Of a stretch of 64,000 bases of DNA, positions 1 through 64,000 are shown in pieces. Every line of letters starts with the position of its first letter. The first letter of the stretch is position 1. The position numbers and the translations under genes are program-made. The notes below the pieces were generated by a model that ran no database searches, was not told the origin of the DNA, and saw nothing but the letters and a program-made list of their open reading frames with translations. The stretch comes from Gammaproteobacteria bacterium. GTDB lineage: Bacteria > Pseudomonadota > Gammaproteobacteria > UBA6429 > Thiohalophilaceae. The DNA is taken from assembly GCA_016194635.1 (NCBI GenBank), contig JACQBC010000014.1, forward strand, positions 1-64,000. The letters run 5' to 3'.

Positions 1-288
1 GCTAGACGTAACCCTACCTCATCGGAGCGGTTCAAACCTATCGAAAGGCTACCAGATTCTTTCCAATACGACGCCCCCATGTCGCCGTTGTACGCGTACT
101 GCATCGCTCAATGTATCCAGTATGAAGTCGTGATCCGGCCTGTGGACTATATTGGCTGATTGCATCATTATTTTGTCCACTATCGCGTCCAACGTAACCA
201 CGACTCATTGATAATAAAGAGCCTAAAATAATCTCAATATTAGACAAAATACGAGTTGCTAGTTGATATCATTATTATTAAACGCAGG
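1..288. other. Gene-free edge, probably end of an integrated element
   Basis: No convincing coding region is seen on either strand; short open frames here lack a ribosome site and resemble no family I know. The stretch runs up to the point where a tRNA-Thr 3' half begins. With integration at a tRNA 3' end, the truncated copy marks the distal edge of the element, so this DNA would be element-derived and the element would continue left of the window. No integrase or transposase is visible. This is inference from the tRNA fragment alone. Confidence 0.35.
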
Positions 289-333
289 TTCGTAATCAGT
301 AGGTCATCGGTTCGATTCCGGTCACCGGCACCA
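289..333 (+). tRNA. 3' half of tRNA-Thr(CGT), truncated; att-like scar
   Basis: The segment reads as anticodon loop TTCGTAA (anticodon CGT, 291-293), anticodon-stem 3' strand TCAGT, variable loop AGGTC, a T arm with stem ATCGG/CCGGT around loop TTCGATT, acceptor 3' strand CACCGGC, discriminator A and encoded CCA. The matching 5' acceptor strand (GCCGGTG) and a D arm are absent upstream, so it cannot make a tRNA. Similarity begins at the anticodon loop, which is a usual crossover site for tyrosine integrases that use tRNA genes. The intact gene should lie further left, outside the window. Confidence 0.8.
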
Positions 334-592
334 TTCTCTAAGACCCGTCAATTCGTACCCACTTAAGCAGCAACTCAATCGCAAATCAAACCAACTTTAT
401 TTCGATCCGGTTAATTTCGTGACGCGACAAATACATCATGGTTATTTCCCCTGCCCAACAATCCCCAGCGCTTGAACGATCGCCCACGGTGTGCAGGACA
501 CGCCGCCTTGGGTTGGCTTGCAATCCAGGTGTTGCTGCGGATTTCAATTATGCGCAATCAATCTGCGTGCCGAGTAAATAAACTAAACACTT
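334..592. other. Intergenic, no gene seen
   Basis: About 260 bases between the tRNA remnant and the terminator of the CpxP-like gene. One open frame crosses it but has no ribosome site, reads through the terminator hairpin and has no recognisable domain. Confidence 0.4.
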
Positions 593-634
593 TAAAAAAT
601 AGCAGTGGTACCCGTCGCCCCGGGCACCACTGCT
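593..634 (-). terminator. Rho-independent terminator of the CpxP/Spy-like gene
   Basis: Perfect 9-bp stem AGCAGTGGT/ACCACTGCT (601-609, 626-634) with a further CCC/GGG pairing inside. On the minus strand it is followed by a T-rich tract (complement of 593-599). It lies about 20 bases past the stop codon at 654. Confidence 0.8.
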
Positions 635-653
635 TCAGTACAGATGCCGATGA

Positions 654-1181
654 TTAAGAGGAAGATTCATCATCGTCATCTTGGTACGAGGTAGGTTTCT
701 GATCACGCAACGATTTTAATTTATCCTGTTGTTGCGGGGTTAGAACCTTAAAGATATCCATTCGAGTGGTGGTCATGGCCAACAACACCTGCGTATGCAG
801 TTTGCCTTGCGCCTCGGCCAGCGAGGTTAGCTGAACATTATCGGGTTGATCGGATTGCATGAGCTTACGAAACTGACCACGGTTGTCCCGCACCTTGTCG
901 CGTAATGCTTGCAGGGTGATGCGATTTTGTTTTGCAATTAAACGGATCTGCGAGGTCTGATCGGGTGTTAATTCCAGCACCTTAGCCATGCGCCTCAAGC
1001 GATGGCCAAGATCCATTCCAAACATGCCGGGACGCCATCCCGGTGCTCCGTGTTGCTCATGGGTATGGCAATCGCGGAAACCATAGGTAGTATGACCGTT
1101 ATCATCGTCCTCGGGATGGGCGATCCCTGCACCGTAGAGCGATACCCCGCCCAGCAGGGCTACGATCATTGCCTTATTCAT
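654..1181 (-). CDS. CpxP/Spy-family periplasmic chaperone-like protein
   Basis: 175 aa with an N-terminal signal peptide (hydrophobic to about residue 20) followed by an acidic and His-containing segment. The mature part is helical and carries the two LTxxQ-type signatures of the CpxP/Spy family: LTPDQ near residue 75 and LTPQQ near 150. In that family the protein is a cradle-shaped periplasmic dimer that binds misfolded proteins and, for CpxP, restrains CpxA. Start ATG at 1181 follows GGAGGT. It is divergent from cpxRA with phased GTAAA boxes between, the same arrangement as cpxP/cpxRA of enterics. That context favours a CpxP role over Spy or a metal-resistance homologue, but the distinction is not certain from sequence. 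Confidence 0.8.
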   Translation of the reverse strand: MNKAMIVALLGGVSLYGAGIAHPEDDDNGHTTYGFRDCHTHEQHGAPGWRPGMFGMDLGHRLRRMAKVLELTPDQTSQIRLIAKQNRITLQALRDKVRDNRGQFRKLMQSDQPDNVQLTSLAEAQGKLHTQVLLAMTTTRMDIFKVLTPQQQDKLKSLRDQKPTSYQDDDDESSS

Positions 1182-1303
1182 GTTTCCTTACCTCCAGGGT
1201 TGATTCAGGGTTGCAGCCGTCATGTCGGGTTAAGGCTCGACTTGATTTCACAAGGTGTGTGATTAGCCTACCCAATATTGACGTCAAGGTGGGCAAAGCC
1301 GAG

Positions 1304-1337
1304 GTAAAATTGTGTAAAGATTTGTAAAGCCAGTAAA
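1304..1337 (+). promoter_or_regulatory. Four phased GTAAA motifs, probable CpxR operator
   Basis: GTAAA occurs at 1304, 1314, 1324 and 1333, with spacers of 5, 5 and 4 bases. The described CpxR-binding consensus is GTAAA-N5-GTAAA, so this is two to three overlapping boxes on one face of the helix. It lies in the divergent promoter region between the CpxP-like gene and cpxRA, about 50 bases before the cpxR start. This points to autoregulation of cpxRA together with control of the chaperone gene. Confidence 0.8.
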
Positions 1338-1384
1338 GTTAGGCTTATCCATGCCAACACTCTGTGGCAGGATATACTTTCGCC

Positions 1385-2089
1385 ATGACCTCAATATTAC
1401 TCGCCGATGATGATGTTGAATTAACCCAGATGATAACCGAGTATCTGGCGCAAGAAGGTTTTGCCGTCGATACCGCGCACGACGGTAAGACCGCCTTGCA
1501 TAAAGCGATTCATGGCAATTACGCCGTCATGATTCTGGATGTGATGATGCCGCAACTCAATGGTTTTGACGTCTTGCGCCAATTGCGGGTACAGGCGCAA
1601 CTCCCAGTACTGATGCTCACCGCGCGCGGTGAGGACGTTGATAGCATCGTAGGACTGGAATTGGGCGCGGATGATTACCTCGCCAAGCCGTGTAATCCGC
1701 GGGTTTTGGTGGCGCGCTTACGCGCTATTCTGCGCCGCAGTGATTCGCTCCCCGCGGCGCAGAGTACCCCTAACGGCGATTGCTTGGTGGTGGGGGATAT
1801 CGAATTACAAATCAGTGCACGGCGGGTGTTGCTCATGGGCCAGCCCGTGGTCATGACGAGCACCGAATATAGCGTGCTCGAATTGTTGCTGCGTGACGCC
1901 GGCCGCGTCATTTCCAAACAACAATTATGCGAGCGCGCCCTGGGCCGCGAAATAAACCGTTACGATCGCAGCCTCGATATGCACGTGAGTAATCTACGAC
2001 GTAAACTGGGCGTCCTGCCCGACGGTCAAGAACGGATTAAAACCGTGCGCGGGATCGGGTATCAATACACGGTGCCGGTACATGCATAG
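1385..2089 (+). CDS. cpxR: CpxR-type response regulator (OmpR/PhoB family)
   Basis: 234 aa. Receiver domain at residues 1-120 with acidic pocket LADDD (7-10), phospho-acceptor Asp52 in MILDVMMP and the conserved Lys in DYLAKP. A C-terminal winged-helix OmpR-type DNA-binding domain ends in VRGIGYQY. It is predicted to bind the GTAAA boxes upstream when phosphorylated by the overlapping kinase. I chose ATG 1385 because the protein then begins MTSILLADDD as in CpxR homologues; an in-frame GTG at 1364 would add seven residues. The stop overlaps the cpxA start by 8 bases, indicating translational coupling. Confidence 0.88.
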   Translation: MTSILLADDDVELTQMITEYLAQEGFAVDTAHDGKTALHKAIHGNYAVMILDVMMPQLNGFDVLRQLRVQAQLPVLMLTARGEDVDSIVGLELGADDYLAKPCNPRVLVARLRAILRRSDSLPAAQSTPNGDCLVVGDIELQISARRVLLMGQPVVMTSTEYSVLELLLRDAGRVISKQQLCERALGREINRYDRSLDMHVSNLRRKLGVLPDGQERIKTVRGIGYQYTVPVHA

Positions 2090-3464
2090 TCTGTTCTTAA
2101 AAATCTTCTTGTCATTCTGGATCGCACTGATTGTGTTCTCGGGATTATCCTTATGGGCCACCTCCCACTATTTAGACACGGTCCGTTCCGAAGAGGTCTC
2201 TACCCGTCCCTGGCAACGTTTGATGTTGTATCTGCATGAGGCCCAAACCATCGCCAACGATACCGGTGAAGAGGGTTTGCGCCAATGGTTAACCCAATTA
2301 GATGAACGCGAGGCGATCCCATTTTATTTATTGGATAATAGAGGACATGACCTACTGCGCCGATCCGTGCCTACCCGGATCCAATCGCTTTTCCAGACAG
2401 TCTCACACCTGCCCCATCCGCGTACCATTAACGAGCGGGAAAACGACCAGGAATACCCTCTGCACCACCGTCCGATCGTTATCGTGCAGGGACATTATTA
2501 TCGACTGGTGCCGGATTATCTCAGCGTCACCTTGGGACGAGTGCTCAAACGGCCACGGCTGATCGGCGTGCCGTTGATTATCGCGGCCTTGGTAAGCGGT
2601 TTGGTATGTTTGATACTGGCGCGGTATCTAAGCCTACCGATTCTGCGTTTACAACACGCCAGCCGGCGTCTGGCCGCGGGCGATCTAAGTTTGCGGGTTG
2701 CCCCCACGATGGGTAAACGCAAAGATGAAATCGCGCAACTGGCGCTGGATTTCGACCACATGGCCGAACAGTTAGAACGGTTGATCAATTCGCACAAGCA
2801 ACTGCTGCGCGATGCCTCGCACGAATTGCGCTCACCCTTGGCGCGCTTGCAAGTCGCCATGGGGTTGGTCCGACAACGCGGTGATAGACCCAACGCGGCG
2901 GATATCGACCGGATGGAACGCGAAACCGAACGGCTCAATGATCTGGTTGGACAGCTGTTGTCGTTATCGCGCTTAGAAGCCGGTATTTTCGCCGTAGACC
3001 GGGAACCCATTGACATGGCCGATTTGATCCGCACCATCGCCGATGACGCCGCGTTCGAGGCCCACGCCATGCAACGCGATGTCGTGGTAACCCAGCTCCA
3101 TCCGCTAAAAATCATCGGCGATAGCATTCTCTTGCACAGCGCCATCGAAAACGTGGTGCGCAATGCGATTCGTTATACAGCCCCAGGCACGGCGGTGGAA
3201 TTATCCTTTGAACCAACAACACAGCGCCCGGGTTGGGCCACACTGCGGATCCGCGATCACGGACCGGGTATACCCGCTACCATGTTAACGCGTATCTTTG
3301 AACCCTTTGTGCGGGTCAGTGAGGCACGCGATCGTCCCAGCGGCGGTTATGGCCTGGGTTTGGCTATCGCACAACGTGCAGTACGCCTGCACGGAGGCGA
3401 AATGCAGGCGCGTAATGAAACAGAAGGCGGCTTGAGTATCCTGATCCATTTGCCCACGAGTTAG
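2082..3464 (+). CDS. cpxA: CpxA-type membrane sensor histidine kinase
   Basis: 460 aa inner-membrane kinase. TM1 spans about 8-28 and TM2 about 160-180, enclosing a periplasmic sensor of roughly 130 residues. A HAMP linker (about 180-235) leads to the HisKA helix with phospho-acceptor His247 in ASHELRSPL. The ATP-binding domain shows the N box (NVVRNAIRY), G1 (DHGPGI), the F box and G2 (GYGLGLAIA). It partners with the response regulator just upstream, overlapping it by 8 bases. Predicted role: sensing envelope stress, with the divergent CpxP-like protein as inhibitor. The periplasmic domain is too divergent to prove the Cpx signal by eye. Confidence 0.85.
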   Translation: MHSLFLKIFLSFWIALIVFSGLSLWATSHYLDTVRSEEVSTRPWQRLMLYLHEAQTIANDTGEEGLRQWLTQLDEREAIPFYLLDNRGHDLLRRSVPTRIQSLFQTVSHLPHPRTINERENDQEYPLHHRPIVIVQGHYYRLVPDYLSVTLGRVLKRPRLIGVPLIIAALVSGLVCLILARYLSLPILRLQHASRRLAAGDLSLRVAPTMGKRKDEIAQLALDFDHMAEQLERLINSHKQLLRDASHELRSPLARLQVAMGLVRQRGDRPNAADIDRMERETERLNDLVGQLLSLSRLEAGIFAVDREPIDMADLIRTIADDAAFEAHAMQRDVVVTQLHPLKIIGDSILLHSAIENVVRNAIRYTAPGTAVELSFEPTTQRPGWATLRIRDHGPGIPATMLTRIFEPFVRVSEARDRPSGGYGLGLAIAQRAVRLHGGEMQARNETEGGLSILIHLPTS

Positions 3465-3546
3465 CGCTTATCCCCTGCCATTGCTGAACTTTGCGTATTC
3501 CCCCGCAGTCGAAACCAGGCAACATTAATTTTTATGGGCATGGGTC

Positions 3547-4122
3547 ATGGACTATTCACTAAAACGGGTTTTACCCCTAAGAGTACTCACCTTGCTTAGT
3601 CTGATCGTTGTGCTGCTAAACGGTTGTTCTACACCGGCATACACCTTGGTATCGCAACCCAGCGCCAGTCCTCCGCCCCCCAGCACGCAGATTTATTTCT
3701 ACCCCACCCATGGGCAAACCAAACCACAACAAGATCGTGATCGTTATGAATGTTATTTATGGGCGACCAAACAGTCGGGGTTCAACCCCAGCCAGGCGGG
3801 CCTGGCGCCCCACCAGCGGATTGAAGTAAAGCCGGTGTCGCCGCCAGGAACCGATACCGCCGCGGGGGCCATCGGCGGTGCCGTAGTGGGTTCGCTACTG
3901 TCCTCGCCGCACGATAATGGTCAAGGCATGGTGTTTGGGGCTATTACCGGGGGATTATTAGGCGCCGCGTCGGATGCGGCGCGACAGCAACAAACTGAAC
4001 AGTTACAACAACATTTTGATGCTAACGATGCACAGCAATACGCCCGCTTGGAGCAACAGGCACGCGCTTATCGCCGCGCCATGTCGGCTTGTTTGGAAGG
4101 GCGGGGTTATTCGGTGCAATAA
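3547..4122 (+). CDS. Glycine-zipper lipoprotein with Cys motif pair
   Basis: 191 aa. Lipoprotein signal peptide with lipobox LLNGC (Cys27), then a Pro-rich linker. Two zones, 48-82 (QIYFYP..GQT, DRYEC with Cys69, W, KQSGFNPSQ) and 173-191 (YRRAMSACLEGRGYSVQ, Cys182), recur in the next gene. Between them sits a glycine zipper (about 103-146, GxxxGxxxG spacing), typical of two-helix hairpins that insert in membranes. The paired cysteines could form a disulfide in the periplasm. It is 82 bases after cpxA and 18 before the next CDS. Function unknown; an envelope-integrity role under Cpx control is inference. Confidence 0.7.
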   Translation: MDYSLKRVLPLRVLTLLSLIVVLLNGCSTPAYTLVSQPSASPPPPSTQIYFYPTHGQTKPQQDRDRYECYLWATKQSGFNPSQAGLAPHQRIEVKPVSPPGTDTAAGAIGGAVVGSLLSSPHDNGQGMVFGAITGGLLGAASDAARQQQTEQLQQHFDANDAQQYARLEQQARAYRRAMSACLEGRGYSVQ

Positions 4123-4140
4123 ACCATGGGAGATTTAACC

Positions 4141-4836
4141 ATGACACCCCCTAGGACAATACAACCCAAGCTAACGTTGATCATCGTGTTGAGTATGTTA
4201 TCGGTACTGGTGTATGCCGACCGTGACGATCACGACCGCGGGTTCCGGCACCAAGAACATGTCCAACCGCCAAACAATTTTCATTTTGATCGCCGTTATC
4301 ACCACGATCACGACTATCCACGCTATGGGTATCGCGTGGATCGCTTACCGGAAAGACATTATCGGCTGCACTATCACGATTCGGATTATTATTATTACGG
4401 CGGGGTGTGGTATGAACCTTCGGGTCCAGACTTTGTAGTGGTAACACCCCCCGCGGGAATTGTGGTGGCGTCCTTACCACCCTTTTACACCACATTATGG
4501 GTGGGTGGAACCCCCTATTACTACGCCAATGATATCTATTATATCTGGCAACCGGATCGCAATGGTTATGTTGTGACAGATCCGCCGGCCGGTATAAGCC
4601 AGACGGAACCGCCCTTTCTGGCCGACGAAATTTACATTTATCCTAAAAACGGCCAAACAGAACAACAACAGGCCGATGATCGCTACGAATGTCACCGTTG
4701 GAGTGTCAAGCAAACCGGATATGATCCCACCCAACCCCCAACCAACCTCGCCGCGACCGAGTTAAACCGTAAACGCGAGGGATATCAACGTGCCATGCGC
4801 GCCTGTCTAGAAGGACGAAATTACAGCGTACGTTGA
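4141..4836 (+). CDS. Exported His/Tyr-rich DUF6515-like protein with the same Cys motif pair
   Basis: 231 aa. Hydrophobic signal sequence (11-25) ending near VYA, then a His/Asp/Arg-rich segment (28-82) and a Tyr-rich domain (83-150: YYYYGGVWY, PPAG, YYYANDIYY). This is the pattern of exported DUF6515-type proteins. Residues 162-200 (EIYIYP..GQT, DRYEC with Cys184, KQTGYDPTQ) and 214-231 (YQRAMRACLEGRNYSVR, Cys222) repeat the motif pair of the preceding lipoprotein. ATG 4141 is chosen over 4126 because GGGAG lies 8 bases before it. The His-rich part could bind metal. Function unknown. Confidence 0.7.
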   Translation: MTPPRTIQPKLTLIIVLSMLSVLVYADRDDHDRGFRHQEHVQPPNNFHFDRRYHHDHDYPRYGYRVDRLPERHYRLHYHDSDYYYYGGVWYEPSGPDFVVVTPPAGIVVASLPPFYTTLWVGGTPYYYANDIYYIWQPDRNGYVVTDPPAGISQTEPPFLADEIYIYPKNGQTEQQQADDRYECHRWSVKQTGYDPTQPPTNLAATELNRKREGYQRAMRACLEGRNYSVR

Positions 4837-4870
4837 AGTTACTCAGCCGCAACGGTATAGTCTAGGCGTG

Positions 4871-4884
4871 TTGCCGTGCGGCAA
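4871..4884 (+). promoter_or_regulatory. Small palindrome before the pump operon
   Basis: TTGCCG-TG-CGGCAA is a perfect 6-bp inverted repeat ending just before the GAGG ribosome site of the channel gene. It could be an operator half-pair or a small RNA hairpin affecting initiation from the TTG start. No regulator gene adjoins it. Weak evidence. Confidence 0.25.
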
Positions 4885-4897
4885 ATGAGGTCGCGAA

Positions 4898-6199
4898 TTG
4901 AAGTATCGGTTTGACATGCCGCCTGGATTGGGCCTAATGCTAGTACTGTGTGGCCTGCTAAACCCCACGGCGGGTATCGCTGCAAGCGCGATCACCCTTG
5001 ACGAGTATTACACCGCCGCGCTACAACGCAGTGAAACCATCGCTACCCAATACGAATTGATCCAACAGGCCGAGGAACACTATCAACAGGCCAATGCGGC
5101 ATTACTCCCCACGGTGAGCGGTATCGCCACCTATACCTGGCAAGATCCTCTGCCCCCCAGTAGCCCGCAAACACCCACCAACCTCAGCCACCAACCACTC
5201 AGCAAGATCACCGCGACCCAACCGCTGTTTCGTGGTATGCGCGAGTACGCCGCGTTACGTCAATCCCAAGACCTGGTGGACGGACAAAAACAAGATTACC
5301 GTCAAGCCAGGGTATTATTATTTAAAGATGTGGTACGGAATTTCTACACGCTGTTGGCGTTGGAAAGCGACCTCGCCAATTTTGGTGAAGAGATCCACCT
5401 CAATCAAGAACGCGAAAAAGATATCCGCGCACGGGTGCGGATTGGGCGTTCGCGCAACAGTGAATTACTCAATGTGCAGTCGAATATCAGTACCTTACAG
5501 GCACAGCTGCAACAAGTTCTAGGACAACAACACGTAGCGCGCCAGGTGCTGGCCTTTCAAAGCGGCTTGAGCGCAGACACGGCCTTGCGCGACGTTGAAC
5601 TCCCGCCGGATAAACTTGAACCGATAGCGGAATATTTAGCAAACCTGCCCTTGCGTCCGGATGTGTTGGCTACCGATAAACGTTTGCTGGCCGCGTATGA
5701 AGCGACCAACATCGCCCGTGGCGGGCATTACCCCTCCTTAGATCTGAATGGCAATTATTATTTTGAACGCCCAGGTTACCTGAATGATTCCAAATGGGAC
5801 GTACAACTCGCCTTGACTATCCCCCTGTATGCCGGTGGCAGTATCCAATCCAAACTGCGCGAAGCCAACTCGCAACACAGCCAGGCGATTTTGGCCCATA
5901 GTCAAACCTTGCGTCAGGCCGAACAAGAGATCCGTTCGTTATACCAAAGTGTCAGCGCGGATCTAAACCAACTCAGCGCCTTGAACGACGCCACCCGTCT
6001 GGCCAAAAAAAGTTACCAGGCGCAAGTACAGGAATACCACCTCGGATTAGTCACCACCCTCGATGTGTTACAAGCCTTAAGCAGCTATCAACAAAATCAG
6101 CGTGCTTTGGATCGCGCCCGTTACACCGCCAAGAGTGATTATTTGCAACTGCTCGCCGCCAGCAACCGTCGCGCGCTTACCGCGGTCACTACGCCATGA
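4898..6199 (+). CDS. TolC-family outer-membrane efflux channel
   Basis: 433 aa. Signal peptide (about 10-30), then two homologous halves of long helices separated by strands, as in TolC/OprM outer-membrane factors: motif TLDEYYTAALQRSE near the mature N-terminus, TQPLFRG in half one, LTIPLYAGG and LGLVTTLDVLQAL in half two. No lipobox is evident. The start is TTG 4898, supported by GAGG 7 bases upstream; an ATG 18 bases further on lacks a ribosome site. The stop overlaps the following RND pump by 4 bases (ATGA). It likely forms the exit duct for that pump. No adaptor gene is in this operon. Confidence 0.85.
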   Translation: MKYRFDMPPGLGLMLVLCGLLNPTAGIAASAITLDEYYTAALQRSETIATQYELIQQAEEHYQQANAALLPTVSGIATYTWQDPLPPSSPQTPTNLSHQPLSKITATQPLFRGMREYAALRQSQDLVDGQKQDYRQARVLLFKDVVRNFYTLLALESDLANFGEEIHLNQEREKDIRARVRIGRSRNSELLNVQSNISTLQAQLQQVLGQQHVARQVLAFQSGLSADTALRDVELPPDKLEPIAEYLANLPLRPDVLATDKRLLAAYEATNIARGGHYPSLDLNGNYYFERPGYLNDSKWDVQLALTIPLYAGGSIQSKLREANSQHSQAILAHSQTLRQAEQEIRSLYQSVSADLNQLSALNDATRLAKKSYQAQVQEYHLGLVTTLDVLQALSSYQQNQRALDRARYTAKSDYLQLLAASNRRALTAVTTP

Positions 6200-9100
6200 C
6201 CCTGTCGGATATTTCAATTCGCCGCCCGGTGTTTGCCTGGATGCTGATGGCTGCCTTGATTGTCTTTGGTCTATTGTCGGCATCGCGGATGGGTATCAGT
6301 CAGTTACCGGACGTGGATTTTCCGGTGGTGACAATTTCGCTCACCTATACCGGGGCCGCACCTGAAGTAGTTGAAACCAATGTGGTCGATATCCTAGAAG
6401 ATGCCGTGATGACCGTGGAAGGGGTGCGTAATGTTACCTCCACCTCCCGTTATGGGGCGGCGACGATTACCGTGGAATTTGAACTCACGCGTAACATCGC
6501 CGACGCCTTGCAAGAAGTCCAGACCAAGGTATCGGCCGCGCAACGCAATTTACCCGCGGATATCGACCCGCCGGTGATAAGTAAATCCAATCCCGAAGAC
6601 CAACCCATCCTATGGATGGCGCTCACCAGTGATCGACATTCGCCGCGTGAACTCATGCGGTATGTCAAGGACTCCCTCAAAGATCGGTTTTCCTCGGTCA
6701 GCGGTGTGGGCGAGATCCTGTATGGAGGTTACGTCGACCCTAACTTACGGGTCTGGGTACACGGTAATGCCCTGAATCATTATGACCTCGCGGTCAGCGA
6801 TGTTATCAACGCGATTCGCGCCGAACACACGGAATTGCCCGCCGGACAGATCACCACCGCGCGCAAGGAATACGATGTGCGCACCCTGGGTGAAACCACC
6901 AATCCGCAAGAATTCGGACACATCGTGGTAAATCAACGCGGCGGGCAACCGGTGTATTCGCGTATCTTACTCAATCAAGTCGCTACGATAGAAGACGGTC
7001 TGGATGACGTTCACCGCATTTCGCGCGCCAACGGAGTACGCGCGGTGGGCATCGGTATCCGCAAACAACGCGGCTCCAATGCGGTCGAGGTCGCGCACCT
7101 GGTAAAAGCGCGCATGGCGCAGGTCGCTAAACAATTACCCACCGGCATGAAGATCGATGTCAACTTTGATACCACGCAATTTATTGAAGACTCGGTGAAC
7201 GAATTTAAATTTGCCCTGGTCATGTCCGCCCTGGTGACTTCGTTGGTATGCTGGCTATTTCTAGGTAGTTGGACCGCCACCCTCAATGTGTTACTGGCCA
7301 TCCCGACCTCGATCATCGGCACATTTACCTTTTTATATTTCTTTGGATTTACCTTAAATACGTTTACGTTATTGGGTTTGAGTTTGGCCATTGGCATCGT
7401 CGTCGATGACGCCATCATGGTGTTAGAAAATATTGTGCGCCACCAGGAAATGGGTGAAGACCGGATCCAAGCCGCGCTCAACGGCACGCGACAGGTTAGC
7501 TTCGCGGCCTTGGCCGCGACCCTGGCGGTGGTCGCGATCTTTTTACCGGTGGCCTTCATGAGTGGGGTGATCGGTAAATTTTTCTTTCAGTTTGGCGTCA
7601 CCATGACGGCCGCAGTATTACTGTCCTTGCTGGAGGCCCTGACCCTAACCTCGATGCGTGCCTCTCAATTCGTCGAGGCCGGTAGCCGCAGCTCGCGCGT
7701 GGGCCGTGCCGCGGATAATACTTTCCGCTGGCTGGCGCGGCGTTACCATCAAATCCTCACCCATAGCTTGCGTCATCCCTGGATAGTAATTGCCGGTTCG
7801 CTGATCTTCTTTGGCGCGTCGTTTATGGCATTAACCCGGGTCAATAAGGAATTTATGCCGGTGCAGGACCAAAGCACCTTCGTGGTACGGGCCCAGACGC
7901 CAATTGATTCCTCGCTGGAATATACCGATAGCCTAAGTCGCCAAGCGGAAACCTTGCTTCTGACGCGACCCGAGGTGCGGCGGGTGTTTTCCGCGGTCGG
8001 AGGATTTGGTACTGGCGGTCAATCTAATTTATTTAATTTGTTTGTCAGCATGAAACCCCGCGGCGAACGCGGCATCGACCCCACGCTGGGACACGAACTG
8101 AGTCAACAAGAATTAATGGACATCACGCGCCAGGGCCTGCGCAAATTAAAATTGCGGGTCTCGATCCAGGATCTATCCCAACGCGGCTTCACCGCGTCGC
8201 GGGGTTATCCAGTGGAATTCACCATCCAAGGGCGTGACTGGGATCAACTTACCCGCTACGCCGAGACTATCATGGCGAAACTCAACGCCACTGGATTGGT
8301 GACCGACACCGATAATGATTATTTACTGGGTAAACCCGAGATCCGGGTGATCCCCGATCGGCAACGGGCCGCGGAACGTGGCGTCAGCATTCAGGCCATC
8401 GCCCAAACCGTCAACGCCATGGTGGGCGGGGTTGTCGCCGCGCAATATTCCTCCGGCGGCCACCGTTATGACGTACGGGTACGATTGCGCGAGGAAGAGC
8501 TTGATCGCGGCGCGCAGATCCAAAAATTATACGTGCGCAATAACCGCGGCGAACTGGTACGGCTCGCCGACGTGGTTACCATCAAACAAGGCACCAGCCT
8601 GGCGCAAATCAACCGCAACGACCGCGAACGCGCCGTGAAAATATTTGCCAATATTGCCCCGGGGAAATCCCAACAACAGGCGCTGGCCAGCGCACGCAGC
8701 ATTGCCAGCGAGGTATTACCCCCCGAGTACCGCGTGATCTTTACCGGTGGATCGCAGGCATTCCAAGAATCCTTCGCGAGCCTATGGTTTGTTCTATTGC
8801 TCGGGATTGTAGTGGCCTATATGGTACTCGCCTCGCAGTTCAACAGTTTCATTCATCCGGTTACCGTGTTAATGGCCTTACCCTTTAGCGCCTCCGGCGC
8901 GTTTCTAACCTTGTGGATGTTTGGTCACTCGCTCAATATCTTCAGTTTTATTGGATTGATCTTGCTGATGGGCATTGTAAAAAAGAATTCGATCTTGCTG
9001 GTGGATTTTACCAATCAAGTGCGCGAACGCGGCACGGCCAGTATTCGTGATGCCTTACTCGAAGCCTGCCCGATCCGCCTGCGGCCGATCTTGATGACTT

Positions 9101-9285
9101 CGTTCGCCACCATCGCCGCCGCCCTGCCCCTGGCGTTCGCCATCGGCCCGGGCGCAGAACTGCGCGCGCCGATGGCGATTGCCGTCATCGGTGGAGTATT
9201 GGTATCCACCCTGCTAACGTTGTTCGTGGTGCCGTCGGTGTACGAGTTACTGGCGAAATTTGAGCGTCATCGCACTATGGTTTAA
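6196..9285 (+). CDS. RND (HAE1-type) multidrug efflux pump
   Basis: 1029 aa, full length for AcrB/MdtB-type inner-membrane pumps. The N-terminus (ISIRRPVFAWML) leads into TM1; two large periplasmic loops and 12 TM helices follow. Proton-relay residues are visible: Asp404-Asp405 in IGIVVDDAIMVLE (TM4) and Lys929/930 in GIVKKNSILLVDF (TM10). It is translationally coupled to the TolC-type channel before it. Substrate unknown; drugs, solvents or metabolites are possible. A periplasmic adaptor is needed but none is encoded beside it. Its last codons overlap by 4 bases with the convergent ABC permease gene. Confidence 0.88.
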   Translation: MTLSDISIRRPVFAWMLMAALIVFGLLSASRMGISQLPDVDFPVVTISLTYTGAAPEVVETNVVDILEDAVMTVEGVRNVTSTSRYGAATITVEFELTRNIADALQEVQTKVSAAQRNLPADIDPPVISKSNPEDQPILWMALTSDRHSPRELMRYVKDSLKDRFSSVSGVGEILYGGYVDPNLRVWVHGNALNHYDLAVSDVINAIRAEHTELPAGQITTARKEYDVRTLGETTNPQEFGHIVVNQRGGQPVYSRILLNQVATIEDGLDDVHRISRANGVRAVGIGIRKQRGSNAVEVAHLVKARMAQVAKQLPTGMKIDVNFDTTQFIEDSVNEFKFALVMSALVTSLVCWLFLGSWTATLNVLLAIPTSIIGTFTFLYFFGFTLNTFTLLGLSLAIGIVVDDAIMVLENIVRHQEMGEDRIQAALNGTRQVSFAALAATLAVVAIFLPVAFMSGVIGKFFFQFGVTMTAAVLLSLLEALTLTSMRASQFVEAGSRSSRVGRAADNTFRWLARRYHQILTHSLRHPWIVIAGSLIFFGASFMALTRVNKEFMPVQDQSTFVVRAQTPIDSSLEYTDSLSRQAETLLLTRPEVRRVFSAVGGFGTGGQSNLFNLFVSMKPRGERGIDPTLGHELSQQELMDITRQGLRKLKLRVSIQDLSQRGFTASRGYPVEFTIQGRDWDQLTRYAETIMAKLNATGLVTDTDNDYLLGKPEIRVIPDRQRAAERGVSIQAIAQTVNAMVGGVVAAQYSSGGHRYDVRVRLREEELDRGAQIQKLYVRNNRGELVRLADVVTIKQGTSLAQINRNDRERAVKIFANIAPGKSQQQALASARSIASEVLPPEYRVIFTGGSQAFQESFASLWFVLLLGIVVAYMVLASQFNSFIHPVTVLMALPFSASGAFLTLWMFGHSLNIFSFIGLILLMGIVKKNSILLVDFTNQVRERGTASIRDALLEACPIRLRPILMTSFATIAAALPLAFAIGPGAELRAPMAIAVIGGVLVSTLLTLFVVPSVYELLAKFERHRTMV

Positions 9286-10382
9286 TCCAATCGCTTATGA
9301 AAACGCTTCAATGCCACGGTTAACATCACGCTGGCAAATAATAACAACGCGGCGATATCCGCGCTGAGGCTGAACACATTAGCACCGCGTAACACCACAC
9401 CACGAATCAGTCGTACAAAATGCGTTAATGGTAAGACTTCCGCGATATATTGCGCGGGTTTGGGCATACCATCAAACGGGAACATGAATCCCGACAATAA
9501 TATCGAAGGCAAAAAGAAAAAGAAGGTCATCTGCATGGCTTGGAATTGAGTCTTGGCGGCAGTGGAAATAACCAGGCCCAAGGTCAGGTTCGCGCCAATA
9601 AAAATTAACGACGCGATATAAATATCCAGCACTCGCCCATTCAACGGCACGCGAAACAGCAATACGCCCAGCACCATGATCAACGTGACCTGGATTAAAC
9701 CAATGAGAATATACGGGATAATCTTGCCTAACATTAATTCTACTGTTTTGATAGGCGTGGTGATCAGCATTTCCAAATTGCCGCGTTCGCGCTCGCGCAC
9801 GATCCCCACCGCGGTGAATAACACCATGGTCATGGTTAAGATCACCCCCGCCAAGGCCGGTACGATATTAACCGCGGAACGTCGTTCCGGGTTGTAGTGA
9901 TTGTGTATCTCAAACAACCCCGGTTGCGCTGCAGGTGTGGGCGCGGTACTAAAGTGCAGCTGTAACGCGGATAGTTGCCGCGCGGTACCGTACAACACCG
10001 GGTCGGATCCATCCACCAGGATCTGCGCCGCCACGCGCGCAGGCTTTTGCACGCGTCGATCAAAATCCGGCGGAATATAGATCCCAAGGGCGATCTTGCC
10101 GTCGCGCAGTAAATCCTCTAATTGCTGCGCCGATGTTACATACTGGGTAATATCGATAACCTGTGAGGCTTGGGCCGTGGTTACCAACTCGCGGGATAAA
10201 GAGCTATTCGCCAGGTCCGCGACCCCGGCGCGTAAATGCCGCACATCGGTGTTGATGGCGTATCCAAACATTATAATTTGCAGCAAGGGAATGCCAACGA
10301 TCATCCCGAAGGTTAATCGATCGCGGCGTAATTGACGCACTTCCTTTCTGACAATAGCCAACAACCGTGTGGCGCACTGCAT
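9282..10382 (-). CDS. ABC-2 type exporter permease (YhhJ/YbhS-like)
   Basis: 366 aa. One N-terminal TM helix (about 20-40), a periplasmic domain to about residue 170, then five C-terminal TM helices, the topology of ABC-2 permeases. The segment VRERERGNLEMLITTP, diagnostic of the YhhJ/YbhS/YbhR group, is present around residue 195. It is the last gene of an operon running adaptor, ATPase, permease. Only one permease is present, so the transporter would be a homodimer with two ATPases. It exports an unknown substrate. Its 3' end overlaps the convergent RND gene by 4 bases. Confidence 0.85.
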   Translation of the reverse strand: MQCATRLLAIVRKEVRQLRRDRLTFGMIVGIPLLQIIMFGYAINTDVRHLRAGVADLANSSLSRELVTTAQASQVIDITQYVTSAQQLEDLLRDGKIALGIYIPPDFDRRVQKPARVAAQILVDGSDPVLYGTARQLSALQLHFSTAPTPAAQPGLFEIHNHYNPERRSAVNIVPALAGVILTMTMVLFTAVGIVRERERGNLEMLITTPIKTVELMLGKIIPYILIGLIQVTLIMVLGVLLFRVPLNGRVLDIYIASLIFIGANLTLGLVISTAAKTQFQAMQMTFFFFLPSILLSGFMFPFDGMPKPAQYIAEVLPLTHFVRLIRGVVLRGANVFSLSADIAALLLFASVMLTVALKRFHKRLD

Positions 10383-10384
10383 GT

Positions 10385-11326
10385 TTATTGCCCCTCCCGG
10401 TAACGTCCTTGGGTCGCCGCCACGAACACATCTTCGAGATTGGGACGAACCTGTGTGATCGTATCGGACGTAGTTTGAACCGGTAATAACCCGCGCACAT
10501 GTTGCACCGGGTCAAGTATTTGTTGCTGAATGAGAATCCGTAACCTTACCCCCAATTGGGTAACACTGAGCACCCCGCGCTGTTGCAATAAGTGCTGGCG
10601 TGTGGCTTGGGGTTGTTCAGATTCAATCTCCACTACCTTGGCGGCGATACGTTCTTCTAATTCACGCGGGCTACCGTCCGCGACGATCTTGCCTCGATCT
10701 AAAATCGCCAAGCGATGGCAGCGCTCGGCCTCATCCATATAGTGGGTTGAGACCAGTATCGTGGTACCTTGCGTGGTCAAGGTAAACAAGGTCTCCCAGA
10801 ACTCGCGCCGGCTCTGCGGGTCCACCGCGCTGGTGGGTTCGTCGAGGAATAACAATTCCGGTTCGTGTAAGGTCGCCGCCGCCAAGGCCAATCGTTGCCG
10901 TTGCCCACCGCTCAAGGTCGCGGCGCGTTGCTTGCGTCGTTCGGCCAGATGATACTGCAGCAACAATTGATCAATCCGGCGCCGTTGCTGTGGCTTGGTT
11001 AAGCAATACACCTGGGCGATAAACTCAAGGTTTTCCTCAACACTCAAATCATCATACAAGGAAAATTTCTGCGTCATGTAACCGATCTTGAGTTTTAATT
11101 GCTCCGCTTGACGTGGGATCGATAAGCCCAGTACCTGCACCTCGCCCTCGCTGGGTAATAACAGGCCGCATAACATCCGAATCGTGGTCGATTTGCCCGA
11201 GCCATTGGGACCCAGGAAGCCATAGATCTGCGCGCGCGGCACCGATAATTGGATATGATCAACCGCGGTGAATGTCCCGAAACGACGGGTCAGCTGTTGG
11301 GCGACAATCACCGGCGATGAATTCAT
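10385..11326 (-). CDS. ABC exporter ATP-binding protein (YbhF/CcmA-like)
   Basis: 313 aa. One nucleotide-binding domain: Walker A GPNGSGKST, Q loop MTQKFSLYDDLSV, signature LSGGQRQR, Walker B LLFLDEPTSAVD and switch His in STHYMDEAERC. The C-terminal 90 residues form the regulatory extension common in drug or polysaccharide exporters. Its ATG overlaps the end of the adaptor gene by 4 bases, and the permease starts 2 bases after its stop, so all three are coupled. Confidence 0.9.
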   Translation of the reverse strand: MNSSPVIVAQQLTRRFGTFTAVDHIQLSVPRAQIYGFLGPNGSGKSTTIRMLCGLLLPSEGEVQVLGLSIPRQAEQLKLKIGYMTQKFSLYDDLSVEENLEFIAQVYCLTKPQQRRRIDQLLLQYHLAERRKQRAATLSGGQRQRLALAAATLHEPELLFLDEPTSAVDPQSRREFWETLFTLTTQGTTILVSTHYMDEAERCHRLAILDRGKIVADGSPRELEERIAAKVVEIESEQPQATRQHLLQQRGVLSVTQLGVRLRILIQQQILDPVQHVRGLLPVQTTSDTITQVRPNLEDVFVAATQGRYREGQ

Positions 11327-12297
11327 TTGGGATTGTTAGCCGTGGTGTCTAAGGTTACATTGAGCGGCACGCCGGCCGGTAGTTGACCGACGTCTCCGTG
11401 GATATCCACCTCCGCCAGATAACCCAGGTGTCCGCGATCATGTTCGGTTAAGGCGAAATACGGGGTAAAACTCGCATCGCTGGCGACACTGCGCACCACT
11501 CCTGCGAACGACTGTGCTATTCCATCCACCGTTACCTGCGCCTGAGTGCCGGGGATGACATGCACACGCTGCGCTTCGGGTATGTAAACCCGCGCGTAGG
11601 GCTTGTCGCCGGCCAGGAGTACCGCCACCACATTTCCCGCGGGCGGGCGTTCGCCGAGTTTATACGGCAACGAGTCTAGCCGTCCGTCACTAGGCGCGCG
11701 TACTGTCAAACGATCCAGGGTGAGTTCCAGCACCCGCGCCGCCGCTGCGTTACGCGCCACGGCTTGTTGTGCCTGTTGTAATTCCTCGCGCGTACTGCCG
11801 TGTTGTAATTCATCCAGGGTGGCGCGGGCGCGATCCCGTTCGGCGCGCGCGCTGTCACGTGACAATTTAGCCTGATCCACCGCATCCAGGCTGATGAGAT
11901 TTTTAGTGTACAGCTCTTGTAAGCGTTTAACCTCGCGCTCGCGTGTGGTCAATACATCCTGCGCACCTTGCAAGCGGGCTTGCGCGTCGGTTAAACGTTC
12001 CACGCGGGTGCCGCGTTTGAGTTCGGCGAAACGCGCGCTGACCTCGCCCTGGGCGGCACTGGCTTCATCCCGCTGTGCTTGGAGGCGGCGCGGATCGAGT
12101 TGCAGTAAGGCTTGCCCTTGGGTGACGTGATCCCCCTCTTTCACATAGATTGCGGTGATAGGTTCACTCGCCTCGGCGACTAATTCAATACGATCCCATT
12201 CGAGGCTACCAACAAGGTGCGGGCGGGTACGCCCACAACTCATCAATACCAGACAACCCAGGAGTAACACCGCACCCCGCCGCCAGCTACGCATCAC
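11323..12297 (-). CDS. HlyD-family adaptor lipoprotein of an ABC exporter
   Basis: 324 aa membrane-fusion (adaptor) protein of YbhG/YhiI type. Signal with lipobox VLMSC (Cys21). A biotinyl-lipoyl-like half (ITAIYVKEGDHVTQGQALLQLD, about 48-70) leads to a coiled-coil hairpin (75-180) rich in Arg, Gln and Glu, then the second lipoyl half (LTVRAPSDGRLDSLPYKLGE) and beta-barrel domain. It bridges the ABC exporter to an outer-membrane channel. It is the first gene of the operon. It is also the adaptor gene nearest the adaptor-less RND operon, so sharing is conceivable but unproven. Confidence 0.87.
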   Translation of the reverse strand: MMRSWRRGAVLLLGCLVLMSCGRTRPHLVGSLEWDRIELVAEASEPITAIYVKEGDHVTQGQALLQLDPRRLQAQRDEASAAQGEVSARFAELKRGTRVERLTDAQARLQGAQDVLTTREREVKRLQELYTKNLISLDAVDQAKLSRDSARAERDRARATLDELQHGSTREELQQAQQAVARNAAAARVLELTLDRLTVRAPSDGRLDSLPYKLGERPPAGNVVAVLLAGDKPYARVYIPEAQRVHVIPGTQAQVTVDGIAQSFAGVVRSVASDASFTPYFALTEHDRGHLGYLAEVDIHGDVGQLPAGVPLNVTLDTTANNPK

Positions 12298-12315
12298 AAC
12301 CTCCTATATGAGTAC

Positions 12316-13449
12316 TTAACCCTCTCCTGCCGGAGTAAGCGTTAATTGAGTAATTTCACTGGGCGCCAACACCCGCAGCGGCGGCCCCCAATAACCCGTG
12401 CCGCGGCTGACAAAAATTTGTTGTCCGGGACGGTGTTGATGCAACCCGGCAAGATACGGTTGTTGCATCATCACCAAATATCCAAACGGGAAAATCTGTC
12501 CGCCGTGGGTATGTCCGCTGAGCATTAAATCGCAGCGATACTGCGCAACACGGTTGATCGACTTGGGCTGATGGGCTAATACCACGGTGGCAAGCGTGGC
12601 ATCAACTTGGGCGAAGGCGCGAGCGAAATCCGGCGGCAATATTCCCGCACGTTCACCGCTGAGATCATTAATACCCACCAGATTAAATTGCCGCTGGGGC
12701 GGACCAATCTTGACACAGGTGTTGAGCAGGGGTTGTATTCCCAAGGTTGCTATATAGTCCAAGGCCGCTTCGGCGCCGTGAAAATATTCGTGGTTACCGA
12801 GAATAAAATATACCTTGGCGTTCAATCCTCGTAACGGCGCCAAATCTTCTTTTATTCTGGCAACCGGTAAATCAACCAAGTCACCGGTGATCACCACCAG
12901 GTCGGGTTTTAATTGATTAGTACGCGCGACCACATCCGCGACGAATCTCTGTTTAATAGTCTGCCCGACATGGACATCGCTGATCTGTACGATCGTGTAG
13001 CGCGCAAAGGGAAAGTCTTTAATTTTCACCGCCACTCGATTGATCCCCGGAGGTCTAAGCCCCTGCGATAAACCGCGCAATAGATACGCTGCGGCGGCAA
13101 CAATCATGGTGACATCAAATAATATTTTTAAGGTTCTACGTTTATCTCGATCCAGCGGTACCCGGCGTGATATCTGCATCGTCAGGTCATAGAAGAGCGC
13201 CACCACGAATAACATGAAGGTAAAGCCAACAAACGCACTGGTGATGTAATACAACGCGACAGAAGGAGGGAGAAGATCAACGGCGTTTTCCAATAGAAAA
13301 AACACCTCGCCTAACATCAGAATCACGGGGATCAGCCAGGCATAACGGCTGAACCACGGGGTGAGCAATCTCAGGAACCGGCGGTAGATGTAAATATTCG
13401 CCGCCGCCATCACCAGGATGAAAACCGTGGCTAAGATCACATAATTCAT
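12316..13449 (-). CDS. Membrane-anchored metallophosphoesterase
   Basis: 377 aa. Four hydrophobic segments in the first 150 residues form an N-terminal membrane domain, followed by a calcineurin-like phosphoesterase. The metal ligands are present: ISDVHVG, GDLVD, GNHEYF, LAHQP and SGHTHGGQ, the order seen in YaeI/YkuE-type enzymes. These hydrolyse phosphodiesters such as UDP-2,3-diacylglucosamine or unknown lipids. It lies 18 bases upstream of the HlyD operon on the same strand, so the four genes may be cotranscribed. The physiological substrate cannot be read from sequence. Confidence 0.85.
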   Translation of the reverse strand: MNYVILATVFILVMAAANIYIYRRFLRLLTPWFSRYAWLIPVILMLGEVFFLLENAVDLLPPSVALYYITSAFVGFTFMLFVVALFYDLTMQISRRVPLDRDKRRTLKILFDVTMIVAAAAYLLRGLSQGLRPPGINRVAVKIKDFPFARYTIVQISDVHVGQTIKQRFVADVVARTNQLKPDLVVITGDLVDLPVARIKEDLAPLRGLNAKVYFILGNHEYFHGAEAALDYIATLGIQPLLNTCVKIGPPQRQFNLVGINDLSGERAGILPPDFARAFAQVDATLATVVLAHQPKSINRVAQYRCDLMLSGHTHGGQIFPFGYLVMMQQPYLAGLHQHRPGQQIFVSRGTGYWGPPLRVLAPSEITQLTLTPAGEG

Positions 13450-13900
13450 TTTGTCTTAATCCTTGTTAGTTCTTCCGAGTCCCGCCGTGCTTAACCTTTA
13501 ATCGCCTTGCCCTAGAGTTTCGCTTAATTGTTACGGATAGTTTATCGTATCGCATAACCGCGTTCCCGATCTCGTCGAAAAGCCGATCTTTCACCGTCTA
13601 TGACCAACGGATTGATCCCCGCGTTGCACCTAAGCAGCCTGCCCACCCGAACCTGATGATTCCGTTAAGGCGACGCGACACCGGCAAACCACGGACACTC
13701 TTGATTGCTATAAACCCTTTTAATTCTGCGGGCCGTGATAAACCCATTTACCCTCTACGGTATTTTAAAGTTCCCTTAAAAACATTTTTTTATGGTCACG
13801 CTTACCTCGCTGGAATAGCAACTTTCTGCGTTACTGTTGGGTCTATGCTCCAGTAACAAAAACAGCTGCAATTCTCAACCCATAAGTTAGGAGATACTCC
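13450..13900. other. 450-bp intergenic region, no gene seen
   Basis: Divergent promoter space between the phosphoesterase (minus) and the heptad-repeat protein (plus). A 66-codon frame at 13656 has no ribosome site and no family resemblance. GGAG at about 13891 serves the gene at 13901. A/T-rich tracts near 13785 could be promoter elements, but no clear -35/-10 pair stands out. Confidence 0.4.
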
Positions 13901-14317
13901 ATGTTAAAACCAATAGTAATAGCCACTACTGCACTTTTTATTATCGCCGCCTCCACACCAAGTTTCGCCGCCGATGCGGCTACCGATAGTCACCAAGATG
14001 CTCACGAGGTTCACCATGACAAGGCGGATATCAAGCAGGACCAAGCGGATTTACACAAAGACCGTGCTACCCTTGCCTCCGACAAGCAGCAACTTAACCA
14101 AGACCGCCACCAACTGCAACAAGCCGAAAAATCCGGTGACACCGCTGCGGTAGAACGTGATAAAACCGAGTTGCGCAAAGATAACCAAAAAATAAAGCAT
14201 GATCGCCGCAATATTAAAAAAGACCAACACCATTTGCGCAAAGATCGTAAAGAAATGCACGCCGACAAGAAGGATTTAAAACAAGACCAGCAACACAAGG
14301 CCAAAGAACACAAGTAA
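13901..14317 (+). CDS. Secreted heptad-repeat coiled-coil protein
   Basis: 138 aa. A clear signal peptide (1-23, ending SFA-ADA) is followed by almost pure charged helix. The mature part is built of seven-residue units beginning with Asp and with Leu, Ile or Met at position five: five units (DKADIKQ, DQADLHK, DRATLAS and so on), an interruption AEKSGDTAAVER, then seven more, ending in a Lys/His-rich tail. One hydrophobic residue per heptad gives only a thin stripe, so it may be an extended single helix or a weak coiled coil. Ribosome site GGAG is well placed. I do not know its function. A strong terminator follows. Confidence 0.75.
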   Translation: MLKPIVIATTALFIIAASTPSFAADAATDSHQDAHEVHHDKADIKQDQADLHKDRATLASDKQQLNQDRHQLQQAEKSGDTAAVERDKTELRKDNQKIKHDRRNIKKDQHHLRKDRKEMHADKKDLKQDQQHKAKEHK

Positions 14318-14337
14318 TAAATCGTTGCCTAGCATGT

Positions 14338-16101
14338 TTATTCGTGCCGCTGCGCGGGCTTAGAGCGCAGCGGTTTTTTCGTCTTCGCGGGTTTGACGGT
14401 GCTGGGTTTAAACGGCTTGGTAAATTTTTTTCCCCGCGATTCGCGGCTATCGCTGGCAAGGTGGATATTAAGTTGCCGCCCGCATACCCAAACTTTTCTT
14501 AAATGCTGAAACACTTCGTTGGGCATGCCCTCGGGCAGGTCAACCGTGCTAAACGCGTCGTGCAGTTTGATATGCCCAATTTGCGCACTGTCGATGCCGG
14601 CCTCGTTGGCAATGGCGCCAACGATATTCTTGGGTTGGGCGCCATGTTCACGGCCCACCTCGATACGATAGGTAAGCATGTCTTCATCGCCGCTGCGCGC
14701 CGACTTGGTCGCGCGTTCGCGTTTACGATCATGATTGACGGCCAAGGTGCGCACCGGTTTATCTTCACGGATGGGTTCTGCCACCGGGATCAAAGGGCGT
14801 TCACGTTGTAGCAAGTACGCCAAGGCCGCCGCCACCTCGCCCGGACCGGTATCGTGTTCGGCTTGGTAAGCTTCAACCAGTTGCTCAAAAAAGCTTAAAT
14901 CCTGGGACTCAATCGCATCGCTGATCTGTTGCTTAAACTGCACAACCCGCTTATCGGTTACCGCCTCGCGGCTGGGCAATTGCATCGGCGTGATCTTCTG
15001 GCCGGTGGCCTTTTCTATCGCGAATAACATCCGTCGTTCCCGTGGGGAGATAAACAAGATCGCCTCGCCTTTTCGACCGGCACGTCCAGTACGTCCAATC
15101 CGGTGCACATAGGATTCGGTATCATGCGGAATATCATAATTCAACACATGGCTGATACGCTCCACGTCTAAACCCCGTGCCGCCACATCGGTGGCCACTA
15201 AAATATCCAACGCGCCTTTTTTCAACCGTTCCACGGTTTTCTCACGCGCTTGTTGGTTCATATCACCGTTGAGCGCCGCCGCCGAATAACCCCGTGCTTC
15301 CAATTTTTCCGCCAATTCGACCGTAACGTTTTTGGTGCGCACAAAAATGATCATGCCGTCGAATTCTTCCACTTCTAGAATACGGGTGAGCGCATCCAGT
15401 TTATGGACACCGGTGACTTGCCAGTAACGTTGTTGGGTGGTGGCCAGGGTTGTGGTTTTAGAGTGGATCTGAATTTCAACCGGATCACGCAAGTGATTCC
15501 GCGCCACGCGTTTAATCGCCTCAGGCATGGTGGCGGAAAACAACGCCACCTGTTTGTTGGCCGGGGTATGTTGCAGGATTTGTTCGACATCGTCGATAAA
15601 ACCCATGCGCAACATTTCATCGGCCTCATCAAGCACCAGGGCCGTGAGCCTATCCAATTTAAGGGTGCCGCGGCGTAAATGATCTTGGATCCGCCCGGGG
15701 GTCCCTACCACCACTTGCACCCCGCGTTTGAGTTGGCGTAATTGCACATCCATGCCTTGCCCGCCGTATACCGGTAGGATGCGAAATCCGTCCAGATGCC
15801 GGGCATAGGTTTGCATGGCCTCGGCCACTTGAATCGCGAGTTCGCGGGTCGGAGTAAGTACCAGTATTTGTGGCTGTTTGTTGCTGAGATCCAACCGGCT
15901 CAACAAAGGTAAAGCAAAGGCCGCGGTCTTGCCGGTACCTGTCTGCGCCATCCCCAGCAGATCACGCCCTTGCAGCAAGGGAGGAATACTCTGCGCTTGG
16001 ATCGGTGTGGGCATTTCATAACCCACTTCTTCCACCGCCTGAAGTACCGGCGCACTCAATGCCAACTCGGAAAAGCGGGTGGTACTTGCGGAATTCGTCA
16101 T
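14338..16101 (-). CDS. deaD: ATP-dependent DEAD-box RNA helicase DeaD/CsdA
   Basis: 587 aa. Q motif (RFSELALSAPVL.AVEEVGYEMPTPIQ), motif I AQTGTGKT, Ia PTRELA, Ib TPGR, II DEAD, III SAT, IV FVRTK, V ATDVAARGLD, VI HRIGRTGRAGR. A C-terminal DbpA-like RNA-binding domain (about 470-550) and a Lys-rich basic tail complete the DeaD architecture (E. coli DeaD is 629 aa). It unwinds structured RNA in ribosome assembly and at low temperature. ATG 16101 is preceded by AAAGG at 7 bases; an upstream in-frame extension to 16179 is unlikely. A cold-shock protein gene lies 740 bases away. Confidence 0.93.
   Translation of the reverse strand: MTNSASTTRFSELALSAPVLQAVEEVGYEMPTPIQAQSIPPLLQGRDLLGMAQTGTGKTAAFALPLLSRLDLSNKQPQILVLTPTRELAIQVAEAMQTYARHLDGFRILPVYGGQGMDVQLRQLKRGVQVVVGTPGRIQDHLRRGTLKLDRLTALVLDEADEMLRMGFIDDVEQILQHTPANKQVALFSATMPEAIKRVARNHLRDPVEIQIHSKTTTLATTQQRYWQVTGVHKLDALTRILEVEEFDGMIIFVRTKNVTVELAEKLEARGYSAAALNGDMNQQAREKTVERLKKGALDILVATDVAARGLDVERISHVLNYDIPHDTESYVHRIGRTGRAGRKGEAILFISPRERRMLFAIEKATGQKITPMQLPSREAVTDKRVVQFKQQISDAIESQDLSFFEQLVEAYQAEHDTGPGEVAAALAYLLQRERPLIPVAEPIREDKPVRTLAVNHDRKRERATKSARSGDEDMLTYRIEVGREHGAQPKNIVGAIANEAGIDSAQIGHIKLHDAFSTVDLPEGMPNEVFQHLRKVWVCGRQLNIHLASDSRESRGKKFTKPFKPSTVKPAKTKKPLRSKPAQRHE
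14347..14379 (+). terminator. Terminator of the heptad-repeat gene, inside the deaD 3' end
   Basis: CCGCTGCGC (14347-14355) pairs perfectly with GCGCAGCGG (14365-14373), followed by six T residues on the plus strand. It lies 30 bases after the stop of the gene at 13901, but within the last coding codons of the convergent deaD (basic C-terminal tail). Confidence 0.8.
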
Positions 16102-16207
16102 GGATAAACCTTTGTAATAATTTTGGAACCGAACCGGTGAGGGCTGGCGTCGCAGGATTGCAGTTACTCTAGCCGACACCTATTATGACCGCAATCACTC
16201 GAACAGG

Positions 16208-16414
16208 TTATAACCGAATAAAATACGGTATGGCGATCAACCCCACACCCACCACCACCATGAGATACACATTGGTTACAAAATAGGGAAAAATGCCCAA
16301 GGCCACCCCCACGGCAAAGGGCACAGCCGCGCGCTGCCGGGTTCCATAGATAAAAAATCCACTGCCAATTGCACCAAAAAGAATCGCCCACAACATACTC
16401 GCTTCTGTATCCAT
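16208..16414 (-). CDS. Small conserved inner-membrane protein
   Basis: 68 aa beginning MDTEASMLW. Two to three hydrophobic helices are separated by a short basic stretch (GTRQRAA), matching a widespread family of tiny proteobacterial membrane proteins with the pattern MLWAILFGAIGSGFF and IFPYFVTN. Function unknown. The start at 16414 is chosen by homology memory; GAGGG lies 11 bases upstream. A start at the second Met (16396) is possible. It sits between deaD and the csp leader. Confidence 0.65.
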   Translation of the reverse strand: MDTEASMLWAILFGAIGSGFFIYGTRQRAAVPFAVGVALGIFPYFVTNVYLMVVVGVGLIAIPYFIRL

Positions 16415-16839
16415 TGGATAATCAACCCTCGCAAACCCACAACGATAACTGCTAACCAAGGTAGCATTGCCTCCAACATAAGCAAAGTGATCCTGATGTT
16501 TGAGTGGAGAAATTAATCCACAGTCACAGCTAACTTATTAATTTTATTATGAAATCGCAGGTTGTGAGTATTCTTTCAGTCTATTGCCAAGAGAACAAGG
16601 ACGGGCCCGGGAGTCGCTCCTGTCATTAAACATTGTTTTTTTCAGCGTCGCTGTAGGAGATCCCCCCGCGACTATTACGTTATAAACACTATCCTTTTCC
16701 CCAGGATTTCAGGTAAACTCCCCACCGTTGCTTGTGTTAAGGTTAATTCAGACGCCCTACCTATGGTCTCCGCCTGGTTCTTATCTTTGTGGTCCGGCAA
16801 TACACTACTGTTAAATAATTTATTTATACGAGGTTTTAC
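16415..16839 (+). promoter_or_regulatory. Intergenic region containing the csp promoter and leader
   Basis: 425 bases without a supported gene, ahead of the cold-shock gene. It carries a well-placed CGAGG site just before ATG 16840 and AT-rich stretches at 16630-16690 and 16810-16830. Cold-shock genes of this class often have long 5' leaders that refold with temperature. The length is compatible, but no transcription start or cold box can be assigned by eye. Confidence 0.35.
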
Positions 16840-17046
16840 ATGAGTACTGGTACTGTTAAGTGGTTTAATGAATCAAAAGGTTTTGGCTTTATCACCCCTT
16901 CCGACGGCGGCAAAGACGTGTTTGTACACTTCAGCGCGATCAAGAGCGATGGCTTCCGCACTTTACAGGAAGGCCAAAAAGTCGAATTTACTATCGAGAA
17001 CGGTCCCAAGGGACCTCAGGCCAGCCAGGTAAAGGTGGCCGGTTAA
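16840..17046 (+). CDS. Cold-shock protein (CspA family)
   Basis: 68 aa, the usual length of a single cold-shock domain. RNP1 (KGFGFI) and RNP2 (VFVHF) nucleic-acid-binding motifs are intact, with the N-terminal TGTVKWFN signature. It acts as an RNA chaperone that melts secondary structure. ATG follows GAGG at 6 bases. It ends in a strong terminator and is thus monocistronic. Which Csp paralogue it is cannot be said. Confidence 0.95.
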
Positions 17047-17070
17047 TCTCTCACAGTAGAATGCTATAAA

Positions 17071-17104
17071 ACACCCCGCGCAAGACGCGGGGTGTCCTTG
17101 TTTT
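17071..17104 (+). terminator. Rho-independent terminator of csp
   Basis: ACACCCCGCG and CGCGGGGTGT (17071-17080, 17086-17095) form a perfect 10-bp stem with a 5-base loop, followed by a T-rich tract ending TTTT at 17104. Confidence 0.9.
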
Positions 17105-17178
17105 GATGCCTAAGCTCCAATTGCTCCGATCACCTATGTATCGTGTACTCCTTTTCTAATCATCAGGAGCAACCGCCC

Positions 17179-18063
17179 GTGGTAACACCCCTGCTTGAAG
17201 TACGTAACCTCGTCAAACATTACCCGCAGGTACAGGCGGTGAATGGGGTTAGTTTTTCGTTGTCCGCCGGAACTTGTTTTGGATTGCTCGGCCCCAATGG
17301 CGCGGGGAAAACCACCACCGTGGAAATCCTCGAAGGGATCAACGCACCCACCTCCGGCGAAATCTTGTATAAGGGTGAACCGGTGGGTAAACGGTTTCGC
17401 AACGAAGCCGGTATCATGTTCCAATCCACGGCGCTGCAGGATTTCATCAGTGTACGCGAGACATTGCAGATGTTCGCGCGTTTATACCCCAAAAATGCCG
17501 ACCTCGATGACCTGATGAAGCGTTGCGCTTTAACTGAATACGTGGAGCAGGATAACCGCAAGTTATCCGGGGGACAACGGCAACGCTTGTTATTAGCCAT
17601 CGCCTTGGTAAACGACCCCGATATGATCTTTCTGGATGAACCCACCACCGGGCTAGACCCGCAGGCACGGCGCAATTTTTGGGATTTGATCGAGTCGATA
17701 AAGGCCCAAGGCAAAACTATTCTGCTCACAACGCATTACATGGATGAGGCCTATGTCCTGTGCGACGCCATCGCCATCATGGATCATGGCAAGATCATCG
17801 CTCAAGGCACCCCCAAGCAACTTCTCGAAGCGCATTTTAATGATGTTATCTTGCAACTCCCCGAAGCGAGCTTTGCGGATAGCGGTGACTTCCCCTACCC
17901 GCTACACAAACATAAAGGGCAGGTCGAGATCACCACCCAAGATGTCAATCACGCCATTAAAGAATTGCTTGCCAGACACATTTCGCTCACCCACCTACAA
18001 ATTCGTTCCCGCAACCTGGATGATTTATTCCTGGAACTCACCGGTAAACAGTTGCGTGCATAA
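17179..18063 (+). CDS. ABC-2 exporter ATP-binding protein
   Basis: 294 aa. Walker A GPNGAGKTT, Q loop MFQSTALQDFI, signature LSGGQRQR, Walker B MIFLDEPTTGLD, switch His in TTHYMDEAYVLC. A C-terminal extension of about 80 residues is typical of the YadG/NodI/DrrA group of exporters. I chose GTG 17179 because AGGAG lies 10 bases upstream; an in-frame GTG at 17143 would add 12 residues without a ribosome site. It pairs with the permease 9 bases downstream. The substrate is unknown. Confidence 0.88.
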   Translation: MVTPLLEVRNLVKHYPQVQAVNGVSFSLSAGTCFGLLGPNGAGKTTTVEILEGINAPTSGEILYKGEPVGKRFRNEAGIMFQSTALQDFISVRETLQMFARLYPKNADLDDLMKRCALTEYVEQDNRKLSGGQRQRLLLAIALVNDPDMIFLDEPTTGLDPQARRNFWDLIESIKAQGKTILLTTHYMDEAYVLCDAIAIMDHGKIIAQGTPKQLLEAHFNDVILQLPEASFADSGDFPYPLHKHKGQVEITTQDVNHAIKELLARHISLTHLQIRSRNLDDLFLELTGKQLRA

Positions 18064-18072
18064 GAGGTAGCC

Positions 18073-19080
18073 ATGTTCCTAAAACGATTTTTCGCCCTGC
18101 TGAACGCGCGTAACAAGGAATTCTTACGCGACCGTTCCGCCGTCAGCTGGAATATCCTCATGCCGATGCTGATCGTGGCGGGTTTTGCCTTTACCTTCAA
18201 CGGCAACTTCGCCGATCAGTATAAAATCGGCCTGGTCAACGCCGCGCAAGCCGCTGGCCTGGTCGATACCCTCCAAGCTATTAAATATATCGAGTATATC
18301 AAGGTTACCGATATCGAAGCGGCCAAAATCAAGGTGCAACGTCATCAGCTGGACATGTTGATCGATGCACCTCAGCGACGGTACTGGATTAACGATGAAT
18401 CCCCCAAAGGTTATTTGCTCGAAAAGATCATTTTATCCAGCAACGCCGGACCACTGCAAAAACAAGTCGTCAGCGGCAAGCAGATCCGCTATTTGGATTG
18501 GGTGATCCCCGGCATCCTGGCGATGAACATGATGTTCAGCGCCTTGTTCGGGGTGGGTTATGTTATTGTGCGTTATCGTAAGAACGGTATGTTAAAACGC
18601 CTCAAGGCCACTCCGGTCACCGCGTTGGAATACCTCAGTGTGCAAATTGTCTCGCGGCTGATTTTAATCATGGCCATTACCATATTTATTTTCTATGCCA
18701 CCAATCTGTTCGTGGATTACGCCATGCACGGATCACAGCTGAGCCTATTCCTGGTGTTTGCCCTGGGCACCATCAGCATGATCAGCCTGGGTTTACTGAT
18801 CGCCGCGCGGGTCAGCAGCGAAGAAACCGCCGGTGGGTTGTTAAATTTATTTAGCTGGCCGATGATGTTTTTATCCGGTGTGTGGTTTTCGTTGGAGGGA
18901 ACCAATCCTGTCATGCAAAAGATCGCCGAGGTCTTCCCCCTCACCCACGTCACCGCCGCCGCGCGCTCCATCATGATCGACGGTGCCGGCCTGCAGGATG
19001 TTTCTTATCATCTTATAATATTGATCGCGCAAAGCATTGTGTTTCTAGCCATTGGCGCGCTCACCTTCCGCTGGGAATAA
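18073..19080 (+). CDS. ABC-2 exporter permease
   Basis: 335 aa. N-terminal TM (about 25-45), a periplasmic loop to about residue 135, then five TM helices (from about 150 to the C-terminus). GYVIVRYRKNGMLKRLKATPVT is the ABC2-type signature loop. An AGAGG site sits 7 bases upstream of ATG. It forms the transmembrane half of the exporter with the preceding ATPase. There is no adaptor beside it, so it probably moves its substrate across the inner membrane only. Confidence 0.87.
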   Translation: MFLKRFFALLNARNKEFLRDRSAVSWNILMPMLIVAGFAFTFNGNFADQYKIGLVNAAQAAGLVDTLQAIKYIEYIKVTDIEAAKIKVQRHQLDMLIDAPQRRYWINDESPKGYLLEKIILSSNAGPLQKQVVSGKQIRYLDWVIPGILAMNMMFSALFGVGYVIVRYRKNGMLKRLKATPVTALEYLSVQIVSRLILIMAITIFIFYATNLFVDYAMHGSQLSLFLVFALGTISMISLGLLIAARVSSEETAGGLLNLFSWPMMFLSGVWFSLEGTNPVMQKIAEVFPLTHVTAAARSIMIDGAGLQDVSYHLIILIAQSIVFLAIGALTFRWE

Positions 19081-19285
19081 ATCCAACCCTGGCGCGCGCT
19101 AGCGGGGCGAAGATCACGCGGTCTTTTAGTGATCCGGCGCTCGCCGTTACAGTACAGCAAAAAAATACCGGGGCCAACACTTCCCGCACCGTTGTACCCA
19201 CTACATTTACCGGAGGACAACCTAAGGTCGGTGCACAAATTCTCGGTGACTATTTACCGTGGGCATATGCCGGTTGGTCTGGTTT

Positions 19286-19699
19286 CTAGGTTGGATACTC
19301 TGCAAACGTCGGTAGCACCTCACTACCGCATGACCAATTCGCGCGCGAATCCCAAAAAATATGCGCTTGGGGTGTGAGCGAAATATCGCTATCCAGCGAA
19401 CCCGCCGGGATAACGACCATGTCCGTGGCCGGGACCTGGCGCGGTAATGCACTGCCGCATTGCGAACAAAACTGATTGGTGAAGCGTTCGGCCTCGGGGA
19501 CTTTGTGGTGCCGTAACAAGGCCGCGCCTTTGCTCCAGCTTAACCCAGTGGCCTTGACCATAAGATTGGTCGCGTGTCCGGTCCCCGAGGCCTTACGGCA
19601 ACGGCTGCAATGGCAATGGTAAAACCGCAACGGTTCACCACTGACCTCGTAGTGTACCGAACCGCATAAACAACTGCCTTTGAGTGTAACCGATGCCAT
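19286..19699 (-). CDS. GFA/CENP-V-fold zinc protein
   Basis: 137 aa. Cys motifs of the glutathione-dependent formaldehyde-activating (GFA, CENP-V) fold: CLCGSV at residue 10, CHCSRCRKASG near 29 and FCSQCGS near 78, providing two zinc sites. Founding members were reported to help formaldehyde react with glutathione, but most family members have no proven activity. It stands alone, converging on the ABC permease across a 200-base gap. Start ATG has GAGG upstream. Confidence 0.85.
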   Translation of the reverse strand: MASVTLKGSCLCGSVHYEVSGEPLRFYHCHCSRCRKASGTGHATNLMVKATGLSWSKGAALLRHHKVPEAERFTNQFCSQCGSALPRQVPATDMVVIPAGSLDSDISLTPQAHIFWDSRANWSCGSEVLPTFAEYPT

Positions 19700-19790
19700 G
19701 CTGACCTCTAGGATAATTTAACTTTATCTGTAATCGCCACGGGATAGGGGCCGCAAAAATTAACCCTAAGCATAATAATACACCTGTTCC

Positions 19791-22700
19791 TTATTTATGC
19801 GGCGCAATATGCGGATGTTGCACTGACTTCTTTCCCAGTTGCTTGTGGTGCTCAATTTCTTGCTTGATCTCAGGCGTCGTGCGTTTCTCTTGCAAATGCC
19901 GATCCGTGACTAATTTGAAAAACAATGGCACAAAGAAGATCGCCAGGAAGGTGGCGGCGAGCATACCGCCCATGACACCGGTACCGACCGATTGGCGCGC
20001 CCCGGCCCCGGCGCCGGTTGAAAACGCGAGTGGCAACACGCCGAGGATAAAAGCCAGCGAGGTCATGAGGATGGGACGAAAGCGCAACCGGGCGGCCTCC
20101 AGCGCCGCCGCCGCCGCGGATAGCCCCTCCTGATGCTTGAGTAGGGCATATTCGACGATCAGAATGGCGTTCTTCGCCGCCAGGCCGAGCAGGGTCACCA
20201 ATCCGATCTGGAAATACACATCGTTGCTGTAACCCCGCAGCCATACCGCAGTCAGCGCACCAAAGGTGCCAAACGGCAAGGCCAATAATACGGTGAGTGG
20301 CAGTGACCACTTGTTATATTGCGCGGACAGGATCAGAAACACCATGACCACCGCCAGCCCCAGTGCAAACGCGGAGGTGCCACCGGACTTCTTTTCTTGA
20401 TACGAGGCGCCGCCCCAATCGTAACTGAAATCGGCGGGCAAGACCTCGGCCGCGATGCGTTCGGCCTCGGCAATCGCCTGCCCCGACGACACACCCGGCG
20501 CGCCCTGGCCAAACAGTTTTACCGCCGGTAGGTTGTTAAAGCGATCGAGCGCGTCCGGACCGGAACTGTAGCGTACCGTGGAAAGTGCGCGCAACGGAAT
20601 CATCTCGCCTTTCTCGGAACGCACGTAGATATCACCGATCGCGTCGGGTTGCTTGCGGTAAATTGGATCGGCCGACATGATCACCTGCCAGGTACGCCCG
20701 AATTTATTAAAATCGTTTACGTAGTAATTGCCCAAGGTCGCCGCCAGGGTACCGTACAAGTCATTGAGGGATACGCCCAGGGTCTTGGCCTTTTCGCGGT
20801 CCACGTCCACGTAGAGTTGCGGCGCGTTGGGCCGCCACAGGGTTTGCACACCCCCCAACAGTGGATCGCTGTTGGCGCGTTGCAGGAATTTACCCAGCAC
20901 CTCGGCCATGCGCGCCGCGCCCCCTTCCCCGCGGTTCTGCAAGTACAGTTCAAACCCTCCGGCATTGCCGAGTCCGAAGATCGGCGGCGGCGGGAAGGCG
21001 AGTACCAAGCCTTCCTTGATGTGAGCGGTTTTCATATAAAGCTCGCCAACAAGTTGCTTGGTGCCGACACTGCGCTGATCCCAGTGTGTCTGGGTAACAA
21101 AGATGGTCGCGGCGTTATTGCGGAAATACCCCGCCAGAAAATCAAACCCGGTGAAGGCCACCGCATTCTCATTGGCGGGATTGGATTTGATCGCCTTGAT
21201 CACCTCGCCAACGACTTTATCGGTACGCTCCAGTGACGCACCGTCGGGTAAAATCACGGCCGAGATGTAATAGCCTTGATCTTCGTCTGGCACCAGACTG
21301 CCTGGCGTGAAGTGCCACAAACCAATGGTAATAATAACCATGCCGGCGAACAGGCCCAAACCGATACTGCCGCGACGGATCATCCACGCCACGCCGCTGG
21401 CGTACCGCCCGGTCACACGCACAAACCAAGCGTTAAACCCGTTGAAAAAGCGCCCCGGCACTTTATGCTCGTGTTTTAGGATCAGCACACACAGTGACGG
21501 CGTCAATGTAAGCGCCACACAACCGGAGATCACCACCGCCACAGCGATCGTAACGGCGAATTGTCGATATAACTCCCCGGTCAGGCCACCCAGGAAGGCG
21601 ATCGGTACAAACACCGAACACAGCACCAGCACGATCGCAATCACCGGGCCGGAAACCTCGTGCATCGCCTTGATGGCGGCGTCACGCACCGCCGCTTGTT
21701 CCTCGTGCATGATGCGCTCAACGTTTTCCAGCACTACGATCGCGTCGTCCACCACAATGCCGATGGATAACACCATGCCAAACAGCGTCAATGTATTGAT
21801 CGAATAGCCAAGCAGATGCAGCCCCGCGAAGGTTCCGATCAGCGACACGGGCACCGCCGCGAACGGGATCAGCGTGGCACGCCAATTTTGCAGAAACAGA
21901 AATACCACCAGGAACACCAACACCATCGCCTCGGCCAAGGTCTTTACCACTTCGCGGATCGACACCTTCACGAAGCGCGTGGTGTCGTACACCACCGAAT
22001 GTGCGATACCATCGGGGAAACGCTGCGCCAGCGTCGCAATAGTATTGGTAACGTTTTGCGCCGCCTCGAGTGCGTTGGCGCCAGGCTGCAGGAAAATACC
22101 CACCAGGGTTGCTTGCTTGCCGTTAACCCGGCCGATGAAGTCGTAATCCTTCGAGCCCAGTTCGATACGCGCGACATCCTTCAAGCGTAATATCGAGCCA
22201 TCAGGATCGGCACGGACAATGATGTTCTCGAACTCGCGCACCTCGCTGAGCCGCCCTTGGGTGGTGATCGTATAAACAAGCTCCTGCGGCCCGCCGGTCG
22301 GTGATTGGCCGATCTTGCCGGCCGCGAACTGCGCGTTTTGTTCATTGAGCACGCGGATCAAATCATTCGGCGTCAGCCGCAACTGGGTCAACCGGTCAGG
22401 TTTGATCCAGATCCGCATGGCATAATCTTTGGCACCAAAAATTTGTACGTTGGTGGTGCCCGGCACACGCTTTAAGGCATCCAAGACATTGAGCGTGATG
22501 TAATTGCTGATGTAGAGGTTATCGTAACGTCCGTCGGGCGAATAAAACGCCAGCACCTGCAGAAACGACGACGAACCTTTTTCAACCACCACCCCTTGAC
22601 GGCGCACTTCCTCCGGCAAGCGCGGCTCGGCCTGTTTCACCCGGTTGTTGACGTTGAGCGCGGCCTGATCGACGTTGGTGCCAATGTCAAAGGTGACTTG

Positions 22701-22973
22701 GATCTCCACCACCCCATTGGAACCAGAGTTGGAGTTCATATAGATCATGTTCTCAACGCCGTTGATCTGATTCTCCAACGGCGCAGCCACGGTTTGTTCG
22801 ATCACCTCGGCGGACGCGCCGGGGTATACAGCACGCACAGTGACCACCGGCGGGGCAATTTCGGGATATTGGGCGATCGGTAAACTACGCATCGCGGCCA
22901 GACCGGCGATAACAATGAAGATCGACAGCACGGCGGCCAGAATCGGACGATCAATAAAATAACGTGAGAACAT
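19791..22973 (-). CDS. AcrB/MexB-type RND multidrug efflux pump
   Basis: 1060 aa. It begins MFSRYFIDRPILAAVLS, typical of AcrB-class pumps. The TM4 proton-relay pair lies in SIGIVVDDAIVVLE (about residues 409-410) and the TM10 Lys in GLAAKNAILIVEYA. A porter domain with the usual QYPEIAPP motif is present. The C-terminus carries an extra charged tail of about 40 residues rich in Lys and His. It lies 36 bases after the adaptor gene and is cotranscribed with it. No outer-membrane factor is in this operon, so TolC at 40.5 kb is a likely partner. Confidence 0.92.
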   Translation of the reverse strand: MFSRYFIDRPILAAVLSIFIVIAGLAAMRSLPIAQYPEIAPPVVTVRAVYPGASAEVIEQTVAAPLENQINGVENMIYMNSNSGSNGVVEIQVTFDIGTNVDQAALNVNNRVKQAEPRLPEEVRRQGVVVEKGSSSFLQVLAFYSPDGRYDNLYISNYITLNVLDALKRVPGTTNVQIFGAKDYAMRIWIKPDRLTQLRLTPNDLIRVLNEQNAQFAAGKIGQSPTGGPQELVYTITTQGRLSEVREFENIIVRADPDGSILRLKDVARIELGSKDYDFIGRVNGKQATLVGIFLQPGANALEAAQNVTNTIATLAQRFPDGIAHSVVYDTTRFVKVSIREVVKTLAEAMVLVFLVVFLFLQNWRATLIPFAAVPVSLIGTFAGLHLLGYSINTLTLFGMVLSIGIVVDDAIVVLENVERIMHEEQAAVRDAAIKAMHEVSGPVIAIVLVLCSVFVPIAFLGGLTGELYRQFAVTIAVAVVISGCVALTLTPSLCVLILKHEHKVPGRFFNGFNAWFVRVTGRYASGVAWMIRRGSIGLGLFAGMVIITIGLWHFTPGSLVPDEDQGYYISAVILPDGASLERTDKVVGEVIKAIKSNPANENAVAFTGFDFLAGYFRNNAATIFVTQTHWDQRSVGTKQLVGELYMKTAHIKEGLVLAFPPPPIFGLGNAGGFELYLQNRGEGGAARMAEVLGKFLQRANSDPLLGGVQTLWRPNAPQLYVDVDREKAKTLGVSLNDLYGTLAATLGNYYVNDFNKFGRTWQVIMSADPIYRKQPDAIGDIYVRSEKGEMIPLRALSTVRYSSGPDALDRFNNLPAVKLFGQGAPGVSSGQAIAEAERIAAEVLPADFSYDWGGASYQEKKSGGTSAFALGLAVVMVFLILSAQYNKWSLPLTVLLALPFGTFGALTAVWLRGYSNDVYFQIGLVTLLGLAAKNAILIVEYALLKHQEGLSAAAAALEAARLRFRPILMTSLAFILGVLPLAFSTGAGAGARQSVGTGVMGGMLAATFLAIFFVPLFFKLVTDRHLQEKRTTPEIKQEIEHHKQLGKKSVQHPHIAPHK

Positions 22974-23009
22974 ACACCTGCATCCCGGTTCGTTATTGTG
23001 AGTCGTGAA

Positions 23010-24230
23010 TTAGTGCTTGCGAGCAGAATTACCCGCCGCCGGGCCACTGCCCGGCCCCGCGGGTGCCACAGGCGTAACCGTGCTTGGATTGGCAACTTGC
23101 ACCGGCGCACCGGGACCGATCTTCATCACACCGTCGGTGATGACCTTGTCGCCGGCTTTGAGCCCGGCGGTGATGATCCAGTCGTCGTTATACCAGGCAC
23201 CGACGCTCACCGGACTCACTTCCGCTTTGCTCTCATTGCTTACGGTATAAACAAACTTGCCCTTGGGGCCTTCCAGCACCGCGCGTTGCGGGACCAGAAT
23301 CGCATCCGGTCGTTGCGCGCCATGGAGGATCACGCGCACGAATTGCCCGGGATGCAACAAGCCCTCGGGATTGGGCAAGGCCGCGCGGGTCTCGCTAGTG
23401 CCGGTGGTTTCGGAGATACGCACATCGCTGAAATTGAGCTTACCGGAATGCGGGTAACCGCTGCCATCGGCAAACTTCACGCTTACCTTGAACGCCGCGT
23501 TTTTTGGCAACCGCAGGCGCCCGGCCTCCACTTCCTGGTGCAGACCGCGGCGCTCCGCGTCGGAAATGCCGAATAATACATAGATAGGATCGATCTGGGT
23601 GATCGTGGTGAGCAGGATCTCCGGACCGGAAATGTAATTTCCTTCAGAACGCAGCGCCCGGCCGACAATACCGGTGATAGGCGCTTCCACCCGCGTATAA
23701 TCAAGTTTCAGCTTGGCTTCCGCCACCCGCGCGCGCGCCGCCTTCACGTCGGCCTCGGCAATGGCCTCGTTGGATAAGGTGTCGTCGTAATCCTTCTGGG
23801 TGGCGATTTTGGCTTCATAAAGTGGCTTGACGCGTGCTGTATTGCGTTTCATCTGGGTTAAACGCGCCTCGGCCGAGGCCAAATCGGCGATTTCGCGTGT
23901 ATGGACCGCTTGATAAGGCGCCGGGTCGAGGGTAAACAACGACTCCCCTGCGGTGACATGACCACCTTCAGGAAAATGGCGTTGTAACAGGATTCCAGTG
24001 ACCTGGGCGCGTACCTCGACTTCGCGCGAACCGGCGGTTTGACCGGTGTATTCAAACACCGCGGGCACGCTGCGGGGTTCGACCGTCATGACCGTCACCG
24101 GGGATGCAGGCATACCCCCGCCGGTCTGCGAACCGGCGGGCTCACAACCGGTCAGCAATGTAACCACCCCAGCAAACACCGCGCCCAGCAGCGCGGCAAC
24201 TTCAAAGCGAGTTGTAACTAGCACTCTCAT
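23010..24230 (-). CDS. AcrA/MexA-type RND adaptor lipoprotein
   Basis: 406 aa periplasmic adaptor. Signal peptide with lipobox LLTGC (Cys29), lipoyl halves (EVRAQVTGILLQRHFPEGGHVTAGE and YTRVEAPITGIVGRALRSEGNYIS), a helical hairpin between them, beta-barrel and membrane-proximal domains, and a Gly/Pro/Ala-rich C-terminal tail. It couples the following AcrB-type pump to an outer-membrane channel. It is the first gene of the operon. No TetR-type repressor is adjacent. Confidence 0.9.
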   Translation of the reverse strand: MRVLVTTRFEVAALLGAVFAGVVTLLTGCEPAGSQTGGGMPASPVTVMTVEPRSVPAVFEYTGQTAGSREVEVRAQVTGILLQRHFPEGGHVTAGESLFTLDPAPYQAVHTREIADLASAEARLTQMKRNTARVKPLYEAKIATQKDYDDTLSNEAIAEADVKAARARVAEAKLKLDYTRVEAPITGIVGRALRSEGNYISGPEILLTTITQIDPIYVLFGISDAERRGLHQEVEAGRLRLPKNAAFKVSVKFADGSGYPHSGKLNFSDVRISETTGTSETRAALPNPEGLLHPGQFVRVILHGAQRPDAILVPQRAVLEGPKGKFVYTVSNESKAEVSPVSVGAWYNDDWIITAGLKAGDKVITDGVMKIGPGAPVQVANPSTVTPVAPAGPGSGPAAGNSARKH

Positions 24231-24331
24231 CGTGGCTTCTTGGCAACGCCGTTTCTAACCCGCAACTATTCTAATGCCCCTAACACCACTGTGTCGATGC
24301 TCTGTTGCCATTAACACGCGGGGTAATGACA

Positions 24332-24481
24332 TTAGATTTTATCCAAGAATTTTAGGCGGTATGCCTTGTTTAGACGTTGGGCTTGCGCGTCTGAAAGCCA
24401 CCTCTCTACAACGTCTATAATTAGCTTCAGTTCTGGACGAATCTTGAGCACGTCCCGCCGCTTGATTTCTAAATCGTGTGA
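24332..24481 (-). pseudogene. Possible C-terminal gene remnant
   Basis: About 49 codons read as a well-formed helical protein end (EIKRRDVLKIRPELKLIID, VVERWLSDAQAQ, YRLKFLDKI, stop at 24332) on the minus strand, next to the DsrC-like start. The frame continues upstream only as antisense of the DsrC-like gene, with no credible start. It may be the tail of a gene lost by rearrangement. I do not recognise the family. Confidence 0.3.
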
Positions 24482-24490
24482 GGTGCTACC

Positions 24491-24826
24491 ATGCTCGCAA
24501 CAACTTTGCATTCTACCGCTATACCGCCCCTGGATGAACATGGCCTGCTTCAGGATCCGCAACACTGGAATCAAACTGTTGCGGTAGTATTGGCCGAACG
24601 TCTGGGCGTCGGTCCATTAACAAACGAGCACTGGCAAATTATCCACGCACTGCGTGCGCACTATACACGTTTTGGCGCAGCACCGGCGATGATCCAAGTG
24701 TGCCGTCTGCATGGCAAAGAGCGGCACTGGGTGCATAACCTGTTTTCCAGTTGTTTAAATGCGTGGCGCGTTGCCGGGCTGCCCAATCCCGGCGAAGAGG
24801 CCGTCACCTACCTGAGCGGCACTTAA
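24491..24826 (+). CDS. DsrC/TusE-family protein lacking the conserved cysteines
   Basis: 111 aa with the DsrC/TusE layout: a LDEHGLLQDPQHWN stretch, LTNEHWQIIHALRAHYTRFGAAPA, and a C-terminal arm ending in AGLPNP. In DsrC two cysteines in this arm carry sulfur as a trisulfide; TusE keeps the last. Here the arm continues PNPGEEAVTYLSGT with no Cys, and the CysB position (before the RVAGLP segment) is Trp. The only cysteines are Cys71 and Cys88, outside the canonical positions. It is therefore unlikely to relay sulfur the usual way; Cys-poor homologues have been proposed to be regulatory. Start ATG follows GAGGTG at 6 bases. It stands alone, with no dsr or tus genes nearby. Confidence 0.75.
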   Translation: MLATTLHSTAIPPLDEHGLLQDPQHWNQTVAVVLAERLGVGPLTNEHWQIIHALRAHYTRFGAAPAMIQVCRLHGKERHWVHNLFSSCLNAWRVAGLPNPGEEAVTYLSGT

Positions 24827-24859
24827 ATACCGGTACCCGCTTCGAAAATCAATCGGAGC

Positions 24860-24991
24860 CTATCCCCATTTATTGATCAATGCGATCATTTTATACACCT
24901 CTATCGGCTTTGCTAAGTGGTCATCCATTCCAGCATTAGCGCATCGCTCCATATCCTCTTTCAATAAATATGCGGTCAAGGCAATAATCAC
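24860..24991 (-). pseudogene. Remnant of a response-regulator receiver domain
   Basis: 43 codons read VIIALTAYLLKEDMERC, then NAGMDDHLAKPI and an ordinary closing helix to a TAG stop at 24860. This is the beta4-alpha5 end of a CheY-like receiver domain as found at the C-terminus of hybrid kinases, including the conserved Thr and Lys positions. A stop codon lies two codons upstream, and the Asp-bearing N-terminal part is absent, so this is a leftover 3' end of a deleted gene. Confidence 0.75.
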
Positions 24992-25126
24992 AGCTTATTG
25001 TTTAGACGGACACAAAGCGATAATGAGGATCAATAACGTATGATGGACGTTGGCATAAGCGATGTATTCCTGTGATTTGAATACTACGTAGAATGTCTAT
25101 AGCTGCGGGAAAGATCTAAATCTTAA

Positions 25127-25324
25127 ATGACTATTCAGTATTTGCTAGGGTTTACAAAAATCACGGCGGGTGAATGTTATTACAATCGTTGCACGGACAA
25201 GTGTAGTCACTGTCCGCCTCCAGAAAATGGCTTGTGTGGTACAAAAGAAGAAATTGGCGATCTCTGCCGCGCTAATCATCAATACCGTGTGATTATTTCC
25301 CTTGGCTTAGGCTGTTGGGTTTGA
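25127..25324 (+). CDS. Doubtful small Cys-rich ORF
   Basis: 65 codons with seven Cys (GECYYNRC, DKCSHCPPP, GLCGTK, DLC, GCWV). It is unlike noise in cysteine content, but it has no clear ribosome site and no known family, and it lies in a patch of gene remnants. It could be a small metal-binding or toxin-like protein, or a fragment. Its existence as a gene is uncertain. Confidence 0.25.
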   Translation: MTIQYLLGFTKITAGECYYNRCTDKCSHCPPPENGLCGTKEEIGDLCRANHQYRVIISLGLGCWV

Positions 25325-25471
25325 TTTTAGAAATTTGATCGATTTTGCGGTTCTGCATCGGCTGTGGTTTCAAGATTCATCAGGAAGTGGCCTGTGCATT
25401 TGTATGGGCTTGATAGAATCATCCCATGAAACGCCAGAACATCGCGGCTTAGCCTTATCCGTCCGAACACC

Positions 25472-25500
25472 GACGCAGTCGTATACGAATTGACTGCGTC
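25472..25500. other. Hairpin in intergenic region
   Basis: GACGCAGTC and GACTGCGTC form a perfect 9-bp stem around an 11-base loop, 28 bases past the stop of the minus-strand Ala-rich protein gene. There is no T tract, so if it ends transcription it does so inefficiently. It could instead protect the 3' end of the transcript. Confidence 0.4.
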
Positions 25501-25528
25501 AGCTTGCAGATGGCTTATTTTCAGGCGC

Positions 25529-25810
25529 CTACGGTGTAGCCGCGGCCGGTTGCATACCGGCGGCGGCTTGCACGGCATTCATTGTTGCCGCTGCTGTAGG
25601 GTTCGCCGCCATGGCAGCATCCATCCGCGCTTGCGCGGCGGGATGTGCGGCAACCGCTGCGGCCCCAGTTTGCACGGCAATAGGATGCGCCGCTGCGGCG
25701 GTCACGGCGCGCGCGCCTGCATTGGCACGTGCGCCTGCCTGTGGGCCCGCCAGTACCGCGGCCGATGAAAGCGCTAATCCACTGACCAAAACTACGAGTG
25801 CGTTCTTCAT
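25529..25810 (-). CDS. Ala-rich low-complexity secreted protein
   Basis: 93 aa. A signal peptide (1-21, cleavage near VLA-GPQ) is followed by a mature part dominated by Ala with regularly placed Gly, Met, Asn, His and Pro (AARMDAAM, AANPTAAATM, AVQAAAGM type repeats). It has no cysteine and no recognised domain. AAAGGA lies upstream of ATG 25810 at a usable distance. The composition resembles antifreeze-like or disordered surface proteins, but no function can be stated. Confidence 0.55.
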   Translation of the reverse strand: MKNALVVLVSGLALSSAAVLAGPQAGARANAGARAVTAAAAHPIAVQTGAAAVAAHPAAQARMDAAMAANPTAAATMNAVQAAAGMQPAAATP

Positions 25811-26175
25811 TAGTTTAGTATCCTTTCATGTTAGTTACGCCGTCACAGCAACGACGCGTAACCATACCACACGGCAATTCAACAGAAAGGATAGCTATCA
25901 CAAAATACCAAACAACGCTCAATGCAGCGTGAAGTTGAGCCTGATGGATATTTAACACGCATGGGTTATTTGAAAATCAAGCCACCGCCATTGCTCGTAT
26001 CCAACCCGGCCAATTCTCCGACGCGCGGTTGAACAAGTCACCCTCACCTGTGTTATACGATTGAGATGATGTCCCAAACATAACACCGGGCAAAAGACCC
26101 ATTACCGTCAAGACAATTTGATGGGTTATGCTAAGATTCACATAAGTAAACTTAACAAATAACCTGGGGGGTACC
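25811..26175. other. Intergenic region, no gene seen
   Basis: 365 bases between two divergent genes, holding both promoters. Short open frames on either strand lack ribosome sites. CTGGGGGG just before ATG 26176 is the ribosome-site region of the membrane protein gene. Confidence 0.4.
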
Positions 26176-26982
26176 ATGAAATCCGACAATCCATATCAAC
26201 CACCTGCGGCGACCGTTGCCGACTTCAATCAACCTATCGACGGGGTGTGGCAATTTACCGATCCAAAACACCTACCGGCGGGCCGCGGCTGGTTTTGGAT
26301 CAGAGAGGGTTTCCGTCTGTTTGCCAAGAGTCCGTGGATCTGGATCGCTAATATGATTATCTTCTTTATCATTACGATCATCGTTGCCATGATCCCCTTC
26401 GTCTCCATCGTCAATAATATCCTGCAACCCATTTTTACGGGGGGGTTAATGCGCGGCGCCCAGAGCCTGGATCAGGAAGGCCGATACGAGGTGAACCACC
26501 TGTTCGCCGGCTTCCGTGAAAGAGGTAGCCCGCTGGCCATCCTGGGGGCGATGCAATTGGGAATTATCATCCTGTATTTTATTGTAATCGCCATCGTGGT
26601 GATGATTTTAATCGGCACCTCGGGTTTACTCGCGCAAACCGGGGGGACATTCGATCCGCGTAGCATTATAACCAGCCCGGCACTTTTTGCCCTGATCCCG
26701 GTGGTTTTCATTTCTTTGCTATTACTCGGCATGGCATTCTGGCTCGCCCCGCAGCTGATTATGCTGCACAATCTTGACCCCTTTGCAGCGATCAAGATGA
26801 GTTTTATCGGTAGCTGGCGCAACATCGTACCGATGATTGTTTTTAGCCTTCTGGCGATGCTGGTTACCCTGGTCGTGGTGGTGCCCACGATCGGTCTTGG
26901 GTTCTTCGTGATGTGGCCGGTGATGATCGCTGCGACCTATGTGGCGTGGAAAGACATCTTCACCAACGCCTATCCTGATTAA
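26176..26982 (+). CDS. BPSS1780-like polytopic membrane protein
   Basis: 268 aa. An N-terminal NPYQPPAA proline-rich tag and a soluble stretch to about residue 45 lead to five or six TM helices, with the loops MRGAQSLDQEGRYEVNHLFAGF and WKDIFTNAYPD at the C-terminus. This pattern is shared by proteobacterial BPSS1780-type membrane proteins of unknown function. It stands alone, preceded by a G-rich ribosome site. No catalytic residues are evident. Confidence 0.7.
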   Translation: MKSDNPYQPPAATVADFNQPIDGVWQFTDPKHLPAGRGWFWIREGFRLFAKSPWIWIANMIIFFIITIIVAMIPFVSIVNNILQPIFTGGLMRGAQSLDQEGRYEVNHLFAGFRERGSPLAILGAMQLGIIILYFIVIAIVVMILIGTSGLLAQTGGTFDPRSIITSPALFALIPVVFISLLLLGMAFWLAPQLIMLHNLDPFAAIKMSFIGSWRNIVPMIVFSLLAMLVTLVVVVPTIGLGFFVMWPVMIAATYVAWKDIFTNAYPD

Positions 26983-27067
26983 TCACACTCGTTCAGCGGT
27001 TGGCCACCACCCGCGGATTCAGTTCAGCCCTGAATCCGCCGGTCTTGGCCGTACCGTGGCATTATTA

Positions 27068-27949
27068 CTACAGCGGTACAAGATACGATGTGAGTACCCC
27101 GTTGATCGTGATAGCCACTTGGTAGTGGCTGCCAACCACCGTAATTACAGCGCTGTCGCCGTTCGCGGCGGTGATGGTGATCGTGCCAGAGAGCGGTTTG
27201 CCGGTGGTATTATCGACTACCCAGTTGCTATACACACACTCAATCCAGCCGGCGCTGGCGTAATCAATATGGACCGTGCCGGAGGTGGTGGATTGCGAAC
27301 CGTTGACACTCACCACCGGTTGCCCCACTACTGTGACGCCATCGACATTGAAGGCCGATGTGATGATGTTGTTATTCAAATCAAAAGAACCGGTGTAGTT
27401 GTAAGGACCATTGGTCAGGTTTGCGCTGGTGCTGGTGAAATTGCTGGTGGTCAGATTGAAGGCGTAATTGGTCGCGTCGATATAACGCGTGAAGGTGATG
27501 TTGATCGAGCCGTTGAGGCGGGTACCGGCTACAAACGCACAATCCGTAAAGACGATCGTAACGCTGTCGCCCGCGCTCAGCGTCGTTGTGTTATTGACCA
27601 TGAAGGTGAAGTTCATGGTACCGCCGTTGACACCGCAGGAAACAGAATTGCCCGCCGTCGTCGCGCCAACGGCGGTGGTTTTCGCGGTGATCATGGGACC
27701 GCCGAGTAAATTGGCTAGCGGCACGGTACCAAGTTTGTCGGCGCTGAGCACGGCCTTGAGACCGGTGGTGCTGATTTTAGTCAGGTTGGTTGCAACGGTT
27801 GGCGAATTCGTGATCGTTGCGGTGGGTGTGCCGCTGGCCGGTGGCGCCGGAGGGCTCGTAGGACCACTGCTGTTGCCACTGCTACCGCCGCCGCCACAAG
27901 CACTCAACACAAGAACCGCACCCAATATCCATGTTGTTATGTAACGCAT
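27068..27949 (-). CDS. Putative exported lipoprotein, Thr/Ser/Asn-rich
   Basis: 293 aa. Signal with lipobox VLSAC (Cys near 18) followed at once by GGGGSSG and a Pro/Ser/Thr linker, the usual anchor of secreted lipoproteins. The remainder is beta-rich with many Thr, Asn and Val, and two isolated Cys pairs (VSCGVNGG, FTDCAF, WIECVY). No family recognised. ATG 27949 is preferred over ATG 27955 because AGGAG lies 7 bases before it and only 1 base before the other. Confidence 0.7.
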   Translation of the reverse strand: MRYITTWILGAVLVLSACGGGGSSGNSSGPTSPPAPPASGTPTATITNSPTVATNLTKISTTGLKAVLSADKLGTVPLANLLGGPMITAKTTAVGATTAGNSVSCGVNGGTMNFTFMVNNTTTLSAGDSVTIVFTDCAFVAGTRLNGSINITFTRYIDATNYAFNLTTSNFTSTSANLTNGPYNYTGSFDLNNNIITSAFNVDGVTVVGQPVVSVNGSQSTTSGTVHIDYASAGWIECVYSNWVVDNTTGKPLSGTITITAANGDSAVITVVGSHYQVAITINGVLTSYLVPL

Positions 27950-28187
27950 GTTCATACTCCTAAATGATGGTGAATGTACTGGAGAAACAACCTGCCCCGT
28001 AGCAGCTTGCCAGAATGTTTCATACTACCCCATACTTAGCCATACCAAGGCACAGCGTCAAGCCATAGCGCATAGCCTAATTGCCAGGTACATCACAGAT
28101 CGAACCGGCGGCCCGGGTCCTTGGATAACATGAAATGAGGCTTAACCCGCCCGTTGGAGTTAAAACGCCCAGGCACGGGCCGAGTTA

Positions 28188-30596
28188 TTATTTCCCCAGT
28201 ACCTCGAAACGCCGTTGCAAGCGATTGCCGTGATCGTCCACCAAGGTTAATACATGTTGTCCAGGCTGGATATCGAGCGCCTGTTGGTGATAGGTCTGGG
28301 TTTTCCCCAGGTAGTGATCATCGAGGTGCCAGTATAAAACCGCATCGGGGCGTGCGTGCACCGCCTCAAATACGGTTTTGCTTTTTTGCGCGCCGAGGTC
28401 GATGGGGATATACAAACGCGTGTTGGGCAGGGGGTATAACACATCGATCGGCCCCTGCGTGTCTTGTTGCGCCATCTGCGCGCGGCAGTCGGGCCGAAAC
28501 GGCGGTAAGGGCCGATACTCCGGATGACTGCGTTGATAATAAAACGCCTCGGCCTCGGGTAATACAAACCAGTCTTTATGTTGCATGCGACTGACTTGTT
28601 CGCAATCACTGCTAACCTGCCAGCGGCCGCTGCGATCTAAATGCACTTTTTGGAAATGCGTGGAGCTGCGATCGAACTGGCTTTGCTTGGGGATCCAGAC
28701 CTCTTGCGTCTCACAGCCTTCAACGGCCAGGTAACCGTCGGCTTTACAGATCCGCACCGGTTTCATCAACTCCAGCGGTTTGGTAAACCACTGCGGTGTA
28801 GGATCGAGTTGATTAAAAACATTAAACAACAGCGGCGCAGCCACTTGCACCCCGGTCATGTCCGGTCGGCCTTCGCCGCTGGCATTGCCCGCCCACACCG
28901 CGATGGTGTAATGCGGATCGCTGCCGATCGCCCAGGCGTCGCGCATGCCGACGCTGGTACCGGTCTTCCACGCCAGCTTGCGGCTACTGGCGAACTCTTC
29001 CCAATAATTTTCCTGCCCTGGACGGGACACTTCTACCAAGGCATTCAAGGTGGTCCAGGCTGCCGCCGCGCCGATCTCCGCAAGCCGTTGGGTTTGGTTC
29101 GACTGCGAGCGCAATATTTTGAGTTGGCCGTAATACAACAGTTGTTGTGGTTGGGTTTGCTTGGCCAGATAGGCTAGATTGGTATACATACCGGCCATGT
29201 CCCATAACGTGCCTTCCGCCCCGCCGAGGATCAACGATAAGCCGTAACCCTCGGCGCGCCGATGCAAGGTGCTCATACCGGCGTTGCGCAGAAATTCATA
29301 GAAACGATCCACGCCGTATTGGCGCAACATACGCACCGCCGGTACATTGAGCGAACGCGCCAAGGCACTTTGCGCGCTGACCGCGCCGCGGTAATGGCGA
29401 TCGAAATTCTCCGGCATGTAACCGGCGTACTGCGTGGGTAAATCCGGGATCAGGGTGGTGGGTAAGATCTCGCCGCGCTGGATCATCGTCGCGAATAACA
29501 ATGGTTTGAGAATACTGCCGGTACTGCGCGGCCGCTGCACGATGTCCACCGCGTAGCCATAGTCATTATTCGCTTGATACGCGCTGTTACCGACATAGGC
29601 CAATACTTCAAAATTGGTATTATCGACCACCATCAGCGCCAGATTGTGGATCTGTTGCAATGCCAAGACGGCGGCATGCGCCTGCGCCTGGGTTTCGACT
29701 TTTTCCTGCAGCTGGCGATCCAGCGTGGTCAGAAAACGGTGTTGCTCGGGATATTCACTTGTTAAGCTGTCCAACAAATGCGGGGCAATCCGCGGCAACG
29801 GTTGTGGCGCCAGCGGCAAGGGTTCGAGCAGGGCCAAACGTAAATCCACCGCCGTGAGTTGGCCGTTGGCGTGTAAACGTTGTAACAAGGCATTGCGTTT
29901 TTGCAGCAGACGATCGCGTCCGCGGCCGGGATGGATCAAGGCGGGGTTATTCGGCAATACCGCCAAGGTCGCGGCTTCGGCCCAGCTCAATTGTTCCGGA
30001 CCGCGGCCGAAATAACGCCACGCCGCGGCCTGCAGGCCAACCACATTGCCGCCGAACGGCGCGTGATCCGCATACAGCGCCAACACCTCGGATTTAGGCA
30101 ACGACAGTTCCAACCGCAGCGCCAGGATGATCTCGCGCAGTTTCTCCACAAGCGTGCGCGGTGGATTTTGCCGCGCCAGCCGGATCACTTGCATTGTCAG
30201 CGTGCTACCGCCGCTCACCACGCGCCGTTGTTTGAGATTCAAATACAGGGCACGCGCCAAGGCCAACGGATCAAAGCCCGGATGCGAGTTGAAACGCTTG
30301 TCTTCAAACCCAATGATGGCTTGCGAAAATTTTGCCGGTACGCCGCCCGCGGCTGGAAAACGCCATTGCCCGTCCGCGGCGATGTGCGCGGCGAGCAGAT
30401 CACCATCGCGCGCCAGCAATACACTGGAGACCGGGTCGTTAAACAACGGTGCGGGTAGGCAGCGCCAGAAGGCGCCGCCTACCCACAATAGCCCTACCAA
30501 CCACCAAACGCGACGTTGCCGCCAAAGTAATTTAAGGCTTGCCTTGTTTAACCACGTCGACCCACTGACCCTTGCTGCGCGCATGAATCGTTGCAT
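28188..30596 (-). CDS. pbpC: Penicillin-binding protein 1C
   Basis: 802 aa bifunctional peptidoglycan synthase. An N-terminal TM is followed by the GT51 glycosyltransferase (IIGFEDKRFNSHPG, SGGSTLTMQV, APFGG), the transpeptidase with SILK active-site Ser, SLN and KTGTS motifs, and a C-terminal BiPBP_C beta domain. ATG 30596 is chosen because GAGG lies 9 bases upstream. This makes it overlap the end of the alpha-2-macroglobulin gene by 65 bases; longer in-frame starts would overlap more. The pbpC-yfhM pairing is conserved widely; the two act in envelope repair and defence in the periplasm. Confidence 0.9.
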   Translation of the reverse strand: MQRFMRAARVSGSTWLNKASLKLLWRQRRVWWLVGLLWVGGAFWRCLPAPLFNDPVSSVLLARDGDLLAAHIAADGQWRFPAAGGVPAKFSQAIIGFEDKRFNSHPGFDPLALARALYLNLKQRRVVSGGSTLTMQVIRLARQNPPRTLVEKLREIILALRLELSLPKSEVLALYADHAPFGGNVVGLQAAAWRYFGRGPEQLSWAEAATLAVLPNNPALIHPGRGRDRLLQKRNALLQRLHANGQLTAVDLRLALLEPLPLAPQPLPRIAPHLLDSLTSEYPEQHRFLTTLDRQLQEKVETQAQAHAAVLALQQIHNLALMVVDNTNFEVLAYVGNSAYQANNDYGYAVDIVQRPRSTGSILKPLLFATMIQRGEILPTTLIPDLPTQYAGYMPENFDRHYRGAVSAQSALARSLNVPAVRMLRQYGVDRFYEFLRNAGMSTLHRRAEGYGLSLILGGAEGTLWDMAGMYTNLAYLAKQTQPQQLLYYGQLKILRSQSNQTQRLAEIGAAAAWTTLNALVEVSRPGQENYWEEFASSRKLAWKTGTSVGMRDAWAIGSDPHYTIAVWAGNASGEGRPDMTGVQVAAPLLFNVFNQLDPTPQWFTKPLELMKPVRICKADGYLAVEGCETQEVWIPKQSQFDRSSTHFQKVHLDRSGRWQVSSDCEQVSRMQHKDWFVLPEAEAFYYQRSHPEYRPLPPFRPDCRAQMAQQDTQGPIDVLYPLPNTRLYIPIDLGAQKSKTVFEAVHARPDAVLYWHLDDHYLGKTQTYHQQALDIQPGQHVLTLVDDHGNRLQRRFEVLGK

Positions 30597-33500
30597 CGTA
30601 CATCGCCTCGACCGCAATTCCCGGTGCATAGTAGTGACCCAGGTAGGATGCATTGAGTAATACCTGGAATTCTTTTTCCTCGCCGCGATTCAAACGAAAA
30701 TAGGTGTAGATCCGATCATCGCGAATATCTTGGAAATCAAAATTCTTCACCTGCGTGATCTTGTTGGCCTCACTCTCCGCCAACCGCGCGTTATGGATCT
30801 GCCAGCCCGAGGGCACTACCTGGGTCAACGCCAGGTTGGTAAGCCAGCGATCGTTGTGATTGCGGATCTTGAGATGTGCGATCAGATCCGTGCCCTGCGC
30901 CAATTTACTGATGTCCACCGGCTTACCTTTGACATCGGTGTAATTCACCGTCAGCGTCAGGCCCTTGCTGCTCTCGGTTTCCGTACCGGACTTGGGCACA
31001 CCGCTGACGCTGATCGTCACATATAGATTGCGCTGTGACGGGTTGCCGAGCGTGAGCTGTTCACCCTTAAGCGGGAAGTCTGCCAGTGCCTGGGAATACA
31101 TCGGCGTGTCCAGCGTAATCTTTTCCTGCGGTTTGTTGCCGCGCGTATGGGTGAAGGTCATGCCGCCGCTCACGCCGTCTTTACCGACAAAACGCGCCAT
31201 CGCCATCAGACTGAACGACACCTCCTGGGTACTCAGCCAACGATCCGCCGACAATTGCTTGGCGATATCATCGGCAAATTCCTTGGCTTCATCCCAGTTA
31301 CCCTGTAACGCCAGGCTGTCGAGCAGGATTGCTTTATCGCGCAAACGCGAACCGTAACTCCAACCTTCATAACTGTACTCGGGGATCTCGTATTTATCCC
31401 CTCGCACCAGTTCCTTCGCCACATCGGGCAAACCCGCCATGTGATAGGCCGCGGCCAACTGCCAACGCGCGGCAGAACTTAAGTTTTTGCTTTCGCGCAG
31501 GCGATTCATCGCGCCCAACTCGGCCTTGCCCGCCAGCGCCAAGGTATATAAACGATAGGATTGATCCAGCTCGTTATACTCGGTACGCACCACCCAATTG
31601 TTGGCGAGGTTGCGCTGATGGTTGATCCAGGCCGTGAGCATTTCCGGCGGCACGTGGTAACCCTGCTTGCTGGCTTCTACCAGGAAGTGCCCGGCATAAC
31701 TCGAACCCCAGCGATCATACTCGCCGTACCCCGGCCAATAGGTGAAACCGCCCCCGGACAACTGGAAGCCGCGTAACTTGGCGATAGCAATGGCGACGTG
31801 ATCCTGGATCTGGGCTTTTTGCTGATCGGTGAGCTTGATCAGTTTGGGCAGATAAATTTGCGGGAAGATCGACGAGGTGGTTTGCTCAATACAGCCGTGC
31901 GGATACTGAATCAAATATTGCAGACGGCCATCGAGGTTCATCGGCGGTACGGTCGATACTTCCAGATTGACACGGTTGGTACCGGCCAATCCATGCGGAA
32001 TGATCTCGCTACGCCAGGTATCGCCCGGTGCCAGTGCCTTACTAAGGTAGCGTGTCGACGGCGTGTTCGGCGTGCGCACCTCGAGATAAACCTCCTCGTG
32101 GGTTTGGTGTTCACCGCTGCGGGCGGTGAATTTCACGTAACCCTTACCGAGGGTTTCCTTCACCTTGAGTTTGAGAAAGCCGATCTGTTCTTCTTGTCCT
32201 TTGAATTGCACACGCGTGCTCTTCTCGCCCACCACCTCGAACAATTCGTTGGTTTCAATGGTCAGCGTGGCTTCCTTGATGGCCTTGTCCATGGCAAACA
32301 ACGACACCGGCACCAGCATATCTTCACCGGGTCCGATGACCCGTGGCAAGGTGGCGAGCATGCTTAAGGGCTGGCGCACCGGCACGGATTTATCAGCCGA
32401 ACCGTAAGCGCCGTGTTTACCGGCCACCACCATCACCCGTACCGAACCGATGTATTGCGGTAATCTGACCGTGTGTTTTTTGTGTTCACCCTTGGCCAGT
32501 TCAAACGCACCGAGGAATTTCACCACCGGTGGAAAACGTTTTTTCTCCCGCGCCTTATCGTTTTGTTCAGCTTCCGCGTCACCCCCCAGCGCCAGCAGAC
32601 GTTCAAGTTCACCACCGTAGGCCCCCGCGACATCATCGAACAGATCCCAGGTGGTCACCCCGAGGGCTTCTTTTTTATAAAAATAGTCATGCAATTGCGG
32701 CGTTTTGTAATTGGTCAAGGCCAGCAAGCCGTCATCCACCAGCGCCAACGTATAGGTCATGGCACGGCCTTGGCTTTCACTGACTTCGATGTTGACATCG
32801 GTGTCCGGCCGCCACTCGTCCGCGACCTTTAGTTTAGGCGCGAGCTTGGTCGTGGGGTCATCCACCAATAACGGAATCACGCCGTACATGCGGATCGGCC
32901 GATCATTATCGCGTTGCGCGTGGGGTTGGATCAAAGAGACCGCCACGTAGGCATTGGGCGTCATCTCGGCGGTCACGGCGACTTCAAAACGGGTGTTGTC
33001 CTTGCTTAAATTCACCCAGCGTTTGGATAATAGCCGTGAACCGGTTTCAACACTCACCAGCGCGCGGCCCTGGGTGGTCTTGGGCAATTGGATCTTGGCG
33101 GTTTCACCCACACTGTAGCGCGGCTTGTCGGCGCTAAAACTCAACATGTTGGCGCCTTCGCTGTCTTGCGCATGACTGCGTCCCATCCAGTAGGGATAAT
33201 CGGCGTAGAACACCTGGCCGCTGCAATGTTTGCCCTGGGTATCGCAGACACGCAGAAAATACCGTCCCCAGTTATTCTCGCCGCTGAGTTTAAATTTCCA
33301 ACTGCCGTGACCGTCTTTGGTCTTGAGCGTGGCTTGACTCACCGGCGTGTTGTACAACGCACTGGTGAATTGCGCGGATTCATCACCGGAGCGATCCCAC
33401 CACCAGCGCCAATCCATGCGATGCAGGGTAATCTGCACCTCATCCAGTGCCACCGGTTCGCCTTTGGCGTCGACCGAGGCGATATCGACGTTGTAATCGG

Positions 33501-36135
33501 TATCCAAGTAATACGAACCGTAATAGCCCTCGGTCTTGGGTAACTTGATACCGACATAGTGGCTGTAGGGATGATACGGTAATAGCGTATTGTTGATGCT
33601 AAAGGCACCGCCTTCTTCAAACACGCGGCTATTGAACTCGGCTTGTAATAGACCCGCGGGTTCGCTTTCACTTGGCAAGTTCGCTTCAAATTCCGCTATA
33701 CCTTTGTCATTCAGGTGGCCCTCGAAAATCACTTGCCGATCACTGTGAAACTTGCGTGACGGGTCGTCGAAGTTATAGTCGGCGAATTTACTAAAACGGG
33801 TACGCACGCTATTAAGTTTCACGGCCACATCGGTACGCAAATTCGCCGCGATCGCGCCGTGCAACCATTGGCTGGAGAGTTTTACCTTGACCGGCATCTC
33901 CTCGGCGTACAACTCCTGTCCGCCAAAATCCAGATCGACCTTAAGTCGGTTGGGCATGACGGTTTCAATTTTGATCGACTGGGTAAAGCTGGCGCCGCCC
34001 AACAGCGCCTTCGCCGTCCAGTTACCGGTGATGGCTTTATCCGCGGTACGGAACTTAAAGGTATAAAAATCTCCGACCGGTTTGCTGTTGGTAAGCCGTT
34101 GCAACATCTGATTCTTGGGGTTGTACAACTCCATGGTGACCGGATGATTGGCCGGCAGGGTAGCACCCTTATCTTCCAGCACGAAGGTTAGATAGATATC
34201 ATCGCCCGGACGCCATACGCCGCGTTCACCGTAGATATAGCCTTTAATGCCGTTGCTGAGTTTCTCCCCGCCCGCATCGAAGTGACTGAGCGGCAAACCG
34301 TTACCGGCGTTAACCTTGAGATAGCCGATCTGTTTGGCTTTTTTCGCGATCAAATAAAATGGCCGGCTCTTGGAGGTGAGTATCGCCATGCCCTTGTTAT
34401 CGGTTTCACCTTTGCTGATCGGCTGGTTCTGAAAATTCAGCGCCGTCAATTCCACCCCGGCGAGCGGCTCGGCGTTATCTAAACGGGTGGCAATGACATG
34501 CAGCTGATCATCATCACCCGCCTTGGCGATCAGGCCGATATTAGAGGCCATGAAGTTGCGCGACTCGAGCACCCCGCTGGCAAAACGGAAATACGCGTCC
34601 TTGCAGGGATTATCCCGGTCGCGCAATTGCGCTTCATAGCGGCTGGTATTTTCACCGTCGTAGTCTTCGGACTCGGCGTTATAACCATCTTCTGACTCGG
34701 CGCTTTCTTCCCCGCTAGTCGGCTCGTAACTATACAGATCTTCGTTATTTTTCGGTGGGTCTTCTTTTTTTATGGGAACCCCTTTATCTTGCTTGCTGCA
34801 AACATAGGTAGAATTACTGCGATTGATCGACAAAGTTAATTGAAATAAGCCCCCGGGATATTTGCGCAATAATTCCGAGGCGTCCAGGGCATAACGGTTC
34901 CATTGATCGGTTAAAACATTGTCCAGTTTGATTGTCTTACGCCACAAGAACCGCCCGACACGTTGCATATCACTGTTGCCGCTGAGATTATTGGCCTGTA
35001 GAAATTGACCGATATTGTTTTCATACACTCGGAAGGCCGTCACCTGCACCGCATTCACGTTAACGGCTTCGATTGGAATCGACAAAAACTGATTTTCCGG
35101 GAGGACCACACCCTTACCGGCGAACCGCACTTGGGGTTTTTGACTGGCGAACGTCACCTGGCGAACCTGGCGTTCTTTTAATTCCATTTTATGGATGCTG
35201 CGCACGCTGGGTTCGATAGTCACGGTGGCCTCACCGCTAAAACCCTTGTCGGTATAGATCCGCACCACACTGCCCTCGGTTTTGAGGGTCACCTTTTGAT
35301 CGGACACCTGGATCAAGCCTTTGAGATTTTGTTGTGCATCGAGCGCTTCGGAAAACGCCAGTTCGATATAACTGTGATCCTGTTGCAAGGCGCGCACATC
35401 CACCAGTTTAAAATCACCCAACGCCGGGATATCCACCGGGTATTTACCCTCGGACTCCACGTTGATCGCGCGGCCATTCCATGTAAGCAGCAATTGCGCG
35501 GCCTGCGCCCCGCGGCTGATATCGCTGATCATGAATTTGTGGTGTTTACTATCAGACTCGTGCTGCCATTGCAGAGCCAAGGTCTTACCTTGGTAATCGG
35601 CCCGCAGTACTTTCTCCACCTCCCCCTCGGCGGCGGTATCGGCCGTGACCAGCACACCGCGCAAGGTCATACCGGCCTGTTCCACGGCGGGCGCGCTCAA
35701 CCCATCAATGCGCACTTCCAGCTGCTGTTTAATGACCGCGACATCAAATTCGTAAAAGCCCAGTTCCTTGGGTATGTCTTTGAGACGATCCCCGTACACC
35801 CGGACGCGGTATTTCTGTCCGGATTTGAGCGGCTTGGTCGGCGTTAGCTCAATCTCACGCTTGCCGATATAACTAACCTCGCCATCCACCGCCGGGGTTA
35901 CCTCCAAGACCGCACTCGCGTCTTTGCCTACCTGATCATCGTTGACGATATCGTTGACAAACCGCACCCGGATTTTGTCTTCGCGGGATAACTGTTCCGC
36001 AGAGTGCATGTTGATGTACTCACTCCATTGAGGGTTTTGATGCGGCAGGGGAGGTAATTCTTCGATCCGATTACAACCGGCCAAGACCAGCAGTCCCATA
36101 ACGAGATAAATAACTATCCATGGCAGATTGCGCAC
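30532..36135 (-). CDS. Bacterial alpha-2-macroglobulin lipoprotein (YfhM type)
   Basis: 1867 aa. Lipobox VLAGC (Cys21), a chain of macroglobulin-like beta domains, bait region, and the thioester motif CIEQ (Cys about 1415) in YPHGCIEQTT, then an alpha-alpha toroid (about 1430-1680) and C-terminal domain. The intact CxEQ means it can form the internal thioester that covalently traps attacking proteases at the inner-membrane surface. It is longer than E. coli YfhM (1653 aa), partly through an acidic low-complexity insert around residues 460-510 (many Glu, Asp, Ser, Tyr). It is cotranscribed with pbpC downstream. Confidence 0.93.
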   Translation of the reverse strand: MRNLPWIVIYLVMGLLVLAGCNRIEELPPLPHQNPQWSEYINMHSAEQLSREDKIRVRFVNDIVNDDQVGKDASAVLEVTPAVDGEVSYIGKREIELTPTKPLKSGQKYRVRVYGDRLKDIPKELGFYEFDVAVIKQQLEVRIDGLSAPAVEQAGMTLRGVLVTADTAAEGEVEKVLRADYQGKTLALQWQHESDSKHHKFMISDISRGAQAAQLLLTWNGRAINVESEGKYPVDIPALGDFKLVDVRALQQDHSYIELAFSEALDAQQNLKGLIQVSDQKVTLKTEGSVVRIYTDKGFSGEATVTIEPSVRSIHKMELKERQVRQVTFASQKPQVRFAGKGVVLPENQFLSIPIEAVNVNAVQVTAFRVYENNIGQFLQANNLSGNSDMQRVGRFLWRKTIKLDNVLTDQWNRYALDASELLRKYPGGLFQLTLSINRSNSTYVCSKQDKGVPIKKEDPPKNNEDLYSYEPTSGEESAESEDGYNAESEDYDGENTSRYEAQLRDRDNPCKDAYFRFASGVLESRNFMASNIGLIAKAGDDDQLHVIATRLDNAEPLAGVELTALNFQNQPISKGETDNKGMAILTSKSRPFYLIAKKAKQIGYLKVNAGNGLPLSHFDAGGEKLSNGIKGYIYGERGVWRPGDDIYLTFVLEDKGATLPANHPVTMELYNPKNQMLQRLTNSKPVGDFYTFKFRTADKAITGNWTAKALLGGASFTQSIKIETVMPNRLKVDLDFGGQELYAEEMPVKVKLSSQWLHGAIAANLRTDVAVKLNSVRTRFSKFADYNFDDPSRKFHSDRQVIFEGHLNDKGIAEFEANLPSESEPAGLLQAEFNSRVFEEGGAFSINNTLLPYHPYSHYVGIKLPKTEGYYGSYYLDTDYNVDIASVDAKGEPVALDEVQITLHRMDWRWWWDRSGDESAQFTSALYNTPVSQATLKTKDGHGSWKFKLSGENNWGRYFLRVCDTQGKHCSGQVFYADYPYWMGRSHAQDSEGANMLSFSADKPRYSVGETAKIQLPKTTQGRALVSVETGSRLLSKRWVNLSKDNTRFEVAVTAEMTPNAYVAVSLIQPHAQRDNDRPIRMYGVIPLLVDDPTTKLAPKLKVADEWRPDTDVNIEVSESQGRAMTYTLALVDDGLLALTNYKTPQLHDYFYKKEALGVTTWDLFDDVAGAYGGELERLLALGGDAEAEQNDKAREKKRFPPVVKFLGAFELAKGEHKKHTVRLPQYIGSVRVMVVAGKHGAYGSADKSVPVRQPLSMLATLPRVIGPGEDMLVPVSLFAMDKAIKEATLTIETNELFEVVGEKSTRVQFKGQEEQIGFLKLKVKETLGKGYVKFTARSGEHQTHEEVYLEVRTPNTPSTRYLSKALAPGDTWRSEIIPHGLAGTNRVNLEVSTVPPMNLDGRLQYLIQYPHGCIEQTTSSIFPQIYLPKLIKLTDQQKAQIQDHVAIAIAKLRGFQLSGGGFTYWPGYGEYDRWGSSYAGHFLVEASKQGYHVPPEMLTAWINHQRNLANNWVVRTEYNELDQSYRLYTLALAGKAELGAMNRLRESKNLSSAARWQLAAAYHMAGLPDVAKELVRGDKYEIPEYSYEGWSYGSRLRDKAILLDSLALQGNWDEAKEFADDIAKQLSADRWLSTQEVSFSLMAMARFVGKDGVSGGMTFTHTRGNKPQEKITLDTPMYSQALADFPLKGEQLTLGNPSQRNLYVTISVSGVPKSGTETESSKGLTLTVNYTDVKGKPVDISKLAQGTDLIAHLKIRNHNDRWLTNLALTQVVPSGWQIHNARLAESEANKITQVKNFDFQDIRDDRIYTYFRLNRGEEKEFQVLLNASYLGHYYAPGIAVEAMYDATIHARSKGQWVDVVKQGKP

Positions 36136-36463
36136 GATGACATCCCCCTTTAAGGTGTTGGCAAATGAATCACAGTTATAGCTTAAGTTTATGGATAATT
36201 TTATATCATCTACACTTACTTTGGTTCAAATTCTGACGTATTATGCAATTTCCCTTGCGGTATTAGCGGCTACCGTTCACATTAAAAGTATCTTGCTGAT
36301 CGCCCAGTCCCGATTCAAAGCAAACAAAGTAAACTAGGCATCTAGTACAAATGTAACAAAAATTATCCGCTATTTCCGACCAGCAGCGCATTGAACCTTT
36401 GCGCCGGTGTCCAGGTCGTAGTGACTGTTCATTGATCCCTGTTAACAAGCAGAAAGAGGCAAT
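36136..36463. other. Divergent promoter region, no gene seen
   Basis: 328 bases between yfhM (minus) and the DsbG-like gene (plus). It holds an AT-rich promoter-like stretch for yfhM (described separately) and GAAAGAGG just before the DsbG-like start. A minus-strand frame crossing into the next gene has no support. Confidence 0.4.
36200..36229 (-). promoter_or_regulatory. Candidate sigma-70 promoter of yfhM-pbpC
   Basis: On the minus strand TTGAAC and TATAAA are separated by 18 bases, in an AT-rich stretch 65-95 bases upstream of the yfhM start. Both hexamers are near consensus. Assignment is by eye only. Confidence 0.4.
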
Positions 36464-37039
36464 ATGCGACAGATGTTCAGGGGGCTGACCGTAGCCCTGG
36501 TTATACTTATGGTCGGAACCGGATGGAGCACCCGTGCCGCTGCCGCCAGTGATGGGGATAACATGCAACCACTGGCCGAATCGATGTTGACGGATATCGA
36601 TCAGGCCACTTGGATCACCGAAGGCAAGAGCCCGCATATAATCTATATCTTCTTTGATCCCAATTGTCCCTTTTGCCATAAGCTGTATGAGAGTACACGC
36701 GCATGGGTGAAGCAGGGCAAAGCACAACTACGGTGGATCCCCGTCGGCATGCTGACGCCCACAAGCCATGGCAAGGCCGCGGCCATGCTGGTAGCCAAGG
36801 ATCCCCTCAAGGCCTTCTACCAAAACGAGGAGAGTTATCGCCAGGGAGGTGGAATCGATGAAGACTTTGCCACGCCCGTGGTCGAGAAACAACTCAAAGC
36901 CAACGAGGCCCTGCTGGCGCGTACCGGCACCGGCGCCGTGCCCACCCTGCTGCTCCGCACCCACAAGGGCGCGCCGCTACTGGTACAGGGATTACCGCCG
37001 AAAAACAAGTTGGGGCTTCTACTTGAACAGGTGAAGTGA
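36464..37039 (+). CDS. DsbG/DsbC-like thioredoxin-fold protein
   Basis: 191 aa exported protein. Signal peptide (1-28), then a thioredoxin fold with redox motif CPFC (Cys68-Cys71) in FFDPNCPFCHKLY and the cis-Pro loop GAVPTLLLR near residue 165. It has the catalytic domain of DsbC/DsbG but lacks their N-terminal dimerisation domain (those proteins are about 230-250 aa). It may therefore act as a monomeric oxidoreductase or reductase partner instead of an isomerase. It is divergent from yfhM. No DsbD-like partner is nearby. Confidence 0.82.
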   Translation: MRQMFRGLTVALVILMVGTGWSTRAAAASDGDNMQPLAESMLTDIDQATWITEGKSPHIIYIFFDPNCPFCHKLYESTRAWVKQGKAQLRWIPVGMLTPTSHGKAAAMLVAKDPLKAFYQNEESYRQGGGIDEDFATPVVEKQLKANEALLARTGTGAVPTLLLRTHKGAPLLVQGLPPKNKLGLLLEQVK

Positions 37040-37284
37040 CGCCTACGGGTGGGCGAAAAGATCAAGCGCTGCGCTGGAGTTGCCTTTAACATATCGCGCA
37101 ATCGCGCGTCTTCAACTTGCTCGAAGCACACGGAGCAATCACTTTTGGGTTCATTTACCTGATCTGTCTTTTTCATACGTCTTGCAGTATTGTGGCCATG
37201 CTGCCCACCACCCCATATTTTATGCCGCTATCGTTGAGGGCTTTGAACAGCGATAGGTAGAGTGACGGGGCGAGGGCGCAGGAC

Positions 37285-39183
<1,899 letters not shown>

Positions 39184-39234
39184 TTAAAAATAAGGCGGAA
39201 GTTCTGGAAGGGACATGGCGCGGAAGAAAACATC

Positions 39235-39312
39235 GGCTTCCCTACGCCGGTCCTAACCGGGTCAGGTTCGAAGGGTGATATCTCAGCCCGGCTCTCCCAG
39301 GCACCCCTAGCT
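39235..39312 (-). promoter_or_regulatory. TPP (THI-box) riboswitch
   Basis: The minus strand reads GGGGTGCC, then GGCTGAGA, then ACCC-TTCGAACCTGA, and ends ACCGGCGTAGGGAAGC, the conserved blocks of the thiamine-pyrophosphate aptamer in the right order. It ends about 60 bases before the thiC start. With no T-run terminator in that gap, control by sequestering the AGGAG ribosome site when TPP binds is the likelier mechanism, as in other gammaproteobacterial thiC leaders. Confidence 0.93.
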
Positions 39313-39459
39313 ACTCTTTAAGCAAGGTATAGCAATACTCCTGGTTTAGCAAGCGGGGTTGGATAAATGAAATTTATCTTCCCCCAAAATACGCGGCGCT
39401 TGTGATACACCCGCGAACTGCTTAGGCTCTAGGCCTGCAAATCTTATGGATACAACCTC

Positions 39460-40122
39460 ATGACCGACATGAACCTGGAAGAAGCCCGCTTTAATATGAT
39501 CGAGCAACAGATCCGCCCCTGGGAAGTATTGGACCAAACCGTCTTAGACCTGGTAGCCCGGACCCGGCGCGAAGACTACGTCCCCGAGACCTACCGTACC
39601 CTGGCATTTGCTGACGTGGCGATTCCCCTGTCCCAGGGCGAGACCATGCTAGCCCCTAAACTCGAAGCCCGCCTCTTACAAGCGGTGGCGATCCAACCCC
39701 AAGCGCTGGTACTGGAAGTCGGTACCGGCAGCGGGTATTTTACCGCCCTGTTAGCCCAGTTGGCGCGGCACGTCATCAGTGTGGACATCCATGCCGAATT
39801 GGTCGCCACCGCCCGGCAAAAACTCTCCCAGCACGGGATCGTGAACGTTACCCTAGTGCAGGGCGATGCCGCCCGGGGGTGGGACAAACAGGCGCCCTAC
39901 GACGGGATCATCATTACCGGTTCCCTTCCTGTCTTACCGGAGAGCTTTAAAACGCAGTTAAAGGTAGGTGGCCGGCTGTGCGCCATTATTGGCGACTCAC
40001 CGGTCATGACGGTGCGCCTGTTCACCCGCCTCGGGCCGCAACAATGGCAGAGTGAAGATCTGTTTGAAACCGATGTACCGCCGTTGAAGAATGCCCTTCA
40101 ACCGAACCGCTTTGTGCTCTAA
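39460..40122 (+). CDS. pcm: Protein-L-isoaspartate O-methyltransferase-like protein
   Basis: 220 aa. SAM-binding motif I LEVGTGSGYFTALLA, the PCMT N-terminal pattern RFNMIEQQIRPWEVLD and the loop VPLSQGE-like IPLSQGETMLAPK. The enzyme methylates isoaspartyl residues in damaged proteins for repair; members with this N-terminus sit next to tolC in many gammaproteobacteria, and their substrate is less certain. It is the first gene of a group with rhodanese and tolC. Confidence 0.85.
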   Translation: MTDMNLEEARFNMIEQQIRPWEVLDQTVLDLVARTRREDYVPETYRTLAFADVAIPLSQGETMLAPKLEARLLQAVAIQPQALVLEVGTGSGYFTALLAQLARHVISVDIHAELVATARQKLSQHGIVNVTLVQGDAARGWDKQAPYDGIIITGSLPVLPESFKTQLKVGGRLCAIIGDSPVMTVRLFTRLGPQQWQSEDLFETDVPPLKNALQPNRFVL

Positions 40123-40160
40123 ACCACGGGTTGAGTCAGCACCGGAGCCCGTGGATATTT

Positions 40161-40481
40161 ATGCGTCATTTGACCCCCCGTGAATTGCAACAACGCTTGA
40201 GCGACACGGCCACCCCGCCGACTCTACTTGATGTGCGTGAACCTTGGGAATTTAATCTTTGCCACATCGCGGGTTCCGAACTGATCCCCATGGGCCAAAT
40301 CTCCCAAGCCTTGGAACGTTACCAGCAAACACAGGAAATCGTGGTAATCTGTCACCATGGCATTCGTAGCCGACACGTAGCATACTATCTGGAGCACGCG
40401 GGTTTTAACAATATCATCAATCTTGAGGGAGGCGTCGAACGTTGGGCCAGAGAAATTGACCCCACCATGACGCGCTATTAA
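40161..40481 (+). CDS. Rhodanese-domain protein
   Basis: 106 aa, one rhodanese domain. LLDVREPWEF and the active-site loop CHHGIRSR (Cys64) mark a sulfurtransferase able to carry persulfide. ATG 40161 gives the usual start MRHLTPRELQQ; the frame is open upstream to TTG 40131 without need. The stop is 2 bases before the tolC ATG, so the genes are probably coupled. Acceptor unknown. Confidence 0.88.
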   Translation: MRHLTPRELQQRLSDTATPPTLLDVREPWEFNLCHIAGSELIPMGQISQALERYQQTQEIVVICHHGIRSRHVAYYLEHAGFNNIINLEGGVERWAREIDPTMTRY

Positions 40482-40483
40482 AC

Positions 40484-41800
40484 ATGTTGCATCGTTATTT
40501 TATTGTAGGTTTAGTCGTCATCCTTGTGAGCCAATCCCCTGCCAGGGCGGAGAATTTATGGCAGGTGTATGAACTGGCTAGGGCCAATGATCCCATCTAC
40601 CGCGCCGCCGAAGCCGATTACCGCGCCCAACTGGAAACCAAGGCCCAAGCGATTGCACCGCTCTTACCTCAAGTCAATGCCAGCGCCAGCCGCGGCAAGG
40701 ACAAGCTCGATGTGACAAAATCCACGACCTTTCCTCCCATTGGTAACTACGATACCAATACCACTAAATATTCTCTCAGCCTTACCCAGGCAATTTACCA
40801 CCACGATCGCTGGGTGGCGTTGCGTCAGGCCAATGCCCAAGTGGCGCGCGCCGAGGCCGGATGGGCCAGCGCCAAACACGACCTGATCATACGTGTGGCG
40901 CAAGCCTATTTCGGCGTGCTCAGCGCCGATGACAGCCTGAATTTCGCGCGCGCCGAAAAACAAGCCTTTGACCAACAACTGCAACAAACCCAACAACGCT
41001 TTCAAGTGGGATTGAGCGCTATCACCGACGTCTACGACGCCCAAGCGCGTTACGATCAATCGGTAGCGCAGGAGATCACCGCCGATAATCAATTGGCCAC
41101 CGCACGCGAGGCGCTGCGGGAACTCACCGGCCAGGCGGTGATGAATTTAGCCCTATTAAAAGACCCCTCTCCGTTGCTCAATCCGGAACCTGCCAATATC
41201 GACAGCTGGGTGAAAACCGCCTTGGAACAAAACTTCACCTTATTAATGAGCGAAAAAACCCTCGATATCGCCCGCGACGAGGTCAACCGGGTACGCGCCG
41301 GTCACTACCCGACCTTGGATTTGGTGGCCGCCCGCACCAGCACTAACACTAGCGGTGATTCAACCCTTGATAGTAAAGATACTACGCTGAGTTTGCAGCT
41401 CAATGTCCCGCTGTTCTCCGGTGGCTTGGTGTATTCACAAACCAATGCCGCGGAGCAGCGCTATTTCCAAAATAAGGAATTATACGAACAACAACGCCGC
41501 GCTACCGAACGCGCCGCGCGTATTTCCTTCCTCAGTGTACAAGCCGATGTCAGTCAAGTAACAGCCTTGCGCCAGACGCTTAAATCGAGCCAAACCGCGA
41601 TGGAAGCCACCCAAACCGGTTATGAAGTCGGTACCCGCACCATTGTGGATGTGTTGAACTCCAAACAAAGCCTGTACGGCGCGCAACGCGATTATGCCGT
41701 GGCGCGTTATAACTACATCATCGAAACCTTAAAATTAAAACAGGCCGTGGGCTCGCTCAATGATGATGAAGTAAAAAAGGTTAACGAGTGGCTGCAATAA
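40484..41800 (+). CDS. tolC: TolC outer-membrane channel
   Basis: 438 aa. Signal peptide (1-22, SPARA-EN), then NLWQVYELARANDP, the classic TolC N-terminal motif, and two repeats of strand-helix structure (LTQAIYHHD in half one; LNVPLFSGG and VGTRTIVDVLNSKQSL in half two). It matches type I secretion/TolC proteins better than the channel at 4.9 kb. It can serve the AcrAB-like pump, which lacks its own channel. It follows the rhodanese by 2 bases. Confidence 0.9.
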   Translation: MLHRYFIVGLVVILVSQSPARAENLWQVYELARANDPIYRAAEADYRAQLETKAQAIAPLLPQVNASASRGKDKLDVTKSTTFPPIGNYDTNTTKYSLSLTQAIYHHDRWVALRQANAQVARAEAGWASAKHDLIIRVAQAYFGVLSADDSLNFARAEKQAFDQQLQQTQQRFQVGLSAITDVYDAQARYDQSVAQEITADNQLATAREALRELTGQAVMNLALLKDPSPLLNPEPANIDSWVKTALEQNFTLLMSEKTLDIARDEVNRVRAGHYPTLDLVAARTSTNTSGDSTLDSKDTTLSLQLNVPLFSGGLVYSQTNAAEQRYFQNKELYEQQRRATERAARISFLSVQADVSQVTALRQTLKSSQTAMEATQTGYEVGTRTIVDVLNSKQSLYGAQRDYAVARYNYIIETLKLKQAVGSLNDDEVKKVNEWLQ

Positions 41801-41809
41801 TTTAGGGGT

Positions 41810-42361
41810 ATGTTGTCTGAACATCGTAAAAGCCATTTACTGATCATCGATATCCAAGAAAAGCTGGCGGCGGTCATGCCGCCTGAGGTGTTGGCCGCGA
41901 TCCTGCGCAACGCCTGCATCTTAATCGACGCCGCGCAGGCCCTCGATGTCCCCATCACCGTGACCGAACAATATCCGCAAGGTTTGGGACCAACCCATGC
42001 CGCGATTCGCGCACACCTCCCCGCCGCGCAAAAAATTTTCAGTAAAACCTGCTTTTCCAGTTGTAGCGCAGTAGCTAGTACCCCCCCAGCAGAGAATGTC
42101 CAGGGTCAGCAATTTATTCTGGTTGGGATGGAAAGCCATGTCTGTGTACTGCAATCGGCGTTGCAATTACAGGCGCAGGGCGCAACGGTATTTATTGTCG
42201 CCGACGCGGTTTGTTCACGCCGCGAATTTCACTTCAAAAACGCCTTGCGGCGTCTTCAACAGGCCGGCAACATTATCACAAGCACCGAATCGGTCTTGTT
42301 TGAATGGCTGCGTGACGCCAGCCATCCGCAATTTAAGGCATTGAGCAAGTTGATCCGCTAA
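41810..42361 (+). CDS. Isochorismatase-family hydrolase (YcaC-like)
   Basis: 183 aa. Cysteine-hydrolase triad: Asp14 in IIDIQEKL, Lys in IFSKTCF (about residue 80) and nucleophile Cys in GMESHVCVLQSAL (about 110), with the preceding cis-peptide region. Such enzymes hydrolyse amide or enol-ether bonds; the YcaC-like group has no settled substrate. It begins 9 bases after tolC and ends 33 bases before the lipid A gene, so cotranscription is likely. Confidence 0.85.
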   Translation: MLSEHRKSHLLIIDIQEKLAAVMPPEVLAAILRNACILIDAAQALDVPITVTEQYPQGLGPTHAAIRAHLPAAQKIFSKTCFSSCSAVASTPPAENVQGQQFILVGMESHVCVLQSALQLQAQGATVFIVADAVCSRREFHFKNALRRLQQAGNIITSTESVLFEWLRDASHPQFKALSKLIR

Positions 42362-42394
42362 ACTAGCCAGCACCGTAACTTTTGTCGTATCCGG

Positions 42395-44569
42395 ATGAGC
42401 GAACCCCTGCCACCCTTTGAATGGCGCTTTGCCTATAACCCGCGTTTCTGGCCAAGCTGGTGCGGCCTGGGGCTCATGTGGTTATCCACCCGGCTACCTT
42501 ATCGCCTTATCCTGTGGCTTGGGCATGTTCTGGGTGTGTGTCTGTGGGCCGTGGGTAGAGAACGGCGGCGCATCACGCGGATCAATTTACGCTTATGTTT
42601 TCCGCAATTAGACCGCCACGCACTGCGTCGGTTACAACGTCAGACGTTTTATTCCGCGGGGATGGCGGTGTTTGAATCCGCGTTAAGCTGGTGGCGCGGC
42701 AGAAAAGAGTTTAGCCCGTTATTCTTCAGCCAGGGATTTGAACACGTCACCGCCGCCTTGGCGCAGGGCAAGGGTGTCATACTCCTAGGGGGCCATTATC
42801 ACACCCTGGAAGTGGGTGGCCGTATCATGGCGCAACAGTTTGACAATTTACGCCCTACCTACAAACCCGCGCGCGACCCATTATTTAATTGGATGATGAT
42901 CCGCATGCGAATTCATCGCAACGGCGGTGTGATCAACAGCAGTAACATGCGCGAGGTATTGCGCGCGCTAAAACAAAATATCCTGCTATGGTATGCGCCG
43001 GACCAGGACTTCGGCAGCGAACGCTCGGTGTTCGCGCCGTTCATGGGCATACCCGCCGCCAGCCTGACCTTCACCGCGCGTCTGGCCCGGGCTTCAGGCG
43101 CGCCGGTATTACCCTGGTATTGCGAACGGCTGCCCAATGCGCAGGGCTATCGGGTACGCATCGAACCCCCATTAAAAAACTTTCCCAGCGGCGATGACAT
43201 CGCCGACGCCAGCACCGTTAACAGCGTGATCGAACTACAGGTACGACGTACCCCCGAACAATACCTGTGGGGACACCGCCGCTTTAAAAGCCGGCCGGCC
43301 GGTGAACCGATGCTGTACAAACCACGGCGCGACAGCGCGTTGCAACGTTATAGCCTAATCCTCCTCGCCCTGGCGCTGCCGGTGGCCGTCTATACCCTGT
43401 GGCTGGCATTTCGATCCAAACAGACACAGTATTATTGCGAACGGTTTGGGATGGCGCGCTTTCCAAGTCTGCCGCGCTGTATCTGGTTACACGCCGCCTC
43501 GGTGGGCGAAGTCAACGCTATTATTCCGTTAATCACGCTTATTCGGCAACAGTTACCCGCCTATCCGCTGTTGTTAACTTGTAATACCCCCAGCGGTTTG
43601 CAAAGCGCGCGCCGGCAACTGTCCACTACGGTAGCGATCCACTACTTACCCTTGGATTGGCAATTCGCCGTGCAGCGTTTCATTGATAGCGTGCAACCCC
43701 TGTGTGGTCTGATCACCGAAACCGAAATCTGGCCGAATCTGTTTTTATATTGCGGTTACCGCGGGATAAAACTTGCCCTACTCAACGCCCGTCTATCGCA
43801 ACGGGTCGAACGAATTCCGCGTTGGGTGCGAATGTCGCTGTGCCACAGCATGAATCATGTCACGACCGTGCTGGCACGCTCCGAGGTCGATAAACAACGT
43901 TATATTTCCATCGGCACCGCGGCGGAAAAGATCCAGGTCCTTGGGAATATCAAGTTCTCACTGCGCCCCGACAATGAACCCGCGCCGGCGGATCTTTGCC
44001 GTGCTTATATCTTGGCGGCGTCCACCCGTAACGGCGAAGAACAGCTAATCGTCGAACACTACCTGCGTAGCCAACACAATAATACCCTGCTAGTGATTGT
44101 CCCGCGGCACCCAAAACGGCTTCATGCCATTGTGCGGGTTTTAAATAGATTAAAACTACACTTTGCACTCCGCAGTCACCAAGACACGATCACCGCCGCG
44201 ACCCAAGTGTATGTGGCCGACACCTTCGGTGAACTCAAAAGTTTTATTGCCGGCGCACAATTTGTGATCATGGGCGGATCCTGGTGTCCCTTTGGAGGAC
44301 AAAACATCCTCGAAGTGGCCAACGCGGCTAAGGCGGTTATTTTTGGACCCCATATGAATAATTTCGCCGACGAGGCGCGGCTGTTTGTGCAGCACCAGGC
44401 GGGATTACAACTCACCTCCGCCCAACAACTCGCCGCCACCATCACAGAGCTTTGCGCTAATCCACAACTCGCCGCCGAGATGGGTAAAAACGGGCTGGCG
44501 TTGATCAACGCTAACCGCGATATGGCACTGCGTTATTTTACCGTGTTGCGTCAGCGGTTAACGCTCTAG
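42395..44569 (+). CDS. LpxL-WaaA fusion: lipid A acyltransferase plus Kdo transferase
   Basis: 724 aa. Residues 1-305 are a late lipid A acyltransferase (LpxL/HtrB): N-terminal anchor, the HX4E catalytic motif His134-Glu139 in GGHYHTLEVGG, LLWYAPDQDFG and YLWGHRRFKSRP. Residues 320-724 are a complete WaaA: its own hydrophobic anchor (about 322-345), SVGE (catalytic-type Glu372), TETEIWPNL, PRHPKR, VADTFGEL and GPHMNNF. The reading frame is continuous. WaaA adds Kdo to lipid IVA and LpxL then acylates the product, so the fusion joins consecutive steps. The two are normally separate genes. Kdo number cannot be read directly, but kdkA next door suggests a single Kdo. Confidence 0.93.
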   Translation: MSEPLPPFEWRFAYNPRFWPSWCGLGLMWLSTRLPYRLILWLGHVLGVCLWAVGRERRRITRINLRLCFPQLDRHALRRLQRQTFYSAGMAVFESALSWWRGRKEFSPLFFSQGFEHVTAALAQGKGVILLGGHYHTLEVGGRIMAQQFDNLRPTYKPARDPLFNWMMIRMRIHRNGGVINSSNMREVLRALKQNILLWYAPDQDFGSERSVFAPFMGIPAASLTFTARLARASGAPVLPWYCERLPNAQGYRVRIEPPLKNFPSGDDIADASTVNSVIELQVRRTPEQYLWGHRRFKSRPAGEPMLYKPRRDSALQRYSLILLALALPVAVYTLWLAFRSKQTQYYCERFGMARFPSLPRCIWLHAASVGEVNAIIPLITLIRQQLPAYPLLLTCNTPSGLQSARRQLSTTVAIHYLPLDWQFAVQRFIDSVQPLCGLITETEIWPNLFLYCGYRGIKLALLNARLSQRVERIPRWVRMSLCHSMNHVTTVLARSEVDKQRYISIGTAAEKIQVLGNIKFSLRPDNEPAPADLCRAYILAASTRNGEEQLIVEHYLRSQHNNTLLVIVPRHPKRLHAIVRVLNRLKLHFALRSHQDTITAATQVYVADTFGELKSFIAGAQFVIMGGSWCPFGGQNILEVANAAKAVIFGPHMNNFADEARLFVQHQAGLQLTSAQQLAATITELCANPQLAAEMGKNGLALINANRDMALRYFTVLRQRLTL

Positions 44570-44662
44570 TACAAGTGTTTCAAAATAAAAACATCCCCCC
44601 AGTCCGCGGCGCCTTCTTCCTCAGCGACAGGGTGAGGTGAGAGGTTATTGTCAAAATAGTTC

Positions 44663-45391
44663 TCAGCCGGTGCCGGAATAATCGGCATAACTCTGCAACA
44701 GCGTCGCGAAGTTCAATTCATTGAAGTAAAACGTGGTGTGGTGTTGTTTACTGAGTTTGTACAACGAACGTCGCAGGCGTAGTAGATTCGCCTGTTGCCA
44801 GGCCCCGGGAGCCCGCAACGTGGCACGGTCAAAATCGATCAAGTACAGCCTATTGCCTTCCCCTAATAAAATATTATGCGCATTCAAATCCGCATGGCAG
44901 ACCCCGTGCAGATGGAATTGTTTGAGGGTTCGTCCCAACCCCTGCCAGCTACGGCTGTCGAGATGCCCCTGGCGTAAAGCCTGCGCCAATGAACGTGTCT
45001 GCGATAAACGCACGGTGATTAATTGCGCGCTGTAAAATATTCCGCGCCGGCACAGTTGCGCCGCCACCGGTGCCGCGACCGGCAAGCCTTCGCCCGCCAG
45101 CCGCGCCAATAAACGCCACTCCCGCCAGGCTCGACTATTCTCAAGCCCCGTCCATAAATAACGATCACCCAGCAGGGGGGCCATCTGGCCCCCACGCCGA
45201 TAGTTGCGCAACACCCATTGCTGTTGCTGGTAGGAAATAAACCACGCCGTGCCCCGGCCCTGGGCCTGACCGACAACGGCGGACCGCGTTCGCCAATAAT
45301 CCACAGAAAACCATTCACTCTCGACTTGGCCGACCACATCGCCGTCGTATAGGATGTAACACTGGTTGATTTGACCCTGAACTGGATTCAC
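44663..45391 (-). CDS. kdkA: Kdo kinase KdkA
   Basis: 242 aa. Kinase-like fold with GRGTAWF nucleotide loop, VLRNYRRGGQM, the catalytic HADLNAHN segment and IDFDRA metal-binding Asp, closely following KdkA of Haemophilus (GRGTTYF, HTDLNAHN, LDFDK). It phosphorylates the single Kdo residue of the inner core. GTG 45391 is the chosen start because earlier in-frame codons would run through the divergent glycosyltransferase gene. That places two divergent GTG starts one base apart. Confidence 0.88.
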   Translation of the reverse strand: MNPVQGQINQCYILYDGDVVGQVESEWFSVDYWRTRSAVVGQAQGRGTAWFISYQQQQWVLRNYRRGGQMAPLLGDRYLWTGLENSRAWREWRLLARLAGEGLPVAAPVAAQLCRRGIFYSAQLITVRLSQTRSLAQALRQGHLDSRSWQGLGRTLKQFHLHGVCHADLNAHNILLGEGNRLYLIDFDRATLRAPGAWQQANLLRLRRSLYKLSKQHHTTFYFNELNFATLLQSYADYSGTG

Positions 45392-45392
45392 T

Positions 45393-46469
45393 GTGACAGC
45401 ATTGCCTCTATTGCAAGCCCCTGCGCGAATTTGCATTCTACGCCTTTCCGCCGTGGGTGACATCACACACACCCTGCCCGTAGTGCGTACCCTGCAGAAG
45501 CATTGGCCAACCACGGCCCTGACTTGGATTATCGGCAAGACCGAATACAGTCTGGTCCACGACATCCCCGCTATTGAATTTATCGTTTTTGATAAACGCG
45601 CATCCTGGCGTGATTATCGCAAACTACGCCTTCAATTAGCCCGCCGCCACTTTGATGTGCTGCTGCATTTGCAAATGTCGCTGCGTGCAAGCATGATCGC
45701 GCTACTGGTGAACAGCCCGATCAAACTCGGGTTTGACAAGGCCCGCGCCAAAGACCTGCAATGGTTATTCACCACCGATCGGATCGCGGCCCAGCCACGG
45801 CAACACGTAATCGACAGTTTGCTTGGCTTTAGTCAGGCCTTGGGACTCACTGATCCGCAGTACCGCTGGGACATCCCGATTCCACAAGACGCACGGTATT
45901 TTGCCGATCAGCAACTCCCTGGATCACAACCGACCCTGGTGATCAGTCCCTGCTCCAGCATGGCGTACCGTAACTGGGAGGTGGCCGGATATGCAGCGGT
46001 GGCGGATTATGCCGTACAACAATTGGATATGCGGGTGGTGCTCAGCGGTGGCCCCAGTCAGATGGAACGTGATTACGCGCGGCAGATTCAACAGGCCGCG
46101 CATGTACCGCTAATTGATTTAATCGGCAAGACCGACCTTAAACAATTACTCGCGGTATTGGCGCGAGCGCGGGTGGTGATCGCCCCGGATGCCGGTACGG
46201 CCCACTTGGCCAATGCGTTACAGGTACCGGTGATCGGCCTTTATGCCTGTACCAACCCGGATCGCGCCCGGCCGTATTGCTACCCGCAGTTTGTGGTAAA
46301 TAAATACCCGCAGGCGGTGCAGGCCACCCTGGGTAAATCCGTGCATGAGATCCCCTGGGGCACCCGCGTTCGGCAACCAGGAACCATGGGTCGAATCCTG
46401 CCGCACGAAGTTATAACCATGCTGCATCGGGTATTACAGGCTGCTACCGAATCGACATATCCCGCATAG
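45393..46469 (+). CDS. GT9 glycosyltransferase, heptosyltransferase I-like
   Basis: 358 aa. N-terminal ICILRLSAVGDITHTLPVVRTL is the GT9 acceptor-side motif; the C-terminal donor domain shows VIAPDAGTAHLANAL and GLYACTNPDRARPY. These enzymes add L-glycero-D-manno-heptose to Kdo or heptose in the LPS core. It resembles heptosyltransferase I types, but the acceptor cannot be fixed. The start is GTG 45393 with a weak GGA site; a TTG a few codons on is an alternative. It is head-to-head with kdkA. Confidence 0.8.
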   Translation: MTALPLLQAPARICILRLSAVGDITHTLPVVRTLQKHWPTTALTWIIGKTEYSLVHDIPAIEFIVFDKRASWRDYRKLRLQLARRHFDVLLHLQMSLRASMIALLVNSPIKLGFDKARAKDLQWLFTTDRIAAQPRQHVIDSLLGFSQALGLTDPQYRWDIPIPQDARYFADQQLPGSQPTLVISPCSSMAYRNWEVAGYAAVADYAVQQLDMRVVLSGGPSQMERDYARQIQQAAHVPLIDLIGKTDLKQLLAVLARARVVIAPDAGTAHLANALQVPVIGLYACTNPDRARPYCYPQFVVNKYPQAVQATLGKSVHEIPWGTRVRQPGTMGRILPHEVITMLHRVLQAATESTYPA

Positions 46470-46521
46470 TCGACCGGCTTAATAACAGTTATGATCAGCC
46501 GGTAAAAAACGGGGTCAGCGC

Positions 46522-47505
46522 GTGAATACACCATCCAGTTATCTACTATCGATTGTTATTCCGGCCTATAACGAGCAAGAAGTCCTGCCGGAATTTCACA
46601 AACGTTTGAGCACCGTACTGGATACACTTGAATTGCCAAGTGAAATAATTTATGTCAACGATGGCAGCAGCGATCAGACCCTACAGGTACTCGAGACCTT
46701 GTACCAGACGGACCCGCGCATGGCGATCGTCGATTTGAGCCGTAATTTCGGCAAAGAGATCGCCCTGACCGCGGGCATGCACAAGGCCCAAGGCGACGCG
46801 GTAATTGTGATTGACGCCGATTTGCAAGACCCCCCGGAATTAATCCCACGCCTGATCCAGGAATGGCAACAAGGCGTCGACGTGGTGTACGCCAAACGCG
46901 CCCGCCGTGAGGGTGAGACCCCGCTGAAGAAACTCACCGCGTCGATTTTTTATCGTCTGATGCAACGGCTCAGCCGAGTGAAACTACCGCAAGATACCGG
47001 CGATTACCGGCTGCTGAGTCGGCGCGCGGTGGATGCGCTCAATAGCCTGAGCGAACATCACCGTTTCATGAAAGGGCTGTTTACTTGGATCGGCTACTCG
47101 CAAAAAGCCGTGTTGTACGATCGTGACCCGCGCTATGCCGGCGAAACCAAATGGAATTACTGGAAGTTATGGAACTTCGCCCTCGAAGGGATTACCTCGT
47201 TCACCACCGCGCCGCTAAAATTCGCCACCTATATTGGTCTGCTGACCGCGGCGGCGGCGTTTATATACGGCATGTTTATGATGGTCCGCACCTGGTTCTT
47301 CGGTAATCCGGTGCCAGGCTACCCGTCCTTGGTGGTGATTATTTTATTCTTAGGCGGTGTGCAATTGATGTCGATCGGTATCCTGGGTGAATACATCGGC
47401 CGGATTTTCAACGAGACCAAGCGGCGGCCGCTGTATTTTATCAACCGGTTTCAATCGCGCCGGACGACCGCTCACATTCGTAATCATTCCCAAGATCAAT
47501 CCTAA
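46522..47505 (+). CDS. GT2 polyprenyl-phosphate glycosyltransferase (GtrB/DPM1-like)
   Basis: 327 aa. GT-A domain: SIVIPAYNEQEVLP, YVNDGSSDQT, DLSRNFGKE, DADLQDPPE and DTGDYRLLSRRAV, then two C-terminal TM helices (about 235-300). This is the GtrB/ArnC/dolichol-phosphate mannosyltransferase type, which loads a sugar from a nucleotide donor onto undecaprenyl phosphate. It is followed at 2 bases by a GtrA-like flippase and then a GT-C protein, making a full lipid-linked sugar module. Confidence 0.9.
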   Translation: MNTPSSYLLSIVIPAYNEQEVLPEFHKRLSTVLDTLELPSEIIYVNDGSSDQTLQVLETLYQTDPRMAIVDLSRNFGKEIALTAGMHKAQGDAVIVIDADLQDPPELIPRLIQEWQQGVDVVYAKRARREGETPLKKLTASIFYRLMQRLSRVKLPQDTGDYRLLSRRAVDALNSLSEHHRFMKGLFTWIGYSQKAVLYDRDPRYAGETKWNYWKLWNFALEGITSFTTAPLKFATYIGLLTAAAAFIYGMFMMVRTWFFGNPVPGYPSLVVIILFLGGVQLMSIGILGEYIGRIFNETKRRPLYFINRFQSRRTTAHIRNHSQDQS

Positions 47506-47507
47506 GC

Positions 47508-47924
47508 GTGCGGTTCTCCCTCGCCAACCCCACCCTGCGGCAATTCCTGGCGTTTGCGACGCTGGGGGTTATCGGGACCGCCGCTCACTATGCTACCTTG
47601 GTGGTGTGTGTTGAGGGGTTGAAGTTAACACCACTGATTGGGTCCACCCTGGGTTTTATGGTGGGCGCGATCATTAATTATTTGCTCAATTATTATTTAA
47701 CGTTCCGCAGCACCAAGCAGCACCGCGATACCCTGGGAAAATTCATGCTGATCGCCGCGGTGGGAATGGGGATCAACAGCCTGATCATGTTGCTGGCCTT
47801 AAACGTATTGATGCTTTATTATTTGCTCAGCCAGGTGCTGGCGACGGTACTGGTGTTAATTTGGAACTTCACCATCAATAAACTCTGGACCTTCGCTGAT
47901 CACCCGAACAATCATCGAACTTAA
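47508..47924 (+). CDS. GtrA-family membrane protein
   Basis: 138 aa, four TM helices. FLAFATLGVIGTAAHYATLV, GAIINYLLNYYLTFRS and the closing ATVLVLIWNFTINKLWTF are typical of GtrA/DPMS family proteins, thought to flip undecaprenyl-phosphate sugar across the inner membrane. The start is GTG 47508, 2 bases after the GT2 stop. Its role is to hand the sugar made by the preceding enzyme to the periplasmic transferase that follows. Confidence 0.88.
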   Translation: MRFSLANPTLRQFLAFATLGVIGTAAHYATLVVCVEGLKLTPLIGSTLGFMVGAIINYLLNYYLTFRSTKQHRDTLGKFMLIAAVGMGINSLIMLLALNVLMLYYLLSQVLATVLVLIWNFTINKLWTFADHPNNHRT

Positions 47925-47941
47925 GCTTAGCTTACGACCTC

Positions 47942-49531
47942 ATGCGCCTATCCGCCTCTTTCAGCTCTACCACGTTTGATAATCCCCATGCTGTGCGCTA
48001 TCAACTGAGTCTCGCTGGGATTCTGCTCGCGGGTCTGGCCTTGCGAATGTACGCGGCGCTGGTCGGCGAGGGTTATCACTACTTCGCCATCGGCGATGAA
48101 ATCCTGGGATATGAATATGCCTTGGGATTTTTGCACGGCGACAGCTTCGCCTATTACTTGCAACAACCCACCTTTGCGGGCGGACAATCCCCAGGACCCA
48201 CCTGGACGTTAATCTGGGTGGGATTGCTCAAGCTCGGCGGCGGCTCGGTGCATCGCGCCATTGCCTGGATGGCGGTATTTAACAGTTTGGGTGTATTTTT
48301 GGTGTACCGGCTCGCGCGGCAATTTTTACAACCTCGTTTTGCATTGTTAGCCTGTTTGTTGTTCGCGCTGGGTCCCTGGCCGGTATACCACTCCGCGGGG
48401 ATCTGGAACCCGATGACCCTGGTGGTGGTGGGCTGTGGATTATTTCTGAGTTTATGGCGGGTAACGCGGGCACCCGATTCAAAATGGATTGTACTGGTGT
48501 GTTTCATTGCCATAGTCCTGCCGCAATTTCATATGATCGGGTTGTTTTATCTACCCGCGGTGGCATTCATGCTATGGATCAGTCCCGCGCGCCTGCACCG
48601 CGCTGGCTTCATTGTGGGTAGTGTCTTGGGCATGGCCATGTATCTGCCGTATTTAATTGGCGAGTTCACCCACGGTTGGTCCAATACCAAACACATTCTT
48701 GCGGGTAATGATCCCTTCACCTTTGGGGTGTTTAAAATCATCAGCGCGCCGCTAACCGTGCTCTCCAACTTTCCCGGCCGGTGGGTGAGCGATGATTTAC
48801 CTGAAACCATCGACTTCGCCACGCAGTGGTTTGGATCTTCCGCGTTGCTGTTAACCTTGAATCTGTTGTCGTTTCTGGTGGCGATCGTCAGCCTGGTTTT
48901 TTTCTTCACCCATTTCGCGCGGGCTATAAAATCCGCGCGGGGTTCGTTGCGCGCGGCCTTTGCGCAACAACCCGCCGTGATTTATATCGGCCTGATGCTA
49001 TTGTTACCGGTACTGCTGTTTACGCTCACCGGACACAATTTCAGTACCCGTTATACCGTGCTGACGTATCCACTGCTGTTTTTATTGCCGGCGTATTTTA
49101 TCCAGCATGCCACTCCCAATGGTTGGCGGCGATTTGTGGTCTACGTGTTGCCGCTTAACCTTGTTGCCGGTATTTATCTGTGCATCGCGTTTTATACCCA
49201 CGTCAATCACTTGATTAATAATGGTACCTATCTGGCCTGTAGTTTTCATAAATTAGAATCCTTGCGCGCCATCATAAAAACCCACGCCGGTGATAACGCC
49301 TGGGTACAAATCGATAACAGCCGTTATGGCGATCACGCCGCGATCGATAAAGAATATATCGGTGGTAATGCCTTGATGCAGTATTTTAAGGTGTATGAAA
49401 AATATCTGGGGCATCCTGGCGCGCCACCCGCTATTACCAAGACGTATCGTGTCGATCACGACACCCATCCCGAAATCAACCCGCAACGCATCGCGTACCG
49501 AGGCAATGGGGTGATTATTTACTTGGAGTGA
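47942..49531 (+). CDS. GT-C membrane glycosyltransferase (ArnT/PMT-like)
   Basis: 529 aa. About eleven TM helices. An acidic motif early in loop 1 (AIGDEILGYEYA), AGGQSPGPTW and a soluble C-terminal periplasmic domain (about 430-529) fit GT-C enzymes that use undecaprenyl-phosphate sugars (GtrC/ArnT/PMT group). It would transfer the sugar to LPS, O-antigen or a protein in the periplasm. It is the last gene of the GtrB-GtrA-GT-C operon. Acceptor unknown. Confidence 0.82.
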   Translation: MRLSASFSSTTFDNPHAVRYQLSLAGILLAGLALRMYAALVGEGYHYFAIGDEILGYEYALGFLHGDSFAYYLQQPTFAGGQSPGPTWTLIWVGLLKLGGGSVHRAIAWMAVFNSLGVFLVYRLARQFLQPRFALLACLLFALGPWPVYHSAGIWNPMTLVVVGCGLFLSLWRVTRAPDSKWIVLVCFIAIVLPQFHMIGLFYLPAVAFMLWISPARLHRAGFIVGSVLGMAMYLPYLIGEFTHGWSNTKHILAGNDPFTFGVFKIISAPLTVLSNFPGRWVSDDLPETIDFATQWFGSSALLLTLNLLSFLVAIVSLVFFFTHFARAIKSARGSLRAAFAQQPAVIYIGLMLLLPVLLFTLTGHNFSTRYTVLTYPLLFLLPAYFIQHATPNGWRRFVVYVLPLNLVAGIYLCIAFYTHVNHLINNGTYLACSFHKLESLRAIIKTHAGDNAWVQIDNSRYGDHAAIDKEYIGGNALMQYFKVYEKYLGHPGAPPAITKTYRVDHDTHPEINPQRIAYRGNGVIIYLE

Positions 49532-49569
49532 TATTTAGCACCAACCGCTTCGTGGATTAGCAGCGGAAC

Positions 49570-49790
49570 AGGTATTCCCCCTGCCACGCCTCATGATACG
49601 CCGTGAATACCGCCCTCGGCAATTGCTCCTGGCATTGCTCTACCGGGCATCCATGCCCTCGTGCAGACTCGAGGGCGGCAGTCGTTCACAACATCCTGTC
49701 TAACGCGACACTAGCACATCCTCGTGCGTCGTCCCTGCCGTCGACGGTCAGGTGGTTGGGAGGGGAAGCCACCAGCCTCGCATGCTACTA
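49570..49790. repeat. Degenerate copy of the palindromic repeat family
   Basis: The 49532-49893 gap has no gene. Within it are inverted segments: ACCGCCCTCG (near 49611) with CGAGGGCGG (near 49669), GGGCATCCATGCCC (near 49650) and CCGTCGACGG (near 49738). ACGCCGTGAATACCGCCC near 49600 resembles the start of the core of the intact element at 49894-49999, in opposite orientation. It looks like an old, decayed element. Confidence 0.45.
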
Positions 49791-49893
49791 ATGGTCAACC
49801 CTGACCCAAATCGGATTTGGACCAACATAACTAGTTTTCCTATTCCGCGTTATGTATTAGAAATAGCTAGTCAGGCTTTTACTAATGAGGCGT

Positions 49894-49999
49894 ATGGAAA
49901 GGATACCCCCCACCACGACCGTCCGCCGCAGGGATGCTGCTGTCGAGTCTACAGGGAGGTATTTACGGCGTGTCTTGGTGGGGGGGGGATCCTTTCCAT
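49894..49999. repeat. Palindromic repeat element, copy 1
   Basis: Imperfect arms 49894-49919 (ATGGAAAGGAT, six C, ACCACGAC) and 49972-49999 (its near complement with nine G) enclose a 52-base core. Read on the minus strand, the core contains AAATACCTCCCTGTAGAC and CAGCAGCATCCCTG, related to the cores at 53.2 and 60.1 kb. The right half overlaps the last codons of the minus-strand GT9 gene. Confidence 0.8.
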
Positions 50000-51007
50000 G
50001 TGACTCAGTAATAATACGCTGCTTACGGCGGTATACACGTCATCAACCGCCGGTATCGAACCATCGGGGTTGAACACCGCTTCGTGTAGCGCGTACTTGG
50101 GCCAATAACGGTACGGCACAGTGGAAAAAAATATCCCGACGGTGGAGGTTTGGGCTGCGATCGCCAGGTTACGCACGCCGGTGTCGTTGGCTATCACCAC
50201 CCGCGCGCCCTTGATCAACCCCGTGGTTTCTTCCAACGAGGTGGGTTTTATAGCCACTACATTGGAATAATTGCGCAGTGTTTGCATCATGGGATCGATG
50301 CTCTCCCAGGCCATTACCCCCTGTAAGACAAAGTGGTCCAGCTGCGGATAGGCCACCGCCAGGCGTTCGATCAATTGGGTGTAATGGGCCTGCGGCCAAC
50401 ATTTACTGCCGACCGAGGCGGTTGGGAAATACACCATGTAGGGTTTGTGATGCACACGCGCTGGACCGGGTAAATCAAATACCAAGGGCGCGCGGGGTTT
50501 AAAACCCAGCAGTCTTAACATATCCAGCATGGTCTCGGCTTCAAATTGAAAATCGGAGCGCCATACCACCGCGTCGAAAAACACATAACGTTGCCAGGGC
50601 CGGTAGGGGAATCCGACTTTAAGCTTGGCCTGACTCAATAAGCACAGCCAGTGTGAACGCGTGGTGCTGGCCTGATCAAAAATAATATCCTGTGGGCCCA
50701 GGGCTTGGGCGCGACGGATCTGTTCGCGCACTGACACCTGGCGTTGATCGCTGCCGTACATGGTATGAACCTGGTCCACCAAATCGACCGGGGCACCGTA
50801 GGTGTAGTGACTTACCATGCTCAGGGTAAGCTGTGCATTGGGGAAACAGCGCCTTAACTCCAATAAAAAGGGCCGCAACAATACCATGTCCCCCAAGGCG
50901 GCATGTCGGATCACGGCGACCCGCCGCACCTGCGCCGGTATGAGGTCGGTTATAATCCGTTTGGCCTTCGCCGAGGCCCAGGCGCCGCGCTCGAACCAGA
51001 ATTTCAT
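49949..51007 (-). CDS. GT9 glycosyltransferase (heptosyltransferase family)
   Basis: 352 aa. VAVIRHAALGDMVLLRPFLLELR at the N-terminus and VIANDTGVRNLAIAA with FFSTVPYRYWPKY in the donor domain place it in GT9. A 20-residue N-terminal lead precedes the usual start; ATG 51007 lacks a clear ribosome site. The last 15 residues (ERIPPPPRHAVNTSL) and the stop codon are encoded by a palindromic repeat element, so the native C-terminus has been replaced. The head-to-head gene at 51058 is another GT9. Sugar and acceptor unknown. Confidence 0.8.
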   Translation of the reverse strand: MKFWFERGAWASAKAKRIITDLIPAQVRRVAVIRHAALGDMVLLRPFLLELRRCFPNAQLTLSMVSHYTYGAPVDLVDQVHTMYGSDQRQVSVREQIRRAQALGPQDIIFDQASTTRSHWLCLLSQAKLKVGFPYRPWQRYVFFDAVVWRSDFQFEAETMLDMLRLLGFKPRAPLVFDLPGPARVHHKPYMVYFPTASVGSKCWPQAHYTQLIERLAVAYPQLDHFVLQGVMAWESIDPMMQTLRNYSNVVAIKPTSLEETTGLIKGARVVIANDTGVRNLAIAAQTSTVGIFFSTVPYRYWPKYALHEAVFNPDGSIPAVDDVYTAVSSVLLLSHMERIPPPPRHAVNTSL

Positions 51008-51057
51008 AGCTAATACATCACGTGACCTTGATGTGTATGATCATATATCATCAGCCC

Positions 51058-52107
51058 ATGCCGCACAGCGCTGCCCCGCTAAAAAAACTATTGATTGTCC
51101 GCAATGATAAGCTCGGCGATTTCATGCTCAGTCTGCCCACCTTGGCGCTATTGCGGGCGGCCTTACCCGCCACCGAACTCGAGGTTTTATTGCCCGAATA
51201 CACCCGCGAGATTGCCCTGGCCAGCGGTTATATCGACGCGGTCATTCACGACCCCGGCCACAACGCACCGCCCGGACATTACCGTGCGCTGCGGCAACAG
51301 CTAAAACTGGCGCGCTACGATGCGGTGCTGACCCTGTTCTCCACCACCCGTATCGGTTGGTGTGTGTACCATGCTGGGATTCCCTACCGCCTCGCCCCCG
51401 CCACTAAACTCGCGCAATTTTTTTATAACCGGCGTTTAATCCAACACCGTTCACAGTCCACCCAGCCCGAGTTTGCGTACAACCTTGAGCTGGGGAAAAA
51501 ATTATTACGCGATTTTGGTGTCACTATCCCCACTCACCTGCACGGTCCGTATTTGCACTTCCCGCGTAATGACATCGAGGCGCTTAAACACCAATTTCTG
51601 CAGCCGCACGGCATCGATCCAAAACAACCGCTGGTGTTTATCCACCCAGGCAGCGGTGGTTCGGCGGTAAATTTATCGCTGGGCCAATACGCGCGTCTGG
51701 CGCATAGCCTGGCGCAACAAGCGCCGGTTAGCTTTGTGTTCAGCGCCGGTCCAACTGAAATCGAAACAGCGCAAGCCCTCGGGGCGATGCTCAAGGGCAT
51801 CCCGCATGTGATCTATCACTCCACGCACGGTCTGGTCTCGTTCGCCAGGCATATCGCCTGCGCCGACGTATTTATCAGTGGTTCGACCGGACCGCTGCAT
51901 ATTGCGGGAGCGTTAAATCGGCCCACAGTGGGGTTTTATCCCAACCGCCGCTCCGCCACGGCACTGCGCTGGCAAACCCTCAGCGAGGCCGATCGCCGCC
52001 TGGCCTTTTCACCGCCGCCCGATAGCGGCGCGGAATCCATGTTGGAAATTGATGTAGAACACTGCGCGCAGGAAATTACACAACGGTTGCAACGGTTCTT
52101 GAGTTGA
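51058..52107 (+). CDS. GT9 glycosyltransferase (heptosyltransferase family)
   Basis: 349 aa from ATG 51058. LLIVRNDKLGDFMLSLPTLALLR is the GT9 N-terminal motif; VFIHPGSGGSAVNL and FISGSTGPLHIAGALNRPTVGFYP form the donor site. It resembles the heptosyltransferases of LPS core clusters that end in a Cys-poor domain; which heptose position it fills is unknown. In-frame starts at 51022 and 51037 are possible, none with a good ribosome site. It ends 19 bases from the convergent waaF. Confidence 0.82.
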   Translation: MPHSAAPLKKLLIVRNDKLGDFMLSLPTLALLRAALPATELEVLLPEYTREIALASGYIDAVIHDPGHNAPPGHYRALRQQLKLARYDAVLTLFSTTRIGWCVYHAGIPYRLAPATKLAQFFYNRRLIQHRSQSTQPEFAYNLELGKKLLRDFGVTIPTHLHGPYLHFPRNDIEALKHQFLQPHGIDPKQPLVFIHPGSGGSAVNLSLGQYARLAHSLAQQAPVSFVFSAGPTEIETAQALGAMLKGIPHVIYHSTHGLVSFARHIACADVFISGSTGPLHIAGALNRPTVGFYPNRRSATALRWQTLSEADRRLAFSPPPDSGAESMLEIDVEHCAQEITQRLQRFLS

Positions 52108-52126
52108 AGAAGCGTTAACAACACGC

Positions 52127-53140
52127 CTATTTTGCTATATGCTTAATAGCGATCAATACTTCATCCACTGAAATTCCTTTTAAACAATTGTAGTGTCCAT
52201 AGCGGCAGGTGCGAGCAAAACACGGGCTGCATTCCAATCGATGATAAATAACCTGGGCCCGATCGGTCAGTGGCGGCGTGTAGTCTGGCGTGGAAGAACC
52301 GTAGATCGCCACCACCGGCACACCGGTTGCCGCCGCGATATGCATCAATCCTGAATCATTGGTGATCGCCACGTGGACCAAGGCCAGCAAATCAACCGCG
52401 TCCACCAAAGTTGTTCGTCCACATAAATTACTTACCGCGGGTAGTCCCAGCGCGATTTGGTCTCCAAGCGTTCTTTCTTTCGCGGAGCCCAGTATCCACA
52501 CGTTGTTATTTACCTCCACCAAGCGCCGCGCCAAGTTTCGATAGTATTCAACCGGCCATTGCTTAGCGGGTCCGTATTCTGCCCCCGGCATTAATGCCAC
52601 GATCGGCCGCTGTGTGGTTAAATTCAGTTTCGCTAATAGACCCTGCTGATTGGTCCGATCCACCGTGAGTCGCGGTTTAGCGATCGGTGCTGGTTGTGGT
52701 GTATCCTGGGGATATCCCAGCGCCACAAAACGCTGTACGGTTTGCGTCAGCCGTGACGGATCCATGGGACGCATCTCATTGATCACCCCATAACGCATTT
52801 CACCGCGATAACCGCGGCGTTGCGGCACCCCGGCAAACCATGGAATCAGGGCTGATTTAAACGAACGCGGCAATACAATCGCGAGATCATAGGCTTGGTT
52901 GCGCAATTTCCGCGCCACCCGCCAACGTACTCCCAACCCCAGTTGCTGATGACCTATTGGTAATTCAATGCCGTGGCGCACCTGTGGCATTCGTGCAAGC
53001 AGCGGTAATGACCACGCTGGCGCTGCCACATCGATCAAACATGCCGGGTGGACTTGGTGTAAACTGAGATACAAACTCTGCGCCATCACCATATCGCCGA
53101 CCCAGGCCGGGCCGATGATTAGAATCTGAAATGGGATCAT
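52127..53140 (-). CDS. waaF: ADP-heptose:LPS heptosyltransferase II WaaF
   Basis: 337 aa. It closely follows WaaF: QILIIGPAWVGDMVMAQSL, VAAPAWSLPLLARMP, LPRSFKSALIPWFAGVP, RRGYRGEMRYG, MPGAEYGPAKQWP and TNDSGLMHIAAATGVPVVAIYGSSTPDYTPPL. It adds the second heptose of the LPS inner core. The start at 53140 matches the family; the open frame extends upstream into a palindromic repeat and that extension is rejected. The C-terminus has Cys residues (CSPCFARTCRYGHYNC) common in this subgroup. It lies downstream of hldE and hldD, separated by the repeat. Confidence 0.92.
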   Translation of the reverse strand: MIPFQILIIGPAWVGDMVMAQSLYLSLHQVHPACLIDVAAPAWSLPLLARMPQVRHGIELPIGHQQLGLGVRWRVARKLRNQAYDLAIVLPRSFKSALIPWFAGVPQRRGYRGEMRYGVINEMRPMDPSRLTQTVQRFVALGYPQDTPQPAPIAKPRLTVDRTNQQGLLAKLNLTTQRPIVALMPGAEYGPAKQWPVEYYRNLARRLVEVNNNVWILGSAKERTLGDQIALGLPAVSNLCGRTTLVDAVDLLALVHVAITNDSGLMHIAAATGVPVVAIYGSSTPDYTPPLTDRAQVIYHRLECSPCFARTCRYGHYNCLKGISVDEVLIAIKHIAK

Positions 53141-53201
53141 GGGTGACATACGGGATATTTCGTGGTACGTGCATAAATCTGTTGCTGCGCGATTCGCTGG
53201 T

Positions 53202-53321
53202 AATTCGTGGTGAGGAGGTTCCGGGGCGGTTGTGACACGCACGAATACATCCCTGTAGCTCGGCGGCGGCATCCCTGGCGCCGACGGTCACAACCGCCCC
53301 GGAACCTCCTCACCACGAATT
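53202..53321. repeat. Palindromic repeat element, copy 2 (perfect 35-bp arms)
   Basis: 53202-53236 and 53287-53321 are perfect inverted copies of each other over 35 bases. They enclose a 50-base core with ATACATCCCTGTAGCTCG and a nested GGCGGCGGCATCCCTGG-type hairpin. It lies between hldD and waaF, downstream of the hldD stop by 28 bases. In RNA the arms would form an uninterrupted duplex between these two cistrons. Confidence 0.92.
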
Positions 53322-53349
53322 TAGCGGACAGAACCAAACTTAACCCGTA

Positions 53350-54297
53350 TTACTTTTGTGCTACCAGCCACTGCATATATTCCTTCACACCCTGTTCAAC
53401 CGTCTTAAACGGCTGATCGTAGCCGGCATTGCGTAATGCGCTGATATCAGCCTCGGTAAAACTCTGGTAGCGGCCTTTTAAAGGTTCGGGAAAGGGAATG
53501 TACTCGATTTGGCCATGCCCGTGAACCTTAATCACTGTATTGGCCACGTCGTTAAAAGGCTGGCTGCGGCCGGTGCCTAGATTAAATATTCCGGACCTGG
53601 TTGGATTTTCCATGAACCATAAATTGACGTTAACACAATCGCCCACGTAAACAAAATCGCGGCGCTGTTCGCCGTTGCCATAACCATCACAGCCCTCGAA
53701 TAACCGAGCCTTACCCGCGCTATTAATTTGATTGTTGACATGAAACGCCACGCTCGCCATGCTGCCTTTATGCGCTTCGCGCGGGCCGTAGACATTAAAA
53801 TAGCGGAAACCGACAATTTGGCTTGGTGTGTTTTTCAAATAACGCCGCGCGTATTGATCAAATAAAAACTTAGAGTAACCGTATACATTCAAAGGCTCTT
53901 CGTGCTCACGGATTTCTTTAAAGACACGGCCAGCACCATAAACCGACGCCGATGACGCATACAAATAGGAAATTTTATTATCCATGCAGTAGTGTAATAA
54001 AATTTTGGAGTATTCGTAATTATTTTGCATCATGTAATGGCCATCCCACTCGGTGGTAGAGGAACAGGCGCCTTCATGGAAGATCGCCTGTACTTTGCCG
54101 AACCGCTCGGCGTTTTTTACCCGGCGTAAGAATTCTTCTTTATCCAAGAAATCGGCGATTTCGCAGTCGGCGATATTTTTAAACTTTACCCCGTTCTTAA
54201 GGTTGTCGACCACAATGATATCGCGTTCACCACGCGCATTGAGTGTTTTTACAATATTACTGCCGATAAACCCGGCGCCGCCGGTGACTATGATCAT
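53350..54297 (-). CDS. hldD: ADP-L-glycero-D-manno-heptose 6-epimerase HldD
   Basis: 315 aa short-chain dehydrogenase-fold epimerase. NADP-binding GGAGFIGSN at the N-terminus, SSASVYG and the catalytic YGYSK (Tyr-x-x-x-Lys), plus [11 protein letters not shown]. It converts ADP-D-glycero- to ADP-L-glycero-manno-heptose, the last step of heptose donor synthesis. It starts 65 bases after hldE on the same strand. The waaF gene that uses its product is downstream. Confidence 0.96.
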
Positions 54298-54362
54298 AGT
54301 GCCTCTTTTGGTTTAACGTTTTCCCTGTGTCTTTCCCGGAAAGAACAGACACATGGGGATTT

Positions 54363-55793
54363 CTATTTTACGCGTTGCAAAATGGTTTTGATGATATCCG
54401 AGGTCGAATGCCCTGCTACAAAGGGCACTATCCGTACCTGGCCGCCATGTTCGATTACACATTTTCCGCCCGCGACTTGCTCGGGTGTATAATCGCCGCC
54501 CTTGACTAAAATGTTAGGTACTACCTTACAAATCAATCTTTGCGGGGTGTCTTCGCTAAAGGACACGATCCAATCCACACATTCCAGCGCGGCCAACATC
54601 GCCATCCGGTGGGCAAGATCATTGATGGGCCGGTGTTCGCCTTTGAGTTTGCGCACCGAGGCATCGGCGTTGACCGCGACGATCAACCGATCGCCCAATG
54701 TGCGTGCCTGTTGTAAATAACTGACATGACCGGGATGGAGGATATCAAAACAACCGTTGGTCATCACCACGGACTGACCTTGTAGCTTGGCGTGCTCCAC
54801 CAGCGCTATGAGTTTGGCTTCATCCACTACCCCTCGCTCCAAGGGTAACTCCTCACGCATGGCGCGTTGTAATTCCACCGGCGACACCGTAGCGGTACCG
54901 AGTTTACCTACAACCAGCCCCGCGCCAAAATTCGACAAGGCGGTGGCCTCGTCCAAGGGTACACCCGCCGCCAGGGCCGCCGCCAAGACCGCGATAACGG
55001 TGTCACCCGCACCGGTCACATCAAATACTTCCCGCGCCTTGGTGGGCAAATGTAAGGGCGCGGCCTCACGCTGCAATAAGGTCATGCCTTTATCGCTGCG
55101 TGTCACCAGCAGGGCTTGCAGGTTGATTTTTTTAATCAATGCCATACCCCGTTCGATGATCTGCGCGTCCGTGTCGCAACGCCCAACCACCGCTTCAAAT
55201 TCATGTAGATTGGGTGTAATCAAGGTCGCATTGCGATACGGTTCAAAATCGGTACTCTTGGGATCGATCAATACCGGGATGTTTTGTTTGCGCGCGGCGG
55301 CGATCAATTGTGGTACTTGTGACAGGGTGCCTTTGCCATAATCGGATAACACTACGACACGCGCCGCGCGCATGGCATCACTGGCACGGCCCAGCAGCTT
55401 TTCATGCGCGGCATGATAAAACCCGTCTTCAAAATCCAGACGGATCAATTGCTGATGACGGCTTAAGACCCGTAGTTTGGTGATGGTCGTGCCGTGGGGG
55501 ATGCGTTCAAAATGGCACACCACGCCGGCGGTTTCCAGTAAGGACTGCAATTCGCCGGCCACGTCATCGTCGCCGGTGTAACCCACCACTTGCGCGGTTG
55601 CGCCTAAGGCGGCGATGTTCAGTGCGACATTGCCCGCACCACCGGCGCGTTCCTCCGCGCCACGCACCAGCACCACCGGTACCGGTGCTTCGGGCGAGAT
55701 ACGCGAAGTATCGCCGTGCCAATAACGGTCCAGCATCAAGTCACCGATCACCAGTACATTGGCCTGGGTAAAATCTGGAATGCTGCGTTGCAC
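54363..55793 (-). CDS. hldE: Bifunctional heptose kinase/adenylyltransferase HldE
   Basis: 476 aa, the normal fused length. The N-terminal ribokinase-like domain (1-about 320) has [20 protein letters not shown] and the [11 protein letters not shown] anion-hole motif; the C-terminal nucleotidyltransferase has [12 protein letters not shown]. It makes ADP-D-glycero-beta-D-manno-heptose from the 7-phosphate together with GmhB. It is the first gene of an hldE-hldD-(repeat)-waaF group. The start has no strong ribosome site; TTG-rich sequence precedes ATG. Confidence 0.95.
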
Positions 55794-55795
55794 TT

Positions 55796-55876
55796 GGAAC
55801 CCTCACCCTAACCCTCTCTCTCAGAGAAGAGGGGGAAATTTAGTTATTACAATTCCCACTCCCCGCCGGGAGAGGG
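55796..55876. repeat. CCCTCTC/GAGAGGG palindromic intergenic segment
   Basis: The gap between hldE and the zinc-finger gene contains CCTCACCCTAACCCTCTCTCTC, the partly complementary GAGAAGAGGGGG and, further on, CTCCCCGCCGGGAGAGGGG. These are small inverted repeats of a kind scattered in many bacterial genomes. It may act as a weak terminator of the zinc-finger gene. It is distinct from the long-armed family nearby. Confidence 0.45.
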
Positions 55877-55895
55877 GATCACGTCAAACCGATGG

Positions 55896-56081
55896 TTAAT
55901 CTTTTAATTCGTACAGCGCGCCGCAGTATGGGCAACGCACGGTCCCTTTATCTTCTATCGGCAGGTACACTCGTGGATGCGAATTCCACAAGGTCATGCT
56001 GTCCATAGGACAATGCAGGGGCAGGTCTTTGCGGGTGACCTGGTAACATTTTTCAGCGTTCGCGGTTTGTTTGGGTTCCAT
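55896..56081 (-). CDS. Small CHCC zinc-finger protein
   Basis: 61 aa. The pattern YQVTRKDLPLHCPMDSM, then HPRVYLPIED and CPYCGALYELKD supplies Cys, His and two Cys ligands, as in the proteobacterial zf-CHCC proteins related to mitochondrial NDUFS6. Role unknown; a link to complex I or Fe-S proteins is suggested only by fold. ATG 56081 is preferred because GGTGA lies 8 bases upstream; ATG 56096 would add five residues. It is 26 bases after ilvE and likely cotranscribed with it. Confidence 0.85.
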   Translation of the reverse strand: MEPKQTANAEKCYQVTRKDLPLHCPMDSMTLWNSHPRVYLPIEDKGTVRCPYCGALYELKD

Positions 56082-56106
56082 AATTATATTCACCATTGCG
56101 TGTGGG

Positions 56107-57030
56107 TTATTTTACCGGCGTTAGCCACTGGGCATATTTAGTCGCACGGCCATGCACCAGATCAAAATATTGTGATTGTAACCTTTGGGTGATCGGTCCA
56201 CGCGCGCCGCTACCGATACTACGGCCGTCGAGTTCTCGGATCGGGGTCACTTCTGCCGCCGTACCGGTAAAAAACGCTTCGTCGGCGATATACACTTCAT
56301 CGCGCGTAATCCGTTTTTCAATCACTTTAATACCCGCGTCCTGCGCGAGTTGTATCACCGTGGCGCGGGTAATACCGTCCAACGCCGAGGTAATGTCGGG
56401 GGTATACATCACTCCATCACGGAGGATAAAAATATTTTCACTCGAACCTTCGGAGACATAGCCTTCGGTATCTAAAAGCAAGGTCTCGTCATAACCGCAA
56501 CTCAATGCCTCGCGCAGCGCCAGCATTGAATTCATGTATTGACCGTTGGCCTTGGCGCGGCACATGGTAACGTTAACGTGGTGACGGTTGTAACTGGAAG
56601 TACGCACCCGGATGCCGCGTGTCTGCCCTTCTTCTCCTAGATACGCGCCCCAGTGCCAGGCGGCGATGATCATATGGACTTGCAGGTTGTCGGCGCGCAG
56701 CCCCATGCCTTCACTGCCATAAAAACACATCGGGCGGATGTAACCGGAATCTAGCGTGTTCTCCCGTACCACCGTACAAGCGGCATCGTTGATCGTGGTT
56801 TTATCATAGAGAAGTTTCATTCCCAAAATGTGCGCGGAACGAAACAACCGATCGGTATGCGCTTGCAAGCGGAAAATCGCCGTGCCACGATCGGTTTTAT
56901 AGGCGCGCATCCCCTCGAACACCCCCATACCATAATGTAAGGTGTGCGTCAGCACATGGGTTTGCGCTTCGCGCCACGGTACCAGCTTACCGTCATACCA
57001 GATAACCCCATCACGATCCGACATCGACAT
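56107..57030 (-). CDS. ilvE: Branched-chain amino acid aminotransferase IlvE
   Basis: 307 aa PLP fold-type IV enzyme. VIWYDGKLVPWREAQTHVLTHTLHYGMGVFEGMRAY, the KANGQYMNS segment with the PLP lysine, and EGYVSEGSSENIF are all standard. It transfers amino groups between glutamate and the keto acids of Leu, Ile and Val. AGAGG lies 10 bases before ATG 57030. It is downstream of glnE in the order glnE-ilvE seen in pseudomonads and relatives. Confidence 0.95.
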   Translation of the reverse strand: MSMSDRDGVIWYDGKLVPWREAQTHVLTHTLHYGMGVFEGMRAYKTDRGTAIFRLQAHTDRLFRSAHILGMKLLYDKTTINDAACTVVRENTLDSGYIRPMCFYGSEGMGLRADNLQVHMIIAAWHWGAYLGEEGQTRGIRVRTSSYNRHHVNVTMCRAKANGQYMNSMLALREALSCGYDETLLLDTEGYVSEGSSENIFILRDGVMYTPDITSALDGITRATVIQLAQDAGIKVIEKRITRDEVYIADEAFFTGTAAEVTPIRELDGRSIGSGARGPITQRLQSQYFDLVHGRATKYAQWLTPVK

Positions 57031-57066
57031 ACCACGATTACCTCTTAGTTCAATCAGGTTAACAAA

Positions 57067-59949
57067 TCAGCCTATTTCCATCCACTGTGCCCAGATCCGT
57101 CTTACCCCCTCACTGCACGGTGCCGCCTCGGATACGTCCACCCGCGCGGTGTGTTCTTGCAGCTTCAAACGATGCTCGCGGCCACGGTAAAACCGGTACG
57201 CCTCACTGAGAAAATCCGCCTCCGCGCGCGTCACGACGCCTGCGGCGGCCAGACCCTCCAATTGACGAATATTATCCGAGTAGGTCAGCAGTTCGGGATA
57301 TTTATAGGCCCAGGCCAGCAGACTATATTGCACCATAAATTCAATATCAACGATACCACCAGGGGAATGCTTCAAATCAAACTGCCCCGGCGCGGGTTTA
57401 TCCAAACCGGTTCGCATCTTCTGGCGCATCTCGACCACTTCGCGCCGCAGCAAGGAGCTGTCGCGCGCCCGTGCTAATACCTGGCGACGGATCCGCTGAA
57501 ATTCAGCAGCCAGTGCCGGATCACCGGCCACAACCCGCGCGCGTACCAAGGCCTGATGCTCCCATGTCCACGCCTTGTTGGCTTGGTAGTCTGCATACGC
57601 CGCTACACTGCTGACCAGCAAACCCGCCGCTCCCTCGGGCCGTAAACGCACATCCACGTCATACAATGTTCCTGCCGGTGTTAGCGTGGTTAGGATGCGC
57701 ACCAAACGTTGCGCCAGGCGTGCATAAAATACCGCGGGACTCACCGGTTTCGCACCGTTACTGTTTCCCGCGCTTTCCTTATATAGGAATACCAGGTCCA
57801 GATCGGAGCCATAGCCCAGTTCTATTCCCCCCAGCTTGCCATAGGCGACGATGGCGAAACCCATTGTTGGGGGCTCGGGGCCACAGTCCTGAGGATAACC
57901 GTGTTTTTGTACCAACCCGTCCCAGGCCAGGACCAGGCTGTGAGTTAAAACCGCCTCCGCGATCCAGGTTAAGTGATCGCTCACCTTCATCAAGGGCAGT
58001 GCCCCGGCGATGTCGGCCGCCGCGACTCGTAACACCTGCGCGTGTTTAAACTGACGCAGGGCATCGAGCTGCTGTTCCTCCTCGGCGGCATCCACATTGG
58101 CCAGGCGCTGTGCTAGCCATGTGGTTAATGCATCACGGGCCGGGGGCGCATACAAATTGCGTGGATCGAGTAATTCGTCCAAGAGGATGGGGTGGATTGC
58201 CAGGTAATGACTGATCCACGGGCTGGCCGCGCACAAGCGAATCAGTTGCGACAGGGCCATGGGGTTTTCTTCGAGTAACGCCAGATATACCGTGCGTTGC
58301 AAAATCGCTTCAATCACGTGTATACCGCGCAGCAGGGCCGTATCCGGATCGGCTTGTTGTAATGCCACGTTCAGCAGCAGCGGCATGAGGCGTTCCAAAC
58401 GCGCTTGTCCCCGCGCCGAGGCGCTTAAAAACTGCCGTCCGGTCTTTAAACCTTGCAAGTGTGCATACACCAAGGCCGGTTGCTGAAATCCCAGCTGTTG
58501 TAAATGCGCGACGGCATTGGGTTGATCCCCCAAGTTATTCCAGAGCCCTTGTCCCTGCCCAAGGGGAGCCGGCGCGGTTTGGGCGGATTGGGGCGCTGCA
58601 AATATTTGTTCAAAATGATTGTGCACGCGTTCACGCTGGACCTGCAACGCTCGGTAAAACGCCGTCCAATTCGCAAACCCCATGGCAAACGCCAACCGTA
58701 CTCGCCCCAGGTTATCGGTTGGCAAGACATGGGTCTGTTGATCGGCATAGGCTTGCAGGCGGTGTTCGGTGTTACGCAAGAATTCATAGGCCTGCCGGAG
58801 TTGGTCGACGACATACGCGGGTAATAATTGACCCTGCGCGATGTAATCGAGCACCGCAAACAACTGTGGGTTTTGCAGCTGTTTATCACGGCCGCCACGG
58901 ATCAGCTGAAACACCTGGGCGACAAACTCAATCTCACGGATACCGCCCGCGCCGAGTTTGACATTATCGTCCAGACCCTTGCGGACCACTTCTTTTTCGA
59001 TCATGGTTTTGAGTTCACGCAAGGATTCGTAAGCGTTGTAATCCAAATAGCGGCGGTACACAAACGGCCGCAGAATCTGCAGCAATTCCGCGCCTTGCTG
59101 ACGATCGCCGGCCACCACGCGGGCCTTAATCAGGGCATAACGCTCCCACTCACGGCCGTGGGTTTGATAATAATGTTCCATGCCCTCAAAACTCATGGCC
59201 AGGGGTCCGCTTTCACCAAAAGGGCGTAGCCGAGTGTCGACACGAAACACCAAGCCATCGGCCGTGGGTTGCTGCAGGGTTTGAATCAGGCGCTGGCCTA
59301 AACGCAGGAAAAATTCGTGATTATCGAGCTGACGCCCTGCCCCTTGAGTTTGACCGGGTTGCGGATAGGCGAAGATCAGATCAACGTCGGAAGATACATT
59401 GAGTTCATTACCTCCGAGCTTGCCCAGGCCTAGCACGATCAGTGTTTGCGCTGCGCCCTCGGTTGCGTTGGGAATACCGTAGGTTTCACATTGCCAAATG
59501 TACAGTTTGGTGAGTGCTTGTTGAATGCAGGCATCCGCCAGGGCCGACAACTCCTGTAAAGTCACCGGCAATGCCGCGCGTTGGGTTAAATCGCGCCAAA
59601 TAATCCGCAACATTTCACGCCGCCGGAATTCACGTAAGCGCTGTTTGAGTTGCGTGTCATCGCTAACACCGACCAATAGGGGCGATAATCGGCGCTGATA
59701 CTCACCCTCGGGGTAATCCGTGAGTAAATCGCCACGGTTGTGTAACTCACTGAGTATGACGGGATAGCGTAGACACAGCTGCGCTACATAATCGCTGCCG
59801 GCCCAGACGCGCGGCAGGTCGGTAAGCAGGGTGCGTGGTAAGGGTTGGTCATGGTGTAGTGCGCACCACTGTTGCCATAAATTACCAACCGTCGCGCGCA
59901 ATTCTTGCGGGAGGGGGTCCAGTATAATCATGTCCGGGGTGTACTGCAT
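57067..59949 (-). CDS. glnE: Glutamine synthetase adenylyltransferase/deadenylase GlnE
   Basis: 960 aa (E. coli 946). Two nucleotidyltransferase domains: GLGKLGGNELNVSSDVDLIFAY in the N-terminal deadenylase half and YGKLGGIELGYGSDLDLVFLY in the C-terminal adenylylase half, each followed by its helical domain. It adds or removes AMP on glutamine synthetase in answer to PII state. The start at 59949 or 59931 fits homologues; the open frame upstream to 60063 is outside the family and touches a repeat element. No clear ribosome site is present. Confidence 0.92.
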   Translation of the reverse strand: MQYTPDMIILDPLPQELRATVGNLWQQWCALHHDQPLPRTLLTDLPRVWAGSDYVAQLCLRYPVILSELHNRGDLLTDYPEGEYQRRLSPLLVGVSDDTQLKQRLREFRRREMLRIIWRDLTQRAALPVTLQELSALADACIQQALTKLYIWQCETYGIPNATEGAAQTLIVLGLGKLGGNELNVSSDVDLIFAYPQPGQTQGAGRQLDNHEFFLRLGQRLIQTLQQPTADGLVFRVDTRLRPFGESGPLAMSFEGMEHYYQTHGREWERYALIKARVVAGDRQQGAELLQILRPFVYRRYLDYNAYESLRELKTMIEKEVVRKGLDDNVKLGAGGIREIEFVAQVFQLIRGGRDKQLQNPQLFAVLDYIAQGQLLPAYVVDQLRQAYEFLRNTEHRLQAYADQQTHVLPTDNLGRVRLAFAMGFANWTAFYRALQVQRERVHNHFEQIFAAPQSAQTAPAPLGQGQGLWNNLGDQPNAVAHLQQLGFQQPALVYAHLQGLKTGRQFLSASARGQARLERLMPLLLNVALQQADPDTALLRGIHVIEAILQRTVYLALLEENPMALSQLIRLCAASPWISHYLAIHPILLDELLDPRNLYAPPARDALTTWLAQRLANVDAAEEEQQLDALRQFKHAQVLRVAAADIAGALPLMKVSDHLTWIAEAVLTHSLVLAWDGLVQKHGYPQDCGPEPPTMGFAIVAYGKLGGIELGYGSDLDLVFLYKESAGNSNGAKPVSPAVFYARLAQRLVRILTTLTPAGTLYDVDVRLRPEGAAGLLVSSVAAYADYQANKAWTWEHQALVRARVVAGDPALAAEFQRIRRQVLARARDSSLLRREVVEMRQKMRTGLDKPAPGQFDLKHSPGGIVDIEFMVQYSLLAWAYKYPELLTYSDNIRQLEGLAAAGVVTRAEADFLSEAYRFYRGREHRLKLQEHTARVDVSEAAPCSEGVRRIWAQWMEIG

Positions 59950-60058
59950 ATGTAACGACAGCTTAGCGCACAATAACGATCCCGAGGACAGTGTGCACGA
60001 AGGGCTATCTATAACCCTACACAGCGGTATTGATTGATTTGCATCGTTTACGAACGGC

Positions 60059-60252
60059 GGCAACGCAGCAGGTCATGTTCGCTTCTACAGAGTACGCATA
60101 AATACCTCCCTGTAGCTCGGTGGCGGGGGGCCCTGCCACAAAGTTATTATGTGGCAACGCAGCAGGCCATACCTTCCTGCCGCATGGCCGTCGGCGGCAG
60201 GAACGTATTTATGCGTGTCATGCAGCAGGAAGGTATGGCCTGCTGCGTTGCC
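60059..60252. repeat. Nested palindromic repeat element, copies 3 and 4
   Basis: An arm GGCAACGCAGCAGG.CAT occurs at 60059, again at 60153 and inverted ending at 60252. The last two form arms 60153-60186 and 60219-60252, complementary at 33 of 34 positions with a perfect 28-bp outer part. Cores lie between: 60094-60140 (plus; AATACCTCCCTGTAGCTCGG) and 60187-60218 (minus; CACGCATAAATACG). A small TGCCACA/TGTGGCA hairpin joins them at 60134-60155. The block is between the glnE start and the usp terminator. Confidence 0.88.
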
Positions 60253-60310
60253 GCTTAGATATTTTAGGGTGGATTAGCGAACAAACCCAATGGATCTGGA
60301 TATTTACCAC

Positions 60311-60346
60311 AAAAACCAACGGCCTGTTAACTGGCGCTAACAGGCC
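60311..60346 (-). terminator. Terminator of the YeiH-small protein-Usp operon
   Basis: GGCCTGTTA (60321-60329) and TAACAGGCC (60338-60346) pair perfectly over 9 bp with an 8-base loop. On the minus strand they are followed by a T-rich tract (complement of 60311-60315). It lies 25 bases past the usp stop. Confidence 0.85.
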
Positions 60347-60370
60347 GCGTCAATAACCACGACAATCTTT

Positions 60371-60820
60371 TTACGGTGTGAATAACACCGGTTGGGTTGC
60401 CTTGTTGACCAGCGTTTTAGCCAACCCTTTGAGGCTGGGCCGACCGCTGACCTGGAACACCCGCTTGCTGGTGACCAATACTTCGGTATCCGCGCCGCAG
60501 GCAATGCCGGTCAGTACCTCGGTAGGATCACCGGCCATCACCGAAAAATGTGAATTCGGTAACTGCGCCACCGCGTGCTGAAACTGGGTTTGCGCCGCCT
60601 GGGCCTGCTGTTCTTGTTCTTTAAGGATGTAATCGAGAAACCCTTGTCGCGCGCCTTTGGCCGATTGCCAATCGTTGCCGATGTAGTCGGGCCAATTACC
60701 GTCGATGACAAAAACACCCGTCAACGTCAGGTGACGCTGACGGGCAAGGGTTACCGCCTGTTCAATCGCAGCAGCGGACACATCCGATCCATCCACCGCG
60801 ACGACGATCTGTTTCATCAT
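60371..60820 (-). CDS. Universal stress protein (UspA family)
   Basis: 149 aa, one Usp domain. The QIVVAVDGSDVSAAAIEQAV start and GADTEVLVTSKRVFQVSG end fit the fold. The usual GxxG-9x-G(S/T) ATP-binding signature is not obvious, so it may be of the non-ATP-binding UspA type. ATG 60820 is selected by AAGG at 6 bases; the frame upstream overlaps the small membrane protein gene. It lies 8 bases after that gene, last of a three-gene operon. Confidence 0.88.
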   Translation of the reverse strand: MMKQIVVAVDGSDVSAAAIEQAVTLARQRHLTLTGVFVIDGNWPDYIGNDWQSAKGARQGFLDYILKEQEQQAQAAQTQFQHAVAQLPNSHFSVMAGDPTEVLTGIACGADTEVLVTSKRVFQVSGRPSLKGLAKTLVNKATQPVLFTP

Positions 60821-60828
60821 GGGCTGCC

Positions 60829-60984
60829 TTATTTCATGCCCATAACAATAATCACCGCGACGATCAGAATAGAGACCACGATGGCGCCCCAATCCTCGGC
60901 ACGGTCGTCTTTGAACAGTGTCATTTTGCTCTTTTCGTCGGTGCTACCGAGGGTTTCACTACCGACTTGATTATTTGCAGCCAT
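60829..60984 (-). CDS. 51-aa single-pass membrane protein in the transporter operon
   Basis: MAANNQVGSETLGSTDEK, then KMTLFKDDRAEDWGAI followed by a hydrophobic helix VVSILIVAVIIVMGMK ends the protein, so it has a polar N-terminal 35 residues and one C-terminal TM helix. CAGGAG sits 6 bases before ATG, and the gene is tightly packed: 14 bases after the YeiH-type transporter and 8 before usp. Spacing, ribosome site and clean topology support a real gene. An accessory subunit of the transporter is the natural guess; I do not recognise a named family. Confidence 0.75.
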   Translation of the reverse strand: MAANNQVGSETLGSTDEKSKMTLFKDDRAEDWGAIVVSILIVAVIIVMGMK

Positions 60985-60998
60985 TTTTCTCTCCTGGG

Positions 60999-62171
60999 TT
61001 AGATTGAAACTAACATGTCTTTGATCAAAAACACCACGATCAAGGCCAATACGTATTTGGTGACACCAACGATGAGGCCAATCTTAAGCGGTGTTCCGCC
61101 GGCACGGGCCAGTTCTTTCACGTCAATATAGGCACCCAAACCGACCAGTCCAAAACCAAATATCCACTGCATCACCAGACGTAATGTCTTAATGGTTTCG
61201 GAAGGGGGTGGGCCGCCTTTGATACCCGCATCGCCAAAAGCCCCGATACTCGTCATAAGCACCATGACCAGGAAGCCTAAAACAAACACGGGGAATTTCT
61301 CCACTAGCAAAGTGCCCAAGGATTTTTGTTGGCCTTGCTGAGCTTCGCCTTTACGACCCGACCAATACCATACGGTCACGGCAAACACGGCGAATGGAAT
61401 CGAGATCACGCGCATGATATTCCAAATTTCACCCACCGACACCGCGGTACCCGGGGCAACCTTGGGATTAAATGCTAAACAGGCGGCTAATACTTGACCG
61501 GAGTTTAGAATCCCCGTCCCCACCCAAGCCCCGTATTGCAGGTCGGTTAAACCCAGGGCATGGCCGATGAAGGGGCTAATGAACATGGTCACAATACCAA
61601 AGCCTAGGATCGTGGCAATGGCATAGGCGACATGCGTGGCTTTCGCTTCCACGGCCGGGGAGGTCGCTACCGCCGCGCTGACCCCGCAGATCGACAGGGC
61701 ATTGGCCAACACCGCGGTCATGGAACGATCCAGTCCCATTAACTTGCCCAGCCACAACACCATAATAATGGAAAGAATCACAAAACCACCGATCAAAAAG
61801 ATCGCCATGGAGCCCAGTTGTACGATGGCCTGTACGGTATACAACGAGCCCAACATGATAATACCGGTCTTGATCATCAAGCGTGATAATTTGAACCCAT
61901 CGGCTAACACCGCCGGTATGGTTCCTGCGAAAATCACGTTGCGATATACCAACCCGAACACGATGGCAAGCAAGATATAGTTTAAATGGAAAGCATCGGT
62001 TAACGGTTTTTGCATGCCAAACACTTTAGTGACTGCCATCCATGGTTCAATCCACATTTTGATCACTACCATGGTTACAACAATTAACGCCAATCCGGGT
62101 AATGCACCGGGTAGCTTTGTAAAAAAGCTATCCCGTCCCGAACCCGTTGAACTCATTGCTTGAACGGACAT
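60999..62171 (-). CDS. YeiH/PSE-family putative sulfate exporter
   Basis: 390 aa with about ten TM helices. GLVYRNVIFAGTIPAVLADGFKLSRLMIKTGIIMLGS, NALSICGVSAAVATSPAVEAKA and GTGILNSGQVLAACLAFNPKVAPGT mark the UPF0324/YeiH family, annotated as putative sulfate exporters without firm biochemistry. AGGAGG lies 6 bases before ATG. It leads an operon with a 51-aa membrane protein and a universal stress protein, suggesting a stress-linked transporter; the ion carried is uncertain. Confidence 0.85.
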   Translation of the reverse strand: MSVQAMSSTGSGRDSFFTKLPGALPGLALIVVTMVVIKMWIEPWMAVTKVFGMQKPLTDAFHLNYILLAIVFGLVYRNVIFAGTIPAVLADGFKLSRLMIKTGIIMLGSLYTVQAIVQLGSMAIFLIGGFVILSIIMVLWLGKLMGLDRSMTAVLANALSICGVSAAVATSPAVEAKATHVAYAIATILGFGIVTMFISPFIGHALGLTDLQYGAWVGTGILNSGQVLAACLAFNPKVAPGTAVSVGEIWNIMRVISIPFAVFAVTVWYWSGRKGEAQQGQQKSLGTLLVEKFPVFVLGFLVMVLMTSIGAFGDAGIKGGPPPSETIKTLRLVMQWIFGFGLVGLGAYIDVKELARAGGTPLKIGLIVGVTKYVLALIVVFLIKDMLVSI

Positions 62172-62361
62172 AACGACCTCCTCGATGGTTTATATTTCTC
62201 TGTTTACAGGGTTGTCTGTAACAGAGCATTAGTTATTGCTAATATATTTATATACGTATTAATGTTTCTTATAAGCCGGGCAAATCTAACACCCGAGGCA
62301 GTAAATGGGAAGGGTTAGTCAAAAGAAGAAAAAATTAAAAATCTTCAGTGTGCGCGTGCAT

Positions 62362-62392
62362 AAAAAAACCCCGTGGGATTAGCACGGGGTTT
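62362..62392 (-). terminator. Rho-independent terminator of groEL
   Basis: AAACCCCGTG and CACGGGGTTT (62366-62375, 62383-62392) form a perfect 10-bp stem. The minus strand then runs into seven T residues (complement of 62362-62368). It lies about 33 bases after the groEL stop. Confidence 0.93.
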
Positions 62393-62424
62393 GGTGTACA
62401 GCGTATTGATTTAGAAAGGATGTT

Positions 62425-64000
62425 TTACATCATGCCATCCATGCCGCCCATGCCACCGGGGGCACCGTGACCATGGTTTGCACCTTTATCTTCTTGTGGG
62501 ATATCGGCCACCATCGCTTCCGTGGTGATCATTAATCCCGCGACAGAAGCGGCATTTTGCAGCGCCGAACGCGACACCTTGGTTGGATCTAAAATACCCA
62601 TGTCGATCATATCGCCGTATTGGCCGGTCGCGGCGTTGTAACCAAACGCACCCTTACCTTCCATGACTTTATTCAATACGACGGACGATTCGTCACCGGC
62701 GTTTTCCACGATCATGCGTAACGGTTCTTCCATGGCGCGACGCGCGATGTTCATACCGACGTCTTGATCGTGATTGTCACCTTTGAGATTTTTGATCGCT
62801 TGCAGCGCACGGATCAACGCGACACCGCCGCCGGGGACCACGCCTTCTTCCACCGCCGCCCGGGTAGCGTGTAACGCGTCTTCAACGCGGGCCTTCTTCT
62901 CTTTCATCTCGACTTCGGTAGCGGCACCTACTTTAATTACCGCCACACCGCCGGCCAATTTCGCGACGCGTTCTTGCAGTTTCTCGCGATCGTAGTCCGA
63001 GGTGGTTTCTTCGATCTGCGCGCGGATCTGTTTGACGCGGGCTTCGATATCGGTGGCTTTACCGGCACCGTCGATGAGCGTGGTATTTTCCTTCGACACG
63101 ATCACACGTTTGGCACTGCCCAGATCGCTCAAGGTGGCCTTTTCCAGCGACAGACCGAGCTCTTCGGAGATCACGGTAGCACCGGTGAGCACGGCGATGT
63201 CTTGCAACATGGCCTTGCGGCGATCACCAAAGCCGGGGGCTTTGACGGCGGCCACTTTGACGATACCGCGGATGTTATTCACCACCAGCGTTGCCAGGGC
63301 TTCGCCTTCGACGTCTTCGGCGATGATCAATAACGGCTTACCGGATTTAGCCACGCCTTCGAGCACGGGGAGCATTTCACGGATATTGCTGATCTTCTTG
63401 TCGTTCAACAGAATCAACGGCGCTTCAATTTCACAGCTCATGTTCTGCTGGTTATTGATAAAATACGGTGACAGGTAGCCGCGATCAAACTGCATACCTT
63501 CCACCACATCGAGTTCGTTGTCTAATCCCGAACCCTCTTCGACGGTGATCACGCCTTCTTTACCGACTTTATCCATCGCTTCGGCAATGATCTTGCCAAT
63601 CGCATCATCGGAGTTAGCCGAAATCGTACCGACTTGAGCAATGGCCTTGTTATCCGAGCAGGGCTTAGAGAGTTTCTTTAATTGCTCAACCGCCGCTACC
63701 ACCGCTTTATCGATCCCGCGCTTGAGATCCATCGGGTTCATACCCGCGGCCACGGCCTTCATACCTTCCACCAGGATCGACTGCGCCAACACGGTCGCGG
63801 TAGTGGTCCCGTCACCGGCGACATCCGAGGTTTGGGAAGACACTTCCTTGACCATCTGCGCGCCCATGTTTTCAAACTTGTCTTTCAGTTCGATTTCTTT
63901 GGCGACCGAAACACCGTCTTTGGTGATGGTTGGTGCGCCAAAACTCTTTTCCAGCACCACGTTGCGGCCCTTGGGACCCAAGGTGACCTTGACGGCATTG
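62425..64000 (-). CDS. groEL: Chaperonin GroEL, 5' part beyond window
   Basis: About 525 codons are present; the gene runs off the right edge, and only roughly the first 20 residues are missing. The visible N-terminal end reads [21 protein letters not shown], with ATPase motif [11 protein letters not shown], and the C-terminus is the Gly-Gly-Met tail [10 protein letters not shown]. As the 60-kDa subunit of the GroEL/GroES cage it folds newly made proteins. groES would be expected just outside the window to the right. Sequence is ordinary throughout. Confidence 0.97.

What the first reader, a model, noticed from the sequence alone, without database searches (positions are those of the whole stretch)
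42395..44569. LpxL-WaaA fusion protein
One continuous frame encodes a complete late acyltransferase (HX4E motif) and a complete Kdo transferase with its own membrane anchor. The enzymes are consecutive: LpxL-type acyltransferases generally need the Kdo-bearing product of WaaA. A fusion implies substrate hand-off and fixed stoichiometry. The reversed order (later enzyme at the N-terminus) is notable. I know no characterised example.
Basis: partly seen in the sequence, partly recalled or inferred. Interest (0 to 1): 0.72.

Follow-up and report, generated by a model that had tools for sequence, protein, structure and literature searches.

The report
Fused acyltransferase–Kdo transferase of lipid A
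One gene in an uncultured gammaproteobacterium encodes two neighbouring endotoxin-building enzymes (LpxL and WaaA) as a single protein; the fusion is real, is kept in 28 sampled genomes, and its layout constrains how the second enzyme can sit on the membrane.

Summary
Confirmed. Window 42395-44569 (+) is one 724-aa frame: an LpxL-type lipid A acyltransferase (7-298) joined by a short basic linker to a complete Kdo transferase WaaA with its own hydrophobic anchor (anchor about 314-341, catalytic part 349-724). It is the only copy of either domain found in its 99%-complete genome. The same one-frame fusion occurs in 24 of 40 genomes of its order (16 genera) and in 3 of 6 genomes of a second order. 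A divergent fusion in a third family arose separately (AU p = 0.0004). It is therefore no sequencing error. Both halves are under purifying selection. WaaA catalytic residues are conserved in 23 of 23 aligned fusions; the LpxL HX4E dyad is intact in most and lost in one (G004). Relatives keep lpxL and waaA as adjacent genes, one pair with a single in-frame stop between them, so stop loss explains the fusion and its 'reversed' order. Fixed stoichiometry follows from the fusion; substrate hand-off is untested, and evolutionary coupling of the halves is weak. A Kdo kinase gene next door suggests a third enzyme acts between the two steps. New point: a cytosolic LpxL C-terminus upstream means the WaaA anchor cannot simply cross the membrane; it should be re-entrant.

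The parts
42395..44569 (+). lpxL-waaA fusion gene, 724 aa
   Evidence: one open frame; two full-length Pfam domains; AlphaFold2 pLDDT 93.3
42413..43288 (+). LpxL-type late acyltransferase domain (residues 7-298), including N-terminal anchor with a break at L34-P35 and the HX4E dyad H134/E139
   Evidence: PF03279; TIGR02207 over cut-off; solved LpxM matches model 10-311, Z 28
43289..43333 (+). basic linker between the domains (about residues 299-313)
   Evidence: alignment and model; no conserved internal start codon with a ribosome-binding site
43334..43417 (+). WaaA membrane anchor (helix 314-341) with central Pro329
   Evidence: Pro in the core of 25 of 26 fused and 30 of 32 stand-alone anchors; low hydrophobic moment; model helix 314-341
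43436..44566 (+). WaaA (KdtA, GT30) catalytic domains; predicted base E372, CMP-binding R571, N637, E640
   Evidence: PF04413; residue mapping to A. aeolicus WaaA; Z 33.7 to 2xci
44663..45565 (-). kdkA, Kdo kinase, convergent neighbour (likely true start inside this ORF)
   Evidence: NCBIfam PRK01723.1, 279.9 bits vs cut-off 142, residues 65-295
45393..46469 (+). LPS heptosyltransferase (GT9)
   Evidence: PF01075; closest to heptosyltransferase I model
40484..41800 (+). tolC, upstream in the same conserved gene order
   Evidence: TIGR01844 over cut-off; synteny
41810..42361 (+). isochorismatase-like hydrolase immediately upstream of the fusion
   Evidence: PF00857; conserved position in most relatives

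Best explanation
The gene makes a genuine bifunctional, membrane-bound enzyme of lipid A synthesis. The C-terminal WaaA part adds Kdo from CMP-Kdo to lipid IVA, probably one Kdo because KdkA is present. After phosphorylation by the neighbouring KdkA, the N-terminal LpxL part adds the 2' secondary acyl chain from acyl-ACP. Both catalytic parts face the cytosol. Each has its own hydrophobic anchor that should enter and leave the membrane on the cytosolic side, so the chain LpxL-linker-anchor-WaaA stays on one face. The fusion arose by loss of the lpxL stop codon in a tight lpxL-waaA operon and fixes 1:1 synthesis. SHOWN: single frame, both folds (predicted), conserved WaaA catalytic residues, intact HX4E here, only copy in the genome, recurrence, selection, gene order. 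INFERRED: activities, single Kdo, KdkA step in between, cytosolic topology, no cleavage. NOT SHOWN: any hand-off of substrate.
For: Domains and cut-offs; sole copy; LpxK and KdsB present, so the pathway is there; fusion in 28 genomes, 19 genera, 3 families; separate adjacent genes in relatives, one pair with a single in-frame TAA; dN/dS 0.06-0.25 wherever dS is not saturated, in both halves and the linker; WaaA catalytic and CMP-binding residues conserved 23/23 except R56 and one F247 variant (S54 equivalent is Thr throughout); AlphaFold2 model and matches to solved LpxM and WaaA; E. coli LpxM shown re-entrant and LpxL proposed so (PMC6133551); KdkA requirement in other species (PMC3178793).
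Against: No biochemistry. NCBIfam WaaA equivalog cut-offs are not reached (333 vs 438 bits), so the WaaA half is divergent. The dyad Glu is Asp in G017 and G018 and Leu in G004, so the acyltransferase half may not be active in every relative. AlphaFold2 draws the WaaA anchor as one continuous helix 314-341 in one of the less confident parts of the model, which does not by itself show a re-entrant hairpin.
Confidence: 0.85

Rival explanations
1. Channelling module: the fusion exists to pass Kdo-lipid IVA from the WaaA site directly to the LpxL site.
For: Two steps of one pathway in one chain; pTM 0.85 for a 724-aa two-domain model suggests a defined relative placement; fusion arose at least twice.
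Against: Partial correlation of the halves' distances given neighbour genes is only 0.11; LpxL and WaaA trees disagree for some fusions, and in g11 the halves diverge unequally; KdkA probably acts between the steps; genus g13 of the same family keeps two separate genes.
Confidence: 0.25
2. The fused gene still yields two separate enzymes, through an internal start or protein cleavage at the linker.
For: The linker is short, basic and variable, and the window has an in-frame ATG seven codons after the end of the LpxL motif.
Against: No conserved start codon or ribosome-binding motif at the junction; several fusions (L034, L038, L154) have no start codon there at all. The linker and anchor are under purifying selection.
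Confidence: 0.1
3. The WaaA anchor crosses the membrane and the WaaA part is periplasmic.
For: The anchor core is hydrophobic enough to insert, with low amphipathicity.
Against: WaaA needs cytosolic CMP-Kdo and its product is used by ATP-dependent KdkA (established pathway knowledge); LpxM's globular part and N-terminus are both cytosolic; a central Pro and basic residues before the anchor fit the published signs of re-entrant segments.
Confidence: 0.05
4. Assembly or sequencing error joining two genes.
For: None found; the genome is a draft.
Against: Same open frame in 28 genomes, at about 45-67% identity to the window for the 22 others aligned from its order.
Confidence: 0.005

Closest known systems
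LpxL/LpxP/LpxM late acyltransferases (PF03279; A. baumannii LpxM 5kn7)
   Same: Fold (Z 28), HX4E dyad, N-terminal hydrophobic segment with a Pro break
   Different: C-terminus continues into a second enzyme; only acyltransferase of this family found in this genome
WaaA/KdtA Kdo transferases, GT30 (A. aeolicus 2xci/2xcu, A. baumannii C-terminal domain 4bfc)
   Same: Fold (Z 33.7), catalytic Glu, CMP-binding residues, N-terminal hydrophobic anchor as in stand-alone proteobacterial relatives
   Different: Anchor is internal in the chain, preceded by a cytosolic enzyme; divergent from the NCBIfam equivalog models
LpxC-FabZ natural fusion (PMC3087551)
   Same: Natural fusion involving the lipid A pathway, from a gene cluster
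   Different: Different enzymes, early step; no LpxL-WaaA fusion is named in the passages of that survey that were read
waaA-lpxK and lpxL-waaA gene pairs
   Same: Adjacent genes for neighbouring steps
   Different: Separate polypeptides

Membership tests
LpxL/LpxP late acyltransferase | PF03279 full length and TIGR02207 cut-off | tested here: met
   212.8 bits, profile 3-294/295; 299.1 vs 297.8 bits
LpxL/LpxP late acyltransferase | HX4E catalytic dyad | tested here: met
   H134/E139 in the window protein
LpxL/LpxP late acyltransferase | Kdo-dependent acyl transfer to the 2' chain | not testable with these tools
   needs enzyme assay
WaaA/KdtA (GT30) | PF04413 domain plus C-terminal GT-B domain | tested here: met
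   profile 5-178/179; model matches 2xci over 340-724, Z 33.7, and 4bfc, Z 25.2
WaaA/KdtA (GT30) | catalytic base and donor-binding residues of A. aeolicus WaaA | tested here: met
   E31, E98, K162, R212, N273, E276 equivalents in 23 of 23
NCBIfam WaaA equivalog models PRK05749 | curated score cut-off | tested here: not met
   best 333 vs 438 bits; not filed under these models, only under the GT30 family
Kdo kinase KdkA (neighbour gene) | NCBIfam PRK01723.1 cut-off | tested here: met
   279.9 vs 142 bits
Monofunctional (one-Kdo) WaaA | transfers a single Kdo | not testable with these tools
   only inferred from the kdkA neighbour
Re-entrant (monotopic) membrane anchor | basic residues before, helix-breaking residue inside the hydrophobic segment | tested here: met
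   mean net charge +3.7 before the anchor; Pro in 25 of 26 fused anchors
Re-entrant (monotopic) membrane anchor | both ends on the cytosolic side | not testable with these tools
   follows by inference from LpxL and WaaA being cytosolic; needs cysteine-accessibility mapping

The most novel reading that the evidence does not exclude
A single-chain, single-face lipid A module: both anchors are re-entrant, the fusion holds the WaaA and LpxL sites together on the cytosolic leaflet with KdkA working between them, and the re-entrant anchor with its central proline is a general property of proteobacterial WaaA that no solved WaaA structure found here shows.
Probability: 0.3. Interest if true: 0.7.

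Novelty: new variant of a known kind. Interest (0 to 1): 0.52.

Why it matters
No description of an LpxL-WaaA fusion turned up in the open papers searched. It gives a ready-made single-gene test of whether late lipid A steps are coupled, and a natural argument about WaaA topology: with a cytosolic enzyme fused upstream, the WaaA anchor must start and end on the cytosolic side. The solved WaaA structures found here align only from residue 340 or later, so they do not cover the anchor. In this genome, as far as the assembly shows, all LPS would have to pass through one polypeptide.

Tried and rejected
Sequencing or assembly error: rejected by recurrence in 28 genomes. Redundant stand-alone copies in the own genome: none found. 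Long WaaA frames elsewhere (G185, G296, G391, G304, G251, G128, G311, G340) as further fusions: rejected, no LpxL in those frames. First genome-contig scan with the single protein found nothing; the alignment scan worked. Single origin of all fusions: rejected for G398 (p 0.0004), not rejected for f1 plus f36 (p 0.47). Internal translation start: no conserved signal. Mirror-tree support for tight coupling: absent. First mixed alignment A2 misplaced stand-alone WaaA anchors and was replaced by A3. The A. aeolicus WaaA paper itself is not held; its residues were taken from a review (PMC6286764).

Full report
What is there. The frame 42395-44569 (+) encodes 724 aa without a stop. Pfam places a complete late acyltransferase at 7-298 and the WaaA N-terminal domain at 349-522; NCBIfam WaaA models run to residue 720. 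The acyltransferase passes the LpxL/LpxP cut-off of TIGR02207 narrowly; the WaaA part stays under the equivalog cut-offs, so it is a divergent GT30 enzyme. AlphaFold2, with an alignment of window and database relatives, gives mean pLDDT 93.3 and pTM 0.85. The model matches A. baumannii LpxM over 10-311 and A. aeolicus WaaA over 340-724.

Only copy. In the 3.7 Mb, 99%-complete genome there is one match each to PF04413 and PF03279, both in this gene. The same PF03279 search finds extra copies in most relatives, so the search is sensitive. LpxK and KdsB are present, side by side on contig 19. The window itself also holds kdkA, heptosyltransferases, an HldE-type protein and an epimerase of HldD type.

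Distribution. The order holds one family and 40 genomes. 24 are fused (16 genera); 5 genomes of genus g13 have lpxL and waaA as separate neighbours, overlapping or nearly so; 4 of genus g14 have waaA without lpxL beside it; 7 cannot be judged because of contig breaks or missing hits. A profile of the fusions against 369 Gammaproteobacteria found two more one-frame fusions, G322 and G398. G322's order has 3 fused and 3 split genomes of 6. G398's two sister species have two separate genes. A sample of 398 genomes of the phylum gave no other one-frame case at E 1e-150; a very divergent fusion could be missed. Two named public records carry it: JAJDNN010000039.1 and CAMYMU010000032.1, uncultured gammaproteobacteria.

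Origin. Near relatives carry lpxL and waaA in the same direction as neighbours, others on opposite strands. In L075 the lpxL frame ends in one TAA directly before the in-frame start region of waaA, so a single stop loss would make the fusion and explains why the later enzyme is N-terminal. On a tree of neighbour genes the fused/split state needs at least four changes. On the WaaA tree one origin for all fusions is rejected (p 0.0004), while one origin for f1 and f36 fusions is not (p 0.47). So there were at least two fusions; splitting back in g13 and g14 is possible but not shown. These trees used a short search, and some branches are weak.

Function of the halves. Residues of A. aeolicus WaaA named in a review (PMC6286764) map to S369, E372, E442, W446, K520, P570, R571, F611, G612, L614, N637 and E640, which are conserved in 22 or 23 of 23 fusions; S54 is replaced by Thr and R56 by Ser or Thr. 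The acyltransferase dyad HX4E is kept in the window and most fusions; it is HX4D in G017 and G018 and HX4L in G004. G004 has a stand-alone LpxL-like gene as well. dN/dS is 0.06-0.25 in both halves and in the linker wherever it could be computed.

Topology. The anchor in the fused proteins is a hydrophobic stretch with a central proline and basic residues before it; the proline is in 25 of 26 fused and 30 of 32 stand-alone anchors. E. coli LpxM has both its N-terminus and its globular part in the cytosol, and LpxL was proposed to be the same (PMC6133551). WaaA uses CMP-Kdo, a cytosolic donor. If LpxL ends in the cytosol, a crossing anchor would put WaaA on the wrong side. The anchor should therefore be re-entrant. 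Its core has a low hydrophobic moment, which speaks against a helix lying flat on the surface. The model draws one continuous helix of modest confidence, so the shape is open.

Mechanism and limits. The neighbour is a Kdo kinase by a wide margin. In V. cholerae, H. influenzae and B. pertussis LpxL homologues need phosphorylated Kdo (PMC3178793). If this holds here, KdkA acts between the fused steps, and strict consecutive hand-off is unlikely without KdkA joining. Coupled evolution of the halves is weak (partial r 0.11). I therefore commit to a bifunctional enzyme with fixed stoichiometry (0.85) and leave channelling at 0.25.

Known or new. Both enzymes are well known; LpxC-FabZ is a known fusion in the pathway (PMC3087551). 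Paper searches for an LpxL-WaaA fusion returned nothing relevant; subscription journals are mostly not covered. I class it as a new variant of a known kind.

Noticed in passing
L036:4395-6599, L155 and L075 (same contig), L083, L102: A cluster of LpxL homologues in which the catalytic Glu of HX4E is Leu or Ile (HX4L/I), including one fused protein (G004). They group together on the LpxL tree, so this may be a distinct or inactive subtype.
   Followed up: partly
L043, L053, L058 (genus g11): The LpxL half of G028 (L058) is much more diverged from G011 (L043) than the WaaA half (pN 0.23 vs 0.12), as if the acyltransferase half had recombined inside the fused gene.
   Followed up: no
window 40131-40481 and 41810-42361: A rhodanese-like gene before tolC and an isochorismatase-like hydrolase just upstream of lpxL-waaA hold their place across most of the family; their role in an LPS/TolC gene cluster is unclear.
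   Followed up: no
L046, L055, L059, L061 (genus g14): waaA stands in the usual place but lpxL is gone from it; other PF03279 genes lie elsewhere in these genomes.
   Followed up: partly
window 44663-45565 and 45393-46469: The kdkA ORF as called overlaps the divergent heptosyltransferase gene; the kinase homology starts only at residue 65, so the true start is probably internal and the two genes diverge from a short shared region.
   Followed up: no
window 30532-36135 and 28188-30653: Bacterial alpha-2-macroglobulin next to a penicillin-binding protein of the PbpC type; the pairing is known to me from other bacteria (from memory, not checked).
   Followed up: no

Follow-up and report, generated by a model that had tools for sequence, protein, structure and literature searches.

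An inverted-repeat element between HldD-type and WaaF-type genes

The 64-kb window, i.e., the whole stretch of 64,000 nucleotides that was analyzed, contains a palindromic element at 53202-53321, lodged between two minus-strand genes: an upstream one for an NAD-dependent epimerase of the HldD/RfaD type (53350..54297) and a downstream one for a glycosyltransferase of the WaaF type (heptosyltransferase II; 52127..53150). Both genes come from the ORF list and were named by sequence inspection; the end of the WaaF-type gene is approximate, and because the longer ORF enters the element, its true start probably lies around 53150. As an earlier note on this DNA had described, two arms of 35 nt (left, 53202..53236; right, 53287..53321; plus strand), the right being the exact reverse complement of the left (100% complementary), enclose a 50-nt spacing. 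The left arm is a private sequence, unlike the arms of other copies in the same genome. The conserved core with its closing stem (GTGAC...GTCAC) occupies 53232..53291 on the minus strand and is matched by model R1 (78 bits, E = 3.3e-17). On that strand it reads GACCGTCGGCGCCAGGGATGCCGCCGCCGAGC TACAGGGATGTA and forms two hairpins, each with the hexaloop AGGGAT: the top of hairpin 1, GCCAGGGATGCC, lies at 53268..53279 (loop 53271-53276) and was assigned from the fold and from loop conservation, and that of hairpin 2, TACAGGGATGTA, at 53246..53257 (loop 53249-53254), was assigned likewise and fits the SELEX consensus of CsrA, RUACARGGAUGU (PMC7652899).

Folded as RNA, the whole element forms a long stem leading to a three-way junction (z about -12); for the core by itself, the predicted stability does not exceed that of its shuffles. 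At the gathering threshold Rfam has no match to the element, and a permissive search yielded just sub-threshold hits attributable to the long stem. An intrinsic terminator was dismissed because the arm has no T-run behind it. Elsewhere in the window, Rfam matches a cspA thermoregulator (16708-17099, plus strand, 81.6 bits) and a TPP riboswitch (39222-39318, minus strand, 67.9 bits).

Dispersal of the core

The core recurs in the window near the two places named earlier, about 49.95 and 60.1 kb, and the arms there are indeed unrelated to those at 53202-53321. The first is a copy (49880..50013, plus strand; core 49915-49976) with the ends TACTAATGAGGCG and CTCAGTAATA and shared arms, whereas the second (60057..60254, no strand assigned) is rearranged, with scrambled half-cores within nested inverted repeats whose arms are 16 and 28 bp. 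Such a scrambled arrangement of two half-cores could be the residue of a template switch gone wrong. In the congeneric genome G001, the orthologous gap next to glnE is about 340 bp shorter.

Genome-wide, the core was found 40 times by DNA search and 150 times by a covariance model, the latter figure being the number of matches scored, nearly all of them strong. Testing the flanks of these hits for self-complementarity recovered arms at many copies, contrary to the prospect that no further copies would exist: the first 30 copies fetched all have arms of 27-49 bp, mostly perfect. Arm scores are about 25-49 in most observed copies, as against at most 9 for shuffled flanks. Core copies are present in 22 of the 58 genomes searched, the genome under study included, and their distribution is very uneven (59 in G007, 62 in G012, 61 in G029, and 0 in many others); the plasmid collection searched gave no match. 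Model R1 also matches G044 and G050, from other families of the class (L071 and L079; E = 3e-16 and 2e-10), the former locus having perfect arms of 26 bp; these sequence matches beyond the family point to a core that is widely spread.

Shared and private arms

Reading the arms of 115 distinct copies in the genome under study separates them into several classes. Subfamily A (48 of 115) has common arms and ends of the form TACTAATGAG(GCGT or TCAC)ATGGAAAGGATACCCTCCCACC and measures about 135 bp overall; the copy at 49880-50013 belongs here. In one of its members (L144) the arms seem to run a few bases past the shared TA end, possibly reflecting outward growth of the palindrome. Among the 59 non-A copies with clear arms, 29 are of the B type (GTTGGTGGTTGCC...) and another four fall into two pairs; the remaining 26, among them the element at 53202-53321, have arms matching no other copy. 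Despite this diversity between copies, the arms are perfect within 31 of the 59, average 34 bp, and have only 46 unpaired columns in 2035. Arms common to copies also occur in G012 (young copies, GCATCAGGACCAGAGGTCTTTTACATGAC) and G007 (GCCC...TTTCGTGAC). The proposal that arms are private to each locus thus holds for about 26 of the 59 non-A copies and fails for subfamilies A (48) and B (29); conservation of arms across copies, which had been named as grounds for calling this a normal MITE, is true of the commoner form of the family, with a private-arm minority remaining.

Copies of subfamily A are bounded by TA at either end, and in G012 the element is framed by CTA...TAG. These termini suggest that TA may be duplicated at insertion; at about 70-80% identity, the relatives compared do not resolve the target to the base. 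The catalytic domain of IS630-type transposases (DDE_3) is absent from the genome under study and from nine of ten relatives, with only fragments in G023, and the name IS630-type MITE was accordingly dropped. The genome under study likewise has no match to Y1_Tnp (PF01797), removing an identity with REP/RAYT elements; searches with these two domains identified no partner transposase.

Concerted change of the two arms

In G012, about ten copies differ from the family arm consensus in both arms alike. The mirrored changes include A>T (L094), A>C (L103, L106, and L107), and insertion of a C (L096), none of which can be reached through a G-U intermediate; differences that are not mirrored occur in three copies (L098, L104, and L105). 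Differences between G007 copies are likewise found in both arms. Five positions tell the left end of subfamily A from the right one, and these are converted as an uninterrupted tract extending outward from the core, with few mixed patterns: 16 copies are unconverted (LLLLL/RRRRR), 12 are converted at three positions (LLRRR/RRRRR), and four at four (LRRRR/RRRRR), giving at least two conversion boundaries. Because the copies share ancestry, these conversions are not independent events, and the many shared subfamily A states may descend from few conversions. The core is furthermore inverted relative to the ends in several copies of G012 (L089, L098, L100, and L101) and of subfamily A (L138, L148, L157, and others). 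Of some 2035 arm columns outside subfamily A, about 1% are G-U pairs, and the pairing of the arms is therefore of the Watson-Crick kind.

Template switching between inverted repeats has been reported to yield both homogenization of arms and inversion of the spacer (PMC8604942), and it can keep hairpin stems paired (PMC8794818). Both outcomes are found in this family, and the mirrored transversions and indel, the block conversions, and the flips of the core between ends support the earlier suggestion that arms are corrected at each site.

Core loops resembling paired CsrA/RsmA sites

Across about 150 copies the core loops have the form A-N-G-G-A-N closed by a C-G pair, with the A, G, G, and A and the closing pair nearly invariant. 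The N positions have changed 6, 6, 22, and 58 times, and the A, G, G, and A positions 2, 0, 7, and 1 and 7, 1, 6, and 2 times in the two loops; changes at the second G are nearly always to A. The pattern is that of the CsrA/RsmE consensus ANGGAX, a hexaloop on a stem with positions N and X free; in the published structures (PMC4005645), both of these positions are variable and looped out. A single CsrA dimer binds optimally to two sites separated by more than 18 nt (PMC7652899), and the GGA motifs of the core are spaced by 20-21 nt. CsrA is encoded in the genome under study, and the core hairpin stems covary. A GNRA-tetraloop interpretation of the loops was discarded, AGGA, TGGA, and CGGA loops being common.

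Relative to neighboring genes, the GGA strand has no bias (21 tandem copies sense, 19 antisense), and loops are no better preserved in one orientation than in the other; neither result is what a CsrA site acting at the mRNA level would lead one to expect. That the core by itself folds no better than its shuffles also counts against the proposed role. The elements lie in 29 convergent as opposed to 8 divergent intergenic regions, thus avoiding divergent promoter regions. We put the likelihood that the core binds CsrA at a little under one half.

A second core type in G001

G001 harbors elements with a different core, which also has two GGA hairpins and is surrounded by private arms. One of its GGA hairpins has a five-base loop, as do SL3 and SL4 of RsmZ (PMC4005645). 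Cores of this type are absent from the genome under study and nine other relatives searched. Five of the 11 G001-type elements share their intergenic gap with a copy in the genome under study, namely at waaF-hldD (the 53202-53321 element), folA-gloA, and the sites of L155, L018, and L004; four of these five copies are arm singletons, L004 pairing in arms with one other copy of its genome. The arms at the five sites are unrelated between the two genomes, orthologous cores (55-64% alike) resemble each other no better than non-orthologous ones do (57%), as compared to about 80% within a genome, and the orientation is the same at three sites and opposite at two. At L018, one intergenic gap holds two oppositely oriented elements, and G001 has one there. 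Such shared sites could represent either old elements whose cores evolve in concert or independent insertions at favored sites. In an extended reading, the copies with private arms would be old elements inherited vertically at fixed intergenic sites, with cores evolving in concert within each species and arms that are completely replaced yet stay perfect, and together they would form a dispersed, mobile network of paired CsrA sites (a genome-wide sponge); this strikes us as rather unlikely. In G001, a perfect 23-bp palindrome with the 12-nt loop CGCTTTTCGCTC (L252:132-189) looks like a G001-type element from which both hairpins were deleted.

Proposed origin of the element and alternatives

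We consider it reasonably probable that 53202-53321 is an old member of a MITE-like family of dispersed palindromic repeats, with arms corrected by template switching and a core kept as a CsrA site. Copies of the family have the plan arm-core-arm, to which young subfamilies add short common ends on the outside. During replication, a strand bearing the palindrome would fold back and the polymerase switch templates between the arms. An arm would thereby be resynthesized on the model of its partner, which would erase a mutation or give it to both arms and could leave the spacer inverted. Over the long term, the arms would drift to unrelated private sequences while retaining their perfection, and the core would be retained as a paired CsrA/RsmA site, making the element a mobile CsrA site or decoy.

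The arms could instead be created at insertion, either by copying the flank as an inverted duplicate or by entry of the core into a pre-existing palindrome, as the earlier note also entertained. This is attractive for the roughly 26 copies here and at least seven in G001 (L238-L243 and L246) that combine unrelated arms with similar cores: the best three G001 cores are 94-97% identical, so that either the turnover of arms far outpaces that of cores or some arms are made anew, the latter being improbable in our estimation. It also accords with the folA copy (L166), whose reading frame enters the element arm and ends VVLQRVIDHRSRPVR, as against QRENIR in G001; judging by these frames, the element replaced the last codons of the gene. 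Nevertheless, copies of A, B, G012, and G007 have common arms, and long palindromes without the core are almost absent. The 316 kb of sequence fetched from the genome under study contain 86 long inverted repeats, every one of which encloses the core (counting L129, with the variant loop CAGGAATG, missed by the word test), and the 64-kb window, which samples the genome without bias, has no long inverted repeat that lacks it, leading us to reject insertion into a palindrome. Generation from the target is further disfavored by the lnt-leuS site, where an element with 39-bp arms is present here and the empty orthologous site of G001 aligns straight across with the sequence of neither arm, which at about 70% identity is good though imperfect evidence. 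Hence, the arms probably belong to the element rather than being made from target DNA, and we deem their creation at insertion improbable.

Selection on an RNA stem alone, acting through ordinary compensatory substitutions and not through copying of DNA, would explain the covariation of the core hairpin stems and a weak excess of G.U over A.C mismatches on the GGA strand (23:11 in non-A copies, p = 0.06; 55:33 overall, p = 0.02; the copies are not independent). The rarity of G-U in the arms contradicts it, as do the mirrored transversions and indel, the block conversions, the core flips, and the lack of sense-strand bias, making it a decidedly poor prospect. Still less credible, indeed very improbable, is an ordinary decaying MITE family in which private arms merely mark old copies and no special correction operates: subfamily A, with its common ends starting with TA, does resemble a normal MITE, but decay predicts mismatched arms, whereas private copies are perfect or nearly so, and the mirrored changes oppose it too. 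For the core only, a DNA-level signal, e.g., a cruciform or single-stranded hairpin for a transposase or nucleoid protein with coincidentally CsrA-like loops, would fit the lack of strand bias, the preference for convergent over divergent regions, and the tolerance of core flips. The close correspondence of fixed and free loop positions to CsrA/RsmE, recurring in the unrelated G001 core, and the absence of a Y1 transposase from the genome weigh against it; we judge it somewhat unlikely, with an appreciable chance of being correct, and it is compatible with template switching in the arms.

Comparison with known systems

Bacterial MITEs, such as those of the RUP, Correia/NEMIS, and ERIC types, are short, non-coding, dispersed, intergenic elements with inverted repeats. 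Our element is similarly short, non-coding, and intergenic, with about 150 dispersed copies and inverted repeats, and its common ends (starting with TA in subfamily A; CTA...TAG in G012) are likewise MITE-like; dispersed non-coding copies with common terminal inverted repeats are what we found in A, B, and G012/G007, though not in the roughly 26 private-arm copies. It differs in that arms diverge between copies while being perfect within each, in that the core rather than the termini is conserved, and in that no matching transposase of the DDE_3 or Y1_Tnp kind was found. With REP/BIME elements and REPINs it shares a palindromic structure, an intergenic location, and avoidance of divergent promoter regions, but its stems are much longer, and the Y1 (RAYT) transposases of those systems have no counterpart in this genome. 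The suggested kinship to the palindromic repeats of gammaproteobacteria is reasonable as architecture; a Y1/REP transposase is absent.

CsrB/RsmZ-type sRNAs resemble the core in their paired ANGGAX-loop hairpins on stems, with its GGA spacing of 20-21 nt; unlike them, the element is a dispersed repeat with very long stems, no Rfam match, and no strand bias. If the core does bind CsrA, the family would exemplify how binding sites for a global RNA regulator can be disseminated by a mobile element.

The coding palindromes of Nematomorpha mitochondria are reported to be long perfect inverted repeats, as here, but mitochondrial and inside genes (PMC6649704). They are not known to have a conserved core. 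The closest parallel in process, quasipalindrome correction by template switching (PMC8604942, PMC8794818, PMC7202029), has the same arm homogenization and spacer inversion, but has been reported at single loci, genes, and RNA stems, and is generally deduced from isolated events. Here it would act on a high-copy repeat family, with over 100 copies in one genome and more in other genera. These offer many parallel records of mutations present in both arms, block conversions, and inverted spacers, from which one could estimate rates and the ends of conversion tracts; they also caution that covariation of the compensatory kind does not by itself imply selection on RNA when seen in a hairpin.
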